A stretch of 64,000 nucleotides of DNA from Victivallales bacterium (GCA_017535315.1 JAFXUD010000040.1:1-64000), one strand, 5' to 3'; numbered from the stretch's first letter, positions 1-64,000 are shown. Notes: generated by a model not told the origin, from the letters alone. Made by a program: numbers and translations.

Positions 1-136
1 CAGACCTACCCTAGCAGACCTACCCTAGCAGACCTACCCTAGCAGACCTACCCTAGCAGACCTACCCTAGCAGACCTACCCTAGCAGACCTACCCTAGCA
101 GACCTACCCTAGCAGACCTACCCTAGCAGACCTACC
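1..136. repeat. 14-bp tandem repeat, at least 9.7 copies
   Basis: The unit CAGACCTACCCTAG is repeated perfectly nine times (1-126), followed by a tenth copy matching over its first ten bases (127-136). The array runs off the left edge, so its true length is unknown. The last unit contains the TAG stop of the neighbouring minus-strand gene, so the array begins exactly at the end of that coding region. The unit divides into two 7-mers, and two other heptamer tracts occur in the window. No function is evident; copy-number variation by slippage is expected for such an exact array. Confidence 0.97.
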
Positions 137-2063
137 TCCTCCCCTTCTCCGCCACGAACATGGCGCAGGCGTTGGCTCCCACCATCAAGCGGTTGCCACC
201 GTCCTCCACGTTGCGCCACGTTGCAGGTGCCCCTGCTGGCAACACGAAGGAAACGGGCTTGTCGCTTCGATTGAAAAGGCATGCAATGCCTCTCCCGTCT
301 TTCGCATAGCGGATGAAGCCGTCATATGCCTCATCGTCGGCAAGCACGGCGAACTCCGTCAGCGGCCCCTTTTCTACCAGCTTCCTGAACGCATCACACA
401 TCCGCCTGATACGGACACGAACGCCCTCATCCAGCTTCAGTAGATCGCCCGCGACAAGCGGGGCACCCGCGAGGCTGCTCAGAAAATACTCCACACCACG
501 CGGCCCCTGAATGGAGAGCAGCCCGTTCAGGATGCGCTCGGGGGGCAACTTGGTCAGCCAGTGGTAGAAGCTACGGCGAACACGATCGATCGACTGGCAC
601 TGCGTGTTGTTCGCCGAGGTGTTGGAGACGTGGTGCAACTCCGAATATTGCAGTGCCGCGATGTTCGGCAACTCCGTGCCAAACGCCTCGAAACTGAAGT
701 CAACAATCACATTCGGATGGCGTTTCTTCAGTTCCTTGCGCATTGCCATCATCCCGCGGTACATCTCAATGAAAGAGTCGTTCCAGTCGTGATGGTACTT
801 GTGATGGGTAGCGTGGCATCCCCAAGGTAGGATGCCGTATGGAGAGAAGACGGAGCTGAAATCCAGCTTGAAGTATCCCACGTTGTAATTCGTGCAAAGT
901 TCGTCCAGCTTCTTCAAGACGTAGTCGCGGTGCTCGGTGCCGAAGCAGAGGACAGGCTGTGCTGAATTGTAGTCGAAGCCGAGGTGATTCGGCTTGCCGT
1001 CCGCGCGAAGTGTCAGCCACTCGTTGTGCGGGGCATCCTGCCCGTAGGTGGTGCCGATGTTAAACCACAGGCCGAAGGTCAAGCCACAACTTGCGGCCTT
1101 GGTCGAAATCTCCTCCAGCCCGTTCGGAAACTTGGCACGGTCCACCTGGTGGTCGCCAGAGGACGTGAACCAGCCGTCGTCCAGCACGAAGTAGCGGAAT
1201 CCCATCTCAGAGGCCTTCTCCATCAGGGAGCAGACCAGCCCCGAGTTGATGTTGCGCAGGAAGGGCAGCCAGGAGCAGTACATAATGCCCTCGGGTGCAA
1301 CGGGCGACGGCAGCACGCAACGAATAAGGTCGCGGAAACCGACCGACTCCGTCGGTCCGCCCTGATAGACGGAAATCAACGACGAATCCGTCTCGAATAC
1401 TTTGCCAGGCGCAAGGTATTTTGCAAAGGGGGCACCACCGCAACTGTAGCCGTTCATGATGTTGCCCCAATGGGTATAGACAAGGAAGTAGCGCAGGATG
1501 CCAGGCGCGGTGCTTCCCAACATCCATCCTTCATTCAGTTTCGGATTATGGCAGCGCACGATGTCCTCGTTGCCGTCATTGGTAAAGACGATTGGGGCAA
1601 GGATGTCATCGTGTCCACGCCTGAAGTCGCAGTCGCAGAAGTCACCAGGCGCCATACAGACATTGTCGAAGATAAGTGTCTCCAGCTTCACCTCACGGTC
1701 GCCTTCATTCGTGAAGCGCAAGTGCTTCTCCAGACCAGGCACGCCAGGGAAGCAGCGATAGCATACCTCGATGCACAACTTGCCAAAGGCCACCTTCACG
1801 ACGAGGCTCTCTGCCGTACACTCCACGCCCAGAAGAACCAGATCCGCCTGTGTCGTCTCCACAGTGCCATCGACCTCCAGCACACGCCGACTGCCGATGC
1901 TGCCATGGCGCATGCCATCCACGGTGACATAAAATTCAGACTGAGGGTTCTTCACATACTCGCGGCCCGTGTATCCATTCACCAAGGAGACGGTGCGCAC
2001 ACCAGTCTCGTCAACCTCCAGCGTACGCGTAATCAATTCATTGCCAATGCTATATTTCGCCAT
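132..2063 (-). CDS. Alpha-galactosidase-like glycoside hydrolase (GH36/melibiase-type)
   Basis: 643 residues with no signal peptide, so probably cytoplasmic. It has an N-terminal beta-sandwich (about 1-240), a TIM barrel (about 250-560) and a small C-terminal beta domain, the usual GH36 order and a normal length. FVLDDGWF (292-299), KFPNGL (311-316) and YFKLDFS (397-403) match the GH36 barrel; D401 is the expected nucleophile. The acid/base region is unusual: instead of a W-S-D-N-T-D type motif there is HHVSNTSANN (477-486), so the catalytic Asp seems to be replaced by Asn or displaced. The expected role is hydrolysis of terminal alpha-galactosides, but the altered site makes the substrate uncertain. 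The ATG at 2063 follows a GGAG ribosome site. A 15-bp palindrome lies 33-47 bp upstream of the start, and the stop codon lies in the tandem repeat. Confidence 0.8.
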   Translation of the reverse strand: MAKYSIGNELITRTLEVDETGVRTVSLVNGYTGREYVKNPQSEFYVTVDGMRHGSIGSRRVLEVDGTVETTQADLVLLGVECTAESLVVKVAFGKLCIEVCYRCFPGVPGLEKHLRFTNEGDREVKLETLIFDNVCMAPGDFCDCDFRRGHDDILAPIVFTNDGNEDIVRCHNPKLNEGWMLGSTAPGILRYFLVYTHWGNIMNGYSCGGAPFAKYLAPGKVFETDSSLISVYQGGPTESVGFRDLIRCVLPSPVAPEGIMYCSWLPFLRNINSGLVCSLMEKASEMGFRYFVLDDGWFTSSGDHQVDRAKFPNGLEEISTKAASCGLTFGLWFNIGTTYGQDAPHNEWLTLRADGKPNHLGFDYNSAQPVLCFGTEHRDYVLKKLDELCTNYNVGYFKLDFSSVFSPYGILPWGCHATHHKYHHDWNDSFIEMYRGMMAMRKELKKRHPNVIVDFSFEAFGTELPNIAALQYSELHHVSNTSANNTQCQSIDRVRRSFYHWLTKLPPERILNGLLSIQGPRGVEYFLSSLAGAPLVAGDLLKLDEGVRVRIRRMCDAFRKLVEKGPLTEFAVLADDEAYDGFIRYAKDGRGIACLFNRSDKPVSFVLPAGAPATWRNVEDGGNRLMVGANACAMFVAEKGRR

Positions 2064-2095
2064 GTCGTCTCCAAGTCACAAGGTGCTCTAGCTTG

Positions 2096-2110
2096 ACTAG
2101 ATAATCTAGA
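2096..2110. promoter_or_regulatory. Operator-like palindrome upstream of the alpha-galactosidase-like gene
   Basis: ACTAGATAATCTAGA is an almost perfect 15-bp palindrome 33 bp upstream of the start at 2063. A closely matching palindrome (ACTAGACTATCTAGT) lies upstream of the PIG-L-like gene at 47315-47329. Further CTAG half-sites flank both copies. A dimeric repressor site is the simplest reading; the regulator is unknown. Confidence 0.5.
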
Positions 2111-2201
2111 TGCTCTTAAGCAGCCTTCAAAACAATAAGCTAATGTAACCTCTTTACGGCCACTGTCAACCACTCCCATCACAAAAAAAAGAGCATCCCT
2201 T

Positions 2202-2231
2202 TTGGAAATCGGAAAACAAAGAGATTATATT
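2202..2231 (+). promoter_or_regulatory. Putative sigma70-type promoter of the TPP-regulated transporter
   Basis: TTGGAA at 2202-2207 and TATATT at 2226-2231 are separated by 18 bp, which would start transcription just before the TPP aptamer at about 2243. The boxes match the consensus 4/6 and 5/6. It is assigned by position and sequence only. Confidence 0.45.
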
Positions 2232-2242
2232 ATTACCATTGT

Positions 2243-2330
2243 AAACACCCGGGGTGCTGCGGAAAACGCGGCTGAGATCATACCCGAGAACCTGAACTGA
2301 ATAATGTCAGCGTAGGAAGATTGTGAGTGT
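2243..2330 (+). promoter_or_regulatory. TPP riboswitch (THI element)
   Basis: The conserved thi-box elements occur in order: a GGGGTGCT start (2251-2258), GCTGAGAT (2271-2278), a CCC segment, GAACCTGA (2288-2295), and the 3' core AATGTCAGCGTAGGAAG (2303-2319). The outer P1 strands are AACACCC (2244-2250) and GTGAGTGT (2323-2330). The downstream gene is a CytX-type transporter, a classic TPP-riboswitch target. A small hairpin CCTCA/TGAGG at 2334-2349 has no U-tract, so control may be at translation initiation; the likely ribosome site is AAAGGA at 2394-2399. Confidence 0.95.
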
Positions 2331-2407
2331 TTGCCTCATTGCATTGAGGTGCTGTTAGTCTGTTACCTGGCATTGAACTCAAAAGGTCATTTCAAAGGAA
2401 AACAAAC

Positions 2408-3577
2408 ATGGCAGAACAGACAAAATCAACCGTCTTCGGCAACAGTCTTATCTGGTTTGGAGCCGCCGTCTCCATCGCCGAAATCCTTACGGGCACCCTC
2501 TTTGCGCCGCTGGGCTTCGGCAAAGCCCTCGCCGCCATCGTCATCGGGCACGTGCTCGGCTGCGTCTTCCTTTACTATGCTGGCCTCATCGGAGCCAACT
2601 ACGGCAAAACCGCCATGGAGGCCACAAAACTCACCTTCGGGCCACACGGTGGACAGCTCTTCGCGGGGTTAAACGTCCTTCAGCTCGTCGGCTGGACGGC
2701 GGTCATGATCGCCTCTGGTGCCCAAGCTGCTCAATCCGTCTTTAAGTTCGCATGTGGTAGTTGGCTCTGGTCTGTCATCATTGGCTTGCTCATTCTCGTC
2801 TGGATTCTTGCGGGCATCGGCATATTGCAGAAAATCAACATCGTCGCGATGGTACTGCTCTTCGGGCTTTCCCTGCTGCTGTCGAAACTGGTCTTCCAGC
2901 CGTCGCAAGCCGCTTCCCCCGAAGGTACACTTTCCTTCGGTGAGGCGTTGGAGCTCTCCATCGCCATGCCCATCTCCTGGCTTCCCCTCATCGCCGACTA
3001 CACCTCCAACGCAGGCAAGCCCAAGCTCACCTGCATGGTCAGCGCCGTCGTCTATTTCATCGTCTCCTGCTGGATGTACGTCATCGGCATGGCTGCCACC
3101 ATCTATGCGGGTGAAGGCGACATTGCCGTCATCATGACGAAGGCTGGGCTTCCAATGGCGGCCCTCATCATCGTCGTCCTCTCCACCGTCACCACCACCT
3201 TCCTCGACGTCTATTCGGCGGGCCTCAGCATGGAAAGCATCAAGAAAACCTTCCCTGGCAAAGTCTCCGCCTCCGTCGTGTGCGTCATCGGCGTCCTGTT
3301 GGCCATCTTCTCCCCCACGAGTTCCTTCGAGAGCTTCCTCTACTGGATTGGCTCTGTCTTCGTCCCCATGGCCACCGTCCATATCATGGATTTGCTTGTC
3401 CTAAAGCGTGACACAGAAAAGACGGTACTGTCCACGCGTAACCTCATCCTCTGGGCGGCGGGCTTCATCATCTACCGCGTCTTCCTCGCCCTCAACCTCC
3501 CCATCGGCAGTACCATCCCCGATGTCATACTAACCGCCATCCTCTGCTGGGCCGCCTCACTCTGCAAGAAGAAATAG
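2408..3577 (+). CDS. cytX: CytX-type hydroxymethylpyrimidine transporter (NCS1 family)
   Basis: 389 residues, very hydrophobic, with about 10-12 predicted membrane helices. The N-terminus (NSLIWFGAAVSIAEI, then GTLFAPLGFGKALAAIVIG) is typical of the NCS1 cytosine/purine permease family, and the length fits the CytX branch. It should import hydroxymethylpyrimidine, a thiamine precursor, across the inner membrane. The assignment rests on the family fold together with the TPP riboswitch directly upstream. No thi biosynthesis gene is in the window, so it stands alone as a salvage transporter. The ATG at 2408 follows AAAGGA by about eight bases. No terminator is obvious downstream apart from the large inverted repeat that starts 5 bp after the stop codon. 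Confidence 0.9.
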   Translation: MAEQTKSTVFGNSLIWFGAAVSIAEILTGTLFAPLGFGKALAAIVIGHVLGCVFLYYAGLIGANYGKTAMEATKLTFGPHGGQLFAGLNVLQLVGWTAVMIASGAQAAQSVFKFACGSWLWSVIIGLLILVWILAGIGILQKINIVAMVLLFGLSLLLSKLVFQPSQAASPEGTLSFGEALELSIAMPISWLPLIADYTSNAGKPKLTCMVSAVVYFIVSCWMYVIGMAATIYAGEGDIAVIMTKAGLPMAALIIVVLSTVTTTFLDVYSAGLSMESIKKTFPGKVSASVVCVIGVLLAIFSPTSSFESFLYWIGSVFVPMATVHIMDLLVLKRDTEKTVLSTRNLILWAAGFIIYRVFLALNLPIGSTIPDVILTAILCWAASLCKKK

Positions 3578-3582
3578 CCAGG

Positions 3583-3738
3583 GGGGTAACGACGACGCCT
3601 CGCCATCGCGTTGCCCGACACCAGCGTTGAGCATTGCCACAAACACGGAATGCCACCCTTGCCCAACCACCATGCCGTGTGCTTGTGACGTTGAATGGTC
3701 CCTGGGGTTGCGCACGGCGAGGGCGCCGTCGTTACCCC
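3583..3738. repeat. 156-bp imperfect palindromic element
   Basis: The arms 3583-3604 and 3716-3738 are inverted copies of about 22 bp (GGGGTAACGACG...CCTCGCC) with one mismatch and one indel. Inside, 3640-3650 (CACAAACACGG) pairs partly with 3675-3687. The tip holds no convincing ORF. Two bases after the right arm, GCGCCGTCGTT is directly repeated. It begins 5 bp after the cytX stop, so it could act as a large terminator-like hairpin or be a MITE-type element. The rest of the gap up to the next gene at 4028 shows nothing I recognise. Confidence 0.6.
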
Positions 3739-4027
3739 AGCGCCGTCGTTGTCACACCATTTCTGCCTCATTGCAATACCACTATGGTAGCACTTACAGG
3801 CTACAGCATCAACTTTTATATACAACTTTCTTCAAGAGCCTATAAAAAAGTAAGGTGATTTTTTGAATATCAAAAAGCCGACTTGACAAGCTCCCCAAAA
3901 CAGGCTACATTTGCCTCCAACCCTAAGGACGGGGCCCCGATTTTTCCCACCAAGGAGCTGTTTTTTCTGTCCTCTGCTCTTGCCTCTCTCCTTAAGGTGG
4001 TTCCATCATCAACCAAAGGATACGTGA

Positions 4028-4909
4028 ATGAAGAACATTGTATGTGGCATTCTTATGACTTCTCTTTTGATTACGAGCTTGGGATTGAATGCGGAGGAAC
4101 CCGCCAAGAAGCCATACACCCACCCTGTCAAGTGCGTTTCACATCAGGGCGAGAGCTTTTATGCGCCGAACCACTCGCATGCCGCATACGTGTTGGCTAT
4201 GCAACGCAAGGCGGAGATTATGAAGCTGGACGTCCATTTCACGAAGGACGGGATTCCCGTGCTGAACCACGACCCAACGCTGACGCACCATTATGGATGG
4301 GATGTGGCCATCCGAGACAAAACGCTTCAAGAGATTAAAGAGCAGGCTCTTGCAAAGCCCAAAAAAGGCATTAAAGGCGAGAAGATGCAGACACTGGCGG
4401 AGGGACTGGCCGTGACAAAGGAGTGCCCCGAGTTCTGGATTGACACCAAGACCTTCCCTAAAAACACCCATGAGAGGATTCTAGCGGAGTTCGACCGACT
4501 TGGTATCGTTCACGACCGCATCATGTTTGCGACGGGCAACGAGCGTTCCCTGACATATGCGAAAGAGCACTTCCCCGAGATTCGTCGCGTGAGGCATATC
4601 TATCCCCAGTTCCTCCCGAAGGAGGGTGTACAGGAGCATCTGCTGAAGCTCAAGGAGGAGCTGGACCTCTTTGGAATGAACCTGCCCGCCAAAGGCTTCG
4701 AGCAGGGACTGTTGAACGAGGAGATTCTGCAGAAATTGCGCGCCGCAGGAGTCTGGTGCTCCATCTGGTTCGTGCAGAATGCAGAAGCGGCAAAAACGTA
4801 CAGCGAAATGGGGGCGGATGCATTTGTCACCGACAACATTCTTGAGGTCCGCCCCTTCTGCCGCACGCCTGGCTTCGTCCCCGAAAAAGAGCCTGAACAG
4901 AAACCGTAG
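4028..4909 (+). CDS. Secreted glycerophosphodiester phosphodiesterase-like protein with altered metal site
   Basis: 293 residues with a signal peptide (about 1-21, ending LGLNA). The GDPD motif order is visible: SHQG (38-41) for HRG, PNHS (47-50) for PENT, MKLDV (65-69) for IELDV, FTKDG (71-75) and NHDPTL (80-85). Known enzymes cleave glycerophosphodiesters to glycerol-3-phosphate using a metal held by E-x-D and a further Glu. Here the E of E-x-D is K66, the PENT Glu is N48, and a later expected Glu is Asp in FWIDTKT. Both catalytic histidines (H39 and H81) remain. It may be a divergent enzyme on another phosphodiester or a non-catalytic binder. The ATG at 4028 follows AAGGA. The 3' end of the gene has been tandemly duplicated. 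Confidence 0.8.
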   Translation: MKNIVCGILMTSLLITSLGLNAEEPAKKPYTHPVKCVSHQGESFYAPNHSHAAYVLAMQRKAEIMKLDVHFTKDGIPVLNHDPTLTHHYGWDVAIRDKTLQEIKEQALAKPKKGIKGEKMQTLAEGLAVTKECPEFWIDTKTFPKNTHERILAEFDRLGIVHDRIMFATGNERSLTYAKEHFPEIRRVRHIYPQFLPKEGVQEHLLKLKEELDLFGMNLPAKGFEQGLLNEEILQKLRAAGVWCSIWFVQNAEAAKTYSEMGADAFVTDNILEVRPFCRTPGFVPEKEPEQKP

Positions 4910-4991
4910 TCTTTTCCTAAGTGTACCAAAAACACTTGTGCTGCCATTACACCACTACGAAAAAACAGCCTGAACAGAAACCGTAGTCTTT
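4891..4991 (+). repeat. Direct duplication of the GDPD gene 3' end
   Basis: A 24-bp sequence covering the last codons and stop of the GDPD-like gene (4891-4914) recurs perfectly at 4968-4991, 77 bp downstream. The similarity extends upstream with one indel (CGAAAAA-GAGCC versus CGAAAAAACAGCC). The spacer includes a small hairpin AAGTGT/ACACTT (4919-4937). The second copy is non-coding and precedes the next gene's ribosome site. Confidence 0.9.
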
Positions 4992-5008
4992 CCCCAATTG
5001 GAGCAACT

Positions 5009-7429
5009 ATGAAAAAAGCATTATTGATTGCCTTGTTGTCACCGTTTGTTCTTTTTGCGCAGACGATGACGGAATCCTCCCATCATGTTGAAATCCAGGG
5101 AGGCTGTTTATTGCCAGAGAAGGCCTCCACGCCATTACTGGAGCTGGACTTCGCCAACTCCAACGCGAAATGGGAGCAAACCGACAACTTCGAGCAGAAG
5201 CTCACCTTTGGCTATGGCGAACAACACGGCAAAAAGGGCTTCTACATAGTTGGTCCCGAACTTACGAAGAAAATGTCACGGGACATCGCATGGCAGCTCT
5301 TCTCACCCAGATTTCAGCTCAACGGAGCGCACAGCCTCAAGGGGAACATCCTCCTCTTCACAAACGGTCAAAAAGCCATTGGTCCGTACCTACCATTCCG
5401 TGAAAGATATGTCAATGCCATCTTCTGGTTTGCAGCCGATGGTTCTTCGCTGGGCAAAACCATCTTCCCTGTCAAAATCACCCAAAACGGCTACACCCCC
5501 ATTCTCTTCCAGCTTCCCGTGCCAGAGAAGGCGGTGGAAGCGCAACTCTCCCTGGGGGCGAATACGCCCGACATCGACAACACGGCCCTGGTGCTGATTT
5601 CATACGCATCCGTCCATGGCCTCTCCAAGGACGGCGGCTACTTTACAGATGCGTTTGCCGTCATGCCCCCCGTGCGTGGCGTGGCAGATTGCTCATACGA
5701 AACATACGAGCCAGCTGGCTCCTCCATCGCCATTGAAGTGGCATACGCAAGCGATGACAACGGGGTGCCAAAACAGTTCTCCGCCTTTGCACCATATGGC
5801 GCTGCCGCCCCCAAAGGCACCGCCTGGACCAAATACCGCGTGCTTTTCAAGACAGATGGCAAGGCGTGCCCCATCCTACGCTCCATGAAAGTGGGGAACA
5901 GGCTCTTTTCCAACTGGAACGCGCTCCAATGCACGACACTGCCCAGAGTCCAGCGCATCTCCAAGTCCCCGTCTGCAAATCCTGCACAACCGCTGATATT
6001 CAGCATCTCCAACAGCGTGCCAGTCAATGGTACGACCCTGAAGGTCGTGTTGGATGGCGAGGAGATTACAAAGGATGTCAAACGCAGCAATGATGCGTCA
6101 GACGCTTCAATTGCGACCTTCTCCTATACCCCCAAGGAGCCCTTCGCCATGCGCAAGGTCCACAAGGCGGTCGTAAGCATTGCGGACATCTACGGCAATG
6201 CCACCGAGACACCTCTCTATTTCTTCTTTGACGAGCCCCTTGACAAAGGCGTTTTCTCTCTGCGCAAAGACGGGCAGATGCTGCTGGACGGGCAACCCTT
6301 CTTCCCCATCGCCGCCCCCTATGTCATTCCGCTCCCCATCAATGACCACAACCTGGACAACGCCTTCACCTGGCTCAAAAATGTGGGCTTCAACACCGTT
6401 TACAGCGGACGCAACGCCAAATATGGTGAATATATGGACAAGGTGGCCAAATACGGCATGAAGATGTATGTGATGCCTGGCAACTCCAACGGCGCCAACT
6501 GCAACAACCTAGACGAGATGCTCGAAAACATCGCCCGCGAGTACCGCCACCCCGCCGTGCTGGCATGGTATATCGGCGACGACACCGCCAGCCACAACTC
6601 CCCCGAAGAGATGATGCGCAAAAACGAGGCCATCAAGGCCGTGGATCCCTATCACCTGACCGTCCAGGCGGATGCCATGCACGCTCTCCACCCCTTCGCC
6701 CCCGTTGCGGCGGCAGACGACACCTCGCGCTACCGCCCTGTCGTCAACTTCGCCGACAGCTTCCGTGTCGAGCTCTATCCCGTCCGTGACGATTCCGAGA
6801 AGAACGCGCGGGAGTGCGTCCCAACCGTCATTGATGACATGAAAACCATCCTGCGGGACAACCGCGACTTCGCGACCTCCCCCAAGCACATCTGGGCTGT
6901 GGTGCAGTACTTCGAGGGGTGGACCGACACGAAAGAGAAGGCCGCCTGGAAGCGTTTCCCGACTTGGCAGGAGCTGCGAGCCATGACCTGGGGCTCCATC
7001 ATCCATGGTGCGCGAGGGATGCAATGGTACTCCTATCGCTATGAGACAAAGCGCTTTGTGCATGGCTTCATGTACAAGGAGGAGACACGCGAGAACATCA
7101 AACGGCTGGTGGCAGAACTCACTTCGCTTGTCGATGTCATCAACCTGCCTGACAACCTGCCAGCACCGCCTGTCGCCATTCTCTCTGGCCCCGCAAAGGA
7201 TGCCTTCCAGAACGACGCCATCAGCATCATGGCACGCAAACACGGCGACACCACATACGTTTTTGCCCTCAACTCCGCCTACGCCCCCGTCAAAGCCCGC
7301 ATCGCGCTTCCTGGCTTTGCCAAAGCCTCCCTCCTTTTCGAGGGTGACCGCACGTTGAAGATGGAAAACGGCGCCATGGTCGATGAGTTCCAGCCTTACG
7401 ATATTCATATCTACAGGCTGGAACCTTGA
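5009..7429 (+). CDS. Secreted glycosidase-like protein with GH2-type TIM barrel
   Basis: 806 residues with a signal peptide (MKKALLIALLSPFVLFAQT). The first 400 residues are beta-rich. From about 410 the chain follows the GH2/GH5-like pattern: LLDGQPFFPIAAPY, GFNTVYSG, an EYRHPAVLAWYIGDD segment (about 511-525) where clan-A enzymes carry W.(G/x)NE, and a late GARGMQWYSYR. The usual NE acid/base pair is replaced by DD, so the catalytic residues are not certain and I do not assign a substrate. The ATG at 5009 follows GGAG. It lies downstream of the GDPD-like gene in the same orientation, and the two may be co-transcribed. Confidence 0.7.
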   Translation: MKKALLIALLSPFVLFAQTMTESSHHVEIQGGCLLPEKASTPLLELDFANSNAKWEQTDNFEQKLTFGYGEQHGKKGFYIVGPELTKKMSRDIAWQLFSPRFQLNGAHSLKGNILLFTNGQKAIGPYLPFRERYVNAIFWFAADGSSLGKTIFPVKITQNGYTPILFQLPVPEKAVEAQLSLGANTPDIDNTALVLISYASVHGLSKDGGYFTDAFAVMPPVRGVADCSYETYEPAGSSIAIEVAYASDDNGVPKQFSAFAPYGAAAPKGTAWTKYRVLFKTDGKACPILRSMKVGNRLFSNWNALQCTTLPRVQRISKSPSANPAQPLIFSISNSVPVNGTTLKVVLDGEEITKDVKRSNDASDASIATFSYTPKEPFAMRKVHKAVVSIADIYGNATETPLYFFFDEPLDKGVFSLRKDGQMLLDGQPFFPIAAPYVIPLPINDHNLDNAFTWLKNVGFNTVYSGRNAKYGEYMDKVAKYGMKMYVMPGNSNGANCNNLDEMLENIAREYRHPAVLAWYIGDDTASHNSPEEMMRKNEAIKAVDPYHLTVQADAMHALHPFAPVAAADDTSRYRPVVNFADSFRVELYPVRDDSEKNARECVPTVIDDMKTILRDNRDFATSPKHIWAVVQYFEGWTDTKEKAAWKRFPTWQELRAMTWGSIIHGARGMQWYSYRYETKRFVHGFMYKEETRENIKRLVAELTSLVDVINLPDNLPAPPVAILSGPAKDAFQNDAISIMARKHGDTTYVFALNSAYAPVKARIALPGFAKASLLFEGDRTLKMENGAMVDEFQPYDIHIYRLEP

Positions 7430-7448
7430 GTTTATACTCTAGACGGTG

Positions 7449-7538
7449 GAAAAAATCTTGTTTTCGTGTATTTTTAGAAACACGAAAAAACTTGTTTTCG
7501 TGTAAAACTATAACTTGAAAAAATCTTGTTTTCGTGTA
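7449..7538 (+). repeat. Three 22-bp direct repeats (iteron-like) upstream of the DUF4143 ATPase
   Basis: Copies at 7449-7470, 7484-7504 and 7517-7538 share AAAAAA(T)CTTGTTTTCGTGTA and start 35 and 33 bp apart. The middle copy is flanked by an inverted half, forming ACACGAAAA...TTTTCGTGT. The array ends about 50 bp before the ATPase gene and fills most of the intergenic gap. The phasing (about three helical turns) suggests cooperative protein binding, for example autoregulation. Confidence 0.85.
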
Positions 7539-7589
7539 TATTAAAGTAACAACCAATTAATACATAGAAAGATAAGAAAGCAAGTGTTT

Positions 7590-8942
7590 ATGTATAGAAA
7601 AATCTATGAACAATTAAAACAATGGAAAGAGAAAAGCAAGGGGGAAACCACGCTGTTAATTGAGGGAGCAAGGCGTGTAGGGAAAAGCTATATTGTCAAC
7701 AAGTTTGCAAAAGCAGAGTATCGCTCTGCGATAATCATAGACTTCAACAACGCGAGTCAAGAGCTTAAAGATTTGTTTTGGCATTTTCTTGACAAACTGC
7801 CAGAGTTTTTCATGCGTCTTTCCGTATTGACGGGTGTTCGCCTATACGAACGTGAGAGCCTGATCGTCTTCGATGAAGTTCAGATGTTTCCCCAGGCACG
7901 TGCAGCATTGAAGTATCTGGTTGCCGATGGGCGCTATGACTATATAGAAACGGGTTCACTTCTCTCCATCAAAGAGAATGTACGGGACATTGTCATTCCA
8001 TCGGAGGAACACTCCATCAAGTTGTATCCACTGGACTTTGAGGAGTATCTCATGGCTCGGAATGAAACGCTGCTCATTGATTTTCTGAAGGATTGCTTTG
8101 CGAATCTCAAGAGTCCAGGCGGTGCCATTCAGCGCCGTGCAATGGACTTGTTTCGGGAGTATATGATTGTCGGAGGCATGCCTCAGGTTGTGGCGAAGTT
8201 CCTTGCGAAAATGGACTTTGAGGAGTGCGATGGATTGAAACGCGACATATTGGCTCTATACCGCAACGACATACGAAAGCACAGCAATGGTCTTTCACTC
8301 AAAGTGGAAGCTATTTTCGATGCCATACCCTCGCAGCTGCAACGCCATGACCAGCCGTTTATGCTGTCCGCTTTGTCCGCAGATGCTCGCATGCGAACAT
8401 ACGAAGAAGCATTTATGTGGCTTCAGGATGCCATGATTGTCAATCATGCCTTTCTTTCCACAGAACCGTCTGTTGGACTTAAGATGAATATTGACAATAC
8501 ACGGTTGAAGTGCTATATGGCAGACACAGGGCTGCTAATAAGCCATGCTTTCGACCGCAATCTACTAGCTTCCAATGAAGTGTATAAAAAGCTTCTATTG
8601 GGAAAAATGGAGGTCAACCTTGGCATGATTGCAGAAAACATTGTGGCACAGACCCTGTGTGCAAGTGGACATGGTCTGTATTTTTATACGAATCAAAGCA
8701 GAGATGACAAGGAATCGCGTATGGAAATCGATTTCCTTGTCGCCAAGCCCAATCTGACAAACAGGCATAACATCTGCCCCATTGAGGTTAAAAGCGGCAA
8801 GAACTACACTACTGTTTCACTTGGCAAGTTTATGAACAAATATGCATCACAGCTTCATACGCCATTCATTCTGCACGATGGAGATTTGATGGTCAAGAAC
8901 GGTATCACATTTTTACCGTTCTACATGGCTCACCTTTTGTGA
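7590..8942 (+). CDS. AAA-family ATPase with C-terminal DUF4143 (nuclease-like fold)
   Basis: About 450 residues. Walker A is GARRVGKS (about 26-33) and Walker B LIVFDEVQ follows near 91-98. The C-terminal DUF4143 domain ends with EIDFLV and PIEVKSGK, the E-D...ExK pattern of the PD-(D/E)XK fold. This family is common and scattered in bacterial genomes; its function is unknown, though stress, defence or mobile roles have been suggested. The ATG at 7590 is chosen over an upstream GTG (7584); no clear ribosome site exists. The gene looks more A+T rich than its glycosidase neighbours, which hints at separate acquisition. It is preceded by the 22-bp repeats and followed after 23 bp by an unrelated secreted protein. 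Confidence 0.9.
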   Translation: MYRKIYEQLKQWKEKSKGETTLLIEGARRVGKSYIVNKFAKAEYRSAIIIDFNNASQELKDLFWHFLDKLPEFFMRLSVLTGVRLYERESLIVFDEVQMFPQARAALKYLVADGRYDYIETGSLLSIKENVRDIVIPSEEHSIKLYPLDFEEYLMARNETLLIDFLKDCFANLKSPGGAIQRRAMDLFREYMIVGGMPQVVAKFLAKMDFEECDGLKRDILALYRNDIRKHSNGLSLKVEAIFDAIPSQLQRHDQPFMLSALSADARMRTYEEAFMWLQDAMIVNHAFLSTEPSVGLKMNIDNTRLKCYMADTGLLISHAFDRNLLASNEVYKKLLLGKMEVNLGMIAENIVAQTLCASGHGLYFYTNQSRDDKESRMEIDFLVAKPNLTNRHNICPIEVKSGKNYTTVSLGKFMNKYASQLHTPFILHDGDLMVKNGITFLPFYMAHLL

Positions 8943-8965
8943 AATTATAACCCCCTCCCACCCCT

Positions 8966-11900
8966 ATGAATATTCGCTTTGTCATTCTTCCCATTCTGCT
9001 TCTCTCATCCATCCTTGCCGCACGTCTGACTGTCGAGCCGCAGGGCGATAGCTTTGTTGTCAAGCGCGATGGAAACGTGCTGATAGAATCCGTAATCATG
9101 GAGACCGACATCCCCATGGAGCAGGCCAACGTTCAAACCTCCCAGCAGACAATGGCCGATGGCACACGAGTGTGGGAGAGGTGGTGCGAGGATCGGGACA
9201 ACCGCTTTCGCCTGGAGGTCGCCGAGCGCGCGGACGGCGCGGTCGAAATCACCATGACAGGTGAAATCGACGCGCTTTCCACCAACCTCACCAGGAACCT
9301 TGCCCTGACGATGCCCACAGGCTGCCTCGCCGACAAGGAGTTCCAGGCACTCGCAGACAACGGGCGCGCCTGGCGCCCCGTCAAGGGCAGGTTCACGGCC
9401 AACTCCTCGGGCATCTACCGCTGGCTGGCCTGCGACGGCCTGACCTTCGACTTCAATCCCATCGGCCCCATCGACGACTGCAGCATGTACCGCCTCGGCG
9501 CCATCAAGGGCATCTGGCGCGTCTGGATAAACAACGGCGCCCTCAACCTGCAGGCAGGCTCCACCCTCCCCAACTGCGGCGGTTTCACCGGCACCAAACT
9601 CGTCCTGCGCGAAGGTGTCTATGAGGACTACGACAGCCTCCACTCGGTACGCCTCTTCACCTATAGCCAGGCTCTCCCACCTGTCCGCCTGTTCAGTTTC
9701 GGCGACAACCGCGTCGGCAGGCAGTACACCCCCGCCAACCTGCCCTTCGACGCCAAACGCGGCTTCGGCTGGACGGACGGCAAGGCCGTGCCCGCCCCGC
9801 GCACGGGGTCGCCCGAAGGTGCCTACTACGCCCACGTCCACGACAAGGGCACGCGCACCTTCCGCGTCGCGGGCCTCCAGAAGGGCTTTCACATCGTCAC
9901 CGTCGGCGCAGGCAACTTCGGCGGCGAGTCCAACCGCTTCCGCATCGCCGTCGGTGCGGAGGAACTCGCACGCGACACCATCGTCCAGCCCCGCAGCGCT
10001 CGCATCTTCTCCCGCGTCATCCACGTCCAGGACGGCCAGATCGACATCACCCTCGAAGGCGAGTTTCTCCTCTCCGTCATCGCCGTGCAGGCGCTCCTCT
10101 ACGACGGGGAGGACTTCGCCTTCCACCGCGGCTTCTGGGTCGCTGACGGCTACGAGCCAGGTGTCCTCTACCGCAACGAGTTCTATCGCAAGCCGCCAGT
10201 CTTCGCCACCGCCGAGGAGACGCTCGTCCTCCCCGTCCCCGGCACCGAACTCGCCGCACATCCGCGCGAGCCAGAGCGCCCCGTCTTGCGCCAGGACCTC
10301 ACTAAACCCCAGTTCGCCTGGCTGCGCAACGTCAAGTCTGTGAAACTGCTCAAGCACTCCTCGTCGATGGCAGAACTCGACGCGCCAGGCCTCCTCGACC
10401 GCTTCCTCGACCAACTCATCGAGGGCAAGCAATTCACCTCCATCGAGCTCTCGGGCATGCACACCCGCCAGATCTACTTCGGAAGTATCGAGCGGGGTAA
10501 GGAGGCCATCGGACGTATCGCCAAGGCTGCCCACCAGCGCGGCCTCAAGCTCATCGACCACCACTCCACCACGCTGCTGCGGAACTGCGGCGATTGCGGA
10601 CTGCGCGTACTCGCCGTGCGCCTGCCCGAGACCTGCCGCACCTACAGAGACCACCTCCCGTCCTTCCAGTCCTGCATCAGCACCCCCGAATTCCGCAAGA
10701 CCTGCTTCGGCTATCTCGCCGATCTGGTCCGACGCGGCGTCGATGGCTTCCAGCTGGACGAGTTCAACTTCTGGAAGCACTCCTGCGCCTGCCAACACTG
10801 CCGCGAAGCCTTCCACCGCGCGACTGGCTGCCATCTGCCGATGAACGAACTTGACCCCTGCTTCAACAACCCCGACTCGGAATTGTGGCGCCGCTGGGTC
10901 ACGTGGCAGGACACCCAGGTCACCGCGGGCTTCATCGCGATGCGCCAGTACCTCGCCCCCATCAACCCCGATGTCGTCTTCCGCAACTACTCGACCCACG
11001 GGGGCGCCTTCACCCGCTCCCGCCGCTCCGACACCCTCGGCTGGGACCTCTTCGACGAGAGCCGCGCCCTTGACTGGGTCGGCACCGAGACCATGACCCG
11101 AAATGTCATCCAGACCTCCCGCAGCCTCATCCCATTCAGGCGCACCCAGAACGTCTTCCACCTCGCCACGGGAATGCCCGTCGACGCTTGGTACTATGTC
11201 AACGACTGGCCCTCCTCGTATTTCGCCTGGGGCGTCGCCAACATGACCTGCCAGACTGGCCTCATGCCCGCCCAGCTCGTCCAGAAGGAGGACGACCCCG
11301 ACTACGAGCGATTCAGCGCCCGCCCCGTCAACATGAAGCGCGAAGGCACCACCGCCGTTGCCGAAATTGCCCTGCTCTTCTCCACCGAAAGTCGCGACTG
11401 GAACCGCCTCGTCGGCTACCCGCATGAACTCTACGGCATCGCGCAGACCATGGAGCGCCTGCACCTGCCCTACGAGTTCCTCGGCTCCATGAGCCTCGAC
11501 GACAAGCATCTGTCCAAGTACAAGGCTCTCGTTGTCGCCGCCGCTGGATGCGTCACGGACAGGCAGATTCGCACCATCCGCAGCTTCGCAGAAAGGGGCG
11601 GCATGGTCTATCTCACCACCGTCGCAGGGCTCTTCGACCAATACGGCACCTTCCGCCAGGCTTGGCCATTCGCAGATCTCTTTGGCTTCAGCCCATGCAC
11701 CAAGTCGCTCCCCAAGGTCAAGGAGGTCTCTGCGGATGGCTGCACCGTCAAGCTCGGCAAACCGCTACCCACCTTTCTGCCGCGCGACGCCAAGGGCAAT
11801 CCGCTGCGCCTCACCGTCCCCTGCGGCAAGGGCAAGATCGTTTACTGTGCCCTCCCCATCGCCTCCGAGTTCTATGAACTTGAGGCCCGCCACATGAGCA

Positions 11901-12304
11901 TTTGGAAATACAACCCCGACCCCGACCTTGAGGCTCTCTACCAGGACGAACTCGCCGACCTTTTCGCGCCGTTCCGCCACTGGACCATCAACGCCCCTTC
12001 CAAGGTATTCACATCTATCTGGCGTGAGCCCGACGGGGCCCTCGTCGTCCATCTTCTCAACGGCCTCGGCGCATGCATGAAGCCTGGCGACATCCTCGTG
12101 CACCCCGCGCCCGAACCTGCCTTCCCGCCCATCCCGCAGGACATCACTTTCACTCTTCCTGCGTCCAACTGCCACGAAGTGCTTGCCTACAGCCCTGAGT
12201 TTGATGGAAGCAAGGCACTCGCCTTTACCGTCAACACCGATGCTATTACCGTCACCGTCCCCAAGGGACTCTTCCAGACTTACCTTCTCATCCGCCTTCG
12301 CTAA
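8966..12304 (+). CDS. Large secreted glycosidase-like protein with TIM barrel and GATase-like domain
   Basis: 1112 residues with a signal peptide (about 1-19, ending ILAA). The N-terminal 470 residues are beta-sandwich-like. A TIM-barrel-like region (about 480-720) contains GFQLDEFNFW (about 594-603) followed by the cysteine-rich CACQHC, a pattern seen in barrel proteins related to GH42 and GHL10 families. A Rossmann-like region with ALVVAAAGCVT (about 853-863) and FAERGGMVYLTT resembles the GH42 trimerisation or GATase-like domain. A C-terminal beta domain ends the chain. An extracytoplasmic glycan hydrolase is likely, but the substrate is not predictable. No Shine-Dalgarno sequence precedes the ATG; the leader is C-rich. 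It converges on the MFS gene with 8 bp between. Confidence 0.7.
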   Translation: MNIRFVILPILLLSSILAARLTVEPQGDSFVVKRDGNVLIESVIMETDIPMEQANVQTSQQTMADGTRVWERWCEDRDNRFRLEVAERADGAVEITMTGEIDALSTNLTRNLALTMPTGCLADKEFQALADNGRAWRPVKGRFTANSSGIYRWLACDGLTFDFNPIGPIDDCSMYRLGAIKGIWRVWINNGALNLQAGSTLPNCGGFTGTKLVLREGVYEDYDSLHSVRLFTYSQALPPVRLFSFGDNRVGRQYTPANLPFDAKRGFGWTDGKAVPAPRTGSPEGAYYAHVHDKGTRTFRVAGLQKGFHIVTVGAGNFGGESNRFRIAVGAEELARDTIVQPRSARIFSRVIHVQDGQIDITLEGEFLLSVIAVQALLYDGEDFAFHRGFWVADGYEPGVLYRNEFYRKPPVFATAEETLVLPVPGTELAAHPREPERPVLRQDLTKPQFAWLRNVKSVKLLKHSSSMAELDAPGLLDRFLDQLIEGKQFTSIELSGMHTRQIYFGSIERGKEAIGRIAKAAHQRGLKLIDHHSTTLLRNCGDCGLRVLAVRLPETCRTYRDHLPSFQSCISTPEFRKTCFGYLADLVRRGVDGFQLDEFNFWKHSCACQHCREAFHRATGCHLPMNELDPCFNNPDSELWRRWVTWQDTQVTAGFIAMRQYLAPINPDVVFRNYSTHGGAFTRSRRSDTLGWDLFDESRALDWVGTETMTRNVIQTSRSLIPFRRTQNVFHLATGMPVDAWYYVNDWPSSYFAWGVANMTCQTGLMPAQLVQKEDDPDYERFSARPVNMKREGTTAVAEIALLFSTESRDWNRLVGYPHELYGIAQTMERLHLPYEFLGSMSLDDKHLSKYKALVVAAAGCVTDRQIRTIRSFAERGGMVYLTTVAGLFDQYGTFRQAWPFADLFGFSPCTKSLPKVKEVSADGCTVKLGKPLPTFLPRDAKGNPLRLTVPCGKGKIVYCALPIASEFYELEARHMSIWKYNPDPDLEALYQDELADLFAPFRHWTINAPSKVFTSIWREPDGALVVHLLNGLGACMKPGDILVHPAPEPAFPPIPQDITFTLPASNCHEVLAYSPEFDGSKALAFTVNTDAITVTVPKGLFQTYLLIRLR

Positions 12305-12312
12305 ATGTTAAG

Positions 12313-13500
12313 TCATTTGGCTACGGCAGAAGTTCCCTTCGCGTAAGCAACTCCAGCAACAAGGAGTGCTATGATACAAAAGTAGAAGGGAACGACAGGG
12401 TTGCCAGTGGAGGCCAGAAGTCCGCCCAGCAGTGGAGCAAACATGGAGCCTAGCCCCACAATCGTCTCGTTGACGGCGATATAGCGTGCGCTCTTTGTCG
12501 GGTTCATCAGACCATGGAAGGTCGCCAGGAAGCAGAACACCCCCGAGAAAGCACCCAGGCAGAGGGCCCCCAGCGCATAGCAGCGCCAGTCGCCCGTAAA
12601 CGCAAAAAACACGAAGGCGAGGCACGCCAACAGGGCAACGCCGCCAGGAATCCAGGGGCGGTAGGGCCAGCGTCTCGCCCACTGGCAGACGAAGCCTGTC
12701 CCCGCCTGCGCAAAGCTGATGATGGCAATCACAATCCCCTGATGCACGGTGCTCATCTGGAGTTCCTTCGTGCAGTAGTCGGGCAGGTAAGTGCGCATCA
12801 TCGCGATGACGATATAGCCGATTCCCTGGAAAATCCACGCCGTCACCATCAGGTCGGGAAGCTTCCGCTGCTCCTCGGGAATCTCCTTCGAAATATCAAC
12901 ATTCGAATCCTTGTCCTCACCGACCTCCACCAGGCGACGTTTCACAAAGCGAGCCAAAACCGCATTGCAGGCAAGCACGATCGTCAGGAGCAAAATTGTG
13001 ATGCCATAGCAATACCGCCATCCATTCGCCTCGTTGAACAGCCCCCAGACGAAGCCCGACGCAAAAGGCCCCATCGCCATGCCAAGGCTCCAGCTGAAGG
13101 TGTAGAGCCCTGTGTTCCTCGCGATGGATTTCAAATCATAGACAGTCTTCCCAAAAAGTCCGCTCACCACCTGGAAGGGGCAGAAGAACATTGCGCAGCC
13201 AATCCCCGTCCCCACGAGAAACAGGTATTGGAGATTCAGATTACTGAAAGTCATCAGTCCAAACAGCGAGACATAAAGCACCGCCAGACTCCCGTACAAC
13301 AGTTTCACTGCGTTCCTGCGGTTCTGGATGAAACCCATCAGATAGGAGGTCACCGCATAGAAAACCGCCCAGATGGTCATCGTCAGCGCTATCATGTACG
13401 AATTCGCGCCACTGTTCGCCATCCGCTTCGCACTCACAAAAAAGAACACGCCGATTATCATATCGACGAGACCAGGCATCAGATAAAACAAAAAACGCAT
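12313..13500 (-). CDS. MFS transporter
   Basis: 395 residues with about 12 hydrophobic helices and a charged cytoplasmic loop in the middle (around 190-215), the usual 6+6 MFS plan. The family uses proton or sodium gradients to move small solutes, often sugars or nucleosides. Nothing in the sequence identifies the substrate. The ATG at 13500 follows AAGGGG. It lies 20 bp downstream of the GntR/LacI-type regulator on the same strand and is probably co-transcribed, so its substrate may be the ligand of that regulator. Confidence 0.85.
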   Translation of the reverse strand: MRFLFYLMPGLVDMIIGVFFFVSAKRMANSGANSYMIALTMTIWAVFYAVTSYLMGFIQNRRNAVKLLYGSLAVLYVSLFGLMTFSNLNLQYLFLVGTGIGCAMFFCPFQVVSGLFGKTVYDLKSIARNTGLYTFSWSLGMAMGPFASGFVWGLFNEANGWRYCYGITILLLTIVLACNAVLARFVKRRLVEVGEDKDSNVDISKEIPEEQRKLPDLMVTAWIFQGIGYIVIAMMRTYLPDYCTKELQMSTVHQGIVIAIISFAQAGTGFVCQWARRWPYRPWIPGGVALLACLAFVFFAFTGDWRCYALGALCLGAFSGVFCFLATFHGLMNPTKSARYIAVNETIVGLGSMFAPLLGGLLASTGNPVVPFYFCIIALLVAGVAYAKGTSAVAK

Positions 13501-13520
13501 ATTTACCCCTTAAAAACTAC

Positions 13521-14588
13521 TCAAAACAAAATGCTTTTCACGCTATTGCGTTCAATGAGGTTACCTTGTATGCGTGCGTTTCCGACGGGCTGCATCGTCT
13601 CAGCTGCGGAGTTCAAAAGCTCCAGAGCCATTTCGCCGATTTTAAAGGCGGGTTGCTCGATGGTAGTCAGCCCTATATAGCGTCCCTCGGGCCAGGAGAC
13701 ATTGTCATAGCCGATGATGGAGAGCTCCTCTGGTATGCGAATGTTCTGCCTGACAGCGGCATCCCAAAGCCGCTTTGCCCAGTGATCGCGCCCAGCGAAA
13801 ATGGCGCATTCCCCCTTGTACTTCTGAACATTGGCAATGATGCTTTCCGCCGCCCTATCTCCATCCGTAGGGATATAGGAATCCCTGAAGAGGACGCACA
13901 GCTCCTTCGTGGGCACCAAATCGTCCTCTGCCAGTGCTCCCTTCAAGCCCGCCATCATCTCCGTGTAGATATAGGGATTGGGGCCACCGCCAATGAAACC
14001 GATGCGGCGAAAACCATGCTCCACCAGATAACGCCCTGCCACATGGCCAACGCCGCGCAAATCCACACGCACAGAGGGGATGTTACCCCCCTGCTCCAAG
14101 TTCGCCACAACATAGCGCAGGGTCGTGCGTTCCATGGCATCGCTTATCGCCTTCGGGAAACGATCCAGATAGATCACTCCGTCGCAACTGCCGTCGGCAA
14201 GAAGCGCAGCCAGCTGGCTCCCCACAAAATCATCCTTGTTGGAGAAAAGCAGCAGCTGGGCATTGTGTGCGGCAGCCGCAGAGGCCGCACCGCACAGGAT
14301 ATTGGCTATCTCGCCTGTCCTTGCGCCATTCGCGGGCATGACCAGGATGTACTTCCGAAAAACGGATGTCTCCCGCTCCTGAAACACAAGTTTCATCCCC
14401 TTTCCAGGAATGTGGCAGATGCGTTTGCGGCGTATCAGTTCATCAAACACGGCACGCAATGCCCCGCGACCGATGCTGAAAAGCCTGCAAAGCTCACGTT
14501 CGGAGGGCAGAAAACCAGAGGCCCCCACATTGCCATTGACAATGTTGTCCTCCAGTTTATTCAATACCTCTTCTGTCTTTTTCTGCAT
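13521..14588 (-). CDS. GntR-type HTH regulator with LacI-like sugar-binding domain
   Basis: About 355 residues. The N-terminal 70 residues are a winged helix of the GntR type (LPSERELCRLF, then GALRAVFDELIRRKRI, and IPGKGMKLVF). The rest is a periplasmic-binding-protein-like sensor with the LacI signature LSIIGYDNVSW near the end and TTIEQPAFKIGEMALELL. This AraR-like architecture usually represses sugar genes until a ligand binds. The ATG at 14588 is preferred to an upstream start at 14642, because the longer version would be translated through the terminator hairpin of the preceding gene. The adjacent MFS gene is the likely target; the palindrome at 17375 is another candidate. Confidence 0.85.
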   Translation of the reverse strand: MQKKTEEVLNKLEDNIVNGNVGASGFLPSERELCRLFSIGRGALRAVFDELIRRKRICHIPGKGMKLVFQERETSVFRKYILVMPANGARTGEIANILCGAASAAAAHNAQLLLFSNKDDFVGSQLAALLADGSCDGVIYLDRFPKAISDAMERTTLRYVVANLEQGGNIPSVRVDLRGVGHVAGRYLVEHGFRRIGFIGGGPNPYIYTEMMAGLKGALAEDDLVPTKELCVLFRDSYIPTDGDRAAESIIANVQKYKGECAIFAGRDHWAKRLWDAAVRQNIRIPEELSIIGYDNVSWPEGRYIGLTTIEQPAFKIGEMALELLNSAAETMQPVGNARIQGNLIERNSVKSILF

Positions 14589-14596
14589 GATTGTCC

Positions 14597-14629
14597 AATA
14601 AAAAGCCCTGGGGGGGAAGCCCCCAGGGC
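14597..14629 (-). terminator. Rho-independent terminator of the aminotransferase operon
   Basis: A perfect 10-bp stem GCCCTGGGGG/CCCCCAGGGC (14605-14614 and 14620-14629) has a 5-nt loop. Read on the minus strand it is followed by TTTTTATT. It lies 49 bp after the stop of the upstream minus-strand gene at 14678 and just before the regulator's start. Confidence 0.9.
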
Positions 14630-14677
14630 CCCTAGTGTGCACGCAGTGCGCACTTCGTGCACACCAGATTGCGCACT

Positions 14678-15919
14678 TTACTTCGCGTAGTATTCGGAAA
14701 CCTTGTTGAGGGCGTCGATGATGTCCTTCGTCTCCTGCTCGCCATAGGATTCGTTGATGGCGATGTTGAAGTTGGTGTTCGCCGCAAAGATAGCATTAGG
14801 CATGTCGTACTTTGGGTGCTTCGGCCCCTTGTAGTCGGAGCACTGCCATGGATAACCCGTCTTGCCGAAGACGTGCTGGTTGATGAACCAGTCCGCTTCG
14901 CACTGGATGTGGCGGTAGGAGACAGTCACAGGAATACCTTCCGCTGCCAGGGCCTTGCAGAACTCCGCCTTTTCGCACTTCATCGCGTCGGGATAGACGG
15001 TCATGCGCAGGAACCAGTAACAAGAGGAGCTGTCGGGAACCTGCCAGCCAACCTTCACAACGGGGTTGTTCGCCATGGCAGCCTTCACACCTTCACCGAC
15101 GGCGCGGCGACGGGCAACGATGCCTGGGAGCTTCGTCAGCTGGACGCTGCCGATCGTGGCGGAGAGGTCGTTCAGGTTGCAGTTGATGGCGCCACGAACG
15201 TTGCCATTGGTGCCAGTCAGACCAAACGGTTTGCCGCGGTCGGCGAAACGTCGGCCTTCAAAGTGAAGCTTCTCATCCTTGGTGAAAACCACGCCGCCCT
15301 GTCCGCCCGTGCAATGATGCTTGCCGAACATGGTGGAGAAGGAGGAGATGTGGCCGATAGTACCGCAAAGGCGGCCCTTGTAGTAGGTGCCGTGCGCCTG
15401 CGCGCAGTCCTCAACGACGTAGAGGTTGTGCTTGGCGGCCAGTGCCATGATGGGGTCCATATCGACGGCGTCACCAGAGATGTGCGCCACAACGATGGCG
15501 CGCGTGCGCTCGGTGATGCGGGCCGCGACCGCGTCAGCGTAGGTGTTGTAAGTGCGCGGGTCGGCGTCAGCGAAGACGGGAATGCAGCCAATCATCACGA
15601 CGGGCATCACGCCGCCTGGATCGGTAATCGGGGGGACGATGACCTCGCTGAAGGGGTCAAGGTCCAGTGCGCCAAGGGCGCAGAAGAGAGCATTGGAGCC
15701 CGAGTTCACGGCGTCCGCAAAGCCGCCGCCACAGTAGGCGGCGAAGTCCTTCTCGTACTGCTGTTCGGCAGGACCGTTGTAACCAAATGCATTGCCAGTT
15801 TCAATCGCCTTGTCGAACAAGGCTTCGACAGCCGCCTTCTCCTCGACGCCGATGAGCGCCCTTGCGGGGAATGGGGTCGTGCGAACCTTCGGTCCGCCAA
15901 ATATCGCTAAATCTGCCAT
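14678..15919 (-). CDS. DegT/DnrJ/EryC1/StrS-family aminotransferase (copy 2)
   Basis: 413 residues, the usual length. It has the fold-type I PLP pattern: an ITDPGGVMPVV segment, the VVEDCAQAHG motif that binds the cofactor, and FGKHHCTGGQGG, where K200 is the expected Schiff-base lysine. The family transfers an amino group to keto-sugars or keto-inositols. It follows a paralogue by 67 bp on the same strand, and the pair ends at the terminator at 14597-14629. Two adjacent aminotransferases suggest a diaminated product or a two-step scheme, but no nucleotide-sugar or inositol dehydrogenase is nearby, so the substrate is open. GGAG-type spacing is present before the ATG. Confidence 0.88.
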   Translation of the reverse strand: MADLAIFGGPKVRTTPFPARALIGVEEKAAVEALFDKAIETGNAFGYNGPAEQQYEKDFAAYCGGGFADAVNSGSNALFCALGALDLDPFSEVIVPPITDPGGVMPVVMIGCIPVFADADPRTYNTYADAVAARITERTRAIVVAHISGDAVDMDPIMALAAKHNLYVVEDCAQAHGTYYKGRLCGTIGHISSFSTMFGKHHCTGGQGGVVFTKDEKLHFEGRRFADRGKPFGLTGTNGNVRGAINCNLNDLSATIGSVQLTKLPGIVARRRAVGEGVKAAMANNPVVKVGWQVPDSSSCYWFLRMTVYPDAMKCEKAEFCKALAAEGIPVTVSYRHIQCEADWFINQHVFGKTGYPWQCSDYKGPKHPKYDMPNAIFAANTNFNIAINESYGEQETKDIIDALNKVSEYYAK

Positions 15920-15947
15920 TGTTTTATCTCCTTGAATGGATGTGCGA

Positions 15948-15969
15948 CCTGGCGTTCAACAACGCCAGG
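15948..15969. other. Intercistronic hairpin between the two aminotransferase genes
   Basis: CCTGGCGTT/AACGCCAGG form a perfect 9-bp stem with a 4-nt CAAC loop. There is no U-tract on either side, so it is not a standard terminator. It could stabilise the upstream message or partly reduce transcription of the second gene. Confidence 0.6.
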
Positions 15970-15986
15970 CCGAGCTATTGACAAAA

Positions 15987-17291
15987 TCACTTCAACAGTT
16001 TCTTATACTGCTCGGCAACCTTGCGGTAAGCCTTGATGTGCTCGTCAATCTGGGCTTTGTAGAAGTGCTTGAACCACGGAATGCCGAAGGCATGGAACTT
16101 GATGCTCTCGCAGACGGGCAGCGAGCCAGGTCCCTGGCGCAGGTCGCGACCAGACATCGTCAGGGCAGGTTTGCCAGCGCCGATGACATCGCCTTCCTGC
16201 AGCAGCGGATGCAGGTGCAGCGGGAAGTTGGTGCCAGGCGCACAGATGGAGCCTTCCGCCTGGATGGCCTCGGCGAATTTGGCCAGTGGCAGACCACCAA
16301 ACGCCTTGGGATCATAGTAGCCCTTGCAGGCATACCAGCCGCCCTTCGTGGAGTTTTCCCACTTCGGACGCACCGAATCCAGCCCCTTGATGTCGGCCAG
16401 TGCATCCCAGAAGTAGTTCATCGCCTTCTGGATGACCGCCATGCGGTCTGGATAGTGCTTGAGCTGGACGCGCCCGCAGGCGGAGGAGAGCTGGTGCATG
16501 CGGTGCTTGAAGCCGCCAATCGGCAGTCCTGCAAACTTCGCCAGCTGCGGGTCGGTGACCTGCTTGTCAACGGCATTGTAGTTGCTGGCCATGCCCGTGC
16601 GCTCGTAGTGGCCGTAGGCAATGCAGCGCTGGTAGAGCAGGCTGTTGTTCGTCACGATGATGCCCGCCTCGCCGATGGCAAGGCTCTTGCCAGACATCAG
16701 GGACATCGCGCCAATGTCACCGATGGTGCCCAGCATGCGCCCTTTGTAGAGGCCGCCCTGTGCGTGCGAAACGTCTTCGATGACTTTGATTTTGTGCTTC
16801 TTGGCGATGGCCATGATGGGATCCATGTCGCAGGGATGGCCCGCATAGTGGACGACAACGATGGCCTTTGTCTTTTTGCAAATGCGATGCTCAATGTCCT
16901 TCGGGTCGATGCAGAGCGTCTTGGGCTCGATGTCCGCGAAGTTGATGGAGGCGCCCAGTTGCAGGGCAGGCAGGCCACTGGCCCAGTAGGTCATGCTCGG
17001 GCAGATGATTTCATCGCCGAGGCCGACGCCGCAGGCCCACATGGCTGCGCGGAGGGATTCGGTGCCGCTCGGATAGCCCAGCGCGTAGTCCGTTCCCATC
17101 CATTCCTTGAACTCGGCCTCGAACTGCTTGGTTACATCAGTACCGCTCATGGCACCGCGGCGCAGAACGCCCAATACCGCCTCTTCATCTTCACGCGTGA
17201 TAATCGGCCAGGTAAACAGGTCGCCAGCAGGCTTGGTGACAGACTTCGGGCCACCCAGGATGGCCAGCTTCTCAACATTCGTTTTCGCCAT
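15987..17291 (-). CDS. DegT/DnrJ/EryC1/StrS-family aminotransferase (copy 1)
   Basis: 434 residues. It has the same fold as the following gene: AILGGPKSVTKP near the start, VIEDVSHAQGG for cofactor binding, and MSGKSLAIGEAG with K202 as the PLP lysine. The motif and the shared start (AIxGGPK) show the two are paralogues, but they differ clearly in the remaining sequence. It is the first gene of the two-gene operon. The ATG at 17291 follows a GGAGAAAG region. Upstream is a 15-bp palindrome (17375-17389), the best regulatory candidate for the pair. Confidence 0.88.
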   Translation of the reverse strand: MAKTNVEKLAILGGPKSVTKPAGDLFTWPIITREDEEAVLGVLRRGAMSGTDVTKQFEAEFKEWMGTDYALGYPSGTESLRAAMWACGVGLGDEIICPSMTYWASGLPALQLGASINFADIEPKTLCIDPKDIEHRICKKTKAIVVVHYAGHPCDMDPIMAIAKKHKIKVIEDVSHAQGGLYKGRMLGTIGDIGAMSLMSGKSLAIGEAGIIVTNNSLLYQRCIAYGHYERTGMASNYNAVDKQVTDPQLAKFAGLPIGGFKHRMHQLSSACGRVQLKHYPDRMAVIQKAMNYFWDALADIKGLDSVRPKWENSTKGGWYACKGYYDPKAFGGLPLAKFAEAIQAEGSICAPGTNFPLHLHPLLQEGDVIGAGKPALTMSGRDLRQGPGSLPVCESIKFHAFGIPWFKHFYKAQIDEHIKAYRKVAEQYKKLLK

Positions 17292-17374
17292 TTCTCTTTC
17301 TCCAAGTTTTTAGGGTTGAAAGTGTGTTTAATGCGTAAATATCTAAAAAAACAACATAAACCCAAAGACCGATT

Positions 17375-17389
17375 CATACCAATGGTATG
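17375..17389. promoter_or_regulatory. Operator-like palindrome upstream of the aminotransferase operon
   Basis: CATACCAATGGTATG is a perfect palindrome apart from its centre base, 84-98 bp upstream of the start at 17291. A half-site GCCATTGGT lies at about 17399-17407. The surrounding 17292-17487 region is A+T rich and otherwise shows no gene. The pseudo-symmetry is typical of LacI/GntR-type binding sites. Confidence 0.5.
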
Positions 17390-17487
17390 TTTTTTGTGCC
17401 ATTGGTTTAAACTATACACGAAAAAAAACAATTGTCAAATGCATTATGTTTTTTTATTGCTAATTGCTAATGGTGATGAATTACAGA

Positions 17488-19056
17488 TTACTCCATGCGT
17501 CCTTGGGTGCGTGGGTCGAAGGCATCGCGGACGCCTTCACCGACGAATACCCCAAGAAGCATGACTAGGAAAAGCGTGGCGGATGGGTAGAGGATGAGCC
17601 ACCAGGCCCAGCGCTGGCTCTGTGCCTGCTGAAGAAGCTGGCCGATGCTGGCGGTGGGCGGTGGCAGGCCGAAGCCGAGGTAATCCAGAGCGGCGAGGGA
17701 GCCGATGGCCCCGACCAGCGAGAAGGGGAAGAAGGTGATGATGGGTACCAGCGCATTGGGCAGCACGTGCTTCAGCACGATGCGCCAGGCAGGCAACCCA
17801 AGACAGCGTGCAGCCTCCACAAATGCCAGCTTCCGCAGGCGCAACATCTCCGCACGCATATAGTAGGAGATGCCAATCCAATTAAAAAGGGCATAGCAGA
17901 AAATCATTAGCCAGAAGCCTGGCCCATAGATGGAGCCCATGAGTATCACGATGTAGAGAAAGGGCAACGCGCTCCAAATTTCAATGAGCCGCTGACCGCC
18001 CAAGTCAATCCAGCCGCCCAGATAGCCCTGCGTCAGTCCCAGCAGGGAGCCAACCGTCATGGAGCAGACGACCAATATGAGACCAAAGCTCAACGAGGTG
18101 CGCAGGGCATAGAGAAGGCGCACCAGAATGTCGCGCCCCGCATTGTCCAGGCCAAACCAGTGTTTGCGAACGGGACGGAAGGGGAAGCGGACGCTTTCCC
18201 GCTCCACGCTGTAGGTGTAGGAGCGTCCCGCCATAGTCAGATTGCCATTTTGCGGGCCATTCGATGCATCCTGCACGGCCTTCAGGAGCTGGTCGCGCAC
18301 GGCAGCCTCCAATGCGGCGAACTCCTCCGCCTTTCGCAGCGGCGTCGTGCCGTCCTGCTCAAAGAGCCAATTGTAGGATTTGGCACTGCTGTCCGCAACG
18401 CGAACAGTCAGGCGCACCTCGCGCGGGGGACGTGCACGTTTATTGTACGCCAGCAAGGAAAGGGTTGCCGCAGGCACCTCTCCCCTCCCCTTGCATTCAA
18501 TGCTGAACGGTTGCGCGGGCTCGTTGTCGAAGCGCAATTTCAGCTGCTCGGCAAGAGCAGCGGACGATTCCCAGAAATCATCCAGTTTGCGCCCAGTCCA
18601 CTCCGTTTCGCCGATGAGGTTTTCCGCTCCCTGGAAACGAGTAATAGCGCCAGCGCGGTCAAGGCTGACACCGCAGACCATTGGCACAGGCTCCAGACGG
18701 CAGGTGACACGCAGGGAATCGGAGAGTTCGTCTGGCGAGAGGATGTCATTGGGTCCCGTGGCAACCAAAGGCCAAAGCATCCAACCGTCGGCAAAGGCAG
18801 TACTCTTCTGGAGTTTGTGATAGTCGGGACGCGTGTTCAGCCCGCTGCCGGTAAACTCGTTGTCGGGATAGAAGCGAAACACAGGAAAGTAGAATTTCCC
18901 GTTATAGCGCATCACAAGCGGGACGCTGTTGCACAGCAGCTCCGAGCAAAGGCTGACGCCATAGAGCACAAGCAGACAGACCAGCGACCAGAAGGCACGC
19001 CGATGCCGCCTGAAACGTCTCAGGCGACGCACCGTTATGGGATTCAGATGAAACAT
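17488..19056 (-). CDS. YejE/OppC-type ABC transporter permease with a large periplasmic insertion
   Basis: 522 residues. The start resembles YejE: a TM helix, then VMRYNGKFYFPVFRFYP, then GWMLWP. The C-terminal permease domain (from WFGLDNAGRDILVRLLYALRTS) carries the binding-protein-dependent permease loop EAARCLGLPAWRIVLKH. YejE proteins are about 340 residues; here roughly 180 extra residues lie between these blocks, with no transmembrane helix, probably in the periplasm. The usual YejA, YejB and YejF partners are absent. The ATG at 19056 is chosen because the longer 5' reading frame (from 19125) is translated from a palindromic repeat. It should import or export peptides, if it still has partners elsewhere. 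Confidence 0.8.
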   Translation of the reverse strand: MFHLNPITVRRLRRFRRHRRAFWSLVCLLVLYGVSLCSELLCNSVPLVMRYNGKFYFPVFRFYPDNEFTGSGLNTRPDYHKLQKSTAFADGWMLWPLVATGPNDILSPDELSDSLRVTCRLEPVPMVCGVSLDRAGAITRFQGAENLIGETEWTGRKLDDFWESSAALAEQLKLRFDNEPAQPFSIECKGRGEVPAATLSLLAYNKRARPPREVRLTVRVADSSAKSYNWLFEQDGTTPLRKAEEFAALEAAVRDQLLKAVQDASNGPQNGNLTMAGRSYTYSVERESVRFPFRPVRKHWFGLDNAGRDILVRLLYALRTSLSFGLILVVCSMTVGSLLGLTQGYLGGWIDLGGQRLIEIWSALPFLYIVILMGSIYGPGFWLMIFCYALFNWIGISYYMRAEMLRLRKLAFVEAARCLGLPAWRIVLKHVLPNALVPIITFFPFSLVGAIGSLAALDYLGFGLPPPTASIGQLLQQAQSQRWAWWLILYPSATLFLVMLLGVFVGEGVRDAFDPRTQGRME

Positions 19057-19073
19057 TAAAGTTCGTGCATGGA

Positions 19074-19163
19074 GGGACGAGAGGGACGGGAAAGACGGGA
19101 GCGACAGCGAAGTGCCTGATGCCATTTCACTGTCGCTCCCGTCCCTCCCGTCTCTCCTGTCCC
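19074..19163. repeat. Palindromic repeat family C, copy 1
   Basis: A 90-bp imperfect inverted repeat: GGGACGAGAGGGACGGG... on the left pairs with ...CCCGTCTCTCCTGTCCC on the right around a short centre. A clearly related element occurs at 48394-48476; in the same (reverse) orientation both read GGGACAGGAGAGACGGGA. It lies between the secreted-protein stop (19187) and the permease start (19056), inside an apparent operon. Confidence 0.85.
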
Positions 19164-19186
19164 TTTTAAGTCAGGAGTATTACTCC

Positions 19187-19840
19187 CTACTTCGTCAGTT
19201 TGAAATCGTAGAAGCGGTTGATGCCCTCGCAACCCGTGATGCCTGCGTAGAAACCACGCTTTAGCTCGGGAAGCATGCAGCCGAACTTGACGCCGTTACA
19301 GGTGACGGTCAGGATAGGGCATTTGCTGGTGAACTGCACTTTCGCCTCCATCGTGTATTTCGTGTTCGCCTCAAAGGGGACATTCACGAAAGCAGCCCTG
19401 CGCCAGAAGGGCTTACCATCTACAATCTGGTGATGCCAGACATTCAACCCATCATTGAAAAGCACGATTTCCCAGTACTCCGCGAACTGCGGATTACCAT
19501 TTTCATTCTTGTCAATCGAGTTGGCCAGCACGATTTCAGGCGCCATCTTGTACTCGAAAAGCATCGTTGCGGAGATGGTCGCGTTCCCAGGCACGGGCTC
19601 CTTATAGACCATGCTGGTGAAGTTGTTTTCCCGCTGAAGCTGTTCGCCAGGCAGGTTTTCGTCTGAGACCTGGTTCTGGATATAGCCGTCCTTCTGCACC
19701 CAGCCGCCGATGTAGTCCCAGCGGGGACTTTTCAACATTATCCAGTCTTCCTTCTTCCATCCGTCCTGCGTAAAAGTGCAGGCAAACTCTTCTGCCATCG
19801 CCATTGCGGCTACAAACAACATAAGTAATGCTCGTTTCAT
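19187..19840 (-). CDS. Secreted beta-jelly-roll (concanavalin/DUF1080-like) protein
   Basis: 217 residues with a signal peptide (about 1-16, ending AMAMA). The body (ATISATMLFEYKMAPEIVLANS, then YWEIVLFNDGLNVWHHQI) has the beta-strand pattern of LamG or DUF1080 (3-keto-glycoside hydrolase-like) jelly rolls. It is short for a catalytic domain and could be a binding module. It is the fourth gene in the minus-strand run (17 bp after the repeat protein). Confidence 0.5.
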   Translation of the reverse strand: MKRALLMLFVAAMAMAEEFACTFTQDGWKKEDWIMLKSPRWDYIGGWVQKDGYIQNQVSDENLPGEQLQRENNFTSMVYKEPVPGNATISATMLFEYKMAPEIVLANSIDKNENGNPQFAEYWEIVLFNDGLNVWHHQIVDGKPFWRRAAFVNVPFEANTKYTMEAKVQFTSKCPILTVTCNGVKFGCMLPELKRGFYAGITGCEGINRFYDFKLTK

Positions 19841-19857
19841 AATTACCTCAAATAACT

Positions 19858-20154
19858 TCAGCCATAGAGTGCGTCCATCTGGTCTTTGCTCAGGCGTTTG
19901 CGGCGCTTCGTCGGTGCGGATTTGCCCATGGAGCCAAGGCCACCCGACATCGCGGGGCCAGAGGGGCCGCCAGACATTGCGGGGCCAGAGGGGCCGCCTG
20001 CCATCGCAGGGCCAGAAGGACCGCCAGCCATCGTGGGGCCAGAGGCTCCACCCGCTGGTGCGTTCACAGGCGCCGCCACACGGCGTCTGCGGGGTTTGTT
20101 TTCGTCAGCCGCGAAAAGGCTGTCCATGAAATCATTGCTTGCGCGTTTAGCCAT
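19858..20154 (-). CDS. Small basic Gly-rich repeat protein with FliM/FliN-like end motifs
   Basis: 98 residues, not recognised. The centre holds four 9-residue repeats of GGPSGPAM(A/S), encoded by a 27-bp DNA repeat. The ends are basic (PRRRR at the N side, KRRKR at the C side). Both termini carry a short motif of similar shape: NDFMDSLFA (about 7-15) and SKDQMDALYG (about 89-98). The latter resembles LSQEEIDALF, the CheY-binding peptide of FliM/FliN. ATG at 20154 follows AGGAGA. It lies 14 bp after the fusion gene and 17 bp before the jelly-roll gene. It may be a flexible linker that presents two short binding motifs, but there is no partner gene for this here. Confidence 0.75.
   Translation of the reverse strand: MAKRASNDFMDSLFAADENKPRRRRVAAPVNAPAGGASGPTMAGGPSGPAMAGGPSGPAMSGGPSGPAMSGGLGSMGKSAPTKRRKRLSKDQMDALYG
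19946..20053. repeat. Four 27-bp coding tandem repeats
   Basis: Four adjacent 27-bp units encode the GGPSGPAM(A/S) repeats of the small protein. The first two units differ at three positions, the others at a few more, so the array is fairly young and may expand or contract without frameshift. Confidence 0.9.
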
Positions 20155-20168
20155 TTTGATTCTCCTTG

Positions 20169-21554
20169 TTAAAAACTGTCCTGTTGTTTTGGCAAAGGAA
20201 ACCCAGGACCAATTGCGTCCATACAATAATATCCACCATTTTTGTGAACATTCCACACGAAAAGGAAATATCTTTCAAAAAAAGGTGCAATTTTTTCCAA
20301 ACTGAAGCGTTCGATGGCGGATTTTCGAATGGAAAGCCTGTCCAAACCATCCACCAGTTCCATCGCCTTCGCGAATTCGGCGGCGGTACGGCAACGGAAT
20401 CCCGTTTTTCCGTTGATGACCGTTTCGGGAAAGGCCCCCCAGTCGGTTGTCAGGACTGGTGTCCCGCACATCTGCGCCTCAATCGCCACATAGCCAAAGG
20501 GTTCTGGGTAGATTGTCGGCATCAGGACCGCCTTTGCGCGGGAAAGCAGCAACGCCTTCTCCCTGCCGAAAACCCCATTATACACCATCTTCAACTCCAA
20601 CCCCGCGTCCTTCGCCACCTGACGCGCCAAATCAATCCCCTTGTCCGAAGCATTCCGTCCCAAATAAAGCAGATAGTTTTCAGGATGCCAGTGGATGAAA
20701 TACTCCTCGGCATGCACAAAATGCGGGATGACAGCGTCAAAATATCGCGTGCTCCAGGTATATTCCGCCTGTGTCGTGTAAATGATGTTCTGCTGCGCAT
20801 ACGAGGGGAAGACGCGATACGGCGCCCAGCAGTGGTCATACCCTACCATCGGCTCCATGACAGGAAGTCCGAAATCCTCAATGCCCGACTGGCTCGCGCC
20901 ATACATGGAGGCTATCAACTGCGGCTTCTCCATCTTCACAATATTTTTCTGAAGCAGCCTGTTCAGCCTTGCGTTGTAGGTTCTATGCCAAGAGCCTCCG
21001 TATATCCAACGCCCCGTCGGCTTGCCTGTGGAAACAAAGCGTCCCCCTTCTGGCACAACGGAGCCAGGCACACCATAATAGATGAACGAAATGCCTAGAT
21101 AGGAGAGCATCTGGCAGAAATTGCGGCAATTGAAAAGCTGCGCGTCGGCGGGGGCGCTGGCAATATCCAACGGAAGGGCTGGATGCCCCAGCACATGCAC
21201 CAGGCCGACCTCCGACTTGCGTTCATTCTCCACCTCCACCCAGTGCCCATGACAAAGCCCCTTGTGTTCCTCGGGTATCTCCCAGTCATACGGGAAGGTC
21301 GCGCACTGGAGCGGCTTCACGGGGTTGATGGTGCAAAGGTTGTTCTCGTCCTGAAAAACGCAGGAACCGTCAGGCTTGTCCGCATAGACAAGCCCCTTGC
21401 GGTCGACAGAAAGGCACGTGTATTTATCGATGAGTTCCTCGACGCTGATGCCAAGGAACTGCGCGATTGGTTTCAGTTCGTTCTCCCGTACATGGACGAC
21501 GCCCTCCCAGCGGCAGCAATTGCCGCAACAGGCGCATTTGAATATCTTTTTCAT
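20169..21554 (-). CDS. YkgJ-type cysteine-cluster domain fused to a GT4 glycosyltransferase
   Basis: 461 residues in one frame. The N-terminal 100 residues are a YkgJ/CxxCxxCC domain: C7, C9, C10, C13, C14, then C65, C74 and C84 in the DGSC-x8-C-x9-C-x-FP order typical of this metal-binding family. From about 117 (VHVLGHPALPLDIASAPAD) the sequence is a GT4-type transferase with GRNASDKG, and EPFGYVAIEAQMCGTPVLTT as the donor-binding E-x7-E region. GT4 enzymes move sugars from nucleotide donors. I know of no standard function for this fusion. The gene is 15 bp after SNF2 and 14 bp before the small repeat protein. Confidence 0.85.
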   Translation of the reverse strand: MKKIFKCACCGNCCRWEGVVHVRENELKPIAQFLGISVEELIDKYTCLSVDRKGLVYADKPDGSCVFQDENNLCTINPVKPLQCATFPYDWEIPEEHKGLCHGHWVEVENERKSEVGLVHVLGHPALPLDIASAPADAQLFNCRNFCQMLSYLGISFIYYGVPGSVVPEGGRFVSTGKPTGRWIYGGSWHRTYNARLNRLLQKNIVKMEKPQLIASMYGASQSGIEDFGLPVMEPMVGYDHCWAPYRVFPSYAQQNIIYTTQAEYTWSTRYFDAVIPHFVHAEEYFIHWHPENYLLYLGRNASDKGIDLARQVAKDAGLELKMVYNGVFGREKALLLSRAKAVLMPTIYPEPFGYVAIEAQMCGTPVLTTDWGAFPETVINGKTGFRCRTAAEFAKAMELVDGLDRLSIRKSAIERFSLEKIAPFFERYFLFVWNVHKNGGYYCMDAIGPGFPLPKQQDSF

Positions 21555-21569
21555 TGTCTGTTCCTCGTA

Positions 21570-24500
21570 CTATTTCAGCAGGCCGCGCAATTCATCCAAG
21601 GTAAGCCGTGAATCGTTGCCGCTGGCATCCACACTGTCGATGACCTCTGCAAAGAGCTGCCGTTTGGATTCCACGATCTGGAGCACCTTCTCCTCAATGG
21701 AGTCCTTGACGATGAGGCGATAGGCAAAGACGGGCTTGTCCTGTCCAATGCGATGCGTACGGTCGATGGCCTGGTTCTCCACGGCGGGATTCCACCATGG
21801 GTCAAACAGAAACACATAGTCCGCCTTCGTCAAGGTCAGTCCCGTACCCGCTGCCTTCAGGCTCAACAGGAAGACAGAGGGGCTCTCATCCTGCTCAAAC
21901 TCCTGAACGATACGCGCCCGCTTCTCGACCGCAACCTCTCCCGTGATCATACGGTAGTTCATCTGTGCCTTCACCAGTTCCGCCTCAATCAGTTTCAGCA
22001 TACTTGTGAATTGGCTGAACACCAGCACGGAATGTCCGCTTTCCAGCAGTTCGGTCAGGCGTTCCATCAGCATCAGCAGCTTCGGAGAGGCAAACTTCTC
22101 TTGAAGTCCCTCCAGCAGTTCAGGGGCACAGCAGAACATGCGAAGCCGCGTGATGGCGGCAAGGATATTCACTGCGCTGAAGCTGTCGGCACTAAGCCGC
22201 GCCTTCACCAGTTCCTTGTTGTAGTCCTTCCGCATTTCAGGTGGCATTTCGACCGCCTGCAATTCCTCTGTTTTCGGCGGAAGCTCTGGCGCAACCATCT
22301 CCTTGGTGCGGCGAATCATCAGCATGTTCAGACGGTGTGCGACAAGCACCCTGCCGCTGGCACTTCCATACTGCGCCAGGAAATCCTCCCGCTTGCCCAG
22401 CAGACCTGGGTTGATGAAGTCCATGATGGACCACAAATCACTCAGGCTGTTTTCAAGGGGAGTGCCCGTCAGGGCCATTCGGCATCCAGCCTCCAGTGTC
22501 CGCACGGCACTGCTGATCTGTGCGTCAGGGTTCTTGATGGCCTGCGCTTCATCCAGCACCACGAAGTCAAAATCGAGTTGAGAGAGCTGGGCGATTTCAC
22601 TACGTACGAGACCATAGTGGGTAACCAGCAGATCGTAGCCATCCTTTTCCAATACCTTCTGGCGGGCATGCCTGTCCCCCACCATAGCCGTGGTTTTCAA
22701 GTCACGGCAAAAGGTTGCACTTTGCTGAACCCACACAGGCACGACAGATGCAGGAGCCACCACCAATGCACGAAAACGCTTGCCTGTTGCAGTCCGCCGC
22801 CAAGCATCCAGCATGGCCAGTACCTCCAAGGTTTTGCCAAGCCCCATGTCGTCCGCCAGAATCGCTCCCACGCCAAAACGGCTTCGCTCAAGCAGAAACT
22901 GCGTTCCAATTCGCTGGTAGGGACGCAGAATAGCAAGGAGGGAGCTATCTATCGGCGGCAGTTCAGGTACTGTGGTTTTGGCTAGCCGTTGGGCAAAGCT
23001 GACAGAGCGGTCTTCCAGTTGAAGCACGCCTAACTCCTCTAGGTGCTTCATGGCATCTGCAGCCTTGTCAGGGAGCATCAATAGCTGGCCTTCATCGACT
23101 CCACTTTCCGATAACGCTTTAAGCGCCTCCCGAAGAGAGTCAGGATCAATGTCAAACCACTGCCCTGCACTGTTTCGAACGAGGGTATTGTTCTGCATGG
23201 CGGCATGCTGAAGTTCCCTCAAAGGAAGAAACGCTTTTCCACAACGGCATGAGGCGCTGAGTTCCACTAGATTCCCTCTGGCATGAAGGGAAAGCTCCAC
23301 CATTGTCTTGTGAGAAGTGCCGTCCAGCAGTCCCTTTGTGTTGTCATCGCAGCGTTTATTCACCTCCTGCGGAAGTTCGTTCCAGAACTGGCGAATCTTG
23401 AAGGCGTTTTCAATGGTCCCCTTGCAAAAATACTCGTCATTGTAGAAGCTACCGTCTGCATCGTCCATCAACTTTCGTATCCTGTTTTCCAAAGCTGGCA
23501 TAGAATCGGTCTTGCTGAAAAAAAGGACAAAACTCCCGTTGCGATAATCCAGACGTCGCCTCATGCCATCCTTTCCAATGTGCCAATTCTGATGTTCAGA
23601 CTGTAGCATCAGGTAGAAATTATAGCCGTCAAAACGTACTGAAATACGAAGGGGAGCCTCTTTTTCCTCGACAACTTGCAGGCACGAAGAAGGCTGCAAG
23701 ATTTCCAGCTGGCCTTCCAGCATCTCAGGCAAACGACGGCAAAGATCACCACGTGAAATATCCGCAGATGCCTGCCCGAAATGACTATTCAGTGCGTCAA
23801 AGGAAATCGGGGAATTGAAGCTGGAAAGTCGGTTCCGCACAATGCATCCCGTCGGGTCTTCTGCAATTAGCTTTTGCAAATCCTTGAAGTGATACTCGCG
23901 GCCATTCTCCATAACCAACAGCAGTGCCACGCGAACAAAGGACTTATGGTCAAAAAGCCGCACCACCAGCTCCTTGGGCTTTCCAATGTCCACCGCATCA
24001 ATGGCCTTCTGCGAAGTGGCCTCGACAATGCGTCCTGGCTCCTGTTTCCACCGCTCCATCCAGCGCCAGAAGTCAGTGGTATTCAGGCAGAGTTCACGCT
24101 TTCCAAGTTGCTGCATCGGCAGTTCACGCAGTTTCAGATGCAGCCAGCGGATAAACTCCTTGTCCTTTTCCGACCAAAGCCAATTCGGCGAAGCCCCTTG
24201 CATCTCGACTTTTTCCAGCTCAAGGCCAAACAAACGGACAGCTGACAGAAGCATCTGGGTACGCTCGCCTTTTTCCACCCTGTAGAACCGCAAAACCGTC
24301 CCATAGCGATTCGAGTTGAAATCCGCTTCACAGACGAGAGAGCATTGCCTTGGAGAAGGTGGCTGCGGACGTTGCCTGGGAGAATCAAACGATGCGTCAT
24401 CGGCAAAAAAAGTCAACTGCTTCAGCGGTGAAGACAGCTGATGTCTTGGCTGTACTGATGATGCAGTCAGGTTTTTCGCTTTTGTTGCCTGTCCCTCTTT

Positions 24501-24854
24501 TTGGGGCTGCGCCCGGGGAGTTTTTCTGCCCACGGGCATTGCCCATTTTTCCTTTTGACAGACCAGCTTGAAAAGAAACGTCGCCAAATAGGTGTGGATG
24601 CATTCAGGCTTGGGATAGCCACAGTCACAGCGGCAACTCCATACCCCATTTTCAAGATGCCAAACAGGATGAAACGCATCCATCGTGGCGCGAAGCGAAA
24701 ACGGCGTGAACTTCAACACCATCCGTTGAATACGCATGGAAAACGCCTTGGCGTTCGCTATTAGAACAGGAGAATAACGTGCGTTTATCTCCTCTTCCGT
24801 CAGCCACTGCCCCAACCAAGCAGGTGCTTCTTTGTCATGTTCTATTTCTATCAT
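21570..24854 (-). CDS. SNF2-family helicase with N-terminal SWIM zinc finger
   Basis: 1094 residues. The SWIM motif is near the start (C74, C76, C78, then C85-x-H87). The SNF2 ATPase core follows in the last half: GAILADDMGLGKT (Walker A), VLDEAQAIKN (DEAH-type), ALTGTPLENS, SVLVFSQFTSML and HRIGQDKPVFAYRL (motif VI). Such proteins translocate on DNA, remodel protein-DNA complexes, or act in repair or defence. No methylase or nuclease is adjacent. The predicted ATG at 24854 has no ribosome site; a palindromic element begins 12 bp upstream and may have replaced the native leader. It is the first gene of the five-gene minus run. Confidence 0.93.
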   Translation of the reverse strand: MIEIEHDKEAPAWLGQWLTEEEINARYSPVLIANAKAFSMRIQRMVLKFTPFSLRATMDAFHPVWHLENGVWSCRCDCGYPKPECIHTYLATFLFKLVCQKEKWAMPVGRKTPRAQPQKEGQATKAKNLTASSVQPRHQLSSPLKQLTFFADDASFDSPRQRPQPPSPRQCSLVCEADFNSNRYGTVLRFYRVEKGERTQMLLSAVRLFGLELEKVEMQGASPNWLWSEKDKEFIRWLHLKLRELPMQQLGKRELCLNTTDFWRWMERWKQEPGRIVEATSQKAIDAVDIGKPKELVVRLFDHKSFVRVALLLVMENGREYHFKDLQKLIAEDPTGCIVRNRLSSFNSPISFDALNSHFGQASADISRGDLCRRLPEMLEGQLEILQPSSCLQVVEEKEAPLRISVRFDGYNFYLMLQSEHQNWHIGKDGMRRRLDYRNGSFVLFFSKTDSMPALENRIRKLMDDADGSFYNDEYFCKGTIENAFKIRQFWNELPQEVNKRCDDNTKGLLDGTSHKTMVELSLHARGNLVELSASCRCGKAFLPLRELQHAAMQNNTLVRNSAGQWFDIDPDSLREALKALSESGVDEGQLLMLPDKAADAMKHLEELGVLQLEDRSVSFAQRLAKTTVPELPPIDSSLLAILRPYQRIGTQFLLERSRFGVGAILADDMGLGKTLEVLAMLDAWRRTATGKRFRALVVAPASVVPVWVQQSATFCRDLKTTAMVGDRHARQKVLEKDGYDLLVTHYGLVRSEIAQLSQLDFDFVVLDEAQAIKNPDAQISSAVRTLEAGCRMALTGTPLENSLSDLWSIMDFINPGLLGKREDFLAQYGSASGRVLVAHRLNMLMIRRTKEMVAPELPPKTEELQAVEMPPEMRKDYNKELVKARLSADSFSAVNILAAITRLRMFCCAPELLEGLQEKFASPKLLMLMERLTELLESGHSVLVFSQFTSMLKLIEAELVKAQMNYRMITGEVAVEKRARIVQEFEQDESPSVFLLSLKAAGTGLTLTKADYVFLFDPWWNPAVENQAIDRTHRIGQDKPVFAYRLIVKDSIEEKVLQIVESKRQLFAEVIDSVDASGNDSRLTLDELRGLLK

Positions 24855-24866
24855 TATATCATTGTC

Positions 24867-25065
24867 GTTACTATTCAGAAGAGAAGCATATTTGCACGAA
24901 CCGCCAGACTTTCTGCGCCTTGCCGCTCCGCTTCGCTACGCGGCAAGGCGCAAAGGGACTCGGTGAACTGCTTATCCCGTGGTTTTCGCTCGCGCCAAAG
25001 GCGTTCGCTTCACCCACGGCTATGTTCTTGCCGCCGCTACGCGGCTTACCCTTCTGAATAGTTAC
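24867..25065. repeat. Palindromic repeat family A, copy 1 (about 200 bp)
   Basis: The ends are inverted repeats (GTTACTATTCAGAAG and CTTCTGAATAGTTAC). Inside are strong stems: TGCGCCTTGCCGC/GCGGCAAGGCGCA, a CCGTGG/CCACGG stem with the inner hairpin CGCCAAAGGCG, and GCCGCTACGCGGC. The inverse copy is at 54347-54546. It lies immediately upstream of the SNF2 start. No ORF is present; the fold suggests a structured MITE or REP-type element. The remaining sequence up to 25169 shows nothing else. Confidence 0.9.
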
Positions 25066-25168
25066 CATTGGTCTTTATTTATGATACACTACACCTTGCA
25101 AGGCCGCGATGGCAACCTGTCCTGTGCTTTGCGCTAAAGTGCAGGGATAAGCAAAGCCGAGACGGCCT

Positions 25169-26395
25169 TTACTTCCTGAAGACAGCGGCGATGGAGCCAA
25201 CCATGCGTGAGCCTGCACGGGAAAGGGCATCGAAGTTGATACAACGCGCCAGAAGGCTTTTTTTCAGGTCTATCGCCTTGACGGGACAGAACTCATGGCA
25301 GCAATAGCATCGGATGCAGGTGCCGTCATTGACCTTCGGGCCACCTTCCGCCAGCGGCGTAATTGCAGGCGGAGAAACGGGGCAGCCCCGTTCGCATCGG
25401 CGGCATTTGATGCAGATTTTCGGATTGATGCGCGGCGCTGGCGCAACCTGACGCCGAATCCAGCGGAGGACAAACCTCGGCAGTGGCAGAATCCGCATGA
25501 TGTTCAGAGGGGCACGCACCAGGTCGAAGTCCCTGATTCGAAGCTCATCCAGCGGAGGCCCTGCCAGTTCAATCCTCTCCAGTTCCACCGTCCCATAGCC
25601 GCCGCGCTGTGCGGCTAATGAAACAGGAACCTGCGGAAGCGTCAATCCAATGATGGTAAAGGCAATCGTATCCAGCGCGCTCAGGTCGGAACTCGCCATA
25701 AGGAGGCCTATCTTGCGTGGAGTTCCGCCGCTGGGGCCTGGCCCCTCCATCCCAACGACTGCATCCATTATGGCCAGAGTTGGAGCTGCGGTGCGGTTGA
25801 TGTCAATCATAAAATCGGCAAGACGGTCACGGTTCTGGAAGCGGAAATGGAATTTCCCCTTCGCAGCACCAGGAATCAGGCCGTATTGGTTTTTCAGCGC
25901 ACCCGTGTAGGCCATCTGGCAATGGGTCTTCAACTTCGGCAGCGTGATAAGGAGATCCATCTCCTTCAGATGTTTCGTCAGTTCAATACGCTTCAGGATG
26001 CGGTTCTCAGGGTTTTCAAACACCGCTGTCTCCTCAAACACGACGAACTGCGCACCCTCCTCCTGCGCCACATCCAGCAAACCAGAGGCCTTTGCCGCCG
26101 TGAGCGTTCCCCCCACGCCAGGGCCGTCGCCCAAAAAACAGATACCCCCAGCCACCTTCACCTGACGAATGACCGCCCTAACCAGCGCAGGATGCGTGGT
26201 GACCGCCATTTCAGGCGCGGACGGCGCCACCAAATTCGGCTTCAAAAGTACCTTCTGCCCTGGTTTGACAAACGCCCCCATGCCGCCCAGTGGAGCCAAA
26301 ACCAGCTCCAAAGCCCTGTCAACCTCCTCCTGCGGAGTGTAGTCTGGCAACCGCACTGCGGAAACCAATGCCTTTTTTTCCTCGTCTTTCATCAC
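25169..26395 (-). CDS. DUF362 protein with two 4Fe-4S ferredoxin motifs
   Basis: 408 residues. The N-terminal part is DUF362 (KVLLKPNLV, LPKLKTHCQM, NQYGLIPG). The C-terminus has two ferredoxin motifs: CIKCRRCERGCP and CIRCYCCHEFCP. Family members are redox proteins of unknown role, some of them linked to metabolism of reduced compounds. It starts 5 bp after a membrane protein gene, so the two likely form one transcript. The nearby cysteine desulfurase homologue could supply sulfur for its clusters, though this link is only suggested by position. Confidence 0.9.
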   Translation of the reverse strand: MMKDEEKKALVSAVRLPDYTPQEEVDRALELVLAPLGGMGAFVKPGQKVLLKPNLVAPSAPEMAVTTHPALVRAVIRQVKVAGGICFLGDGPGVGGTLTAAKASGLLDVAQEEGAQFVVFEETAVFENPENRILKRIELTKHLKEMDLLITLPKLKTHCQMAYTGALKNQYGLIPGAAKGKFHFRFQNRDRLADFMIDINRTAAPTLAIMDAVVGMEGPGPSGGTPRKIGLLMASSDLSALDTIAFTIIGLTLPQVPVSLAAQRGGYGTVELERIELAGPPLDELRIRDFDLVRAPLNIMRILPLPRFVLRWIRRQVAPAPRINPKICIKCRRCERGCPVSPPAITPLAEGGPKVNDGTCIRCYCCHEFCPVKAIDLKKSLLARCINFDALSRAGSRMVGSIAAVFRK

Positions 26396-26400
26396 ACTGC

Positions 26401-27033
26401 TCAGACCTTTTCAGACGAGGGACCGCCCTGCATCTTGCGCGGAATAAAACTGATGACAAGGGTTGCCACCAGATAACATATCAGAAACCCCAGTGCATAC
26501 CCCGCGTGCTGCGAGGTCATGAAGCGCGTCAATCCTTCAGGCATTCTCGGCGAAAGCCACGGGGAAAGCAACGGTTCCAGACAAATCGCCCCAAGAAAGC
26601 CCGCTCCCACGCACAGCAAAAAGACAATCAGCCTCAATATCATCTTCGTGATACGAATACCAAAATAAAGGACCAGCAAGGAGCCGATGGCCAAGGCAAG
26701 GTATTTCCACCAGTCCTTCTGCCAATTGAATCCCTCCTCCGAAAACTCCAGTTCTTTGAAGATTTTATTCGTACCGCTCTCCGCCGTGAATGCAGACTGC
26801 TCACCCTCCGTGACAACAGCCTCACCAGCAGCAGTCGTCTCCTGCGCGGGTGTCACCGTTTCTTGAACAGGCGCAGTCCCCATCCCCACGACACCGCTCT
26901 GCGCCTGAATATTCTGCTGTCCCGCCTTCTGTGGTGCCAAACGCGGCATCACCGCCACCAGGAACGCAGCAATTGCAACGCCCAGCCCGATGCTGCGCTT
27001 CAATGAAAACAAACTGCCGATGATGTTGAACAT
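26401..27033 (-). CDS. Unrecognised membrane protein
   Basis: 210 residues. There is one helix near the start (GLGVAIAAFLVAVMP), a Gln/Thr/Glu-rich soluble stretch (about 33-105), and three to four helices in the second half, including YLALAIGSLLVLYFGIRI and GYALGFLICYLVATLVI. I see no catalytic motif. The soluble stretch could be periplasmic. It overlaps no other gene but is followed after 5 bp by DUF362, so it could be its membrane partner. Confidence 0.75.
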   Translation of the reverse strand: MFNIIGSLFSLKRSIGLGVAIAAFLVAVMPRLAPQKAGQQNIQAQSGVVGMGTAPVQETVTPAQETTAAGEAVVTEGEQSAFTAESGTNKIFKELEFSEEGFNWQKDWWKYLALAIGSLLVLYFGIRITKMILRLIVFLLCVGAGFLGAICLEPLLSPWLSPRMPEGLTRFMTSQHAGYALGFLICYLVATLVISFIPRKMQGGPSSEKV

Positions 27034-27094
27034 TCTATATGCCTAAAATGATTTATCTAGCTCACTCTGTATGTAATTCCCGAAAAAATCCTCA

Positions 27095-27122
27095 AGTCCC
27101 GCGTCCAACGTCCCGCGTCTTG
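27095..27122. repeat. Degenerate heptamer tandem repeat
   Basis: Four 7-bp units, AGTCCCG CGTCCAA CGTCCCG CGTCTTG, follow the same heptamer theme as the array at 43254-43302. It lies between the membrane protein start and the cysteine desulfurase stop. Confidence 0.7.
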
Positions 27123-27139
27123 CTTCCAAGGAGAACCAA

Positions 27140-28282
27140 CTAGAAATCCGTCAATGTCTTGTCAAGCATCTGGAAGAAGAGCTGCAGTTCATCGGAGGTG
27201 TTCTGGATGTCGAAGCTGATGCGGATGGCCTCCTTGGCCTCCTGCTCAGAAAAACCCATCGCCCGCATGGAGGTGCTGCCTTTTCCATGCTCCGCAGAGC
27301 AGGCGGAGGAGGAGGCAACCAAAATGCCGTGCTCTTCCGCAAGAATCCGCGAAACCACCGCCCCTTCGAACCCAGGCAAATGTAACAGGTGAATCGCGCC
27401 ATCGGGAGGCGTCTCACCCACTTTCACCGCCTTCCATTTGCGTACAAGGCCTTCCAGCAACTCGTCGTAAAACCGATTCAGTTCCAACAGGCGGCTCTTG
27501 TATTCGGCAAGGTGGGAAACTGCATCCTCCGCTGCACGCACAAACATCTCAATGCCGCAGACATCCAGTGTCCCTGATCGCAGCCCTCCCTGCTGGCCAC
27601 CACCAAGTATTTCTGGACGCAGGCTATCCACCAATGACTTGCGCACCACCAGCGCACCGACAGAGGCGGGTCCGCCGATTTTACGCGATGAGAGCGCAAT
27701 GGCATCCAGATGCGCCTCGCGCCAGGGAATGTCACTTTTGCAGAAACTCTGCGCACAATCTAACAGCATCAATGTAGAAGGCCCCACAGCCGTGCGCAGA
27801 GCACACATATCCTGCTTCACCCCCGTCTCGTTGTTGACGTGGCTGATGGCCGCCATACGCCTCTTACCACTCTCACCCTCAAGCGAGGCAAAGGAGTGGC
27901 AACTGAGTAGCAGCTTCCCGTCGCGCTGCACCATGAACGGCATACGCGCCACAGAACGTTGCACCAAGGGGACCGTCAGCGACACATGGGCGGTGGGGTC
28001 GAAAAGCAGTTCGCCCTGCGCCAGCGTCGCCGCCAAATTCAAGGCCTCCGTGACACCACTTGTCCAAATCACCTCCGCCTCGCCATCAGGGATATGCAAG
28101 AGACGCAGAAGTCGTCGCGCAGCCTCCAGCGACACGCGCCTGGAACGTTCCGCATAGCAGGTACCACCATGCGGATTGATGCTGCATACGGGCAACAACT
28201 CCGCATACCATTCGGCCAGTCGCGGAAGCGGACGCGCCGCAGCCGCGCTATCAAAGAATATGCGTGGCTCTTGATACCTCAT
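27140..28282 (-). CDS. Cysteine desulfurase-family protein (NifS-like)
   Basis: 380 residues of PLP fold-type I. ISHVNNETGVKQD, the LLDCAQS segment, and SSRKIGGPASVGAL with K201 as the PLP lysine are as expected, except that the His before the Lys (usual S-x-H-K) is Arg. SSSACSAEHGKGS near the end holds C328, the expected sulfur-carrying cysteine. This supports real desulfurase activity, which supplies sulfur for Fe-S clusters or thio-modification. The ATG at 28282 overlaps the stop of the ThuA gene (ATGA), showing translational coupling. Confidence 0.88.
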   Translation of the reverse strand: MRYQEPRIFFDSAAAARPLPRLAEWYAELLPVCSINPHGGTCYAERSRRVSLEAARRLLRLLHIPDGEAEVIWTSGVTEALNLAATLAQGELLFDPTAHVSLTVPLVQRSVARMPFMVQRDGKLLLSCHSFASLEGESGKRRMAAISHVNNETGVKQDMCALRTAVGPSTLMLLDCAQSFCKSDIPWREAHLDAIALSSRKIGGPASVGALVVRKSLVDSLRPEILGGGQQGGLRSGTLDVCGIEMFVRAAEDAVSHLAEYKSRLLELNRFYDELLEGLVRKWKAVKVGETPPDGAIHLLHLPGFEGAVVSRILAEEHGILVASSSACSAEHGKGSTSMRAMGFSEQEAKEAIRISFDIQNTSDELQLFFQMLDKTLTDF

Positions 28283-29055
28283 TTATGAAGGCTGGATGTA
28301 TCGATGTCCTTGTTGGGGTCCTTGGAGTAAACAGTCTCGTCTGGCTCGGGCAGCTGTGTCTTGCGGGGCGGGATGATCTGAATGGGGGCCGCCCAGCGGA
28401 TGGCGTTGCCAATGACCTTCAGCACATTTTCATCATGATAGATGGGGTAGGTCTCGTGGCCAGGCGAGAAATAGAAGATTTTGCCGTTGTCGCGGAAGAA
28501 TGTCACGCCAGAGCGGAAGACGTTGCCCCCCTCGAACCAGGAGAGGAAAATGATTTTCCCGTCATCGGGTATTTCGAAACGCTCGCCGTACATCTCGGAG
28601 TGCGGCAGCGTAAAGGTTTCGGGAACCCCCTGCGTAATCGGATGGTTCGGCGCCACAACCCACAAGCGCTCCTTCTCACCAACCTCGCGCCAATGCAGAG
28701 TGCAACTAGTCCCCATCATCCGCCTAAATATCTTGGAAACATGGCCAGAATGCAAGACTATGAGACCCATCCCCGCCAAAACACGCGCCTGGATGCGGTC
28801 AACCAGCTCGTTCTCAACCTTCGCATGAGCACAGTGCCCCCACCAAAGCAGGACATCTGTGTCGTTCAAGAGACTGTCAGGCAGTCCCTGTTCAGGTTCG
28901 TCCAAGGAGGCAATCCGTATCTCCAAGTCATCTGCCGCCAGCTTTTCCTTCAGCAGGGCATGAATGCCATTGGGGTAGATGGCACGAATGCGGTCGCCCG
29001 CCGCACCTTCCTGCCGTTCATGCACATATTCATTCCAAATCGTTACTTTTATCAT
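28279..29055 (-). CDS. ThuA-domain protein
   Basis: 258 residues. VTIWNEYVHE at the start, LLWWGHCAHAKV, GMGLIVLHSGH and YFSPGHETYP follow the ThuA (trehalose utilisation) fold, a GATase-like flavodoxin-type fold. Members occur in sugar catabolic operons; the true chemical role is unknown. There is no signal peptide, so it is cytoplasmic. A SD sequence (AAGGAGAAAG) precedes ATG 29055. It leads a small operon with the cysteine desulfurase homologue. Confidence 0.85.
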   Translation of the reverse strand: MIKVTIWNEYVHERQEGAAGDRIRAIYPNGIHALLKEKLAADDLEIRIASLDEPEQGLPDSLLNDTDVLLWWGHCAHAKVENELVDRIQARVLAGMGLIVLHSGHVSKIFRRMMGTSCTLHWREVGEKERLWVVAPNHPITQGVPETFTLPHSEMYGERFEIPDDGKIIFLSWFEGGNVFRSGVTFFRDNGKIFYFSPGHETYPIYHDENVLKVIGNAIRWAAPIQIIPPRKTQLPEPDETVYSKDPNKDIDTSSLHK

Positions 29056-29147
29056 TGCTTTCTCCTTTTTTATGCCGCAAAGGACGGGTGGCCTCTCCCC
29101 CGCGCCCCCTGCGGCGGTAGTTCTGTTCGCCGCACTTTAGTGTGGCG

Positions 29148-30875
29148 TTACAGGTTCTCCAAGTCGAGCATGCAGACGCGAGTGACCTCAGATTCCGTCG
29201 TCATATGTTGCGCTACCTTGAGGTCACCGTCTTCGCGCAGGGTTCTCATGCCATGACGGCGGGCGATGGCGGTCAGCTCAGTGGTGTCCTTATGGGCGTT
29301 GATGGCGGCACGTAGCTCGTCGTTTATCTGCATCAGTTCAAAGATGGCAATTCGCCCGCGATATCCGCTGCCCATGCAGTTGCGGCATCTGCGACCAGGC
29401 TCCTCAACAGATTTACCCGTGCCGCCGCACTTCGGGCAGATGCGCCGCACCAGTCGTTGCGACACAATGCCCAGAAGCGACGAAGAGATAAGAAAGCCCT
29501 CTACCCCCATCTCGACCAGTCGCGTCACCGCGCCTGCGGCATCATTGGTATGCAGGGTGCTCAGCACCAGGTGACCCGTTAAGGCGGCGTGAATGGCAAT
29601 TTCCGCTGTTTCACGATCGCGGATTTCACCCACGAGAATCACATCGGGGTCCTGTCGGACAATGGCACGCAACCCGCTGGCAAAGGTCAACCCTATCTGT
29701 GCCTTCACGTGGATTTGAGTCAGCCCTTCCATCTGGTATTCCACAGGATCTTCGATGGTGATGATTTTGCGGAAATCGGCATTCAGCACTGCCATGATGC
29801 AGTACAGTGTCGTTGTTTTGCCGCTGCCAGTGGGCCCCACCACGAGAATCATGCCGTGGGGCATGTTGAACATGGATTCAAGAGCCGCGCGGTTGTCGGG
29901 AAGCAGCCCGACTTTGTCCAGGTCGAAGATGGCGGAATCCTTTTGGAGCAGACGCAAGACAATGCTTTCGCCGTGCATGCAGGGAACCGTGGAGACACGC
30001 ACGTCAATGGGAGTGGCTCCCGCCAGTTCAATGCGTCCGTCCTGCGGTAAGCGTCGTTCGGCGATGTTCATTCCCGCCAGCAGCTTGATACGGGAAGCAA
30101 TGGCGGCATACTGGCTTTTCGGCGGACGCATCACCGTCTGCAAAAGGCCATCGATGCGGAAACGGATAAGCACCTCGGTCTCGGCTGGCTCCACGTGAAT
30201 ATCGGAGGCAAACATCTCCTGCGCGCGGTTAAAGATGTCGTTGACAAGGCGAACGATGGGGGCTTCCCTAGCCAGATCGCGCAACGCCTGTTCGCTGTCG
30301 CTGTCCTTGCCGTTTTCACTGTCGGCACCCGCATTGTCGTAGAGGCTGGAGATGTAGCGTTCGATATAGGCGCGGCGCGCCAGCACGAAGCGTGCATCTT
30401 GGAAGAACATGTTCTTCCACAACATGGCAATCCGTCCCGCATCATACGGGTTTGCAACCGCTAGAACTGCTTTCTCGCTGTCCCATACCAGCGGCAGACA
30501 ATTATTGGAGGATAGGAAATCGTATGTCAACTCAGGAAAAACCAGTATTTCACCTGGTTCTTCCTCGTCCAGAATCTCAATGCCCGACGCGTTAGCATAA
30601 ATCTCCAAAAGTCGTTTTTCATCCAATTTGTTCGATGTGACGAGAGCCCAGTCTCCGTCAGCAGTTCCCACATTGCCAAGTTCATCAGCCTCAGTCTTCA
30701 GCAGTTCCCCAAGGTCGCTACGTACCTGGTCCGCCATCTTAGAGGCGGAGACCACAGGAAGAGTTCCGCGTTTTCCAGGGGCAAAAGCAGGCGTGTTGCC
30801 ATCGGGTACAGCACTGTTTTCAAATGACGGTGCACCATTTGCTACAGCCTCGTTGTTTCTGTTGTCGTCTGCCAT
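29148..30875 (-). CDS. gspE: Type II secretion ATPase GspE
   Basis: About 575 residues. A GspE N-domain precedes the AAA core, with Walker A GPTGSGKTTTLY, the Asp box, Walker B-type GEIRDRETAEIA, and the CPKC-x13-CRNC zinc motif of GspE. It is a hexameric inner-membrane ATPase that drives pseudopilus assembly. The ATG at 30875 has GAGG nine bases upstream; ATG at 30884 or TTG at 30890 are possible too. It ends the T2SS operon; no gspF follows. Confidence 0.95.
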   Translation of the reverse strand: MADDNRNNEAVANGAPSFENSAVPDGNTPAFAPGKRGTLPVVSASKMADQVRSDLGELLKTEADELGNVGTADGDWALVTSNKLDEKRLLEIYANASGIEILDEEEPGEILVFPELTYDFLSSNNCLPLVWDSEKAVLAVANPYDAGRIAMLWKNMFFQDARFVLARRAYIERYISSLYDNAGADSENGKDSDSEQALRDLAREAPIVRLVNDIFNRAQEMFASDIHVEPAETEVLIRFRIDGLLQTVMRPPKSQYAAIASRIKLLAGMNIAERRLPQDGRIELAGATPIDVRVSTVPCMHGESIVLRLLQKDSAIFDLDKVGLLPDNRAALESMFNMPHGMILVVGPTGSGKTTTLYCIMAVLNADFRKIITIEDPVEYQMEGLTQIHVKAQIGLTFASGLRAIVRQDPDVILVGEIRDRETAEIAIHAALTGHLVLSTLHTNDAAGAVTRLVEMGVEGFLISSSLLGIVSQRLVRRICPKCGGTGKSVEEPGRRCRNCMGSGYRGRIAIFELMQINDELRAAINAHKDTTELTAIARRHGMRTLREDGDLKVAQHMTTESEVTRVCMLDLENL

Positions 30876-30886
30876 ATCCGCCATCC

Positions 30887-33178
30887 TCAATAGAGGTTTT
30901 CGTCTCTGTTCGCCTTTTCGATTTCCTCCAGGGATGCCCTGTATCGACGAACCAGCTCCTCCTGCGGGCTCTTGTTGTCAATCACGTTGACGGTCAAAAG
31001 CACCAGCAGCTCCGTACGGGTTGCGCTGTCCTTGTTCAGGCGGAACAACTTGCCAATCCACGGGATGTCCTTCAGCAGGGGAATGCCTGAATTGGAATCA
31101 CTGTTCTCGGTCTGGATCATGCCGCCCATCAACAGCGTGGAATTGTCGGGCACTACCATTTCCGTGGACATCGTTTTGTTCACGATGGTGGGTGGAATGT
31201 TGATGTTGGTGACCTCCTCCGCCGAGGAGACCTCCTGGGAGATGACGAGGCGCACGTCGTTCCCCGCCGTGATGTACGGTGTCACCTTCATGATGACACC
31301 CGTATCGACGTATTCGTAGTTGCTCCTCATGCTGTCCGTGTTGCTGGAATAGGTGGTGGATTCAGTGGGAATGGCCACTTTTTTGCCGACGCTTATCTGC
31401 GCCTCCGCCCCGCTGACCGCCAGCATGTGCGGTTCCGACAGGATTTTCGTGTTGCCCTCGCCTGCAACCGCCTTGACTGCGGCAATCGGATCAGAGTTGG
31501 AATTCTTGAACAGGATGCCGATGCCCGCGCTGGTCATAAAATCAGCAACCTCACTTCCAATGTCCAAATTTCCGATGGGATTGAAAAGCATGTCAAATTG
31601 GTTTTGGTCCTTGCTGCCCAGCAACTTGCTGATGGCATACGAAACACCATACTCCGTGGATTTGGTCAAGGCGATATCCGTGATGATGGCACGGATGGAA
31701 ACCTGGCGGGGAGGGACATCCTGCCGTTGTAGAAACGCCTGGATCATCTTCCAGGTACGGGAAGTGGTCTTAACCGTAAGACGGTTGCTCTCGTTGTCGG
31801 TATAGACGGTCACATCCGTGTCGAAGACCGTTGCATGGAGAGCTGGCACATTTTGGTTGGCGTTGTTGGTGCCTGTGCGATTCACAGTGTTCCTGTTCAC
31901 TGCGGTGCGGTTGTTGGTGGAGGTTGTGTTGTTGCGTGTCGTGTTTATGTTGGTTGTTGTGCCAGTTGTTGTGGAAGTGTTTCTGCTAGAGCTTGATGCC
32001 CTGGAGGAGGTACTGGAGGAACTGCTGGAAGGGCTGCTGGAAGTGGTCGTGTTGAAGAAGGCATCCAGGGAAGCACTTAGATTATCGACCGTGCTGTGGC
32101 GGACGTTGTAGAAGAAAATCTCCTCCTTGTCCATCATATCGGTCCTGTCCAAAATCTTCACCCAGGTCGCTACCTCGTCCAGCACGGCCTCCATGGAGGC
32201 GGAGACGACGATGGAACCAAGACGCGGTAAAGAAACCACCTTGACGGCACCGCCGCTGGGGCCTGTCGCCGCCGCAACAGGCATTCCAAGCACAGGAAGA
32301 AGGGCCAGCAACTCCGTCGCAACGGAGTCCGACTCCACCTCGCGACACTGGAAGCAGCGGACAGGCCATTCCGCCTCCCCCCTGGTGTCCAGATATTTGA
32401 TGAGTTCCTGGAGCTTCCTGCAGTTTTCTGGTGCCTCGACAATAAGCACCGTGTTGGAATCCGCCAGATCGGTGGCTGTGGCGCCATCGGTCATGAATGG
32501 CTTGAGAATATTAATGACATCCGCGCTCTTCTTGTAGTGAATCGGGATGAACAGGACCTCCACATTGGGCTGCGCCTCATGGTCGGCAAAAAGCCCGCGC
32601 TCACGCGGCATCTTGTCAAAGGGAAGGATGTTGATGAATCCATACGTCGGGGATGCATACGCGCCCGAAAGCCACAGGAGATGCTGCATGGTGCTCCATA
32701 CCTCCTTCGCCTTCATAGTGGTGCTGATGTTCACCGTCACCGCCCCCTTCACGCCTGGGTCAACCAGGTAGCTGAAATTCAATATTTCCTTTGATGCAAA
32801 GAGGCTGACCATCTCCGTTATCTGCGCATTGTCCAGATTGATTTCAAAAGTAACTTCTTCTTCAGGGTCCGTAATACCTTTGATGACGCCAATGGGGTAG
32901 TCGTTGACGCCGACTTCGGGGCGACTAGACGTGGTACGCGCAGGAATGGTGATTTTCCGTTCGCCCTCATTACGCTTGTCATCCTCTCCCAGATTCACCT
33001 TCTCAACGCCAAGTGGGGACTCGTCCAGCAATTCCGCTTTTGGGACTGCCAATTTTGTAAAGGGAAGCGGTTTTCTGACATTCGGGTCAGGCTGCTTCGC
33101 TGTCTGGCAGCTAGTCAATGCCAGCAACGACATCACCAACACCCCTCCCAATGCTCTTTTTCTGTCCTGATTTTTCAT
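30887..33178 (-). CDS. gspD: Type II secretion secretin GspD with a low-complexity insertion
   Basis: About 763 residues. A lipoprotein signal ends LLALTSC, so the mature protein is likely lipid-anchored through that Cys. N0-N3 domains are followed by the secretin domain (VDTGVIMKVTPYI, and the late VPLL-type motif IPLLKDIPWIGKLFRLN). Between them, about 70 residues are almost only S, T, N and R. It forms the outer-membrane pore of T2SS. The ATG at 33178 has AGGGA upstream; a longer frame to 33250 is less likely. The gene ends just before gspE. Confidence 0.95.
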   Translation of the reverse strand: MKNQDRKRALGGVLVMSLLALTSCQTAKQPDPNVRKPLPFTKLAVPKAELLDESPLGVEKVNLGEDDKRNEGERKITIPARTTSSRPEVGVNDYPIGVIKGITDPEEEVTFEINLDNAQITEMVSLFASKEILNFSYLVDPGVKGAVTVNISTTMKAKEVWSTMQHLLWLSGAYASPTYGFINILPFDKMPRERGLFADHEAQPNVEVLFIPIHYKKSADVINILKPFMTDGATATDLADSNTVLIVEAPENCRKLQELIKYLDTRGEAEWPVRCFQCREVESDSVATELLALLPVLGMPVAAATGPSGGAVKVVSLPRLGSIVVSASMEAVLDEVATWVKILDRTDMMDKEEIFFYNVRHSTVDNLSASLDAFFNTTTSSSPSSSSSSTSSRASSSSRNTSTTTGTTTNINTTRNNTTSTNNRTAVNRNTVNRTGTNNANQNVPALHATVFDTDVTVYTDNESNRLTVKTTSRTWKMIQAFLQRQDVPPRQVSIRAIITDIALTKSTEYGVSYAISKLLGSKDQNQFDMLFNPIGNLDIGSEVADFMTSAGIGILFKNSNSDPIAAVKAVAGEGNTKILSEPHMLAVSGAEAQISVGKKVAIPTESTTYSSNTDSMRSNYEYVDTGVIMKVTPYITAGNDVRLVISQEVSSAEEVTNINIPPTIVNKTMSTEMVVPDNSTLLMGGMIQTENSDSNSGIPLLKDIPWIGKLFRLNKDSATRTELLVLLTVNVIDNKSPQEELVRRYRASLEEIEKANRDENLY

Positions 33179-33256
33179 TTCTTTTTCCCTGAAATCATAT
33201 TGTTTTTTATGTATTTTCATTTGTACAGCCCCCAGAAAGGCGGCAATCAAGGTTCC

Positions 33257-34315
33257 TTAATCCACAAGCCGCTGGGGTACTGGTGACCCCCTACGAGACG
33301 CAGGATTCGTTCCTCCCGTTCCATTAGCATTTCCTGCCCCTCCAGGCACAGTAGGCGGCAACGGGGGCATCCCAGATGTGGGATTTTGCTGGACTGGCTG
33401 CATGATGCGCTGGGCTGGTTGCATCCCCTGCTGCATCCCTGGACGAATCCCATTAGGCGTAACGTTTTGACCTGGAAACCCTCTTTGAGGAGGGGTGTTG
33501 TTCGGCACATTGCCCTGGGGCTGAGCAGGAGTAGAAACGGGAGTCGCGGCAGGTGTTTCCGCTGGCTTCTCCACCGCTTTTTGCGCATATTTAGCCCGAA
33601 CAGCCATCTCCTCGTTCTTCACACGCTCACGTCGTATGGAGTTGTTGGTGTTCTTTTCATCAAGGATGAGTACTGTCTCCACACCGCCACGTTCAAGGAT
33701 GACCTTGTTCTCCTCCATGACGATGTCCTTGATGGTATAGCTCGTGGAGCCGATTTTATCCCCAATGCGATAGAGACTCTTGTTGGCCTTGCGGTTTTCT
33801 GGTTCCGTCTCGGCTGGCTTGTTCAGCGCAGGGCGTTCATTGCCACGCGGAGGAAAGCCCCCACCCATACCTGGTCCCCCTGGACGGCGATTCATCGGCA
33901 TATTCCTGTTGTTCTGTCGGTTCCTCGCATTGTTCTTCACCTCAAGGATGATGGCCACTGGCGCAGAGGCATCCTTCCGTCCTAAGCGTGCAATGCCAAC
34001 CAGTTCAAACTCACTGTTCACCTGCTCCTGGGAACCTGCATCGACAGCGTTTCCATCCGCCGTCGCCTCAACCTCTGTGCGATCGTCTTTAAACAGACTC
34101 TCCTTCCATAATGCATCCCAGTTGCGAACATCGTTCTTCTTTTTCGGCTCTGTTGCAATGACACTGCTCAATTCTGATGAGCGTCCTGTCGTGTTTGAGA
34201 TTTCAGGTTTGGTGTATTTCGGCAAAGGCGCACTCATCTTCTTCATTGCAGAATAGGAGAGCCCAACTGAAACCAGCAACACACTCAATAAAGCCATCCA
34301 CGTTGCTCCAGTCAT
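33257..34315 (-). CDS. gspC: GspC-like inner-membrane protein with disordered inserts
   Basis: 352 residues. One N-terminal helix (WMALLSVLLVSVGLSYSA) precedes an HR-type domain (FELVGIARL, then SLYRIGDKIG, SYTIKDIVMEENKVILERGG), as in GspC, which connects the inner-membrane platform to the secretin. The HR domain is interrupted by an N/R/P/G-rich insert (about 130-170), and the C-terminus (about 245-352) is a P/Q/N/G-rich tail instead of a PDZ domain. The gene overlaps gspM by 4 bp (ATGA). Confidence 0.75.
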   Translation of the reverse strand: MTGATWMALLSVLLVSVGLSYSAMKKMSAPLPKYTKPEISNTTGRSSELSSVIATEPKKKNDVRNWDALWKESLFKDDRTEVEATADGNAVDAGSQEQVNSEFELVGIARLGRKDASAPVAIILEVKNNARNRQNNRNMPMNRRPGGPGMGGGFPPRGNERPALNKPAETEPENRKANKSLYRIGDKIGSTSYTIKDIVMEENKVILERGGVETVLILDEKNTNNSIRRERVKNEEMAVRAKYAQKAVEKPAETPAATPVSTPAQPQGNVPNNTPPQRGFPGQNVTPNGIRPGMQQGMQPAQRIMQPVQQNPTSGMPPLPPTVPGGAGNANGTGGTNPASRRGSPVPQRLVD

Positions 34316-35079
34316 TTTCCAGCCCTCCTGTTTTCCTGTGCAGACGCACTGTCAGGCTTGCCTGACAGTGGAAGCGTTTTATTTTCCGTCGCCTTACCCC
34401 TGGCACCTGAACTGCTTCTGGTGCGATCATTACCCTTTGCCTGCTTTGTTCCCTTACCTGTTTCCTTTGATACATTCGCAGCAGAGGCAATCGCCTCACT
34501 ACTAAGAAGACGCATGGCATCTTCGGAAAGAACATACACCTTCAGACGGCAATTCGCCCGAATGCCCGTCGGCTTGTTGACATTATCAGGGTCAATCTTG
34601 CAAAGGCTCCAATGAAAACGGCGCGGATTCGCCTCAACCTCCTTCAAGAAACGCATGAACTCGCGCATCGTCACCCCGCGAATGTCTGCATGGACCTCAA
34701 CTTCCTGGACATATGAGGCATTCTGCACCTTATTCAGCTTCGCCTCACGGCTTTGTATGTTGATACCAGCCAGACGCACAATGTTGTTGAATTCATCCAG
34801 AACCTCCTGCTCCACCGCATTTCCAGGACGCTTACGCACCCACAAAGTGGATGCCTTGGCGCGGAGCCTCTGAAGCTCATTGCCCAGTTCACGGCGCACC
34901 ACTTGAGCGTTCTCCAAATCCCTTTGCCTGGAATCCAGACGTAGCATCTCATCCTGAATAGCGCTATTCGTCGGCAATTTCACAGAGGGCATATACTGGC
35001 GCACCAGCAATAGTCCTACAATCACCAATATTATCAGCAAAACCTTGGTTTTCGCTGTGCTGTTTGCATTCTTAGCCAT
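34312..35079 (-). CDS. gspM: GspM/PilO-like inner-membrane protein
   Basis: 255 residues. One N-terminal helix (VLLIILVIVGLLLVRQYM), a coiled-coil-like stretch (about 40-75), then a ferredoxin-like alpha/beta domain (FMRFLKEVEANPRRFHWSLCKI). This plan and its position after gspL fit GspM/PilO, which helps hold GspE and GspL at the inner membrane. Sequence similarity is weak, so the name rests mainly on operon order. A basic tail of about 45 residues ends the chain. Confidence 0.65.
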   Translation of the reverse strand: MAKNANSTAKTKVLLIILVIVGLLLVRQYMPSVKLPTNSAIQDEMLRLDSRQRDLENAQVVRRELGNELQRLRAKASTLWVRKRPGNAVEQEVLDEFNNIVRLAGINIQSREAKLNKVQNASYVQEVEVHADIRGVTMREFMRFLKEVEANPRRFHWSLCKIDPDNVNKPTGIRANCRLKVYVLSEDAMRLLSSEAIASAANVSKETGKGTKQAKGNDRTRSSSGARGKATENKTLPLSGKPDSASAQENRRAGK

Positions 35080-35113
35080 TTATCCAATTCCTGTAACGAT
35101 GCCTTCCAGAGCC

Positions 35114-36637
35114 CTATTCAACCCCCATATCCAGACCGTTGTTCCCATTGCCCCCTGGAGGCGGAGGTGGTGCTTCCACATTTCCACCCTCGTTTTCGAC
35201 CTGCTGATCTTCGTCCTCCTCGTTCGGCTTCTGTGCGGCCTTCTGAGCAGCCTTTTGTGCCTCCTCCTCGGCCTTCTTCGCCCTCAGTTCAGCCTGTTCG
35301 CGTTCATAATATTCCCGTTCCTCCGCAGTGTCATAGCGCGCCTTCAGAGTAATCCTTCGTTCCTGCTTGTTATCGCGGAGCATGCTGCTTTTCAGCTCCT
35401 GAGCATCGCCAAGAATCGGCGAGTCATTGAGACGCTTGCAAAGGTCAAGGTTATTGCTGTCGCTAACGGGTTCCCTGATAGTAAACGTGATGGGCACAAC
35501 AGTATCCCCCAGTTCACTCTTCCAGTCAAAGGAACCCCCTATCCAGGCTGGAGGCTTGATAAGCTGCGTCAGCTCAATCAGAACATCAGGGAGTTCAGGC
35601 GCCTCAAATGTATATTTCGATATCTCGGCCTCAAAATCCTTTGCCGCCTGATTGGCCTTTATGGAATCCATGTTGTTCAGCCGTGCAATTTCCGCCTCAA
35701 CCTTGCTGATGTCAGAACGAATCTGGCGCAACCTGGCAACACGCTGTTGGAGAGACTGGACGAGCCCTGCGCCAAGCATGGCAATAATCAACACGGCCAG
35801 GCACGATGCAATAAAGCGGCAGGCCATATAACGCGCAGGCTTCATCTTGTCAGGCAGTGCGGGCATAGTCCTCTTGTCCTTCTCCACCTCACGGCCCATA
35901 CCGTATATGGCCATGGTTATCACCTTCAGATAGGAGAGCTGCTCTTCAAGGGGCTTGTCACCCAAAGAACCCAACACCAGATTACTGTATGGCAGACATT
36001 CGTGGAAAGAACCGACCTTGTTCTCCTCGGCAGTGGCTGGAACTACATCACGCCCTACCTTACCAGGCAAATACTTAAAAGCTGTTTCTCCAGGGAAAAA
36101 CACGGTTTCTCCCTGCATGAACGGATCAAGTAACACAGGCGCGACAGCCATCATGTCCAAATGACCAAGCCCGCTGGCTCCTTCCAACCATCTTCGCCAC
36201 AAATCCGACTTTGCGTAGAAAAGACGCACTGGCGTCCTTCCCGTCACCTTCTCGTCCTGAATGCTCTCCTTCGGTAACAGACGATACCCCCAGTTCAGAT
36301 GTTCCAAGGCAATAGGCGTGCGTTTGCGAACCTCAAATGCCAACGCAGAACGCAATTCATCAGGCTTGAGTTCTGGCATTAGCAAATCCGCCATCCCCCA
36401 GCCTCCTTCCTCGGGACCTGCAATGCAATAAACGCCCTCCTTGACACCCAGTTCTCGCCGTCCAATGGACAAAGTCTCCCCTATGCTGCTCGCCTTGGAA
36501 CCGCCTTCGCCCCTCCAATAGGCAACCACCTTGACATCGCGTCCGCCCCCCTTCAGCAGAACCCCATGGCAGATGCCTTCTGGCGTCCAACTGAACGCGG
36601 CACATTCGCCTCTTGCTATTTTATATGACTGTGACAT
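35114..36637 (-). CDS. gspL: GspL/PilM-PilN-like inner-membrane protein
   Basis: About 507 residues. The N-terminal part is an actin-like PilM/GspL domain (ELKPDELRSALAFEVRKRTPIA). A single helix (ASCLAVLIIAMLGAGL) leads to a coiled-coil (QQRVARLRQIRSDISKVEAEIARL) and a periplasmic ferredoxin-like domain, as in PilN. The last 75 residues are acidic and Pro-rich. ATG at 36637 follows GAGA. The space upstream contains palindromic element B and perhaps a piece of family A. It recruits GspE. Confidence 0.8.
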   Translation of the reverse strand: MSQSYKIARGECAAFSWTPEGICHGVLLKGGGRDVKVVAYWRGEGGSKASSIGETLSIGRRELGVKEGVYCIAGPEEGGWGMADLLMPELKPDELRSALAFEVRKRTPIALEHLNWGYRLLPKESIQDEKVTGRTPVRLFYAKSDLWRRWLEGASGLGHLDMMAVAPVLLDPFMQGETVFFPGETAFKYLPGKVGRDVVPATAEENKVGSFHECLPYSNLVLGSLGDKPLEEQLSYLKVITMAIYGMGREVEKDKRTMPALPDKMKPARYMACRFIASCLAVLIIAMLGAGLVQSLQQRVARLRQIRSDISKVEAEIARLNNMDSIKANQAAKDFEAEISKYTFEAPELPDVLIELTQLIKPPAWIGGSFDWKSELGDTVVPITFTIREPVSDSNNLDLCKRLNDSPILGDAQELKSSMLRDNKQERRITLKARYDTAEEREYYEREQAELRAKKAEEEAQKAAQKAAQKPNEEDEDQQVENEGGNVEAPPPPPGGNGNNGLDMGVE

Positions 36638-36704
36638 TCGTTCTCGCAACTTGTGTTTTCGCTATTCAAAGAAGAAAGCATCTTCACAAAACAGCCGTTC
36701 TTCT

Positions 36705-36860
36705 AGAGGTGATTTCAAAACTAGCACGAAATGCGCTAAGAGATGGACGCAGTGGCTAAGGCAACGCTTCGAAGCCGCACTTTCGTGCGTCGAGAGGCGT
36801 TGCCGACACCAATGTGTTCATATCGACGCGCATTTCGATGATAGTTTTGAAATCACCTCT
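36705..36860. repeat. Palindromic repeat family B, copy 1
   Basis: A 156-bp element whose ends AGAGGTGATTTCAAAACTA and its reverse complement (TAGTTTTGAAATCACCTCT) pair. The related element at 63101-63244 has the same orientation and keeps GCTAAGAGATGG and GAGAGGCGTTGCC...ACGCGCAT. It lies in the T2SS operon between gspK and gspL. From 36661 to 36704 there is a stretch resembling the end of family A (see findings). Confidence 0.9.
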
Positions 36861-36948
36861 CTATTTTTGGAAATAAACGTATGGATTTGTGAAATATTGT
36901 ATCGTTTGATTCATTTCTTTCATTTTTTCAATTCTCTATCATTCCATC

Positions 36949-37926
36949 TCACCAGATTGTCCGTCTCCAGATGGAAAAAGACTGCTGCGCCGAATCCGCA
37001 TAGATGGAAGATTTGGACATATTGACTTCGCGAACCGCCTTGTGGAGGATGCGAATATCCCCCTCCACCGTGGCGGAGGAGACAACAAAGCAGGCGTAGT
37101 CGCTTTCCTGGAAGCTGAAGGCTCCTTGGATATTGATATATAGCGCGCTGTCAAGAGAATCAGAAATGAGCATCCCTGAGTTAATCCATTCATCCCTGGC
37201 GCGAATCACCTCCTCAAGTTCACTGTCGGAGAGATCTAAAGTGCTTTGAAGGTCTGCAGCTGAGGCAGAGAAGAAAGAAGGTTTTGCATTGGCAGCGATG
37301 GTCTTGCCCTTGGGCGGAATCATCGTCATTTCGCCCGAGACGATGTCGGTCCAGCCCTCCAGCCAGAATATCTCCTCTGCAAATTGCAGGGCGCCATTGC
37401 GAGGCATCGAGCGTAACCCTTCCCGCGCATAGTCATCCTCTTCCTTGCCTGCAAGCTTGGTCAGGGAATCCGTATCCGTATAATCGCCGAGAACATCCAG
37501 GAAGTCTTCGATGATTTCCAGTTTCTCCGTGTCATCGATATCGACATTCTTCTTGAATGAATCTGGTTTATCGGGGGAAATGGTGCGCTCAATTGTGTCA
37601 ATATATGCCTGGCAATTGGCCTCAAACAGCTCATGCATACGCCTGTCAGCCATCCAGGGTTCGAAATCGCTGTCCCCGAGGCGCGATTCACTATCGACGC
37701 CCAGTTTGCGGGAGGGAAAGAGTCTACGGTCCGTCAAATGCATCCAAAAGGCATGGTCGGCTCCTGATTCCGCCTGATACTTCAACTCCAGCCGTTTGGT
37801 GGAGGCATAGGCGTCACGGGAGATGACTTCGCAAATCGTCATGACATGGACAACCAGCAGCAGCGTCACTGCCAGCACGCCCAGCACCATCACGATGGCC
37901 ATTCCTCTGTTTCGCCTATTCTTCAT
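36949..37926 (-). CDS. gspK: GspK-like minor pseudopilin
   Basis: 325 residues. A pseudopilin N-terminus (RRNRGMAIVMVLGVLAVTLLLVV) has G-M at the cleavage point; the conserved Glu at +5 is absent (Val), as in typical GspK. The rest has the large alpha domain. GspK caps the pseudopilus tip. It follows gspJ by 28 bp in the T2SS operon. Confidence 0.8.
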   Translation of the reverse strand: MKNRRNRGMAIVMVLGVLAVTLLLVVHVMTICEVISRDAYASTKRLELKYQAESGADHAFWMHLTDRRLFPSRKLGVDSESRLGDSDFEPWMADRRMHELFEANCQAYIDTIERTISPDKPDSFKKNVDIDDTEKLEIIEDFLDVLGDYTDTDSLTKLAGKEEDDYAREGLRSMPRNGALQFAEEIFWLEGWTDIVSGEMTMIPPKGKTIAANAKPSFFSASAADLQSTLDLSDSELEEVIRARDEWINSGMLISDSLDSALYINIQGAFSFQESDYACFVVSSATVEGDIRILHKAVREVNMSKSSIYADSAQQSFSIWRRTIW

Positions 37927-37954
37927 AACCTTTTTTCAGATTTCGGGTCCGTCT

Positions 37955-38641
37955 TCATGGGACATTATCCGTCGGTAGCTTATAGGTTCCATATCTTTCG
38001 CGGAAACTGTTTCCCATAGTACGCCTTAGCCAGCATTCCTGCCGTCCGTCTTCCCACGTCACCGTCATCCTAATGGCAAGCGGGATGTCTGAGCGATCCT
38101 CCTCTGCATCCTCGTCCTTCCACTCTGTACGCCAGAAAAATCTCTCGGCCCAATCCTCCGAGACATCGCTGGACCAGTCGGCATATTCAAACTCCAAGGA
38201 TTCCACTTCTGTTGAAAGCAGGCAGACCGTCCTGCGATCCTCGTCGATTTCATCCCAGGAAGCAAACGGTCGATCTGTATAGACAGCTTTCAGCTCGCCT
38301 TGTTCCAAAACAATCTCCACAAATCGGATTGCCCCCTCGTCCACATCGTTCAGAGGATGGAGATAAGCTATCCTCAAATAATCCCCCTCCGCCACGATAA
38401 AGGGAAGTTCAGAACTGAGCCCATCCTCCACCACCTTCCACATGAACGGGATGGAATTTGTTAGGATGCTATCGATGGCACGGTCCATTGCCAACAACTC
38501 GTTGAAACGATTCCGCTCCACCGTCAGACGCGCCCATGAATCTGAAACCTGTTGCGCAAAGGTAAACAGCCCCAAGGAAACAAGCATGAAGATGGTTACC
38601 GCGATAATCAGCTCCAGAAATGTGAAGAAACGACGGTACAT
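37955..38641 (-). CDS. gspJ: GspJ-like minor pseudopilin
   Basis: About 228 residues. The N-terminus MYRRFFTFLELIIAVTIFML has the pseudopilin +5 Glu and helix, but Phe instead of Gly at -1. The ATG at 38641 overlaps the gspI stop (TGATG) and is preferred over an upstream frame to 38743. GspJ packs with GspI and GspK at the tip. A mature beta domain (VESLEFEYADWSSD) follows. Confidence 0.8.
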   Translation of the reverse strand: MYRRFFTFLELIIAVTIFMLVSLGLFTFAQQVSDSWARLTVERNRFNELLAMDRAIDSILTNSIPFMWKVVEDGLSSELPFIVAEGDYLRIAYLHPLNDVDEGAIRFVEIVLEQGELKAVYTDRPFASWDEIDEDRRTVCLLSTEVESLEFEYADWSSDVSEDWAERFFWRTEWKDEDAEEDRSDIPLAIRMTVTWEDGRQECWLRRTMGNSFRERYGTYKLPTDNVP

Positions 38642-39039
38642 CAATCCAAGTCCCCCTCTTTCAAGACCTTTTGGACAAATGTCTCCGCAATCTTCACCCC
38701 TGTGTTGTCGAACACACAGATATGGTATTCGCAAAGCAACCACTCCTTGATGGGCTCCAAGGCATCCTCGTGGATATCCTCCACTTCATAGAGCTCGCAA
38801 CTAGCGGTAAACCCATCGGGAAGAAGGCCTTCAGGAAATACGGCATTCTTTCCCGCAAGCAGATAGAACTCCGCCGCCTGCGCAAGCAGGTGTTGTCGCG
38901 CCCATCGTTGCTCCGCACGAAGCAGCGTAGAACGTGCCCCAGCAACTACTCCCATCGTGGAGACAACCGCCATCGCCAGAATCGTGGCCGCAATCATTAC
39001 CTCCATAAGAGTGAAGCTATGTCGAATTGCCCTGTGCAT
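38641..39039 (-). CDS. gspI: GspI-like minor pseudopilin
   Basis: 132 residues. N-terminus RHSFTLMEVMIAATILAMAVV has +5 Glu and Ser at -1. The mature domain is short, as is usual for GspI. It is the first gene of the T2SS operon; its ATG at 39039 has a GAGA site. The 187 bp upstream separate it from the divergent DUF58 gene. Confidence 0.8.
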   Translation of the reverse strand: MHRAIRHSFTLMEVMIAATILAMAVVSTMGVVAGARSTLLRAEQRWARQHLLAQAAEFYLLAGKNAVFPEGLLPDGFTASCELYEVEDIHEDALEPIKEWLLCEYHICVFDNTGVKIAETFVQKVLKEGDLD

Positions 39040-39076
39040 TGTCTCGATTCATTTCAATTTATTCCCCATACAAACC

Positions 39077-39095
39077 CGTTTATTCTCAATAAACG
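39077..39095. promoter_or_regulatory. Hairpin/palindrome in the T2SS-DUF58 divergent promoter region
   Basis: CGTTTATT/AATAAACG form a perfect 8-bp stem with a CTC loop, 38 bp upstream of gspI and about 130 bp upstream of DUF58. It may be an operator for the divergent pair. Confidence 0.4.
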
Positions 39096-39226
39096 CAAAT
39101 CCCAAAGAAAACATATATCCAAAACAGCTTTTTTCAAGCATCATGCCATATTATTCCAGTTGCCATCTTAACTAATCTGTATTATATTTAGTAAATAGTG
39201 CAACTTTTTGTTCCAACCATACCGCC

Positions 39227-40126
39227 ATGCCCAACGAACTAGAAAAGCTATTATCCCCCGAAAACCTTCTGAAACTAGGGGACTATACCCTAATGTGCCG
39301 CCTGGCCGTTGAGGGATATCTTGCAGGACTACACCGCAGCCACACCAAAGGCTTCGGCGGCGAATTCCAGCAGTACCGTCCCTACGTCTCTGGCGACGAC
39401 CTGAAATATGTCGATTGGAAACTCTATGCACGCCAGGGCAAGCTCAACGAAAAAGTCTATCTAGAGGAGACCGACATGCGTTGCGCCCTCCTGGTTGACG
39501 CCAGCGCCTCCATGACCTACAAAGGTACAAAAGCTCCCTGCACTAAATACCAGTATGCAGCTCTTCTGGCAGCCTGCTTCATCTATCTGGCACGACGCCA
39601 AGGAGACCGACCAGGGCTTTTCGTCTATTCCCAGAAGCCCCTTTACAGCACCCCACAAGGGCAACGCTGCCCAGAACTTCCCCAACTGATGAAAATCTTT
39701 GGGAATATTACCCCTTCGCAAACAGCAGACCATACCCTCGTCCTGGACGAGGCGGAAAACTTTTTAGGAGCAAAACACGGTCTGCTCATCATCCTCTCAG
39801 ATCTCTGGGGCGCAGAGGGACAACTGGAATCCATCATCAGACGACTCCGATTTGAACAGCGCGACTGCATTGTCTGCCATGTCCTTGACAACGATGAGAT
39901 GGAACTTCCATTTGACAGCACCATCCGTTTTGTCGATAGTGAAAACGGCGACAGCATCGTCACCGCGCCGTCGGTCATCCGCACCCAATACAGAGAGACA
40001 CTCCAAAACCATCTCCAGACGATTCGCGCGCTTTGCCTGAACAACCAGGCCGATTATCTGCTTGCAGACACCTCCAAGCCCTTTGCGGACTGCCTCGCCG
40101 CATACCTGAACAGAAGAAAAGGATAG
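39227..40126 (+). CDS. DUF58 domain protein
   Basis: 299 residues. The DUF58 core FQQYRPYVSGDDLKYVDWKLYAR precedes a VWA-like domain with LLVDASASM (MIDAS-like D-x-S-x-S). In other bacteria DUF58 works with MoxR ATPases and BatA-type membrane proteins; here BatA is nearby but MoxR is in another operon. It is followed after 23 bp by the Xer gene. Confidence 0.9.
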   Translation: MPNELEKLLSPENLLKLGDYTLMCRLAVEGYLAGLHRSHTKGFGGEFQQYRPYVSGDDLKYVDWKLYARQGKLNEKVYLEETDMRCALLVDASASMTYKGTKAPCTKYQYAALLAACFIYLARRQGDRPGLFVYSQKPLYSTPQGQRCPELPQLMKIFGNITPSQTADHTLVLDEAENFLGAKHGLLIILSDLWGAEGQLESIIRRLRFEQRDCIVCHVLDNDEMELPFDSTIRFVDSENGDSIVTAPSVIRTQYRETLQNHLQTIRALCLNNQADYLLADTSKPFADCLAAYLNRRKG

Positions 40127-40149
40127 TTTATCATCCACCGTCAATCACC

Positions 40150-41181
40150 ATGCCCAAGAAAAAGAAAAACGTCCCTGTAACCAGTATGGAATCCCAAGTG
40201 AGGGATTTGGAGAAGGAACGCTCCATATTGGACAACGACCCGTCCTTGCAGCTCTTCCTAAAGCACATCCGCGCAGCCAGGCACTTCTCCCAGCGCTCCA
40301 TTGAAAGCTACCAGTGGGATTTGGCGCAGTTTCTGCGCATTATTCCAGAAGTCTGCACGGGAAATACCTGTGACTGGACTCTTGTGGATGAAGAGATGGC
40401 GGGGCTGTTTGTGACACGTCTCAGCGAGGCGGGTGAACAAAAGCCCAGCATCAACCGCAAAATCTCCGCGCTCAAGTCTTTTTACAGTTTCTATTGCAGT
40501 GAACACCACGATTTTCCGAATCCTTTCCTCAACACCCGAAACCAGCGAACAGACAAGAAACTTCCCAAAGTCCTTGACCAGGAACAGGTCGGCACACTGA
40601 TGGAGGCACCACAGCGCTTCTGGGCTGAAAGAATAAATGCAGAAGAAAAGGACAAACGGGGAGACGCCGAATTCGCGGCTGCACGGGACACCGCCATCCT
40701 CGAAATCATCTACAGTGGCGGCCTTCGTATCAGCGAGGCATGCGGACTCAACCTGAGCGACATCGACTTCCAGATGCAGCATTTCAAGGTTCTTGGAAAA
40801 GGCAACAAGGAGCGATACTGTTTCCTGGGTGTCCCCGCCCTCAGAGCCCTGCGCAGCTATCTGCAGATGCGCGAGAGAATCGGCATGGCAGGGCGACGGG
40901 AAGACGGTCCCCTTTTCCGAAACCAGAAAGGCGGACGCATCACCCCGCGCAGCGTTGAACGCAATTTCAAGGACTATCTGGCCGTGGCAGGATTATCCTC
41001 TGACTGTACCCCCCACAAACTGCGGCACTCCTTTGCCACCCACCTGCTTCAGGCTGGCGCCGACCTGCCGACTGTCCAGAAGATGCTGGGGCACGCCAGT
41101 TTAACCACGACCCAAATCTACACACACATTGAAATAGGCTACATCAAAGAGGTCTATGCCAAGGCACACCCCAGGGCATAG
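40150..41181 (+). CDS. xerD: XerC/XerD-type tyrosine recombinase
   Basis: About 343 residues. An N-terminal SAM-like domain (LKHIRAARHFSQRSIESYQWDLAQFL) and a catalytic domain with Arg in YSGGLRISEACGL, Lys in LGKGNKERYC, HKLRHSFATHLL (H-x-x-R), LGHASL and the nucleophile Tyr in TTTQIYTHI. This complete set supports an active recombinase, probably for chromosome dimer resolution. The start at 40150 is chosen because the longer frame overlaps the DUF58 gene; it has no clear ribosome site. Confidence 0.92.
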   Translation: MPKKKKNVPVTSMESQVRDLEKERSILDNDPSLQLFLKHIRAARHFSQRSIESYQWDLAQFLRIIPEVCTGNTCDWTLVDEEMAGLFVTRLSEAGEQKPSINRKISALKSFYSFYCSEHHDFPNPFLNTRNQRTDKKLPKVLDQEQVGTLMEAPQRFWAERINAEEKDKRGDAEFAAARDTAILEIIYSGGLRISEACGLNLSDIDFQMQHFKVLGKGNKERYCFLGVPALRALRSYLQMRERIGMAGRREDGPLFRNQKGGRITPRSVERNFKDYLAVAGLSSDCTPHKLRHSFATHLLQAGADLPTVQKMLGHASLTTTQIYTHIEIGYIKEVYAKAHPRA

Positions 41182-41199
41182 ACTGTCAAAACAGAACCG

Positions 41200-43140
41200 T
41201 CAACCTTGCGCCTTTGCGTCGCACAGACACCTTGCGCCTGCCTCCAGCAAGAGGAACACAGCCAGCACATACGCTGCATACCTCCAAAGGTCGATTGCCG
41301 CCTCCGACGCCTCCCGTTCAAGGACGGCGGGCATTTTCGTATAAAGCGCTATCTTCAAATCATCGACATTGGCGCTTTCCGTCATCGCCTCCTGCGGAGA
41401 GGAGAATACCTCCACAGGTTGTTCATCCACAAAAATGACCCCAGGTGAAGAGGTGTCAATCTTTTCACCTGCTTCGGAATGAAGCACGCCTCCGCAGAAG
41501 AGTCGTCGTATGCCATAGCCGTCGGGAAGACTGGAACGACAGAGTTCGCGTAGGATGGGAAGAAAAGAACTTGTCAGGGCAAATACGCTCCAATCTGTCC
41601 CGAAATCAAAAGCGAAAAGGAAACTTCGCCCCGCCCCGCAGTCCTGTTCCACAAGCAACGGCAGTCCATCCAGGGATTTCATCAGCGTTCGGGAAGGCTT
41701 CTCTGGTTGCAAACGGAGATGCTTGAATATCGGGAATAGAAACAGGTCCGCCTCTTTCCATTCCTCGTAGAGACGACCAATAGAGGAATCGGGCTTTACC
41801 CAGCCAATTCCCAGAGAAGCGTTCCGCGATGCCTCCGCCATTCCATTGCATTGCACCGTCATCAGATTCGCATCCCGCAGACGGCGCAGGGTGACCGAGG
41901 CAGCCCCACCGCCAGGTGTCACAAAGAGGCTGGCTCCATCGCTCACGATGTCATGCAGTATCGCCATATCCGTTGACGCAAGCCGTTCAAGACAACCAAG
42001 CACAAATACAGCCCGTGCCTGACGAAACTCCTGCGCATCCAAAAACATCGGACTTGTCACAACCACGTCAAACAGCTCTCCACCGACATCTTCACCCGCC
42101 TCCATCGCCCTGGAGGTGAAAAGCGAGGACAGGCGAGCCTTCTGTTCATCGCCCTCCTCCGCAATCACCAACGCCTTGGGTCTGGCAGGCGATTTCAGCG
42201 CAAATCGAAACAGGTCATCCTCCTGGTAGTCATCACCGTCCAGGGAGGCAACCCCAACGGTCTGCGAAGAGGCGTCCGACAATGAAAGCGCGACCCGCTG
42301 CTGGGCAAAGGGGGAAAGGACAACCTCCTGTGAAACCGTCTCATCCCCTGCCTTGACGGTCAGCGTTCGCGTTTCCGTTACGGTGGAATAGTTGCGAAGC
42401 GTGACCATGACACGTTGCCGTCCCTGGGGAAGATGCGCTGTTCGGACATTGGAGATGCCGACGTTTCGCCGTCCATCCACCGTGCAGGAAAGAAAACGCA
42501 ATTGAATGTCAGGAGGAATGATTTTGGAAAGGCCGCCCCAGTCACCGCGACCAAAGTCACTGACCAGGTAAAGACGCTTTTCCGCGCCAGAGGAAAGCAT
42601 CTCGACGGCACGCTGCAACGCAGGACGATGATTTCCCGCGAGGTGAGTAGGCTTTACCTGGTTCGCGAATGAACTTACGGAGGAGAAATCGGTCGTTGCT
42701 CCCTCTTCCGCCATGCATCCATCAGAACTTGCGACGGCTGCCACCCGCCATTTGCCTGGCTCTTCAGCCAGTTCCTTCAAGGCCTTTTCCAGCAGTTTCT
42801 GTTCACGCTCCAGATGCCCCCAGCCGCTCATGCTGGCGGAACAATCCAAGAGAAAGACTGCCAGGTTTTCATCAGGTGATTCATTCGTCTCCTCCTTTGG
42901 AACCCAATGTGGACGTGCAAGGAACAATACTGCAAAGGCAAGCACTAAAAGACGCGCCATCAGCAAAATGAAATCACGCAGCCGCCTGCGCCCTTCATGG
43001 GGCAACTGCGCGCGAAACAGGAACTTCACCACGGGAAAAACAAGTGTCTCATGGTTGTGCCTGTTCAACAGATGCAAAACAATGGGGACTGCAAGTGCCA
43101 ACAGCCCCCAAAGCATATAGGGATATGTGAATGTCAACAT
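41200..43140 (-). CDS. BatA/VWA-domain membrane protein
   Basis: 646 residues. The N-terminal BatA domain (LTFTYPYMLWGLLALAVPIVLHLLNRHN) has two helices, followed by a VWA domain with VFLLDCSASMSG (D-x-S-x-S). A third helix lies near the C-terminus (YAAYVLAVFLLLEAGA). Most of the middle is a beta-rich region of unknown role. It converges with Xer (18 bp). An AATGAT/ATCATT palindrome lies upstream at 43173-43187 and is a weak operator candidate. Confidence 0.85.
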   Translation of the reverse strand: MLTFTYPYMLWGLLALAVPIVLHLLNRHNHETLVFPVVKFLFRAQLPHEGRRRLRDFILLMARLLVLAFAVLFLARPHWVPKEETNESPDENLAVFLLDCSASMSGWGHLEREQKLLEKALKELAEEPGKWRVAAVASSDGCMAEEGATTDFSSVSSFANQVKPTHLAGNHRPALQRAVEMLSSGAEKRLYLVSDFGRGDWGGLSKIIPPDIQLRFLSCTVDGRRNVGISNVRTAHLPQGRQRVMVTLRNYSTVTETRTLTVKAGDETVSQEVVLSPFAQQRVALSLSDASSQTVGVASLDGDDYQEDDLFRFALKSPARPKALVIAEEGDEQKARLSSLFTSRAMEAGEDVGGELFDVVVTSPMFLDAQEFRQARAVFVLGCLERLASTDMAILHDIVSDGASLFVTPGGGAASVTLRRLRDANLMTVQCNGMAEASRNASLGIGWVKPDSSIGRLYEEWKEADLFLFPIFKHLRLQPEKPSRTLMKSLDGLPLLVEQDCGAGRSFLFAFDFGTDWSVFALTSSFLPILRELCRSSLPDGYGIRRLFCGGVLHSEAGEKIDTSSPGVIFVDEQPVEVFSSPQEAMTESANVDDLKIALYTKMPAVLEREASEAAIDLWRYAAYVLAVFLLLEAGARCLCDAKAQG

Positions 43141-43253
43141 AGTCTCAAAAGTGGCTTATGAACTAACCTCATAATGATAATATCATTCCAATTTCCGCTT
43201 TTTTCAACTCAATTCCATAGTACTTTTTTATCCACCCTGTTAACTCAAACCCA

Positions 43254-43302
43254 CGTCCTGCGTCCCATGTCCAGCGTCCCACGTCCCACGTCCCACGTTC
43301 AA
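43254..43302. repeat. Heptamer tandem repeat (CGTCCCA)n
   Basis: Seven 7-bp units: CGTCCTG, CGTCCCA, TGTCCAG, three perfect CGTCCCA, and CGTTCAA. A shorter relative is at 27095-27122. It lies between BatA and the MBL gene. Similar heptamer tracts are known in other bacterial intergenic regions. Confidence 0.9.
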
Positions 43303-43330
43303 AAGGACGCATGAATTATCAAAAATCTTC

Positions 43331-43387
43331 TTGACAAGCAAGATATTCTGCATTAAAGTTATAGAACTTGTCTGCTTCATTAGACAA
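43331..43387 (+). promoter_or_regulatory. Promoter and adjacent inverted repeat of the MBL-fold gene
   Basis: TTGACA (43331-43336) and TAAAGT (43354-43359) have a 17-bp spacer, so transcription should start near 43366. TTGTCT/AGACAA (43368-43387) forms an inverted repeat exactly at that position, a suitable place for a repressor. Confidence 0.5.
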
Positions 43388-43439
43388 TTCCCCCAAACAA
43401 ATCTTCCAAAGTTTTCCCTTACCCTCGCAGGAATCCACC

Positions 43440-44273
43440 ATGACATCAAACAAACTCACAGGCACCCTGCTCGCCTGCCTTTGCTCAGCAGTCTCCTTTG
43501 CCGCAGACGGCATCATGCAGTTCTCTTTCCCCGAATGCATCATCACCTGTATCCAGGATACGCCCGTACGACATCAAGCATCCCTTTTCGCCAGCGTAAA
43601 GGGCACTCCACTTCCCACAAAACAGGATTCATTCCTCTCCTCCATCAACCTGTTTCTGCTGGAAAAGAATGGCGAGCGCTTTCTCATCGATGCGGGAAAC
43701 GACCAGCGGCGCGGCTCCCTCAAGGGCAAACTGGAAACCCTGAAGATTGAGCCTTCGACCATCAAGGCGGTCTTCATCACGCACATCCACCCAGACCACG
43801 TCGGAGGACTGCTCTGGAACAACGCGCCACTCTTCCCGAACGCCACCATCTACATCGCCCGCGATGAATATGAGCCATGGCAGAAAGACACTAGACGCGC
43901 CGCATTGGCAACTTATCTCAAGCCCTACCAAAACAAGCTACAGCTTTTCGACTTCGGCAACCCCCTTCCAGGAGGGCTGATTCCCATCAAGAAAGCAGGT
44001 CACACCCCTGGGCACACCGTCTATAAACTCGCCCTTTCCGCAACAGACATTGCCATCTTCGTGGGGGACATCCTGCACGCCGTGGAACTCCAGGTACCCC
44101 ATCCAGATTTCTGTGCACGATATGACTCAACCCCCGCCGAGGCAGTCAAGTCCCGCCTGGAAATCTACGGCGAGAAGGCTCTGCTCTTCGGTGCACACTT
44201 TCCTTTCCCCGCCTGTGCAACCATCACCCCTGCGGGAACAGGCATCTACACCTATGTTCCATTCGCAAAATAG
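43440..44273 (+). CDS. Secreted MBL-fold hydrolase
   Basis: About 277 residues with a signal peptide (about 1-22, ending SFAAD). THIHPDHVGG is the H-x-H-x-D-H zinc motif; further ligands GHTPGH and a late GAHF are present. This fits lactonase or related extracytoplasmic MBL enzymes, but the substrate is not evident. ATG at 43440 follows AGGA; the longer frame to 43368 lies in the promoter. It is followed by a palindrome and the GH32-like gene. Confidence 0.88.
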   Translation: MTSNKLTGTLLACLCSAVSFAADGIMQFSFPECIITCIQDTPVRHQASLFASVKGTPLPTKQDSFLSSINLFLLEKNGERFLIDAGNDQRRGSLKGKLETLKIEPSTIKAVFITHIHPDHVGGLLWNNAPLFPNATIYIARDEYEPWQKDTRRAALATYLKPYQNKLQLFDFGNPLPGGLIPIKKAGHTPGHTVYKLALSATDIAIFVGDILHAVELQVPHPDFCARYDSTPAEAVKSRLEIYGEKALLFGAHFPFPACATITPAGTGIYTYVPFAK

Positions 44274-44277
44274 CGGA

Positions 44278-44294
44278 TGCATATTAATTATGCA
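44278..44294. promoter_or_regulatory. Operator-like palindrome before the GH32/43-like gene
   Basis: TGCATA-TTAAT-TATGCA has perfect 6-bp arms. It lies 4 bp after the MBL stop and 51 bp before the next ATG; it may control the downstream gene. Confidence 0.4.
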
Positions 44295-44344
44295 CCTATT
44301 TGGGGAATTATATACTTTGGCTATCCAGGGTAACAGGAGTCACC

Positions 44345-45805
44345 ATGATTAACCTCGCAAATCGCAGGGATTGTTTCTTTGACGACTATCTCATAGACGC
44401 CAAATGCACCAGTGCCTCGCTGGTGCTACATCATCCGCAGTTCAGGGAGACCGTGTTCATCCACGATGCCCCATGGGAAGGCGACGGCTGCGACTACCAC
44501 AACTTCTTCTTCGACCCCACATGGCATGGTTGTGACGGCTCGCATCCTGAAGGGGTCTATCGCATGTACTATCTCGGCTGGAGCATGATCAGCGGCGATG
44601 GCAAGAAGCACACGACCAAGGGCATCCGCGTCTGCTACGCGGAAAGCGCAGACGGTATTGTATGGACAAAGCCCTCGCTCGGCATCTGCACGTTCAATGG
44701 CTGCTCGGACAACAACATCATCATGGGCGGGGAAGCACAATCAGATACCACAAGAAACTTCGACAACTTCATGGTCTTCAAGGACGGAAACCCCACCTGC
44801 ACCGAGGAAAGACGCTACAAGGCCATCGGCAGTTTCGGCGATGGCCTGTGGTGTTTCTTCAGCGGCGATGGCATCCATTTCACGGATGGCTACAAGCTTG
44901 CCATCGAAGGCTATTTCGATTCTCTCAACGTCGTTTTTTGGGACGCACTTGCGAACAAGTACCGCGGTTTTATACGGGGCTTCCATGCATCGGACATCCC
45001 TGGCGAAAACAAGGTGAGGGATATACGATACGTCGAGTCAGAGGATTTCATCCACTGGACGTCTGCGACACAACTCTGCTACAATGACAAGGAGGAGATA
45101 CCGCTCTACACCAACTGCCTGTCGCAATACTTCCGCGCACCTCAACTTTTCGTGAGCTTCCCGTCAAGATACATCGAACGCAAGTCCTGGAACGACAGTT
45201 TCGAGGAACTCTGCGGAAAGGAAAAGCGCCTGGCCAGGATGAAACTCCATCCCAGATACGGCCTCGCCATTACGGACTGTATCTTCATGACCTCACGAGA
45301 CGGCGTGAACTTCCAGAGGTTCAGCGACGCCTTCATGCGGTCCGAAATCGAAAACGGGCGCAACTGGGTCTATGGCGACTGCTATCCCGCCAGAGGCTTC
45401 GCCGTCACAAAATCGCCTTTCAAGGGTGCGCCCGACGAGCTATCGATGTATATCTTCACAAACCACTGGATGGGAATACCATCCACGCTGGACCGATATA
45501 CCATCCGCATGGACGGCTTTGCATCGCTCCACGCTGGTGCCAAGGAGGAGACTGCCCTCACCAAGTTCTTCACCTTCGCGGGAAACGAGCTATTCATCAA
45601 CTTCGCGACCTCCGCCATGGGCTACATCCATTTTACCATCTTCGACAATGATGGAAATGAATGCCATTCCTGCGAAATCTTCGGCAACGCGCTGGACAGG
45701 CGTGTCCACTTCGACGAGGGTACCCTTTCATCACTGGCGGGCAAGCCCATCCGCCTGCGCATCCGCATGAGAGACGCTGACCTGTACTCGCTTCAGTTCA
45801 GATAA
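44345..45805 (+). CDS. GH32/GH43-like beta-propeller protein
   Basis: About 486 residues without a signal peptide. YYLGW, CYAESADGIVWTKPSLG, RYKAIGSF and MTSRDGVNFQRF are repeats of the kind seen in five-bladed propellers (GH32/43/62/68). ATG at 44345 follows AGGAG. The exact family and substrate are not clear. The catalytic acids of this fold could not be placed with confidence. The stop is 14 bp from the convergent tag. Confidence 0.6.
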   Translation: MINLANRRDCFFDDYLIDAKCTSASLVLHHPQFRETVFIHDAPWEGDGCDYHNFFFDPTWHGCDGSHPEGVYRMYYLGWSMISGDGKKHTTKGIRVCYAESADGIVWTKPSLGICTFNGCSDNNIIMGGEAQSDTTRNFDNFMVFKDGNPTCTEERRYKAIGSFGDGLWCFFSGDGIHFTDGYKLAIEGYFDSLNVVFWDALANKYRGFIRGFHASDIPGENKVRDIRYVESEDFIHWTSATQLCYNDKEEIPLYTNCLSQYFRAPQLFVSFPSRYIERKSWNDSFEELCGKEKRLARMKLHPRYGLAITDCIFMTSRDGVNFQRFSDAFMRSEIENGRNWVYGDCYPARGFAVTKSPFKGAPDELSMYIFTNHWMGIPSTLDRYTIRMDGFASLHAGAKEETALTKFFTFAGNELFINFATSAMGYIHFTIFDNDGNECHSCEIFGNALDRRVHFDEGTLSSLAGKPIRLRIRMRDADLYSLQFR

Positions 45806-45819
45806 CCTTATTAAATTAA

Positions 45820-46443
45820 CTAATCGCCGTAAAAATGCACATCGACTTCGGCGTCGGGGTGTTTGCGAACAGTTGGATGCGATGCATTGATACGCGCATA
45901 GCAGGGGCAATCTTTGCTATGGTCGTTGATGATGCCACATGCCTGAAGATGCGAATATACCGTGACGGCCCCCAAATACTTGAAGCCGCGTCTCCGTAAA
46001 TCGTCGCTGATGCGTTTCGAAAGCCCGTTGCTGACGGGAATCCAGCCATCTGCGTGGCAAGCATAGAGGATTGTCTTACCGCCTGAAAAGCCCCACAAAT
46101 AGTTGCAGAAGGAGCCAAACTCGGTGCGTATGAGCTGGAAGCACTTTGCGTTTGCGATGATCGCCTCGACTTTTCGCCTTGAACGAATCATCCCCTCCGC
46201 ATTCAGGATGCGCTGAATGTCCGCTTCTCCGTATGCTGCCACCTTGTCGTAGTCGAAACCATCAAAGCAGAGGCGGAAAACCCCACGCTTCTGCATCATC
46301 ATGTTCCAGTTCAGGCCACACTGCATCACCTCCATCATCAGAAACTCGAACTGGCGGCAGTCGTCATGCAGCGGCACACCCCACTCCTCGTCATGGTAGC
46401 GGATGTTGATCTCCGATGTCGTATCCCAATCGCAGTAGGCCAT
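45820..46443 (-). CDS. tag: DNA-3-methyladenine glycosylase I
   Basis: About 207 residues. YHDEEWGVPLHDD, MMEVMQCGLNWNMMMQKR (Tag Glu in the E-x3-Q-x-G-L segment), and IRSRRKVEAIIANAK follow Tag closely; YCDW near the start has the Zn-binding Cys. It removes 3-methyladenine from DNA. ATG at 46443 follows AGAGA. Confidence 0.95.
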   Translation of the reverse strand: MAYCDWDTTSEINIRYHDEEWGVPLHDDCRQFEFLMMEVMQCGLNWNMMMQKRGVFRLCFDGFDYDKVAAYGEADIQRILNAEGMIRSRRKVEAIIANAKCFQLIRTEFGSFCNYLWGFSGGKTILYACHADGWIPVSNGLSKRISDDLRRRGFKYLGAVTVYSHLQACGIINDHSKDCPCYARINASHPTVRKHPDAEVDVHFYGD

Positions 46444-46513
46444 CTTTTCTCTCTTTGTAGGGTTAATCAGGGGTACGCGAAGCCCTGGAGTGCACAAAGC
46501 GCACCCATCCCCC

Positions 46514-47299
46514 TTACAGTTGGAAGTGTTCGTCGTAGGAGTAGGAGGCCAGCGGAGCGGGAACCAGTCGGTCGCCCAATATCTTCTTCAGGAGAAAGCC
46601 ATCCAGAGGCAACCGTGGACCAAGAAATTTCAAAGCCTCACAACGCCTGACTCCGCATGAGTGCCCCCAATAGGCGGCCTTGTCGTGGAAGTTGCGCCGC
46701 CAGCTATCGACTATATCGGCCCCGCAGGTTGGAAGGAAGCACTCGATTGCCCTGTCGGCGGTCGCCATGGTCTCGTCGTCCGCCTTCACAAACATGTCGG
46801 GGATGAAATGGTAGGCTTGCGCAACGCCAGTCTGGAAGGCATAGACCTCCTTGACGCCCGTGAAGCCCTCATGTTTGTTTGGCGAGATGTTCGTGGCCGT
46901 GCTGAGGATGTGCCGCGTAACATGGGCAACCAGCCGATGGTCCGCATGGGAATCCAACGGCCAATGCATCAGGACGATGTCTGGGCGATTCTCCAACAGG
47001 AACTCGGCCATTCTGTCCATGATTTCCGCCTGGTAGCGGTCCGCCTGGGCGACGGGATAGTCCCAGATGACCTTCTCGCAACCAAGGGTCGTCGCCGCAC
47101 GGGTAGCATCGTCAATCGTCCGTTCCCGTCCATTGGGTCCAAGATTGCGGATGAATGTCCAGTTCCATCCCCCAATTGGGTTGAGGATGATGACCTTGCA
47201 GCCTGCCGTGCTGAGCGATGTCGCGATGTTCGGGCACTCGACCTCGATTTCTTCATGATGAGCCCCGACGATTAAAACCTTGAATGAGTTTTTTTCCAT
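46514..47299 (-). CDS. PIG-L/LmbE-like deacetylase with altered metal motif
   Basis: 261 residues. The fold and the later HADH motif fit PIG-L zinc deacetylases (N-acetylglucosamine-type substrates). The usual A-H-P-D-D-E motif reads AHHEEIE (13-19): the His is kept, both Asp are Glu, Pro is His and Glu is Ile. It may be an active variant or a non-catalytic form. A 15-bp palindrome lies 16-30 bp upstream of its ATG, so the leader is very short. It is 70 bp upstream of tag on the same strand. Confidence 0.8.
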   Translation of the reverse strand: MEKNSFKVLIVGAHHEEIEVECPNIATSLSTAGCKVIILNPIGGWNWTFIRNLGPNGRERTIDDATRAATTLGCEKVIWDYPVAQADRYQAEIMDRMAEFLLENRPDIVLMHWPLDSHADHRLVAHVTRHILSTATNISPNKHEGFTGVKEVYAFQTGVAQAYHFIPDMFVKADDETMATADRAIECFLPTCGADIVDSWRRNFHDKAAYWGHSCGVRRCEALKFLGPRLPLDGFLLKKILGDRLVPAPLASYSYDEHFQL

Positions 47300-47314
47300 A
47301 AATACGTGTTTTCT

Positions 47315-47329
47315 ACTAGACTATCTAGT
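47315..47329. promoter_or_regulatory. Operator-like palindrome upstream of the PIG-L-like gene
   Basis: ACTAGACTATCTAGT lies 16-30 bp before the start and closely matches the palindrome at 2096-2110. TTTCTAGAAA at 47331-47340 is another nearby palindrome. Its position overlapping the likely promoter fits a repressor site. Confidence 0.5.
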
Positions 47330-47370
47330 TTTTCTAGAAATCCCAGCATTTTAGGAACAAGCCATAAAGC

Positions 47371-47402
47371 AAAAAACCTCCCGTTGAAAGATGAACGGGA
47401 GG
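47371..47402 (-). terminator. Rho-independent terminator of the pseudopilin-like gene
   Basis: CCTCCCGTT/AACGGGAGG (47377-47385 and 47394-47402) is a perfect 9-bp stem. On the minus strand it is followed by TTTTTT. It lies 29 bp after the stop at 47431. The plus side ends CTTTT, so it may work in both directions. Confidence 0.92.
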
Positions 47403-47430
47403 CTTTTAAAGCGCAATCTAAATTATACGC

Positions 47431-48135
47431 TTAGTCGGCAGTGCCAGTGTAGGAAGGCATCCAGAACTTGCTGGAATCGCCATAGGTGGGGATGCTGGTG
47501 TCCTTGACGGCCTGGCAGTGACCATCCGCAAAGCAGACGTTGGCTTGGTTGCCGTGGCGAGCATAGATGGCCTTCGAACTGGTGGTACCACCAGCGGTGA
47601 CCTTGGAGTAGCCAGAAAAGTCAGCAGCATCATAGGCACCAGCGGCAGTCATCTTATTGCTGGTTGCAAGAGCAAACGCGTTGGCAGCGGCCTCGCCTGC
47701 ATCCACGAAGAAGGCGCAGGAGCTGGGATTCACGAAGGTACCATCAGCCTTGTTGTGGCACTTCATGTTCATGCCATAATGGCCAGTAACCAGGACAGCG
47801 CCATCATACTTGTTGGAGGTGGCAGCGCCGCAGTTGAAGGTCTTCACATCGCCGACGTTGGCATAGAGGTATTCGCGCCATGAGGGGGCAGAGCGGTCGG
47901 TGCCAGCAACATTCACTTTAATAGTGGTAGCACTAGCCTTGACAATCAGTCCGCCTGCGTTTTCATCAACATACATTCTCATGGCAAGACCAATCTGCTT
48001 GAGGTTGGAGGTGCAGGAGATGGCACGGGCTTTTTCACGGGCCTTGGCCAGGGCGGGGAGCAGCATGGCTGCGAGGATGGCGATGATTGCGATAACAACC
48101 AACAGTTCGATCAGGGTGAATTGACGTTTCTTCAT
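47431..48135 (-). CDS. Pseudopilin-like secreted protein 1
   Basis: 234 residues. The start is the pseudopilin segment ([17 protein letters not shown]) with Gln at -1 and Glu at +5, and a long helix with [11 protein letters not shown]. The C-terminal domain ends [14 protein letters not shown], a motif common in Lentisphaerota/Planctomycetes pseudopilin-like proteins. It is the divergent, recently duplicated partner of the gene at 48594: the first 180 coding bases are almost identical. It ends at a strong terminator. Export and processing probably use T2SS/prepilin peptidase; the role is unknown. Confidence 0.92.
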
Positions 48136-48393
48136 TCTTCTTTTTCCTTTTTTGTTGTTTCGCCCTGGTTGCCCAGAGCATTTGCTAAAAAAAAATAAAA
48201 TCGTAAAATCTTTTCCATTTACTGCAGCATCTCTGCAACAGCAATAATAATTCTACTAATAAAAAAACGGAAAACAAGTGGTTTTATTATTTTTTTTGAA
48301 AAAAAAGTTATAATCATCTTTTTTTTCTTTTTTTGTTAAGTATAATTTTCTTTGTTTACGAGACTGTCTTGCTAATACTCCAACAACTAAAAA

Positions 48394-48476
48394 GGGACAG
48401 GAGAGACGGGAAGGATAGCGAAATTGCGTTAGGTACTCAACTATGTCGCTCTCGTCCCTCTTGTCTCTCCCGTCTC
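48394..48476. repeat. Palindromic repeat family C, copy 2
   Basis: An 83-bp imperfect palindrome (GGGACAGGAGAGACGGGA... pairing with ...TCTTGTCTCTCCCGTCTC), related to the element at 19074-19163. It lies between the divergent pseudopilin-like genes; the rest of that 458-bp gap is A+T-rich with T- and A-tracts and a TATAAT (48341-48346), but no gene. Confidence 0.85.
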
Positions 48477-48593
48477 ATTAGTCGATACTTTAGTAATATT
48501 GTTGTCAAGAGGTCAACGATTTTATTCATCCAAAGGAGTTTTCTATACAACTGCCCTAGGCAACTTGGGCACAAATAAAAACAAGGAGTAAAA

Positions 48594-49316
48594 ATGAAGA
48601 AACGTCAATTCACCCTGATTGAACTGCTGGTTGTCATCGCAATCATCGCCATCCTCGCAGCCATGCTGCTCCCCGCCCTGGCCAAGGCCCGCGAAAAGGC
48701 CCGCGCCATCTCCTGCACCTCCAACCTCAAGCAGATTGGTCTTGCCATGAGAATGTACATTGATGAAAATGCTGGCGGACTGCTGGCAAAAAACACCAAA
48801 TCTCAAACAATTAATGTTGCTGGAACAGATCGCTCAAATCCGACCTGGCGCGAATACCTCTATGCCAATGTTGGTGATGTGAAAACCTTCAACTGTGGTG
48901 CTGCCACCTCCAACAAGTATGCTGGCACACCTATTGTTACGGGCCACTACGGCATGAATGGTAACTGCCACAACAAGGCTGACGGCTCTTTCGTGAACCC
49001 CAGCTCCTGCGCCTTCTTTGCAGATGCAGGCGAGGAAGCCCCGAACGCTTTCGTCCTAAGCAAGCATAAGCTCATAGCGGATGCGTCCACCACATACGCC
49101 AATGTCTCCCTGCCATCCGCAGAGAAAGATGTATATGAGAAGGTTGCGGCTGGTAAATCCGACAAAACCACTGGCATTTACTCCCGCCACGGCAACCAGG
49201 CCAATATCTGCTATGCGGATGGCCACTGCGCGGCTGTCAAGGATACCAGCATCCCGACCTTCTCCCTCTCATCCAGCAAGTTCTGGGTTCCTGCCTACAC
49301 TGGCAACAACGACTAA
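48594..49316 (+). CDS. Pseudopilin-like secreted protein 2
   Basis: 240 residues, paralogous with the gene at 47431-48135 across the full length. The pseudopilin start and [14 protein letters not shown] end are both kept; the middle varies (for example, the DUFs' loop near 150-180). An AAGGAG ribosome site precedes ATG 48594. It ends before a terminator at 49345. Being divergent, the two share one upstream region with element C. Confidence 0.92.
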
Positions 49317-49344
49317 TCATTTAGTCTAAACAACGTTTTCTTGA

Positions 49345-49376
49345 CCTCCCATTGGGCTCCAATGAGAGGTTTTTTA
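49345..49376 (+). terminator. Rho-independent terminator after pseudopilin-like gene 2
   Basis: CCTC-C-CATTGG/CCAATG-A-GAGG (49345-49369) has one mismatch and a 3-nt loop. It is followed by TTTTTT on the plus strand. The stop codon of the convergent TgpA-like gene is at its edge. Confidence 0.9.
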
Positions 49377-51914
49377 TTTGGGCAATACCCCAATATTTTC
49401 CCGAAAACGTCTGGTTGCCTCCTGAACCTCCCTTGCCAATGCCTCAGGGGGGACGTGGTCGCTATACCACAAGTCAAAGGCAGCCTGTGCAACAAACAGA
49501 TAATCCTTTTGGAGTGGCTCTGTGCCTGCTGGAAAAAGTTTTCCCCGTTCCAGAAGATCTGAACTAGGCGCGGCGTGGAAGCCAGCCAATGCCAGAAGCT
49601 CATTGTTCAGTTTCTGGCAGGCGGATATACATGCCCCACCCGTTAACTCTCCAGAAGAAAGCTGCTTCCAAAGCCGCCAGCAGTGATATCTGCCCGCCAA
49701 CCACCTTGCCAGCAGGCCCAAACGCTGCCTGTTCCACCATAATGTACCGAAAAGAAGCATTATCCCAGTGCAAATGGCAATCATGACCTTGTACCAGTTT
49801 TTGAACCAGTCAAACACGGATTTCAATCTGGTTTTGAGTTTATCCTTGACAAGCTGGAGGCGTACCCTTATTGCATCCATGGCTTGTTTTTTCAACTCTT
49901 TGAGTTTCTCCCGCAGCAAACCGCCTGCGGCACGGGCGAGTTGCTCCACAGTGGGATCCATCGTATTGTTGTCCATGGCCGCTTTCTCATAGATGGTATC
50001 ATATAGTTCCTCTGCCACCTGCTGCGACTCGGACATAGGAGCCTCCTTTCCTTTCTCCTCTTTTGCATTGCCTGTCTGCTTCTGCTCTGGCATCTTCGGC
50101 GGCGTAAACGAGAGTTCAGGCGGAGTTGCATTCCATTTCTCCCCAAAGGGATCCAGCATGGAGGTGATGATATTCTGCTTGCCGTTGACATTCAAATCTC
50201 CTGGAGCAACGCCATCATAGGTCATCCACCCAAAGGGCGGGATAAAAATCTGCGCCCAGGCGTGCGCATGGTATTCATAGACTTCAAAGAAGTTCGCCAT
50301 CACATTGAACTTACCTGGCGAATAACCAGTGACCAACCTTGCGTGAAGCCCCGACAGACGAGCCAGAACAACCAATGCCTGCGCAAAATGCTGGCAGTAG
50401 CCTCGCCTGCTTTCAAAAAGAAAATAGTCAACGGTCTCCTTTCCCTTTGGGACAGTTGTGACAGTCAGATCATAATGGTAGTTTTTGCGGAGATAATCGC
50501 GGATGGCCTCCGCCTTGGCCCGAGGCTCATCAATTCCCGCCGTGATGCTTTCAGCTAGTTCTTCCACTCGCCTGGATATGAGCCTGGTCGGCAACTGCCT
50601 GTAGTTCCAGCCGCAATTGCGTTCAGGCTCGTTCCAAGCGCGCACCTCTGGCTTCAGGTTGACATCAGGCACAAAGGACTGCACGCGATAGTGCCACGGC
50701 GGCTCCATCTCTCCATGGGACTTCAAGACAAACGAGACGGCATCATGGTGGGCGATGACGCCGAAAGACGACCGTTCCGTCTCCCATCCTGGATTGCGGA
50801 ACTGCATCTGGTGCGCCTTATAGGCGTATGGCAGACGGCGACTCGTCATCTTCTCCATGGAAATGTTCTGCGTCACTTCATGGCGGACTGCGGGAACAAA
50901 GGTGTCAAGAGCAGACTTTCCCTTGGCCATCATGCCAGAACGGGTCCAGTCCTTGCCGTCATACGTGTCGTACATCTGCACCACCCAATAGAGTTTGGCA
51001 GGAGTATAGGCTCGGAAGACCAGATCCGTGCCGATGCTTGCAGAACTTCCCTCGCCTTCACGGGCATCCTTGGTGTTCAGTTTGGTCTCTTTCATCAGAC
51101 TTTTCGCGTCTTCGGAGGCCTCAACGGGGTTGTCTTCCCCATCCACGCTATTCTTGCTCTCCTCACGGGTAATCAACTTCTTTGTGGAGGAGAACCAGTT
51201 TTTCCACATTTCGGGGAACTCCATGTCCTGGTCGCTGTGGAACGAAACTGGTGCCAGCCCCTTGCTCTTCATACGGTCCCGTATGGGAAAACGCACTAGG
51301 CAAAAGACGGCGACAGCCAGAACCAGAAGGAAATGCAGACTGCGATAGACCCAATTCCCCCAGAAACGAGGCATGATTTGCAGAACAGGCTTGCCGATAT
51401 TGGCAAAAACCGCCGTGCGCGTCTGGTACATGATGATGACATAGAAGATGCAGGTCGCGAAAAAGGCGGGAAAATAGATCTGCCGCCCAGGCGTCAAACC
51501 ACCATAGCCTGCAAAGGCAATAGCTAGGAGGGACTGCATCCCCAGTTCACGCACGCGCCCCCCCAGAAACAATGCGACCGCTATCACGCCCGAGCATTCA
51601 ATCAGGGCAATGTCCAGCGGACAATCCACAGCACGCTGCTGAAACCAGGCAAGACCAAGCCCAACCAGCACCAGTTGCAGAAGCTGCCGCGCAATCCCAG
51701 GAAAGAATCTCATAGGTATGCGCGACAACAGCATAAGAAAAGGCGCCAGCAACAACAGCAGAAAGCACAAGTTCGCGTTGACCTTCTGCCACATGCCACT
51801 GACAACGCCTGCCTCAAACAGGCACAGATAGGAGAAATGGAGCCACCAGGATATTCTCTGAAGCTCCTCTGTTTTCCTTGCTGCCTGCATCGTGTCCATC
51901 GCCCCTTCTCCCAT
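49374..51914 (-). CDS. TgpA-like membrane transglutaminase
   Basis: About 846 residues. Several N-terminal helices (about 25-205) are followed by a periplasmic region and a transglutaminase domain with Cys in RRGYCQHFA, His in YEYHAHAW and Asp in MTYDGVAPGD; one more helix lies near the C-terminus (VMIAICTGIMLLFGTLWW). The ATG at 51914 overlaps the DUF58 stop (TGATG), with GAGG eight bases upstream. Such proteins are always found with MoxR and DUF58 and act in envelope or protein cross-linking. Confidence 0.88.
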   Translation of the reverse strand: MGEGAMDTMQAARKTEELQRISWWLHFSYLCLFEAGVVSGMWQKVNANLCFLLLLLAPFLMLLSRIPMRFFPGIARQLLQLVLVGLGLAWFQQRAVDCPLDIALIECSGVIAVALFLGGRVRELGMQSLLAIAFAGYGGLTPGRQIYFPAFFATCIFYVIIMYQTRTAVFANIGKPVLQIMPRFWGNWVYRSLHFLLVLAVAVFCLVRFPIRDRMKSKGLAPVSFHSDQDMEFPEMWKNWFSSTKKLITREESKNSVDGEDNPVEASEDAKSLMKETKLNTKDAREGEGSSASIGTDLVFRAYTPAKLYWVVQMYDTYDGKDWTRSGMMAKGKSALDTFVPAVRHEVTQNISMEKMTSRRLPYAYKAHQMQFRNPGWETERSSFGVIAHHDAVSFVLKSHGEMEPPWHYRVQSFVPDVNLKPEVRAWNEPERNCGWNYRQLPTRLISRRVEELAESITAGIDEPRAKAEAIRDYLRKNYHYDLTVTTVPKGKETVDYFLFESRRGYCQHFAQALVVLARLSGLHARLVTGYSPGKFNVMANFFEVYEYHAHAWAQIFIPPFGWMTYDGVAPGDLNVNGKQNIITSMLDPFGEKWNATPPELSFTPPKMPEQKQTGNAKEEKGKEAPMSESQQVAEELYDTIYEKAAMDNNTMDPTVEQLARAAGGLLREKLKELKKQAMDAIRVRLQLVKDKLKTRLKSVFDWFKNWYKVMIAICTGIMLLFGTLWWNRQRLGLLARWLAGRYHCWRLWKQLSSGELTGGACISACQKLNNELLALAGFHAAPSSDLLERGKLFPAGTEPLQKDYLFVAQAAFDLWYSDHVPPEALAREVQEATRRFRENIGVLPK

Positions 51915-52990
51915 CACATCATCCTCACATCAATCCCCATGTTCGACATGGCGGAGATGGCGGTGTTTACTTCCTTGTCCTGATGATTCAAACGCAGGCA
52001 GAAGACAGTCGCTCCAGGCGAAATAAACGGGGACAATTCGTCGATCATCGGGCCCAGTTTAACATCACCAGCCATCATGGTCGCCAAATGGTACATCAGT
52101 TCACCCCGCAGCTCATTTGCGCTCTTCGGCTTGAAAATCACAGGCGCATTTCCACCAGAAGCAAAGGCAACGCTGCAATACAATTCCGCACAGTTTATGA
52201 AAATGCTGGCTGCGCGGCTGATAAGTCTTTCAAGATTGCGTCCCCCCTTCCGATCCACATATTCCTTGTATGCATCTAGGAAAATGACGACGGACATCAT
52301 GGAGGCGCGCTCATACTCTTTCACCATCAGCTTGCGGCATCGGGCACTGGAACGCCAGTGGATGTTGCGCATTCCGTCGCTGGGGAGATATTCACGTATG
52401 CCATAGAAGTCCTGGCTATTCCCTGCAATGGCGGCTGGGGCTCCCGTGCTGGTCAGGAATGAATCATCCTGCGGAAGATGCAATTCAGGCATCTCCTCCA
52501 GGTGGGGATAGACGACGATTGTAATGGGAAGCCGTATTTTGCGTCGACGGCAAAACAGTCCAGCGGGATCCCCACCACGCAGAATCACGCCTTGCAACTT
52601 GTATTCCCCGCGCTTAATAGGCAGCACCTGCCGTTCAAGAAGGATTTCCGAATGGCCGCGCATGGGTGCCAAAACAAAACTTGTACGGGCCTCCGCAGCA
52701 AATGGCAGCCACTCCTGCACAACGATTGGCTGCCGGCGACGCCATTTCGTATTCACGACACGCAATGGAAGATTAAGCAACTGCCCGCAAATGGCCTCCC
52801 CCCCAGGGGCACGTGAAACAGAGATTCCACTTAGGGAAAAAAAGGCGCAAAGCAGACTGACAGCAGCCAATGCCACGCAGGCCCACCCCAAAATCAGGGC
52901 AAACAGCGCATGGTTCACCATCGCCACCATAATCCAGGCGACTCCACTGAGGCAGATGACCCAGCCACGTGTTGTTGGCCACAGGAACAT
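51914..52990 (-). CDS. DUF58 domain protein with membrane anchor
   Basis: 358 residues. Two N-terminal helices (VICLSGVAWIMVAMVNHALFALILGW) and then DUF58 (YGIREYLPSDGMRNIHWRSSAR). The VWA-like part lacks a full D-x-S-x-S. It is the second DUF58 of the window and lies between MoxR and the TgpA-like gene, overlapping the latter by one base. AGGGGA precedes ATG 52990. Confidence 0.9.
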   Translation of the reverse strand: MFLWPTTRGWVICLSGVAWIMVAMVNHALFALILGWACVALAAVSLLCAFFSLSGISVSRAPGGEAICGQLLNLPLRVVNTKWRRRQPIVVQEWLPFAAEARTSFVLAPMRGHSEILLERQVLPIKRGEYKLQGVILRGGDPAGLFCRRRKIRLPITIVVYPHLEEMPELHLPQDDSFLTSTGAPAAIAGNSQDFYGIREYLPSDGMRNIHWRSSARCRKLMVKEYERASMMSVVIFLDAYKEYVDRKGGRNLERLISRAASIFINCAELYCSVAFASGGNAPVIFKPKSANELRGELMYHLATMMAGDVKLGPMIDELSPFISPGATVFCLRLNHQDKEVNTAISAMSNMGIDVRMM

Positions 52991-53004
52991 ACCCGAACAA
53001 TCCC

Positions 53005-54309
53005 CTATTCGGCGGCCTCTTCCCAGCGGGAAATCGGCAATTGTTCCAAAATAGCCTCAATGACCTTCCCCGCATCCGCCCATTCGGCACGCGCCTGCAG
53101 GCGCAATGGCGTCCTATGCGCCAGGACAAACACCGCCAGATCACGCACATCCCGTGGCAGCACATGGTCACGACCACTAATGGCCGCCAGGCTCTGGCTG
53201 GCACGCATAAGAGCCAGGGATGCACGGGTGCTACAGCCATACATCAAGGCGGGATGCTTACGGGTCTCGTCGATGATGGTGACAATATAGTCGCGCACCT
53301 GAGGAGAAACAAAAATCTTGCGGATAATCGACTGGCAGCGTAGAATGTCATTGGCGTCCGCCACATGGGAGATGCTGTTCAGCGGATTGGACTCCGCCTG
53401 GTTCTGCAAAATCAGAAGCTCGTCCCCGTGTTCAGGGTATCCCATACTCAGCCGCATGAGGAATCGGTCAAGCTGCGCTTCAGGCAGTGGATAGGTTCCG
53501 TGGAAATCGACGGGATTCTGAGTGGCGATGACAAAGAAGGGCTTCCGCAAGACATGCGGACTGCCATCGACGGTGACCATCGCCTCCGCCATGCACTCCA
53601 GCAGACTGGACTGCACGCGGGGCGTCCCGCGGTTGATTTCATCCGCCAACACAACATTGGTGAAGACTGGACCTGGCATGAAAACGAACTTGCGTTGGAT
53701 CTCGTCGAAGATGCTGATGCCCGTGATGTCGTTGGGCAGCATGTCAGGGGTGAACTGAATGCGCTTGAAGCCTGTGCGGATGGAACGCGCAAGCGCCTGC
53801 GCCAACTTTGTCTTGCCCACGCCAGGGACATCCTCTAGAAGAACGTGCCCGTCACTCACGAGCGCAATCAGCACATGATGGATGACCTCGTCTTTTCCCT
53901 GGATGACCTTTGCCATATTGGCGGCAATTCTCGCGACAACGTCCTGCACAAACTTGAAATCGCCGCCGTGTTCTACTGTCGATTCCTCCTCCTTTTCCTC
54001 GACATCGCGGGACAGAATATCTGCATCCGTGTAAATCAGAAGGACATCATCAATCTGAATCTGGTCGAGATTGTTGAGAAGTGTTTTCTCAGCCAGAAGA
54101 TGCGAATTGAGATAGGTGCCGTTTTTCCCTCCCAGATCCTCCAGATAGACGCCCGTGTTGTCGCACGTCAGCTTGCAGTGCCTCTTGGATATTCCACTAT
54201 GGTTGAGGCGCAAATCGGCATGTTCATCACGGCCAATGAGGGTTTCGCCTTTTGTAATCGTGTATTCAGCCGTGACCTTGTAGTTTTCCTGAATCGTGAG
54301 CTTTGGCAT
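53005..54309 (-). CDS. FHA-MoxR AAA ATPase fusion
   Basis: 434 residues. The first 105 are an FHA domain (TLIGRDEHADLRL, then SGISKRHCKL, LGGKNGTYLN), which binds phospho-Thr. From about 120 the MoxR AAA core has Walker A GVPGVGKTK, Walker B VLADEINRG and sensor ATQNPVDFHGTYPLPEAQLDRFL. MoxR normally acts with DUF58, as here. A fused FHA implies control by a Ser/Thr kinase, but no kinase is in the window. It is the first gene of the MoxR-DUF58-TgpA operon, preceded by palindromic element A2. Confidence 0.92.
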   Translation of the reverse strand: MPKLTIQENYKVTAEYTITKGETLIGRDEHADLRLNHSGISKRHCKLTCDNTGVYLEDLGGKNGTYLNSHLLAEKTLLNNLDQIQIDDVLLIYTDADILSRDVEEKEEESTVEHGGDFKFVQDVVARIAANMAKVIQGKDEVIHHVLIALVSDGHVLLEDVPGVGKTKLAQALARSIRTGFKRIQFTPDMLPNDITGISIFDEIQRKFVFMPGPVFTNVVLADEINRGTPRVQSSLLECMAEAMVTVDGSPHVLRKPFFVIATQNPVDFHGTYPLPEAQLDRFLMRLSMGYPEHGDELLILQNQAESNPLNSISHVADANDILRCQSIIRKIFVSPQVRDYIVTIIDETRKHPALMYGCSTRASLALMRASQSLAAISGRDHVLPRDVRDLAVFVLAHRTPLRLQARAEWADAGKVIEAILEQLPISRWEEAAE

Positions 54310-54346
54310 GATTCTCTTCCGTAATCCGTCTTCATTTCCATGGAGT

Positions 54347-54546
54347 AGTAGCTATTCAGAAGGGTAAGCCGCGTAGCGGCGGCAAGAACATAGCCGTGGG
54401 TGTAGCGAGCGCCTTCGGCGCGAGCAGGACCCACGGGCAGACGATATTTCCCAGTTCCTTTGCGCCTTGCCGCGTAGCAAAGCAGAACGGCAAGGCGCAG
54501 AAAAAACGGTAGCCTGTACCAATTTTCCCCCTTCTGAATAGTTACC
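54347..54546. repeat. Palindromic repeat family A, copy 2 (about 200 bp)
   Basis: The inverse of 24867-25065: GCTATTCAGAAGGGTAAGCC at the left, CTTCTGAATAGTTACC at the right, with the same three internal stems (GCCGCGTAGCGGC, CGTGGGT/ACCCACG with CGCCTTCGGCG, and TGCGCCTTGCCG/CGGCAAGGCGCA). It lies 38 bp upstream of the FHA-MoxR start. Confidence 0.92.
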
Positions 54547-54571
54547 ATAGGTGATTTACTCACCCGACAGT

Positions 54572-54607
54572 GGTGGTTCAAAACAGGTTGACCTGTTTTG
54601 AACCACC
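54572..54607. repeat. 17-bp perfect inverted repeat
   Basis: GGTGGTTCAAAACAGGT and its exact reverse complement ACCTGTTTTGAACCACC are separated by TG. No U-tract follows on either strand. It lies between element A2 and the terminator of the aminotransferase gene. Confidence 0.92.
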
Positions 54608-54613
54608 GCTACA

Positions 54614-54652
54614 GAAAAAACGAAAAGGGCGCACACATTATTGGTGCGCCCC
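54614..54652 (-). terminator. Rho-independent terminator of the aminotransferase gene
   Basis: GGGCGCAC/GTGCGCCC (54627-54634 and 54644-54651) is followed on the minus strand by TTTTCGTTTTTTC. It lies 47 bp beyond the stop at 54699. Confidence 0.9.
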
Positions 54653-54698
54653 TTGGTTGCGTCCCTATCAGAGATAGGTTGCAAATACCTCTGCCGTT

Positions 54699-56012
54699 TT
54701 ACGAGCGCAGATCTTTCCAGCCCTGATAGATCATACGGAAGAGTTCATCCACATCCTCCTCCTCAATGCAGGAAAAGGCAATACGGAGGTCCGTGTCATT
54801 GATGGCGATAGTCCCGATGCCATATTTGTCCAGCAGGTGGATACGCAGGTCGCTGGCATTGACATCCTTGATTTTCAGGCACATGAAATATCCGCTGTTG
54901 AACGGGTAAACCTCCCATGCCTCCGAATATTCGGCGCACCCGAGAGCTTCCTCAACCTTGAGCGCCCTCTTCCGCATGATTTCCGCCTTGGCGGCACGCT
55001 GCTCAAAGAAATCGGGTGATTTCAGGGCATTGAGCACTAGGAACTGGGACAAGGCGGAGCAGTTGCTGACAACAGACCTGATGATGCCCGCCATCTTGGA
55101 GTTGACCGCCTCGAATACAGGCGAATCTGCCTTTACACCGCCAATTGAGAAACTGACAAAGCCAACGCGCAACCCCCAGACATAGACCTCCTTCGTGGCG
55201 GCATCCGCCTTGAAGGACAGAATGCGCGGATGAAGTCCCGCCAACTTGGTGAACAAGGACTGGCGAGTCACTTCAGGCTTGAAGAACAGCCCGTAGTAGG
55301 CGTCATCCACGATGACGGCTAGATTGACGCCCTTGTCCGCAGTCTCCTTCAACGCCTGAGCGATAGCGCAGTTTTCCGCGTCGGTGGGAGAGTAGCCCGT
55401 CGGATTGTTTGGGAAGTTCAGAAGGACGATTATCTTCTTGCGCCCAGCCGCCACAGATTCACCCAAGGCCTGGCGGAAGGCCTCGACATTGAAACCTTTT
55501 CCCTTGAAGAACTGGAAGAACTTGGGTTCCGCACCCTTACGCTCCACAAAGTTCAGGCGATAGTTTCCCCAGTTCTTATCGGGATAAAGGAAAAGATCCC
55601 CTGGGTCAACTATAAGGTCTGCAATCAGGGAAAGGGCGTGGGATAGACCGCCTGTGACAATGGGCAGACTGCACGGCTTGCCGACCAGGTCGGGATTGTC
55701 CTTCAAATCCTTCGCCTGCCACGCCTCGCGCAACTTCTGGTTGCCTGGCGATGATGCGTACAAGAGAGCATCGCCAGGGGCAATGCCTGGAAGCTGCTCC
55801 ATCAGGCAATCCAGATGCATTGCCACGCCATCCTCCAAGGCAGTGCCGATGGTCGCATTGAAGCGGGTGGCCTTCTTCTTCGCTTCAGCTGACTGGCTTA
55901 AAATGCCCTTGCTTGGGAAATAAAAACGCTTGCCCAGCTCGGAAAGCATTTCAAAGAGGTGGGGAGCCTCCGAGCAAATGGTTGCATTCAACGATTCTGC
56001 TAATGGATTCAT
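54699..56012 (-). CDS. Class I/II aminotransferase
   Basis: 437 residues. LNFPNNPTGY, IVDDAYYGLFF and the DAATKEVYVWGLRVGF segment (PLP Lys followed by GLRVG) define the aspartate aminotransferase fold. The length is normal. The specific amino acid is not clear. It is monocistronic, with its own terminator; AGG lies upstream of ATG 56012. Confidence 0.88.
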   Translation of the reverse strand: MNPLAESLNATICSEAPHLFEMLSELGKRFYFPSKGILSQSAEAKKKATRFNATIGTALEDGVAMHLDCLMEQLPGIAPGDALLYASSPGNQKLREAWQAKDLKDNPDLVGKPCSLPIVTGGLSHALSLIADLIVDPGDLFLYPDKNWGNYRLNFVERKGAEPKFFQFFKGKGFNVEAFRQALGESVAAGRKKIIVLLNFPNNPTGYSPTDAENCAIAQALKETADKGVNLAVIVDDAYYGLFFKPEVTRQSLFTKLAGLHPRILSFKADAATKEVYVWGLRVGFVSFSIGGVKADSPVFEAVNSKMAGIIRSVVSNCSALSQFLVLNALKSPDFFEQRAAKAEIMRKRALKVEEALGCAEYSEAWEVYPFNSGYFMCLKIKDVNASDLRIHLLDKYGIGTIAINDTDLRIAFSCIEEEDVDELFRMIYQGWKDLRS

Positions 56013-56219
56013 GAAATTGCCTATTTATCAAAAAAACATATAATCCGCTGTGGTATGTGTCCCAGCGGCGTGAAGATATTCAGGGCATCTTGTTAATCGA
56101 TTATCCTGAGTTTAATAATGTAATTTTGTCAGTGGAATTTACAACTTGACAGGACGTAGATTTTGACCAATATTTGACCGCATATATCTTCGAAAAAAGA
56201 GGTTTTCACCTATATAAAC

Positions 56220-56248
56220 TTGTTTTTATCCATAATATAATGTATAAT
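56220..56248 (+). promoter_or_regulatory. Promoter of pseudopilin-like gene 3
   Basis: TTGTTT (56220-56225) and TATAAT (56243-56248) have a 17-bp spacer. Upstream, TTTGACC occurs twice (56162-56168 and 56173-56179), a possible regulator site. A second TTGACA is at 56144-56149. Confidence 0.55.
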
Positions 56249-56307
56249 ATTAGAGTTAACATATCACCCCTTTTGAAGGAAAACCGTGAAGTTAAAGGCA
56301 TATCATC

Positions 56308-56964
56308 ATGAAAAAACGTTTATTCACCCTAATTGAGCTGCTCGTCGTCATCGCCATCATCGCCATTTTGGCCGCCATGCTGTTGCCCGCCTTAAGCAAG
56401 GCACGGGAGAAGGCCCGCCAGATTTCCTGCACCAACATTCTGAAGCAGATGGCGTTGACCATGTTCCTCTATGCAGACCAGAACGACGATGCGCTCCCTG
56501 CCGCACGTCCTTACGCGGAGATGAATTACCTGGCCTGGTTCCGCGAAGGATTCACCATCGAGCCATCCCTCTTCAGCAGATCCAACGTCAGCAATGGAAC
56601 AGTAGGGGCCGTTCCGCTCTGTCCCTCCTGCCTAGGAGAAAATGGGATGACATTGTACTCCCAGGCCAATTCGCCTGTGGCTGTTTCCCACTCCAAAGCG
56701 GACCGTGCAGGGTACGGTTTCAACATCTACACTGGTTACCCAAAAAATAACGCCTGGAGTTCCACTCCTGGCTATCTCCGCGAATGGGTGAAGCCCTCCA
56801 CCACCTGGATGATGTGCGATTCCCCCGTCGAGGTCATTCAATACAACTGGTGGTTCGGCTTTCGACACAACAACCAATGTAACACCGCCATGTTCGATGG
56901 CCATGTCGAGACATATCCAAAAATCCCTGGTCCCCTGCCCCAAGACCTCTTCAAGAAAAAATAA
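56308..56964 (+). CDS. Pseudopilin-like secreted protein 3
   Basis: 218 residues. Starts [17 protein letters not shown] with Leu at -1, then [11 protein letters not shown]. The C-terminal part has [15 protein letters not shown], the family's end motif. It is clearly related to the pair at 47-49 kb but more distant. It precedes the heparinase-family gene by 84 bp in the same orientation and may be expressed with it. Confidence 0.9.
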
Positions 56965-57047
56965 AATCCATTTGAGCTAATTTCAATAGTCATCGGCGTC
57001 AAGATGCCTTTCTTGTGTCGTAATATTTTCCAGCATCCGTCTTTTCC

Positions 57048-60000
57048 ATGAAACTGAAAAGTATCCTCCTATTTCTTATGCAGTCCCTGGTTTCTGCTCT
57101 TTTTGCTCAAATCGAGTACAATGACCCGCTGGATTTAAATATCTGGGAACGTTTCCGCAATGCCACTCCGCACCCAAGATGCATGATGACGGGCGCGGAT
57201 GTCCAGCATACGCGCAACCTCATCAAGACCGAAACGTGGGCGGCGCAGTATGCACAGTCCAGAATACTTTCAGCAGACAAGGTACTGGCAGAGTTGACCG
57301 ACGCAAAACTGGAGCAGTTCATTGAAATCACGACCCCAATGGGCTTTTTCTACCCCTGCCCTGGCTGTCGCGCGAAAGGCCTTCCCTGGCACCCAAACGG
57401 CAACTGGTCGTGGAATGCAAAGGACCCTGAGCATATCACCTGCAACACCTGCCACACCGTGTTCCCGCATCCCGACCACCCTGAGGAGATCGTCATCCAA
57501 AGCAAGTGGGATCCCAGGCAGAAGATCACCTTTGTGGGCGGCGAACCCTTCCCCGTCTATGGCGTCATCACCCGCCCGTCCATGAACGGCATGATACGTA
57601 CCCGCAAGCTCCAGTTTTCATTGACCTGGCTGGACACGCTGGCAGATGCCTATCTCTATTCAGCAGAAGCCAAATACGCGGAAGGCGTCAAACGACTTTT
57701 GCTCCGCTACGCGACCGTCCTCCCCAACTATCTCTTCGGCGTGAACATCTACTCGGAGTTCGCCGACTGCGACCCGCATATCGCCGCCAAAGACCCACTC
57801 AACCTTCCCGCCGATGAAATCACCGCCCCGCCCAACAAACCAGACCGACGCATTCACTCGGGCTACTGGCAGGGGAACCGCATGGGAACAGCAGGCATGG
57901 ACGGCTCCATCGGTGTCCGCCTCTCCAATGCATACGACCTCACCTGCACCGCCAAACACGCGGACGGCACCCCCGTCTATACGGAGGAGGAGTGCAAGCG
58001 CATCGAGAAGGACGTCCTCATCGAACTGGCCTATCACTTTGTCTATGACACGAAAATCAACAACAAGTCGGTCGGCAACCGCGCTGGTGCGGCGGCCATC
58101 GGGCTGGCAACAGGGCAGCCCGACATGGTGCGCTTCGGCCTAGATGGTTTCCTGCGCACCGTCAACAGTTGGTTCCTGCCAGACGGCTCCACATCCGAAT
58201 CCGCTGGCTACGGCCTGATGACCATGGGCTGCATCCAGTCCTTCTCCTACCTCTTCCGCGACTACAGCGACCCCGATGGCTATGTCACCCCCGAAGGCTC
58301 CCCGCGCCTCACGCATTTCAACGTCTGCCGCGACACGGACTACGGCACCTGCTGGCAGAACATGATCCTCGCCCTGCAGGGGAACCTGTTCTACCCGCCC
58401 ATTGCCGACAGCTACAAGAGCGGTCGCATCTCCACTGCGTTCGCCGACATGCTGGCACTCTGCCTCCCAAACAAATTCACCCTCAGTTTCCTGAAGGCCT
58501 CCAATGGCGGCAAGATATCCAACAGACGGACTCTCCTCACCTACGGGGACACACCGAGCCTTGATGGCGTGCCCGAATTCTCCCTCCCCGACATCGTCTT
58601 CCCCTATCTCTCGCAAGGCTATTTCAGGACGGGCGAACTCGGGAAGGGTTCGACTGCCGTCCTCAACGCCAGCAACTGGGGCGGGCACCATCACCAGGAC
58701 AGCCTCGACCTTGTCCTCTGGCAGGAGGATGAGCTGCTCAGCGACCTCGGCTACCTCTGGGACCACCAGGACAAGCACCAGACAGTCCGCACTTTCGCGC
58801 ACAACCTCGTGGTGATTGACGACAAAGACCAAGCCACCTACAACCGTGGCGGCAGCTTCGATCTCTTCGAGACGGCAGGAACCGTCAAGGCGATGCGCGC
58901 CTCCTCCAAGGCCTACCCTCAGGCTGGCACTTATGAACGCACCCTACTCCAGATAGAGCACAATAACGGCTCGTTCTACTGGCTGGACCTCTTCCGCGCC
59001 CAGGGAGGAAACACGCGCGACTACGTTTTCCATGGTCCGAACAATAACTACAGCCTCCGTAACATTGAGTTCAAGGAACCGCTTTCTGTCAACAACGAGA
59101 ACTTGGAAAAGCAGCGCTTTATCGTGCTGCTCCACGTTGACAAGCTGGATACCATCGAGATATCCGATCCAGAGGTGTTTGAAATCGACGAGCTGAACAA
59201 GCCTCTCGGTGAAAACATGGCACAGCCCTTCGTGACGGACATCCCTGTGGGTGAACCACGTCACGGCGATGACTGGGGCATCTACCGTGGAAACGGCACC
59301 TGCGCCTGGGAGCCCTGCGAAGGCAAAAAGACGCGCGGCATCAAATACTCGGCATTGACACACGACAAAAGCGGCATCATCAACCACGCCTTTGTCATCG
59401 GCGGCGGCAATGGCTTTGTCGCCCCCAACGGCTTCATCGGCAAGCGCAACGCCAGCTACTGCGTTCGCTTCTGGGCACGCGGCAACAACCGCCTCCGCAT
59501 CAAGGCGGTCTGCTATGACATTGGCAAGGAGAAAGATCCAGGTGCAAGACGGCATGTCAACGGCTTCCTCAAGGAGGTTGAAGTCACCCCTGAGTGGAAG
59601 CTTTTCGAGGGAAAAATCACCTTCGGACTTCCCAACCATAACTTCAAGCCCGCCCAGCGCTTTGTCGGCAAGCCCTCCGCCGATTGCTGGAGCGGCACCT
59701 GGTCCATCAGTCAAAACCTGCAATTCACCGCCATCATCCCTATCGATAAGCGGGAAACCTGCCTCTACGCAGATGAATGGGGCCAGCGGGACTGGAGAAA
59801 CTCGGACCGCGGCGCCACCCTCCCCTACTTCATGCGACGCAGAACTGGCACGCAACTGGACGAGTTCGTCACCATCTTCCAGACGCACAGGCAGGAACCT
59901 ACGGTGAAAAAACTCCAGGTCATCGAAAACGACAACGGAATGGTCGTGCTGGTCGATACGGCCAGTGGACAGGATGTCATCCTCTTTGCCAAAGAGGGCA

Positions 60001-60395
60001 AGCGGCTCGAATACGGTGCATGTGCAACCGACGCCCAGATTGCCGTCTCTGTTGCAGGCGAGAAGGCTGCAATGTTCTACGGAACAAAACTTGATGCAGG
60101 CGATTTTTCCCTGTCCTGCAAGCAGAAATGCTACCAAGGCAAAGAAATAACGGCAGTCAACGACAAATACGACGCCTACTTTCTGCTGAAGGGGGAGACG
60201 CCTGACATCTGTACGGGACATACGCTCATCGTCTGGGATGACAAGGGTGTCAGCCATGCCTATCCCATTTTGAAGAGCCAAAAGAGCGACGATGGTCTCC
60301 GAGCATTTGTGAAGGTGGATGGCTACGGCTTCCCCGCGCGTGAAGGCATCGCCTGGCAGTTGCCCGCCGTCGCTTCCATTCAATTGCCTCAGTAA
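57048..60395 (+). CDS. Secreted heparinase II/III-family lyase-like protein
   Basis: 1115 residues with a signal peptide (about 1-20, ending ALFAQ). An alpha-toroid (about 180-430) precedes the heparinase II/III beta domain with GGHHHQDSLDLVLW (about 544-557), a hallmark. A zinc-ribbon-like C104-x2-C107 and C132-x2-C135 lies before the toroid. A C-terminal jelly-roll (about 760-880) could bind carbohydrate. Such enzymes cut uronic acid-containing polysaccharides. No SD precedes the ATG. It is followed after 29 bp by a second secreted protein. Confidence 0.85.
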   Translation: MKLKSILLFLMQSLVSALFAQIEYNDPLDLNIWERFRNATPHPRCMMTGADVQHTRNLIKTETWAAQYAQSRILSADKVLAELTDAKLEQFIEITTPMGFFYPCPGCRAKGLPWHPNGNWSWNAKDPEHITCNTCHTVFPHPDHPEEIVIQSKWDPRQKITFVGGEPFPVYGVITRPSMNGMIRTRKLQFSLTWLDTLADAYLYSAEAKYAEGVKRLLLRYATVLPNYLFGVNIYSEFADCDPHIAAKDPLNLPADEITAPPNKPDRRIHSGYWQGNRMGTAGMDGSIGVRLSNAYDLTCTAKHADGTPVYTEEECKRIEKDVLIELAYHFVYDTKINNKSVGNRAGAAAIGLATGQPDMVRFGLDGFLRTVNSWFLPDGSTSESAGYGLMTMGCIQSFSYLFRDYSDPDGYVTPEGSPRLTHFNVCRDTDYGTCWQNMILALQGNLFYPPIADSYKSGRISTAFADMLALCLPNKFTLSFLKASNGGKISNRRTLLTYGDTPSLDGVPEFSLPDIVFPYLSQGYFRTGELGKGSTAVLNASNWGGHHHQDSLDLVLWQEDELLSDLGYLWDHQDKHQTVRTFAHNLVVIDDKDQATYNRGGSFDLFETAGTVKAMRASSKAYPQAGTYERTLLQIEHNNGSFYWLDLFRAQGGNTRDYVFHGPNNNYSLRNIEFKEPLSVNNENLEKQRFIVLLHVDKLDTIEISDPEVFEIDELNKPLGENMAQPFVTDIPVGEPRHGDDWGIYRGNGTCAWEPCEGKKTRGIKYSALTHDKSGIINHAFVIGGGNGFVAPNGFIGKRNASYCVRFWARGNNRLRIKAVCYDIGKEKDPGARRHVNGFLKEVEVTPEWKLFEGKITFGLPNHNFKPAQRFVGKPSADCWSGTWSISQNLQFTAIIPIDKRETCLYADEWGQRDWRNSDRGATLPYFMRRRTGTQLDEFVTIFQTHRQEPTVKKLQVIENDNGMVVLVDTASGQDVILFAKEGKRLEYGACATDAQIAVSVAGEKAAMFYGTKLDAGDFSLSCKQKCYQGKEITAVNDKYDAYFLLKGETPDICTGHTLIVWDDKGVSHAYPILKSQKSDDGLRAFVKVDGYGFPAREGIAWQLPAVASIQLPQ

Positions 60396-60424
60396 TACTC
60401 ACCTGATAGATGAGGAATAAAAAA

Positions 60425-63019
60425 ATGAAATCAGTGTTTGCACTTATGGGAATCGCATTGAGTCTGTTGGCGTTCGAGGAAGTTAACATCCTCAAGTCCA
60501 TCCATTTCACGGGAAATGAGTATTTCATGCCTGGCACGCTTGACTGCTGGAATGTTGATGCCTGCGACATCGAGTTCAACCCGATCAAAGTCCTGAAGGG
60601 AGAGGCTCCCGACGGCGGCAATGCCGTTCGAATCAACATCCCGCAAGGCGAGGTGTTCCGCCAGCAGAATATCTATCTGGTTGCTGGCGAAAAATACCGT
60701 TTCGGCGGATTTGTGCGTACCAGCGGCTTCAACACACCGACCAGCTCCATCCGCGTATGGAACAACGGATGGACAAAAGAGCTCATTTCGCCAGAAATCC
60801 CTGCGGACACCCACGGGAAATGGGTGAAAATTGAAAAGGAGGGCATTATGCCCACTTCTCCAAACGGACGTTATACCTACGGGATTTACGCAAAAACACC
60901 AAGTGGCACACTGGATTTTGCATGTCCATACCTGATACCGCTGTCAGAAAAGGCGCTGGCTGGTTCCAAAGTGGACCAAGAGGAAACGCTGATGCTGAAT
61001 CGCATCGTCCCTGTCTATCCCCTTCTGATGAAGATTGACGTTGCCGCACCATCCATGAGATTCTTCGTCTCCACATTCCTGGAGAAAGAAGAGACCGCCT
61101 ACAGGCTAGGCGTCCAGACCAGGATGAAAGCAGATGCGGAATGGTCGCCCATCGCCTATTATGAGTTTGGCAAGGACCAACTGGTCGATACCAAATTGGG
61201 CAAACTGCCCCTTGGCGACGGAAAACTGCGGGTTGCCCTCTATGAAAAGGCGGGCAATGTCCAAGTCACCAGCAATGAATATGACATCCGCGTCATCCAA
61301 ACACCACCCAAGGCGAATCTGAAGCGCTTGAACAACATGGTCCACGAAATCTTGGATGTACCTCTGAAAAACGGCGAAACAATCTTTGACAATCCGCGCG
61401 ACGGATGGGTCTTCATTGGATTCGACAAGCCCTATCCAGCCGCAAAGGCCTATCTGGACGGCGACAACAAGCCCATTGTCCTCTACCGTGAAGATGAGCC
61501 ATCGGACACGATGCGCCTGCTTCCTCTGGGGAAACACAGCCTCCGCATTGAGAGCGCACCAGAAGGCGGGCGGCTGCTGATTCGCTCCGTCGCGCAGATC
61601 ATGCTCTATCCGCTGGCCATCCACGAGAAAAAGGACATCAACAACTTCCGCTATGACCTGCCCTTCTTCCGCAAGCACCTGCTCCACTCCATCAACTTCT
61701 TCGATACGGAGACTTGGCTGCCCAAGACTCCCTATCAACTCAAAATCGACGCGGAAGTCGCGGAGCGCGGCTTGAAAATCACAGGCAGCCGCTGGCTGTT
61801 CGCGCATGAGAAACAATCGGAACTAGACAAGATGGAGGAGGCCATACGGAACAATCCCACCTTGCAGCGAAACTGGGGAATCACCATCGACGAACTTGCC
61901 TTGACATCCTCGCCCAACAGAATCAACGCTACAGCCGAGGCTCTCTGGAGAATGACCGACATGGAAAAGCGCGTCTATCTCTGGTGCTGCGGCGTCACAA
62001 ACGCCTTCTTCTCAATTCCGCGTCTGCATCATAATCTTCTCTCCGCTGGTTCCAACGTATCCCAAAGCGAGGGCAAGATTTTCCTCGAGACCTACGTTGG
62101 CACCCGACGCACCGAAGCCGATGTCGAGAAGTATCTGGAGTACATCCCCAAACACCTGGAAATCGCACGCAAACTCACCCCAGACGCAGGTGAACGCTTC
62201 ATGATGCTCATGAGCGGCTATACAACTCCTGAAGTCTGGAACATCAACAACTATCCAGAGGCCGACATCAAAGTGCTCTTCGACCGCTTCTTCAACATCC
62301 TCGCCACCGATCCACGCATGGACGGCCTTTACGGAATGGGCTGCTACAGCATCGGCCACACCGACGAGGAACTGGTCCGCTGGATCGGCAAGCTGATGCG
62401 CTACTACTGCGTGGAAGGAGGTACCGAACCGCTTTCAAAGAAATATGGCTTCAAATACAACCCTGGACATCTCAAAGACGGTGACTTCGAGGAGGGATTC
62501 AAGCACTGGACGATCGAGCCAGCCGAACAGGATGGCATCCAACTCAAGAAACTCACAGGCTATGGACGCAACATCCAGTGCCGCAAAGGTATTCCATCGG
62601 GGCATGGAGATACGGTAGCCCTCTTCACCCGCAGCGTCAAGGCACCCAATCGCCTCTCACAGAAGGCCGTGGGACTGACACCTGGCAAACTCTACTGCCT
62701 CTCTTTCATGACCGTCGATTACGACGACTACCTCAAACCCAACAACAAGCATCTGGAGGTTGTCTTCAACGCCACCATATCCGACGCGGAACTTATTCCT
62801 GAGGTCTGCTGCAAACGCGTCTTCCCCATTGCCTGGGGTGGCAAGGGAGACACCAGGCCTGGCACACCAGAGAAGATTATCCAGCGCATTGTTTTCCGCG
62901 CCCAGAAGGAGACGGCCACAATCACCTTCTCCGACTGGTCATCTGACACAGAGGCAGGCGGCCCCGCTGGCGTCCACCGCATCATCAACTGGATCGGCGT
63001 GAAACCATATTTTCAGTGA
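60425..63019 (+). CDS. Unrecognised secreted protein with carbohydrate-binding-like ends
   Basis: About 864 residues with a signal peptide (MKSVFALMGIALSLLAFEE). Residues about 25-170 and the last 185 (from GDFEEGFKHWTIEP) have CBM4/9-like jelly-roll patterns. The centre (about 430-670) has a TIM-barrel-like run but I could not match a family or catalytic pair. GAGG precedes ATG 60425. It probably forms an operon with the heparinase-family gene and acts on the same polysaccharide. Confidence 0.6.
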   Translation: MKSVFALMGIALSLLAFEEVNILKSIHFTGNEYFMPGTLDCWNVDACDIEFNPIKVLKGEAPDGGNAVRINIPQGEVFRQQNIYLVAGEKYRFGGFVRTSGFNTPTSSIRVWNNGWTKELISPEIPADTHGKWVKIEKEGIMPTSPNGRYTYGIYAKTPSGTLDFACPYLIPLSEKALAGSKVDQEETLMLNRIVPVYPLLMKIDVAAPSMRFFVSTFLEKEETAYRLGVQTRMKADAEWSPIAYYEFGKDQLVDTKLGKLPLGDGKLRVALYEKAGNVQVTSNEYDIRVIQTPPKANLKRLNNMVHEILDVPLKNGETIFDNPRDGWVFIGFDKPYPAAKAYLDGDNKPIVLYREDEPSDTMRLLPLGKHSLRIESAPEGGRLLIRSVAQIMLYPLAIHEKKDINNFRYDLPFFRKHLLHSINFFDTETWLPKTPYQLKIDAEVAERGLKITGSRWLFAHEKQSELDKMEEAIRNNPTLQRNWGITIDELALTSSPNRINATAEALWRMTDMEKRVYLWCCGVTNAFFSIPRLHHNLLSAGSNVSQSEGKIFLETYVGTRRTEADVEKYLEYIPKHLEIARKLTPDAGERFMMLMSGYTTPEVWNINNYPEADIKVLFDRFFNILATDPRMDGLYGMGCYSIGHTDEELVRWIGKLMRYYCVEGGTEPLSKKYGFKYNPGHLKDGDFEEGFKHWTIEPAEQDGIQLKKLTGYGRNIQCRKGIPSGHGDTVALFTRSVKAPNRLSQKAVGLTPGKLYCLSFMTVDYDDYLKPNNKHLEVVFNATISDAELIPEVCCKRVFPIAWGGKGDTRPGTPEKIIQRIVFRAQKETATITFSDWSSDTEAGGPAGVHRIINWIGVKPYFQ

Positions 63020-63100
63020 GCCCTGTAGCAAATGCCGAAGGCACCATTGCCACGCCACAAGGCAAAACCACCGTGTAATTGCGTGCTAGCCAAAAAACTA

Positions 63101-63244
63101 AGGAGGTATTATCAAAACTAGTGCGAAATGTGCTAAGAGATGGGTGCGATGGCTAGGCTCGAAGCCGAACTTTCGTGTAACGAGAGGCGTTGCCAACGCC
63201 AATGTGTTCTTATTGACGCGCATTTTGATGATAGTTTTACCTCT
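63101..63244. repeat. Palindromic repeat family B, copy 2
   Basis: 144 bp, ends AGGAGGTATTATCAAAACTA and ATAGTTTTACCTCT. It keeps most of the core of copy 1 (36705-36860), with a deletion of roughly 8-12 bp in the left half. It lies between the stop at 63019 and the stop of the minus-strand ORF at 63308; the rest of that gap shows nothing else. Confidence 0.88.
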
Positions 63245-63307
63245 AAGATTTGCATAACAGAAAGTGCAAGGTCGTAACGAAGATTTCGTCGTCGATTATT
63301 TGACCTC

Positions 63308-64000
63308 TCACTCCACTTCCAGCAGGACGTATTGCACAACGCTGGCATTGACGAGTTTTCCGTTCTGGATGGCCAGGCAGTCCAGCATAGGTGACATATT
63401 GCGTACGTCATAGCCAGCTTCAATCTCAAACATTTGAATGGTGCCGTCATGCCAGCGCCACTGGGAGCGTGAATTGCCATAACCGTAGAAGCGAATGGCC
63501 CCGAGTCCGATGCGTCCGTCCACATCGACCAACTGGCGACAGACCTCCTTCTGCGTTTCTGCGTCTGGAATCACGGCTACACGCGCACCCACGTAGCGGC
63601 AGAGAGGCTCGACCACATACGAAGTTAAGAGGAGTTTGGCGAGGATAAAGTGCCGTCTATTGGCCGTGATGCGCCTTACAATGCATGGGGCTGATGCGAC
63701 ATGTCCAGTCAGGACATCGCCACGATGCTCCCACTGCTCCCTGTTGTCCCATTGAAGAATCATGCCAGGCGTCGTGGTTTCCTTTGTCGCCACGATAAAA
63801 CGGTTTTCGTCGGCGGTAAGGCAGTTTCGCTCTTCGGAGACATTGCTTGGCAACTCCTTCCAATCCAAGGCAACGCCATCTGAAAGGCGTCTCCATGCAC
63901 CGTCCTTGTACTCTGCGCCGACCAATGTAGGGAAGCCATCCACCCCGTTGACCAGGTGGTGGAGCAACTTACACTCATCGGCGGAGGTCGGTTCGAATAG
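63308..64000 (-). CDS. Unrecognised protein, N-terminus beyond the edge
   Basis: At least 230 residues; the frame stays open to the window edge, so the true start is outside. A TTG at 63967 is not needed. The visible part is beta-rich (MILQWDNREQWEHRGDV, then RIGLGAIRFYGYGNSRSQWRWHDG) and ends VVQYVLLEVE. I recognise no family. Confidence 0.6.
   Translation of the reverse strand, partial: LFEPTSADECKLLHHLVNGVDGFPTLVGAEYKDGAWRRLSDGVALDWKELPSNVSEERNCLTADENRFIVATKETTTPGMILQWDNREQWEHRGDVLTGHVASAPCIVRRITANRRHFILAKLLLTSYVVEPLCRYVGARVAVIPDAETQKEVCRQLVDVDGRIGLGAIRFYGYGNSRSQWRWHDGTIQMFEIEAGYDVRNMSPMLDCLAIQNGKLVNASVVQYVLLEVE

Follow-up and report, generated by a model that had tools for sequence, protein, structure and literature searches.

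A conserved gene pair of Victivallales, a GT4 glycosyltransferase and a GPSGP-repeat protein, proposed as a protein O-glycosylation module with relatives in phages

A GT4 glycosyltransferase gene and the gene of a 98-residue GPSGP-repeat protein form a conserved unit in Victivallales, smaller than the operon proposed in a preliminary description of the locus. As judged by sequence comparison, the GT4 enzyme is probably a UDP-sugar-dependent O-glycosyltransferase for the Ser/Thr residues of G-X-S/T-G motifs, with the disordered small protein as its dedicated acceptor. The core would be a two-gene protein-glycosylation module, in which the enzyme, of GT-B fold, would transfer a UDP-derived sugar to the serine hydroxyl in the GPSGP motifs of the adjoining protein: the expected product is a peptide glycosylated at several sites, which has two Arg-rich blocks and, at either terminus, a short helix putatively for binding.

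The locus lies in a stretch of 64,000 nucleotides from a Victivallales bacterium (GCA_017535315.1, JAFXUD010000040.1:1-64000), referred to here as the window, and comprises the following features:

25169..26395, minus strand: DUF362/ferredoxin protein, upstream neighbour of the SNF2 gene in the same subset of genomes as the latter
21570..24854, minus strand: SNF2 helicase with a SWIM-like CxC...CxH motif, 1094 aa, a syntenic neighbour in the fusion-bearing subset, outside the core pair
20169..21554, minus strand: YkgJ-GT4 fusion, 461 aa, single frame
21210..21554, minus strand: YkgJ / CxxCxxCC domain of the fusion, in frame, with eight cysteines that all 13 fusions share
20169..21209, minus strand: GT4 glycosyltransferase part of the fusion, GR-x4-K and E-x7-E conserved
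19858..20154, minus strand: 98-aa GPSGP-repeat protein, the proposed acceptor
19929..20051 (approximate limits), minus strand: repeat region, GGASGPTM and three GGPSGPAM, the Ser of SGP being the proposed O-glycosylation sites
19187..19840, minus strand: secreted protein, on the downstream side of the small protein at a distance of 17 bp, and kept there in the same genus only

The three minus-strand reading frames, their domains and their narrow gaps (15 bp between SNF2 and YkgJ-GT4, 14 bp between YkgJ-GT4 and the small protein) are as the preliminary description had them, and an AAGGAG sequence stands immediately 5' of the small-protein ATG. The Pfam domains SNF2 (E 9e-52), Helicase_C (1e-22), Glycos_transf_1 (7e-16) and CxxCxxCC (4e-7) were all recovered above their cut-offs. 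The helicase carries the SNF2 domain itself, and scores 359.5 bits against the SNF2 pilus-regulating helicase model NF053675, below the curated cut-off of 1100; the SWIM finger ascribed to it was recognized by eye (CRCDCGYPKPECIH), with no Pfam match at E<=1. A search of Rfam with positions 17-27 kb of the window gave no match.

The small protein has been found in 25 of 60 genomes (its own included), within the family as well as in other families of the order, and its occurrence is therefore beyond chance. When the same 60 genomes were searched with a GT4 domain profile built from alignment A1, the enzyme was detected in 33 (own included). The small protein is present in 31 of these 33 genomes, a count that includes divergent small proteins read downstream of GT4 and, in G007, a fragment at the edge of a contig (MAKSSGDFDLFGGGEAKPTRRRRTSAPAAPG), and in 1 of the 27 GT4-free ones (Fisher p 1.4e-13, for genomes that are related to each other). 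Two GT4 genomes have no detected small protein, namely G041 and, with a cut contig, G016; in G023, the only GT4-free genome with the small protein, its gene lies at a contig edge. Most of the pairs are adjacent, with overlapping ORFs in L039, L041 and L044, and in G003, G007 and G035 both genes are retained on different contigs. Thus, the proposal that the small protein and GT4 belong together is supported both by their adjacency and by their co-occurrence, also in genomes where they are unlinked. According to the preliminary description, the idea of a system would fail if the fusion never had a homologue of the small protein as a neighbour: the outcome was the opposite, as homologues do adjoin it. 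In a 289-genome sample of the whole phylum, GT4 and the small protein are essentially restricted to this order, a hit in G194 (E 4e-4, with internal stops) having been set aside as probably due to chance. The bacteria carrying the pair come from gut and wetland, and the named relatives include many Victivallales/Lentisphaeria MAGs and Oligosphaera ethanolica DSM 24202, a cultured host of the pair. In genus g19 (L112, L114), an AAA-ATPase-like ORF follows GT4 instead of the repeat protein, which in G035 is on another contig.

The small protein (MAKRASNDFMDSLFAADENKPRRRRV... GGASGPTM AGGPSGPAM AGGPSGPAM SGGPSGPAM S... TKRRKRLSKDQMDALYG) is made up of an N-terminal helix motif, an Arg block, four 8-residue repeats, an Arg/Lys block and a C-terminal helix motif ending in LYG, and has no match in Pfam, NCBIfam or PHROG. 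Three of the four repeats previously read as GGPSGPAM are exact and the fourth is the degenerate GGASGPTM. In the AlphaFold model (mean pLDDT 63) only residues 9-15 and 90-97 form helices, the rest being poorly ordered, and the resemblance of the two ends noted at the outset is real. Both terminal motifs recur in most lineages of the alignment, and most of the 21 small proteins have Arg/Lys-rich blocks on both sides of the repeats. Speculatively, the end helices might bind a partner, the Arg blocks nucleic acid or polyanions, and the glycosylated protein might act as a glycan carrier or primer. A likeness of the end motif to a flagellar-switch/CheY-binding peptide (FliM-like) was dropped, since the aligned ends vary to DDxLKQLYG and DFLFA. 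By eye, a signal peptide is absent, and the protein is probably cytoplasmic. No second copy of it was found in its own genome at E<=10; a DNA pattern for doubled GPSGP misses the window's own gene, so that its negatives are uninformative.

Among the 21 small proteins, SGP occurs in two to six copies per protein, nearly always as GPSGP. The spacers between the cores vary (AM, AL, MF, ML, AI), and there are none in the (GPS)n versions, which are found only beside the GT4s of L111 and L113. Serine occupies 84 of 93 loosely matched motifs and, in the motifs containing SGP, is encoded by 57 TCN and 54 AGY codons, mixed within some genes. The repeat serine is under selection, since a switch between TCN and AGY needs two changes or a non-serine intermediate. 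A collagen identity of the window repeat was rejected on its period: GGPSGPAM, with a period of 8, lacks uninterrupted Gly-X-Y triplets and is therefore unable to form a collagen helix.

The enzyme belongs to the CAZy-type GT4 (GT-B) glycosyltransferases by its Pfam score (Glycos_transf_1, 58.7 bits for a cut-off of 26.4), its donor motifs and its predicted GT-B fold, the best PDB matches to the AlphaFold model of the fusion (pLDDT 82, pTM 0.77) being all GT4-type GT-B enzymes. TeGSS (8x3q, 7fg9) and the UDP-glucose:tetrahydrobiopterin glucosyltransferases (5zes, 9v0w) are the top matches by both fold and profile, with 20-22% identity and TM of about 0.5-0.7. Residues R185, K190, E236 and E244 are invariant in alignment A1 and nearly or fully invariant in A3, and the GR-x4-K and E-x7-E motifs they form align with those of TeGSS and the tetrahydrobiopterin enzymes, which all use UDP-glucose; R179/K184 of TeGSS have the same R-x4-K spacing (PMC9909042). 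Since these donor residues of the nearest enzymes are kept, a UDP-hexose donor is likely, and the donor would be a UDP-sugar, probably UDP-glucose or similar.

The nearest solved relatives share their donor-site residues with the enzyme, but glucosylate small molecules, which speaks against a protein acceptor; identity is only ~20%, and the N-terminal acceptor domain is hardly alignable by sequence. The small-molecule acceptors favour the strongest alternative, by which the small protein would be a scaffold or regulator, binding GT4 via its repeats or end helices, and GT4 would glucosylate a small molecule, as its closest structures do with sucrose and tetrahydrobiopterin; in keeping with it, sugar kinases of the PfkB and ROK types flank the pair in some lineages. 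It is unlikely, since it leaves unexplained both the invariant serine with its two codon families and the association of this enzyme family with neighbouring G-X-T/S collagen proteins in phages. Of the scaffold and substrate roles initially suggested for the repeat protein, it is the substrate role that these phage GT4s support independently.

The GT4 family of the window is common in phages. At least 346 relatives are found in the viral collection, and in 63 of 80 fetched viral loci there are ORFs matching G-P-T/S or long Gly-X-Y patterns, some of the matches being shadow frames. The collagen domain PF01391 is present in 30/30 whole GT4-bearing viral contigs and in 7/30 random viral contigs drawn by an arbitrary 15-base word (p 1.7e-10), the 30 GT4-bearing contigs being related to each other and not 30 independent events. 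Two contigs of the random set have GT4, one with a collagen domain and the other (G378) without. Among the matches listed, GT4 and its nearest collagen domain share a strand in 27 of 28 contigs, and GT4 and collagen are modestly closer within contigs than at random (combined p 7e-5). Moreover, Thr/Ser make up 71% of the collagen Y positions near GT4 versus 37% in GT4-free contigs (five control contigs, relatedness uncorrected).

The phage glycosyltransferases of PHROG 3408 are homologous to GT4 over most of the domain (E 5e-38) and, like GT4 here, accompany G-X-T/S repeat proteins; their partners are tail-associated collagen-like proteins, whereas the partner here is a small, probably cytoplasmic one. 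In isolated cyanophages, a collagen-like tail protein is encoded directly or closely upstream of GT4: in S-CBWM1, a tail fibre with GPTG/GPSG repeats precedes the GT4 gene by ~90 bp, and in ACG-2014f the order is collagen protein, two small ORFs, GT4, 2OG-Fe(II) oxygenase, one small ORF and tail fibre, a layout similar to that of S-CAM7. The oxygenase, named PiuC in some records, was also observed after the cyanophage GT4 in L285 (9058-9651) and L284 (9969-10565), and may act on the same collagen-like protein as a prolyl or lysyl hydroxylase.

The most telling viral locus, L133, has a GT4 which, in a tree with a very distant outgroup and itself on a long branch, nests inside the Lentisphaeria clade, in an unresolved group including L111 and L113, and which lies directly downstream of a tail protein containing an extended (GPS)n stretch; the same enzyme lineage therefore meets GPS repeats in two unrelated proteins. 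By eye, an apparent class I methyltransferase domain precedes GT4 in the same fused protein of this locus (3834-6008), and a second glycosyltransferase-like ORF follows.

The enzyme of the window belongs to a clade which, in phages, accompanies collagen-like Gly-X-Thr/Ser tail proteins. A broader reading, put forward tentatively and with less confidence than the one for the bacterial pair, is that the PHROG 3408 and Lentisphaeria GT4s are together dedicated Ser/Thr O-glycosyltransferases for Gly-X-Ser/Thr-Gly, by which phages may sugar-coat their collagen-like tail proteins, the bacterial GPSGP partner being perhaps a glycan carrier, a primer or a nucleic-acid-bound scaffold.

Phage glycosyltransferases are usually assigned to DNA or LPS modification and, in papers on phages that have both a glycosyltransferase and a collagen-like protein, to modification of DNA, LPS or the cell wall (PMC10202952, PMC7029224), and PHROG 3408 itself is filed under auxiliary/host takeover, without a substrate. 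These assignments favour a second alternative, in which GT4 and the small protein would be tied, the repeat serines being a protein-interaction motif, with DNA, a surface structure or a different protein as the target of the sugar. Such a target is quite improbable, as the assignments to DNA or LPS predict no collagen-like partner and no LPS or restriction genes were found among the recurrent neighbour families of the bacterial pair. If the proposed glycosylation is real, a substrate would be assigned to a large, so far unassigned group of phage glycosyltransferases, at present filed under host takeover or LPS/DNA modification, phage collagen-like tail proteins would be glycosylated, and the bacterial protein would be an unusual small intracellular protein, multiply O-glycosylated by one dedicated enzyme.

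The cytosolic GT4 enzymes GtfA/B of streptococci and SdgA/B of staphylococci O-glycosylate serines of Ser-rich or SD repeats, their substrates being large secreted adhesins. The proposed module resembles them in its cytosolic GT4 and its repeat serines, and differs in its acceptor; GtfA/B (5e9t) appears only far down the fold-match list. In Clostridioides difficile, SgtA adds GlcNAc in vitro to Thr, or to Ser when substituted, in GPT-repeat peptides, and sgtA sits just upstream of bclA3 (PMC7157674). The likeness consists in a glycosyltransferase gene beside that of a G-P-S/T repeat protein. However, SgtA has a GT-A fold and uses UDP-GlcNAc, unlike the GT-B/GT4 enzyme described here, and BclA3 is a large collagen-like protein of the spore surface, whereas the protein here is disordered, of 98 aa, with non-collagen 8-residue repeats. 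The unrelated transferase fold and the far smaller acceptor thus place the pair outside the SgtA/BclA3 system. Among the papers searched, none joins GPSGP with a glycosyltransferase, and the two that contain YkgJ, glycosyltransferase and fusion together deal, by title, with other subjects.

As regards the remaining parts of the locus, the single-frame YkgJ-GT4 fusion is genuine: the same in-frame fusion in 12 relatives, with all eight YkgJ cysteines, rules out an assembly artefact. The 13 fused proteins, which represent part of one family, all keep C7, C10, C13, C14, C65, C74, C84 and C101, and the domain belongs to the YkgJ / CxxCxxCC family by its score above the cut-off and its further conserved cysteines. 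An essential role of the fused architecture is not supported: in many genomes the small protein is paired with a lone GT4, and GT4 is unfused in G006, G010, G011, G019, G020, G027 and the other families. In the window's lineage the fused metal-cluster domain is probably an accessory or redox/metal module, a speculation drawn from analogy. The flagellin lysine methylase FliB binds a [4Fe-4S] cluster through a related cysteine motif (PMC8598068). FliB shares the N-terminal PF03692-type cysteine cluster and modifies a surface protein, but the match is weak (E 6e-4) and limited to the YkgJ domain, and FliB is a methylase that lacks a glycosyltransferase.

About ten genomes of the family have SNF2, DUF362 and a small membrane protein upstream of the fusion; SNF2 is a neighbour in the fusion-bearing subset only, and an operon-wide system including the helicase is not supported. 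That DUF362, SNF2, YkgJ-GT4 and the small protein make up one nucleic-acid system, with the Arg blocks binding DNA or RNA, is very improbable in spite of this kept gene order, as in other families the retained GT4 and small protein have neighbours of another kind, SNF2 and YkgJ being absent, and two genes separate SNF2 from YkgJ-GT4 in L027 and L029. The secreted jelly-roll protein and the permease follow the pair only within the same genus (G001), and do not belong to the core. In another subset, PfkB and ArgJ genes lie upstream and a ROK kinase gene downstream of the pair (names by eye from sequence). This arrangement, between ArgJ/PfkB-like and ROK-kinase-like genes, occurs in about eight genomes (L031 4527-9130, L044 7419-12446).

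Finally, an element of ~200 bp with terminal inverted repeats (ACTATTCAGAAG) was observed between DUF362 and SNF2 in the window (24868-25066). It has a strong hairpin potential (DNA fold z -4.2) and is MITE-like, with 52 matches in its own genome, mostly near full length and with 82-90% identity.
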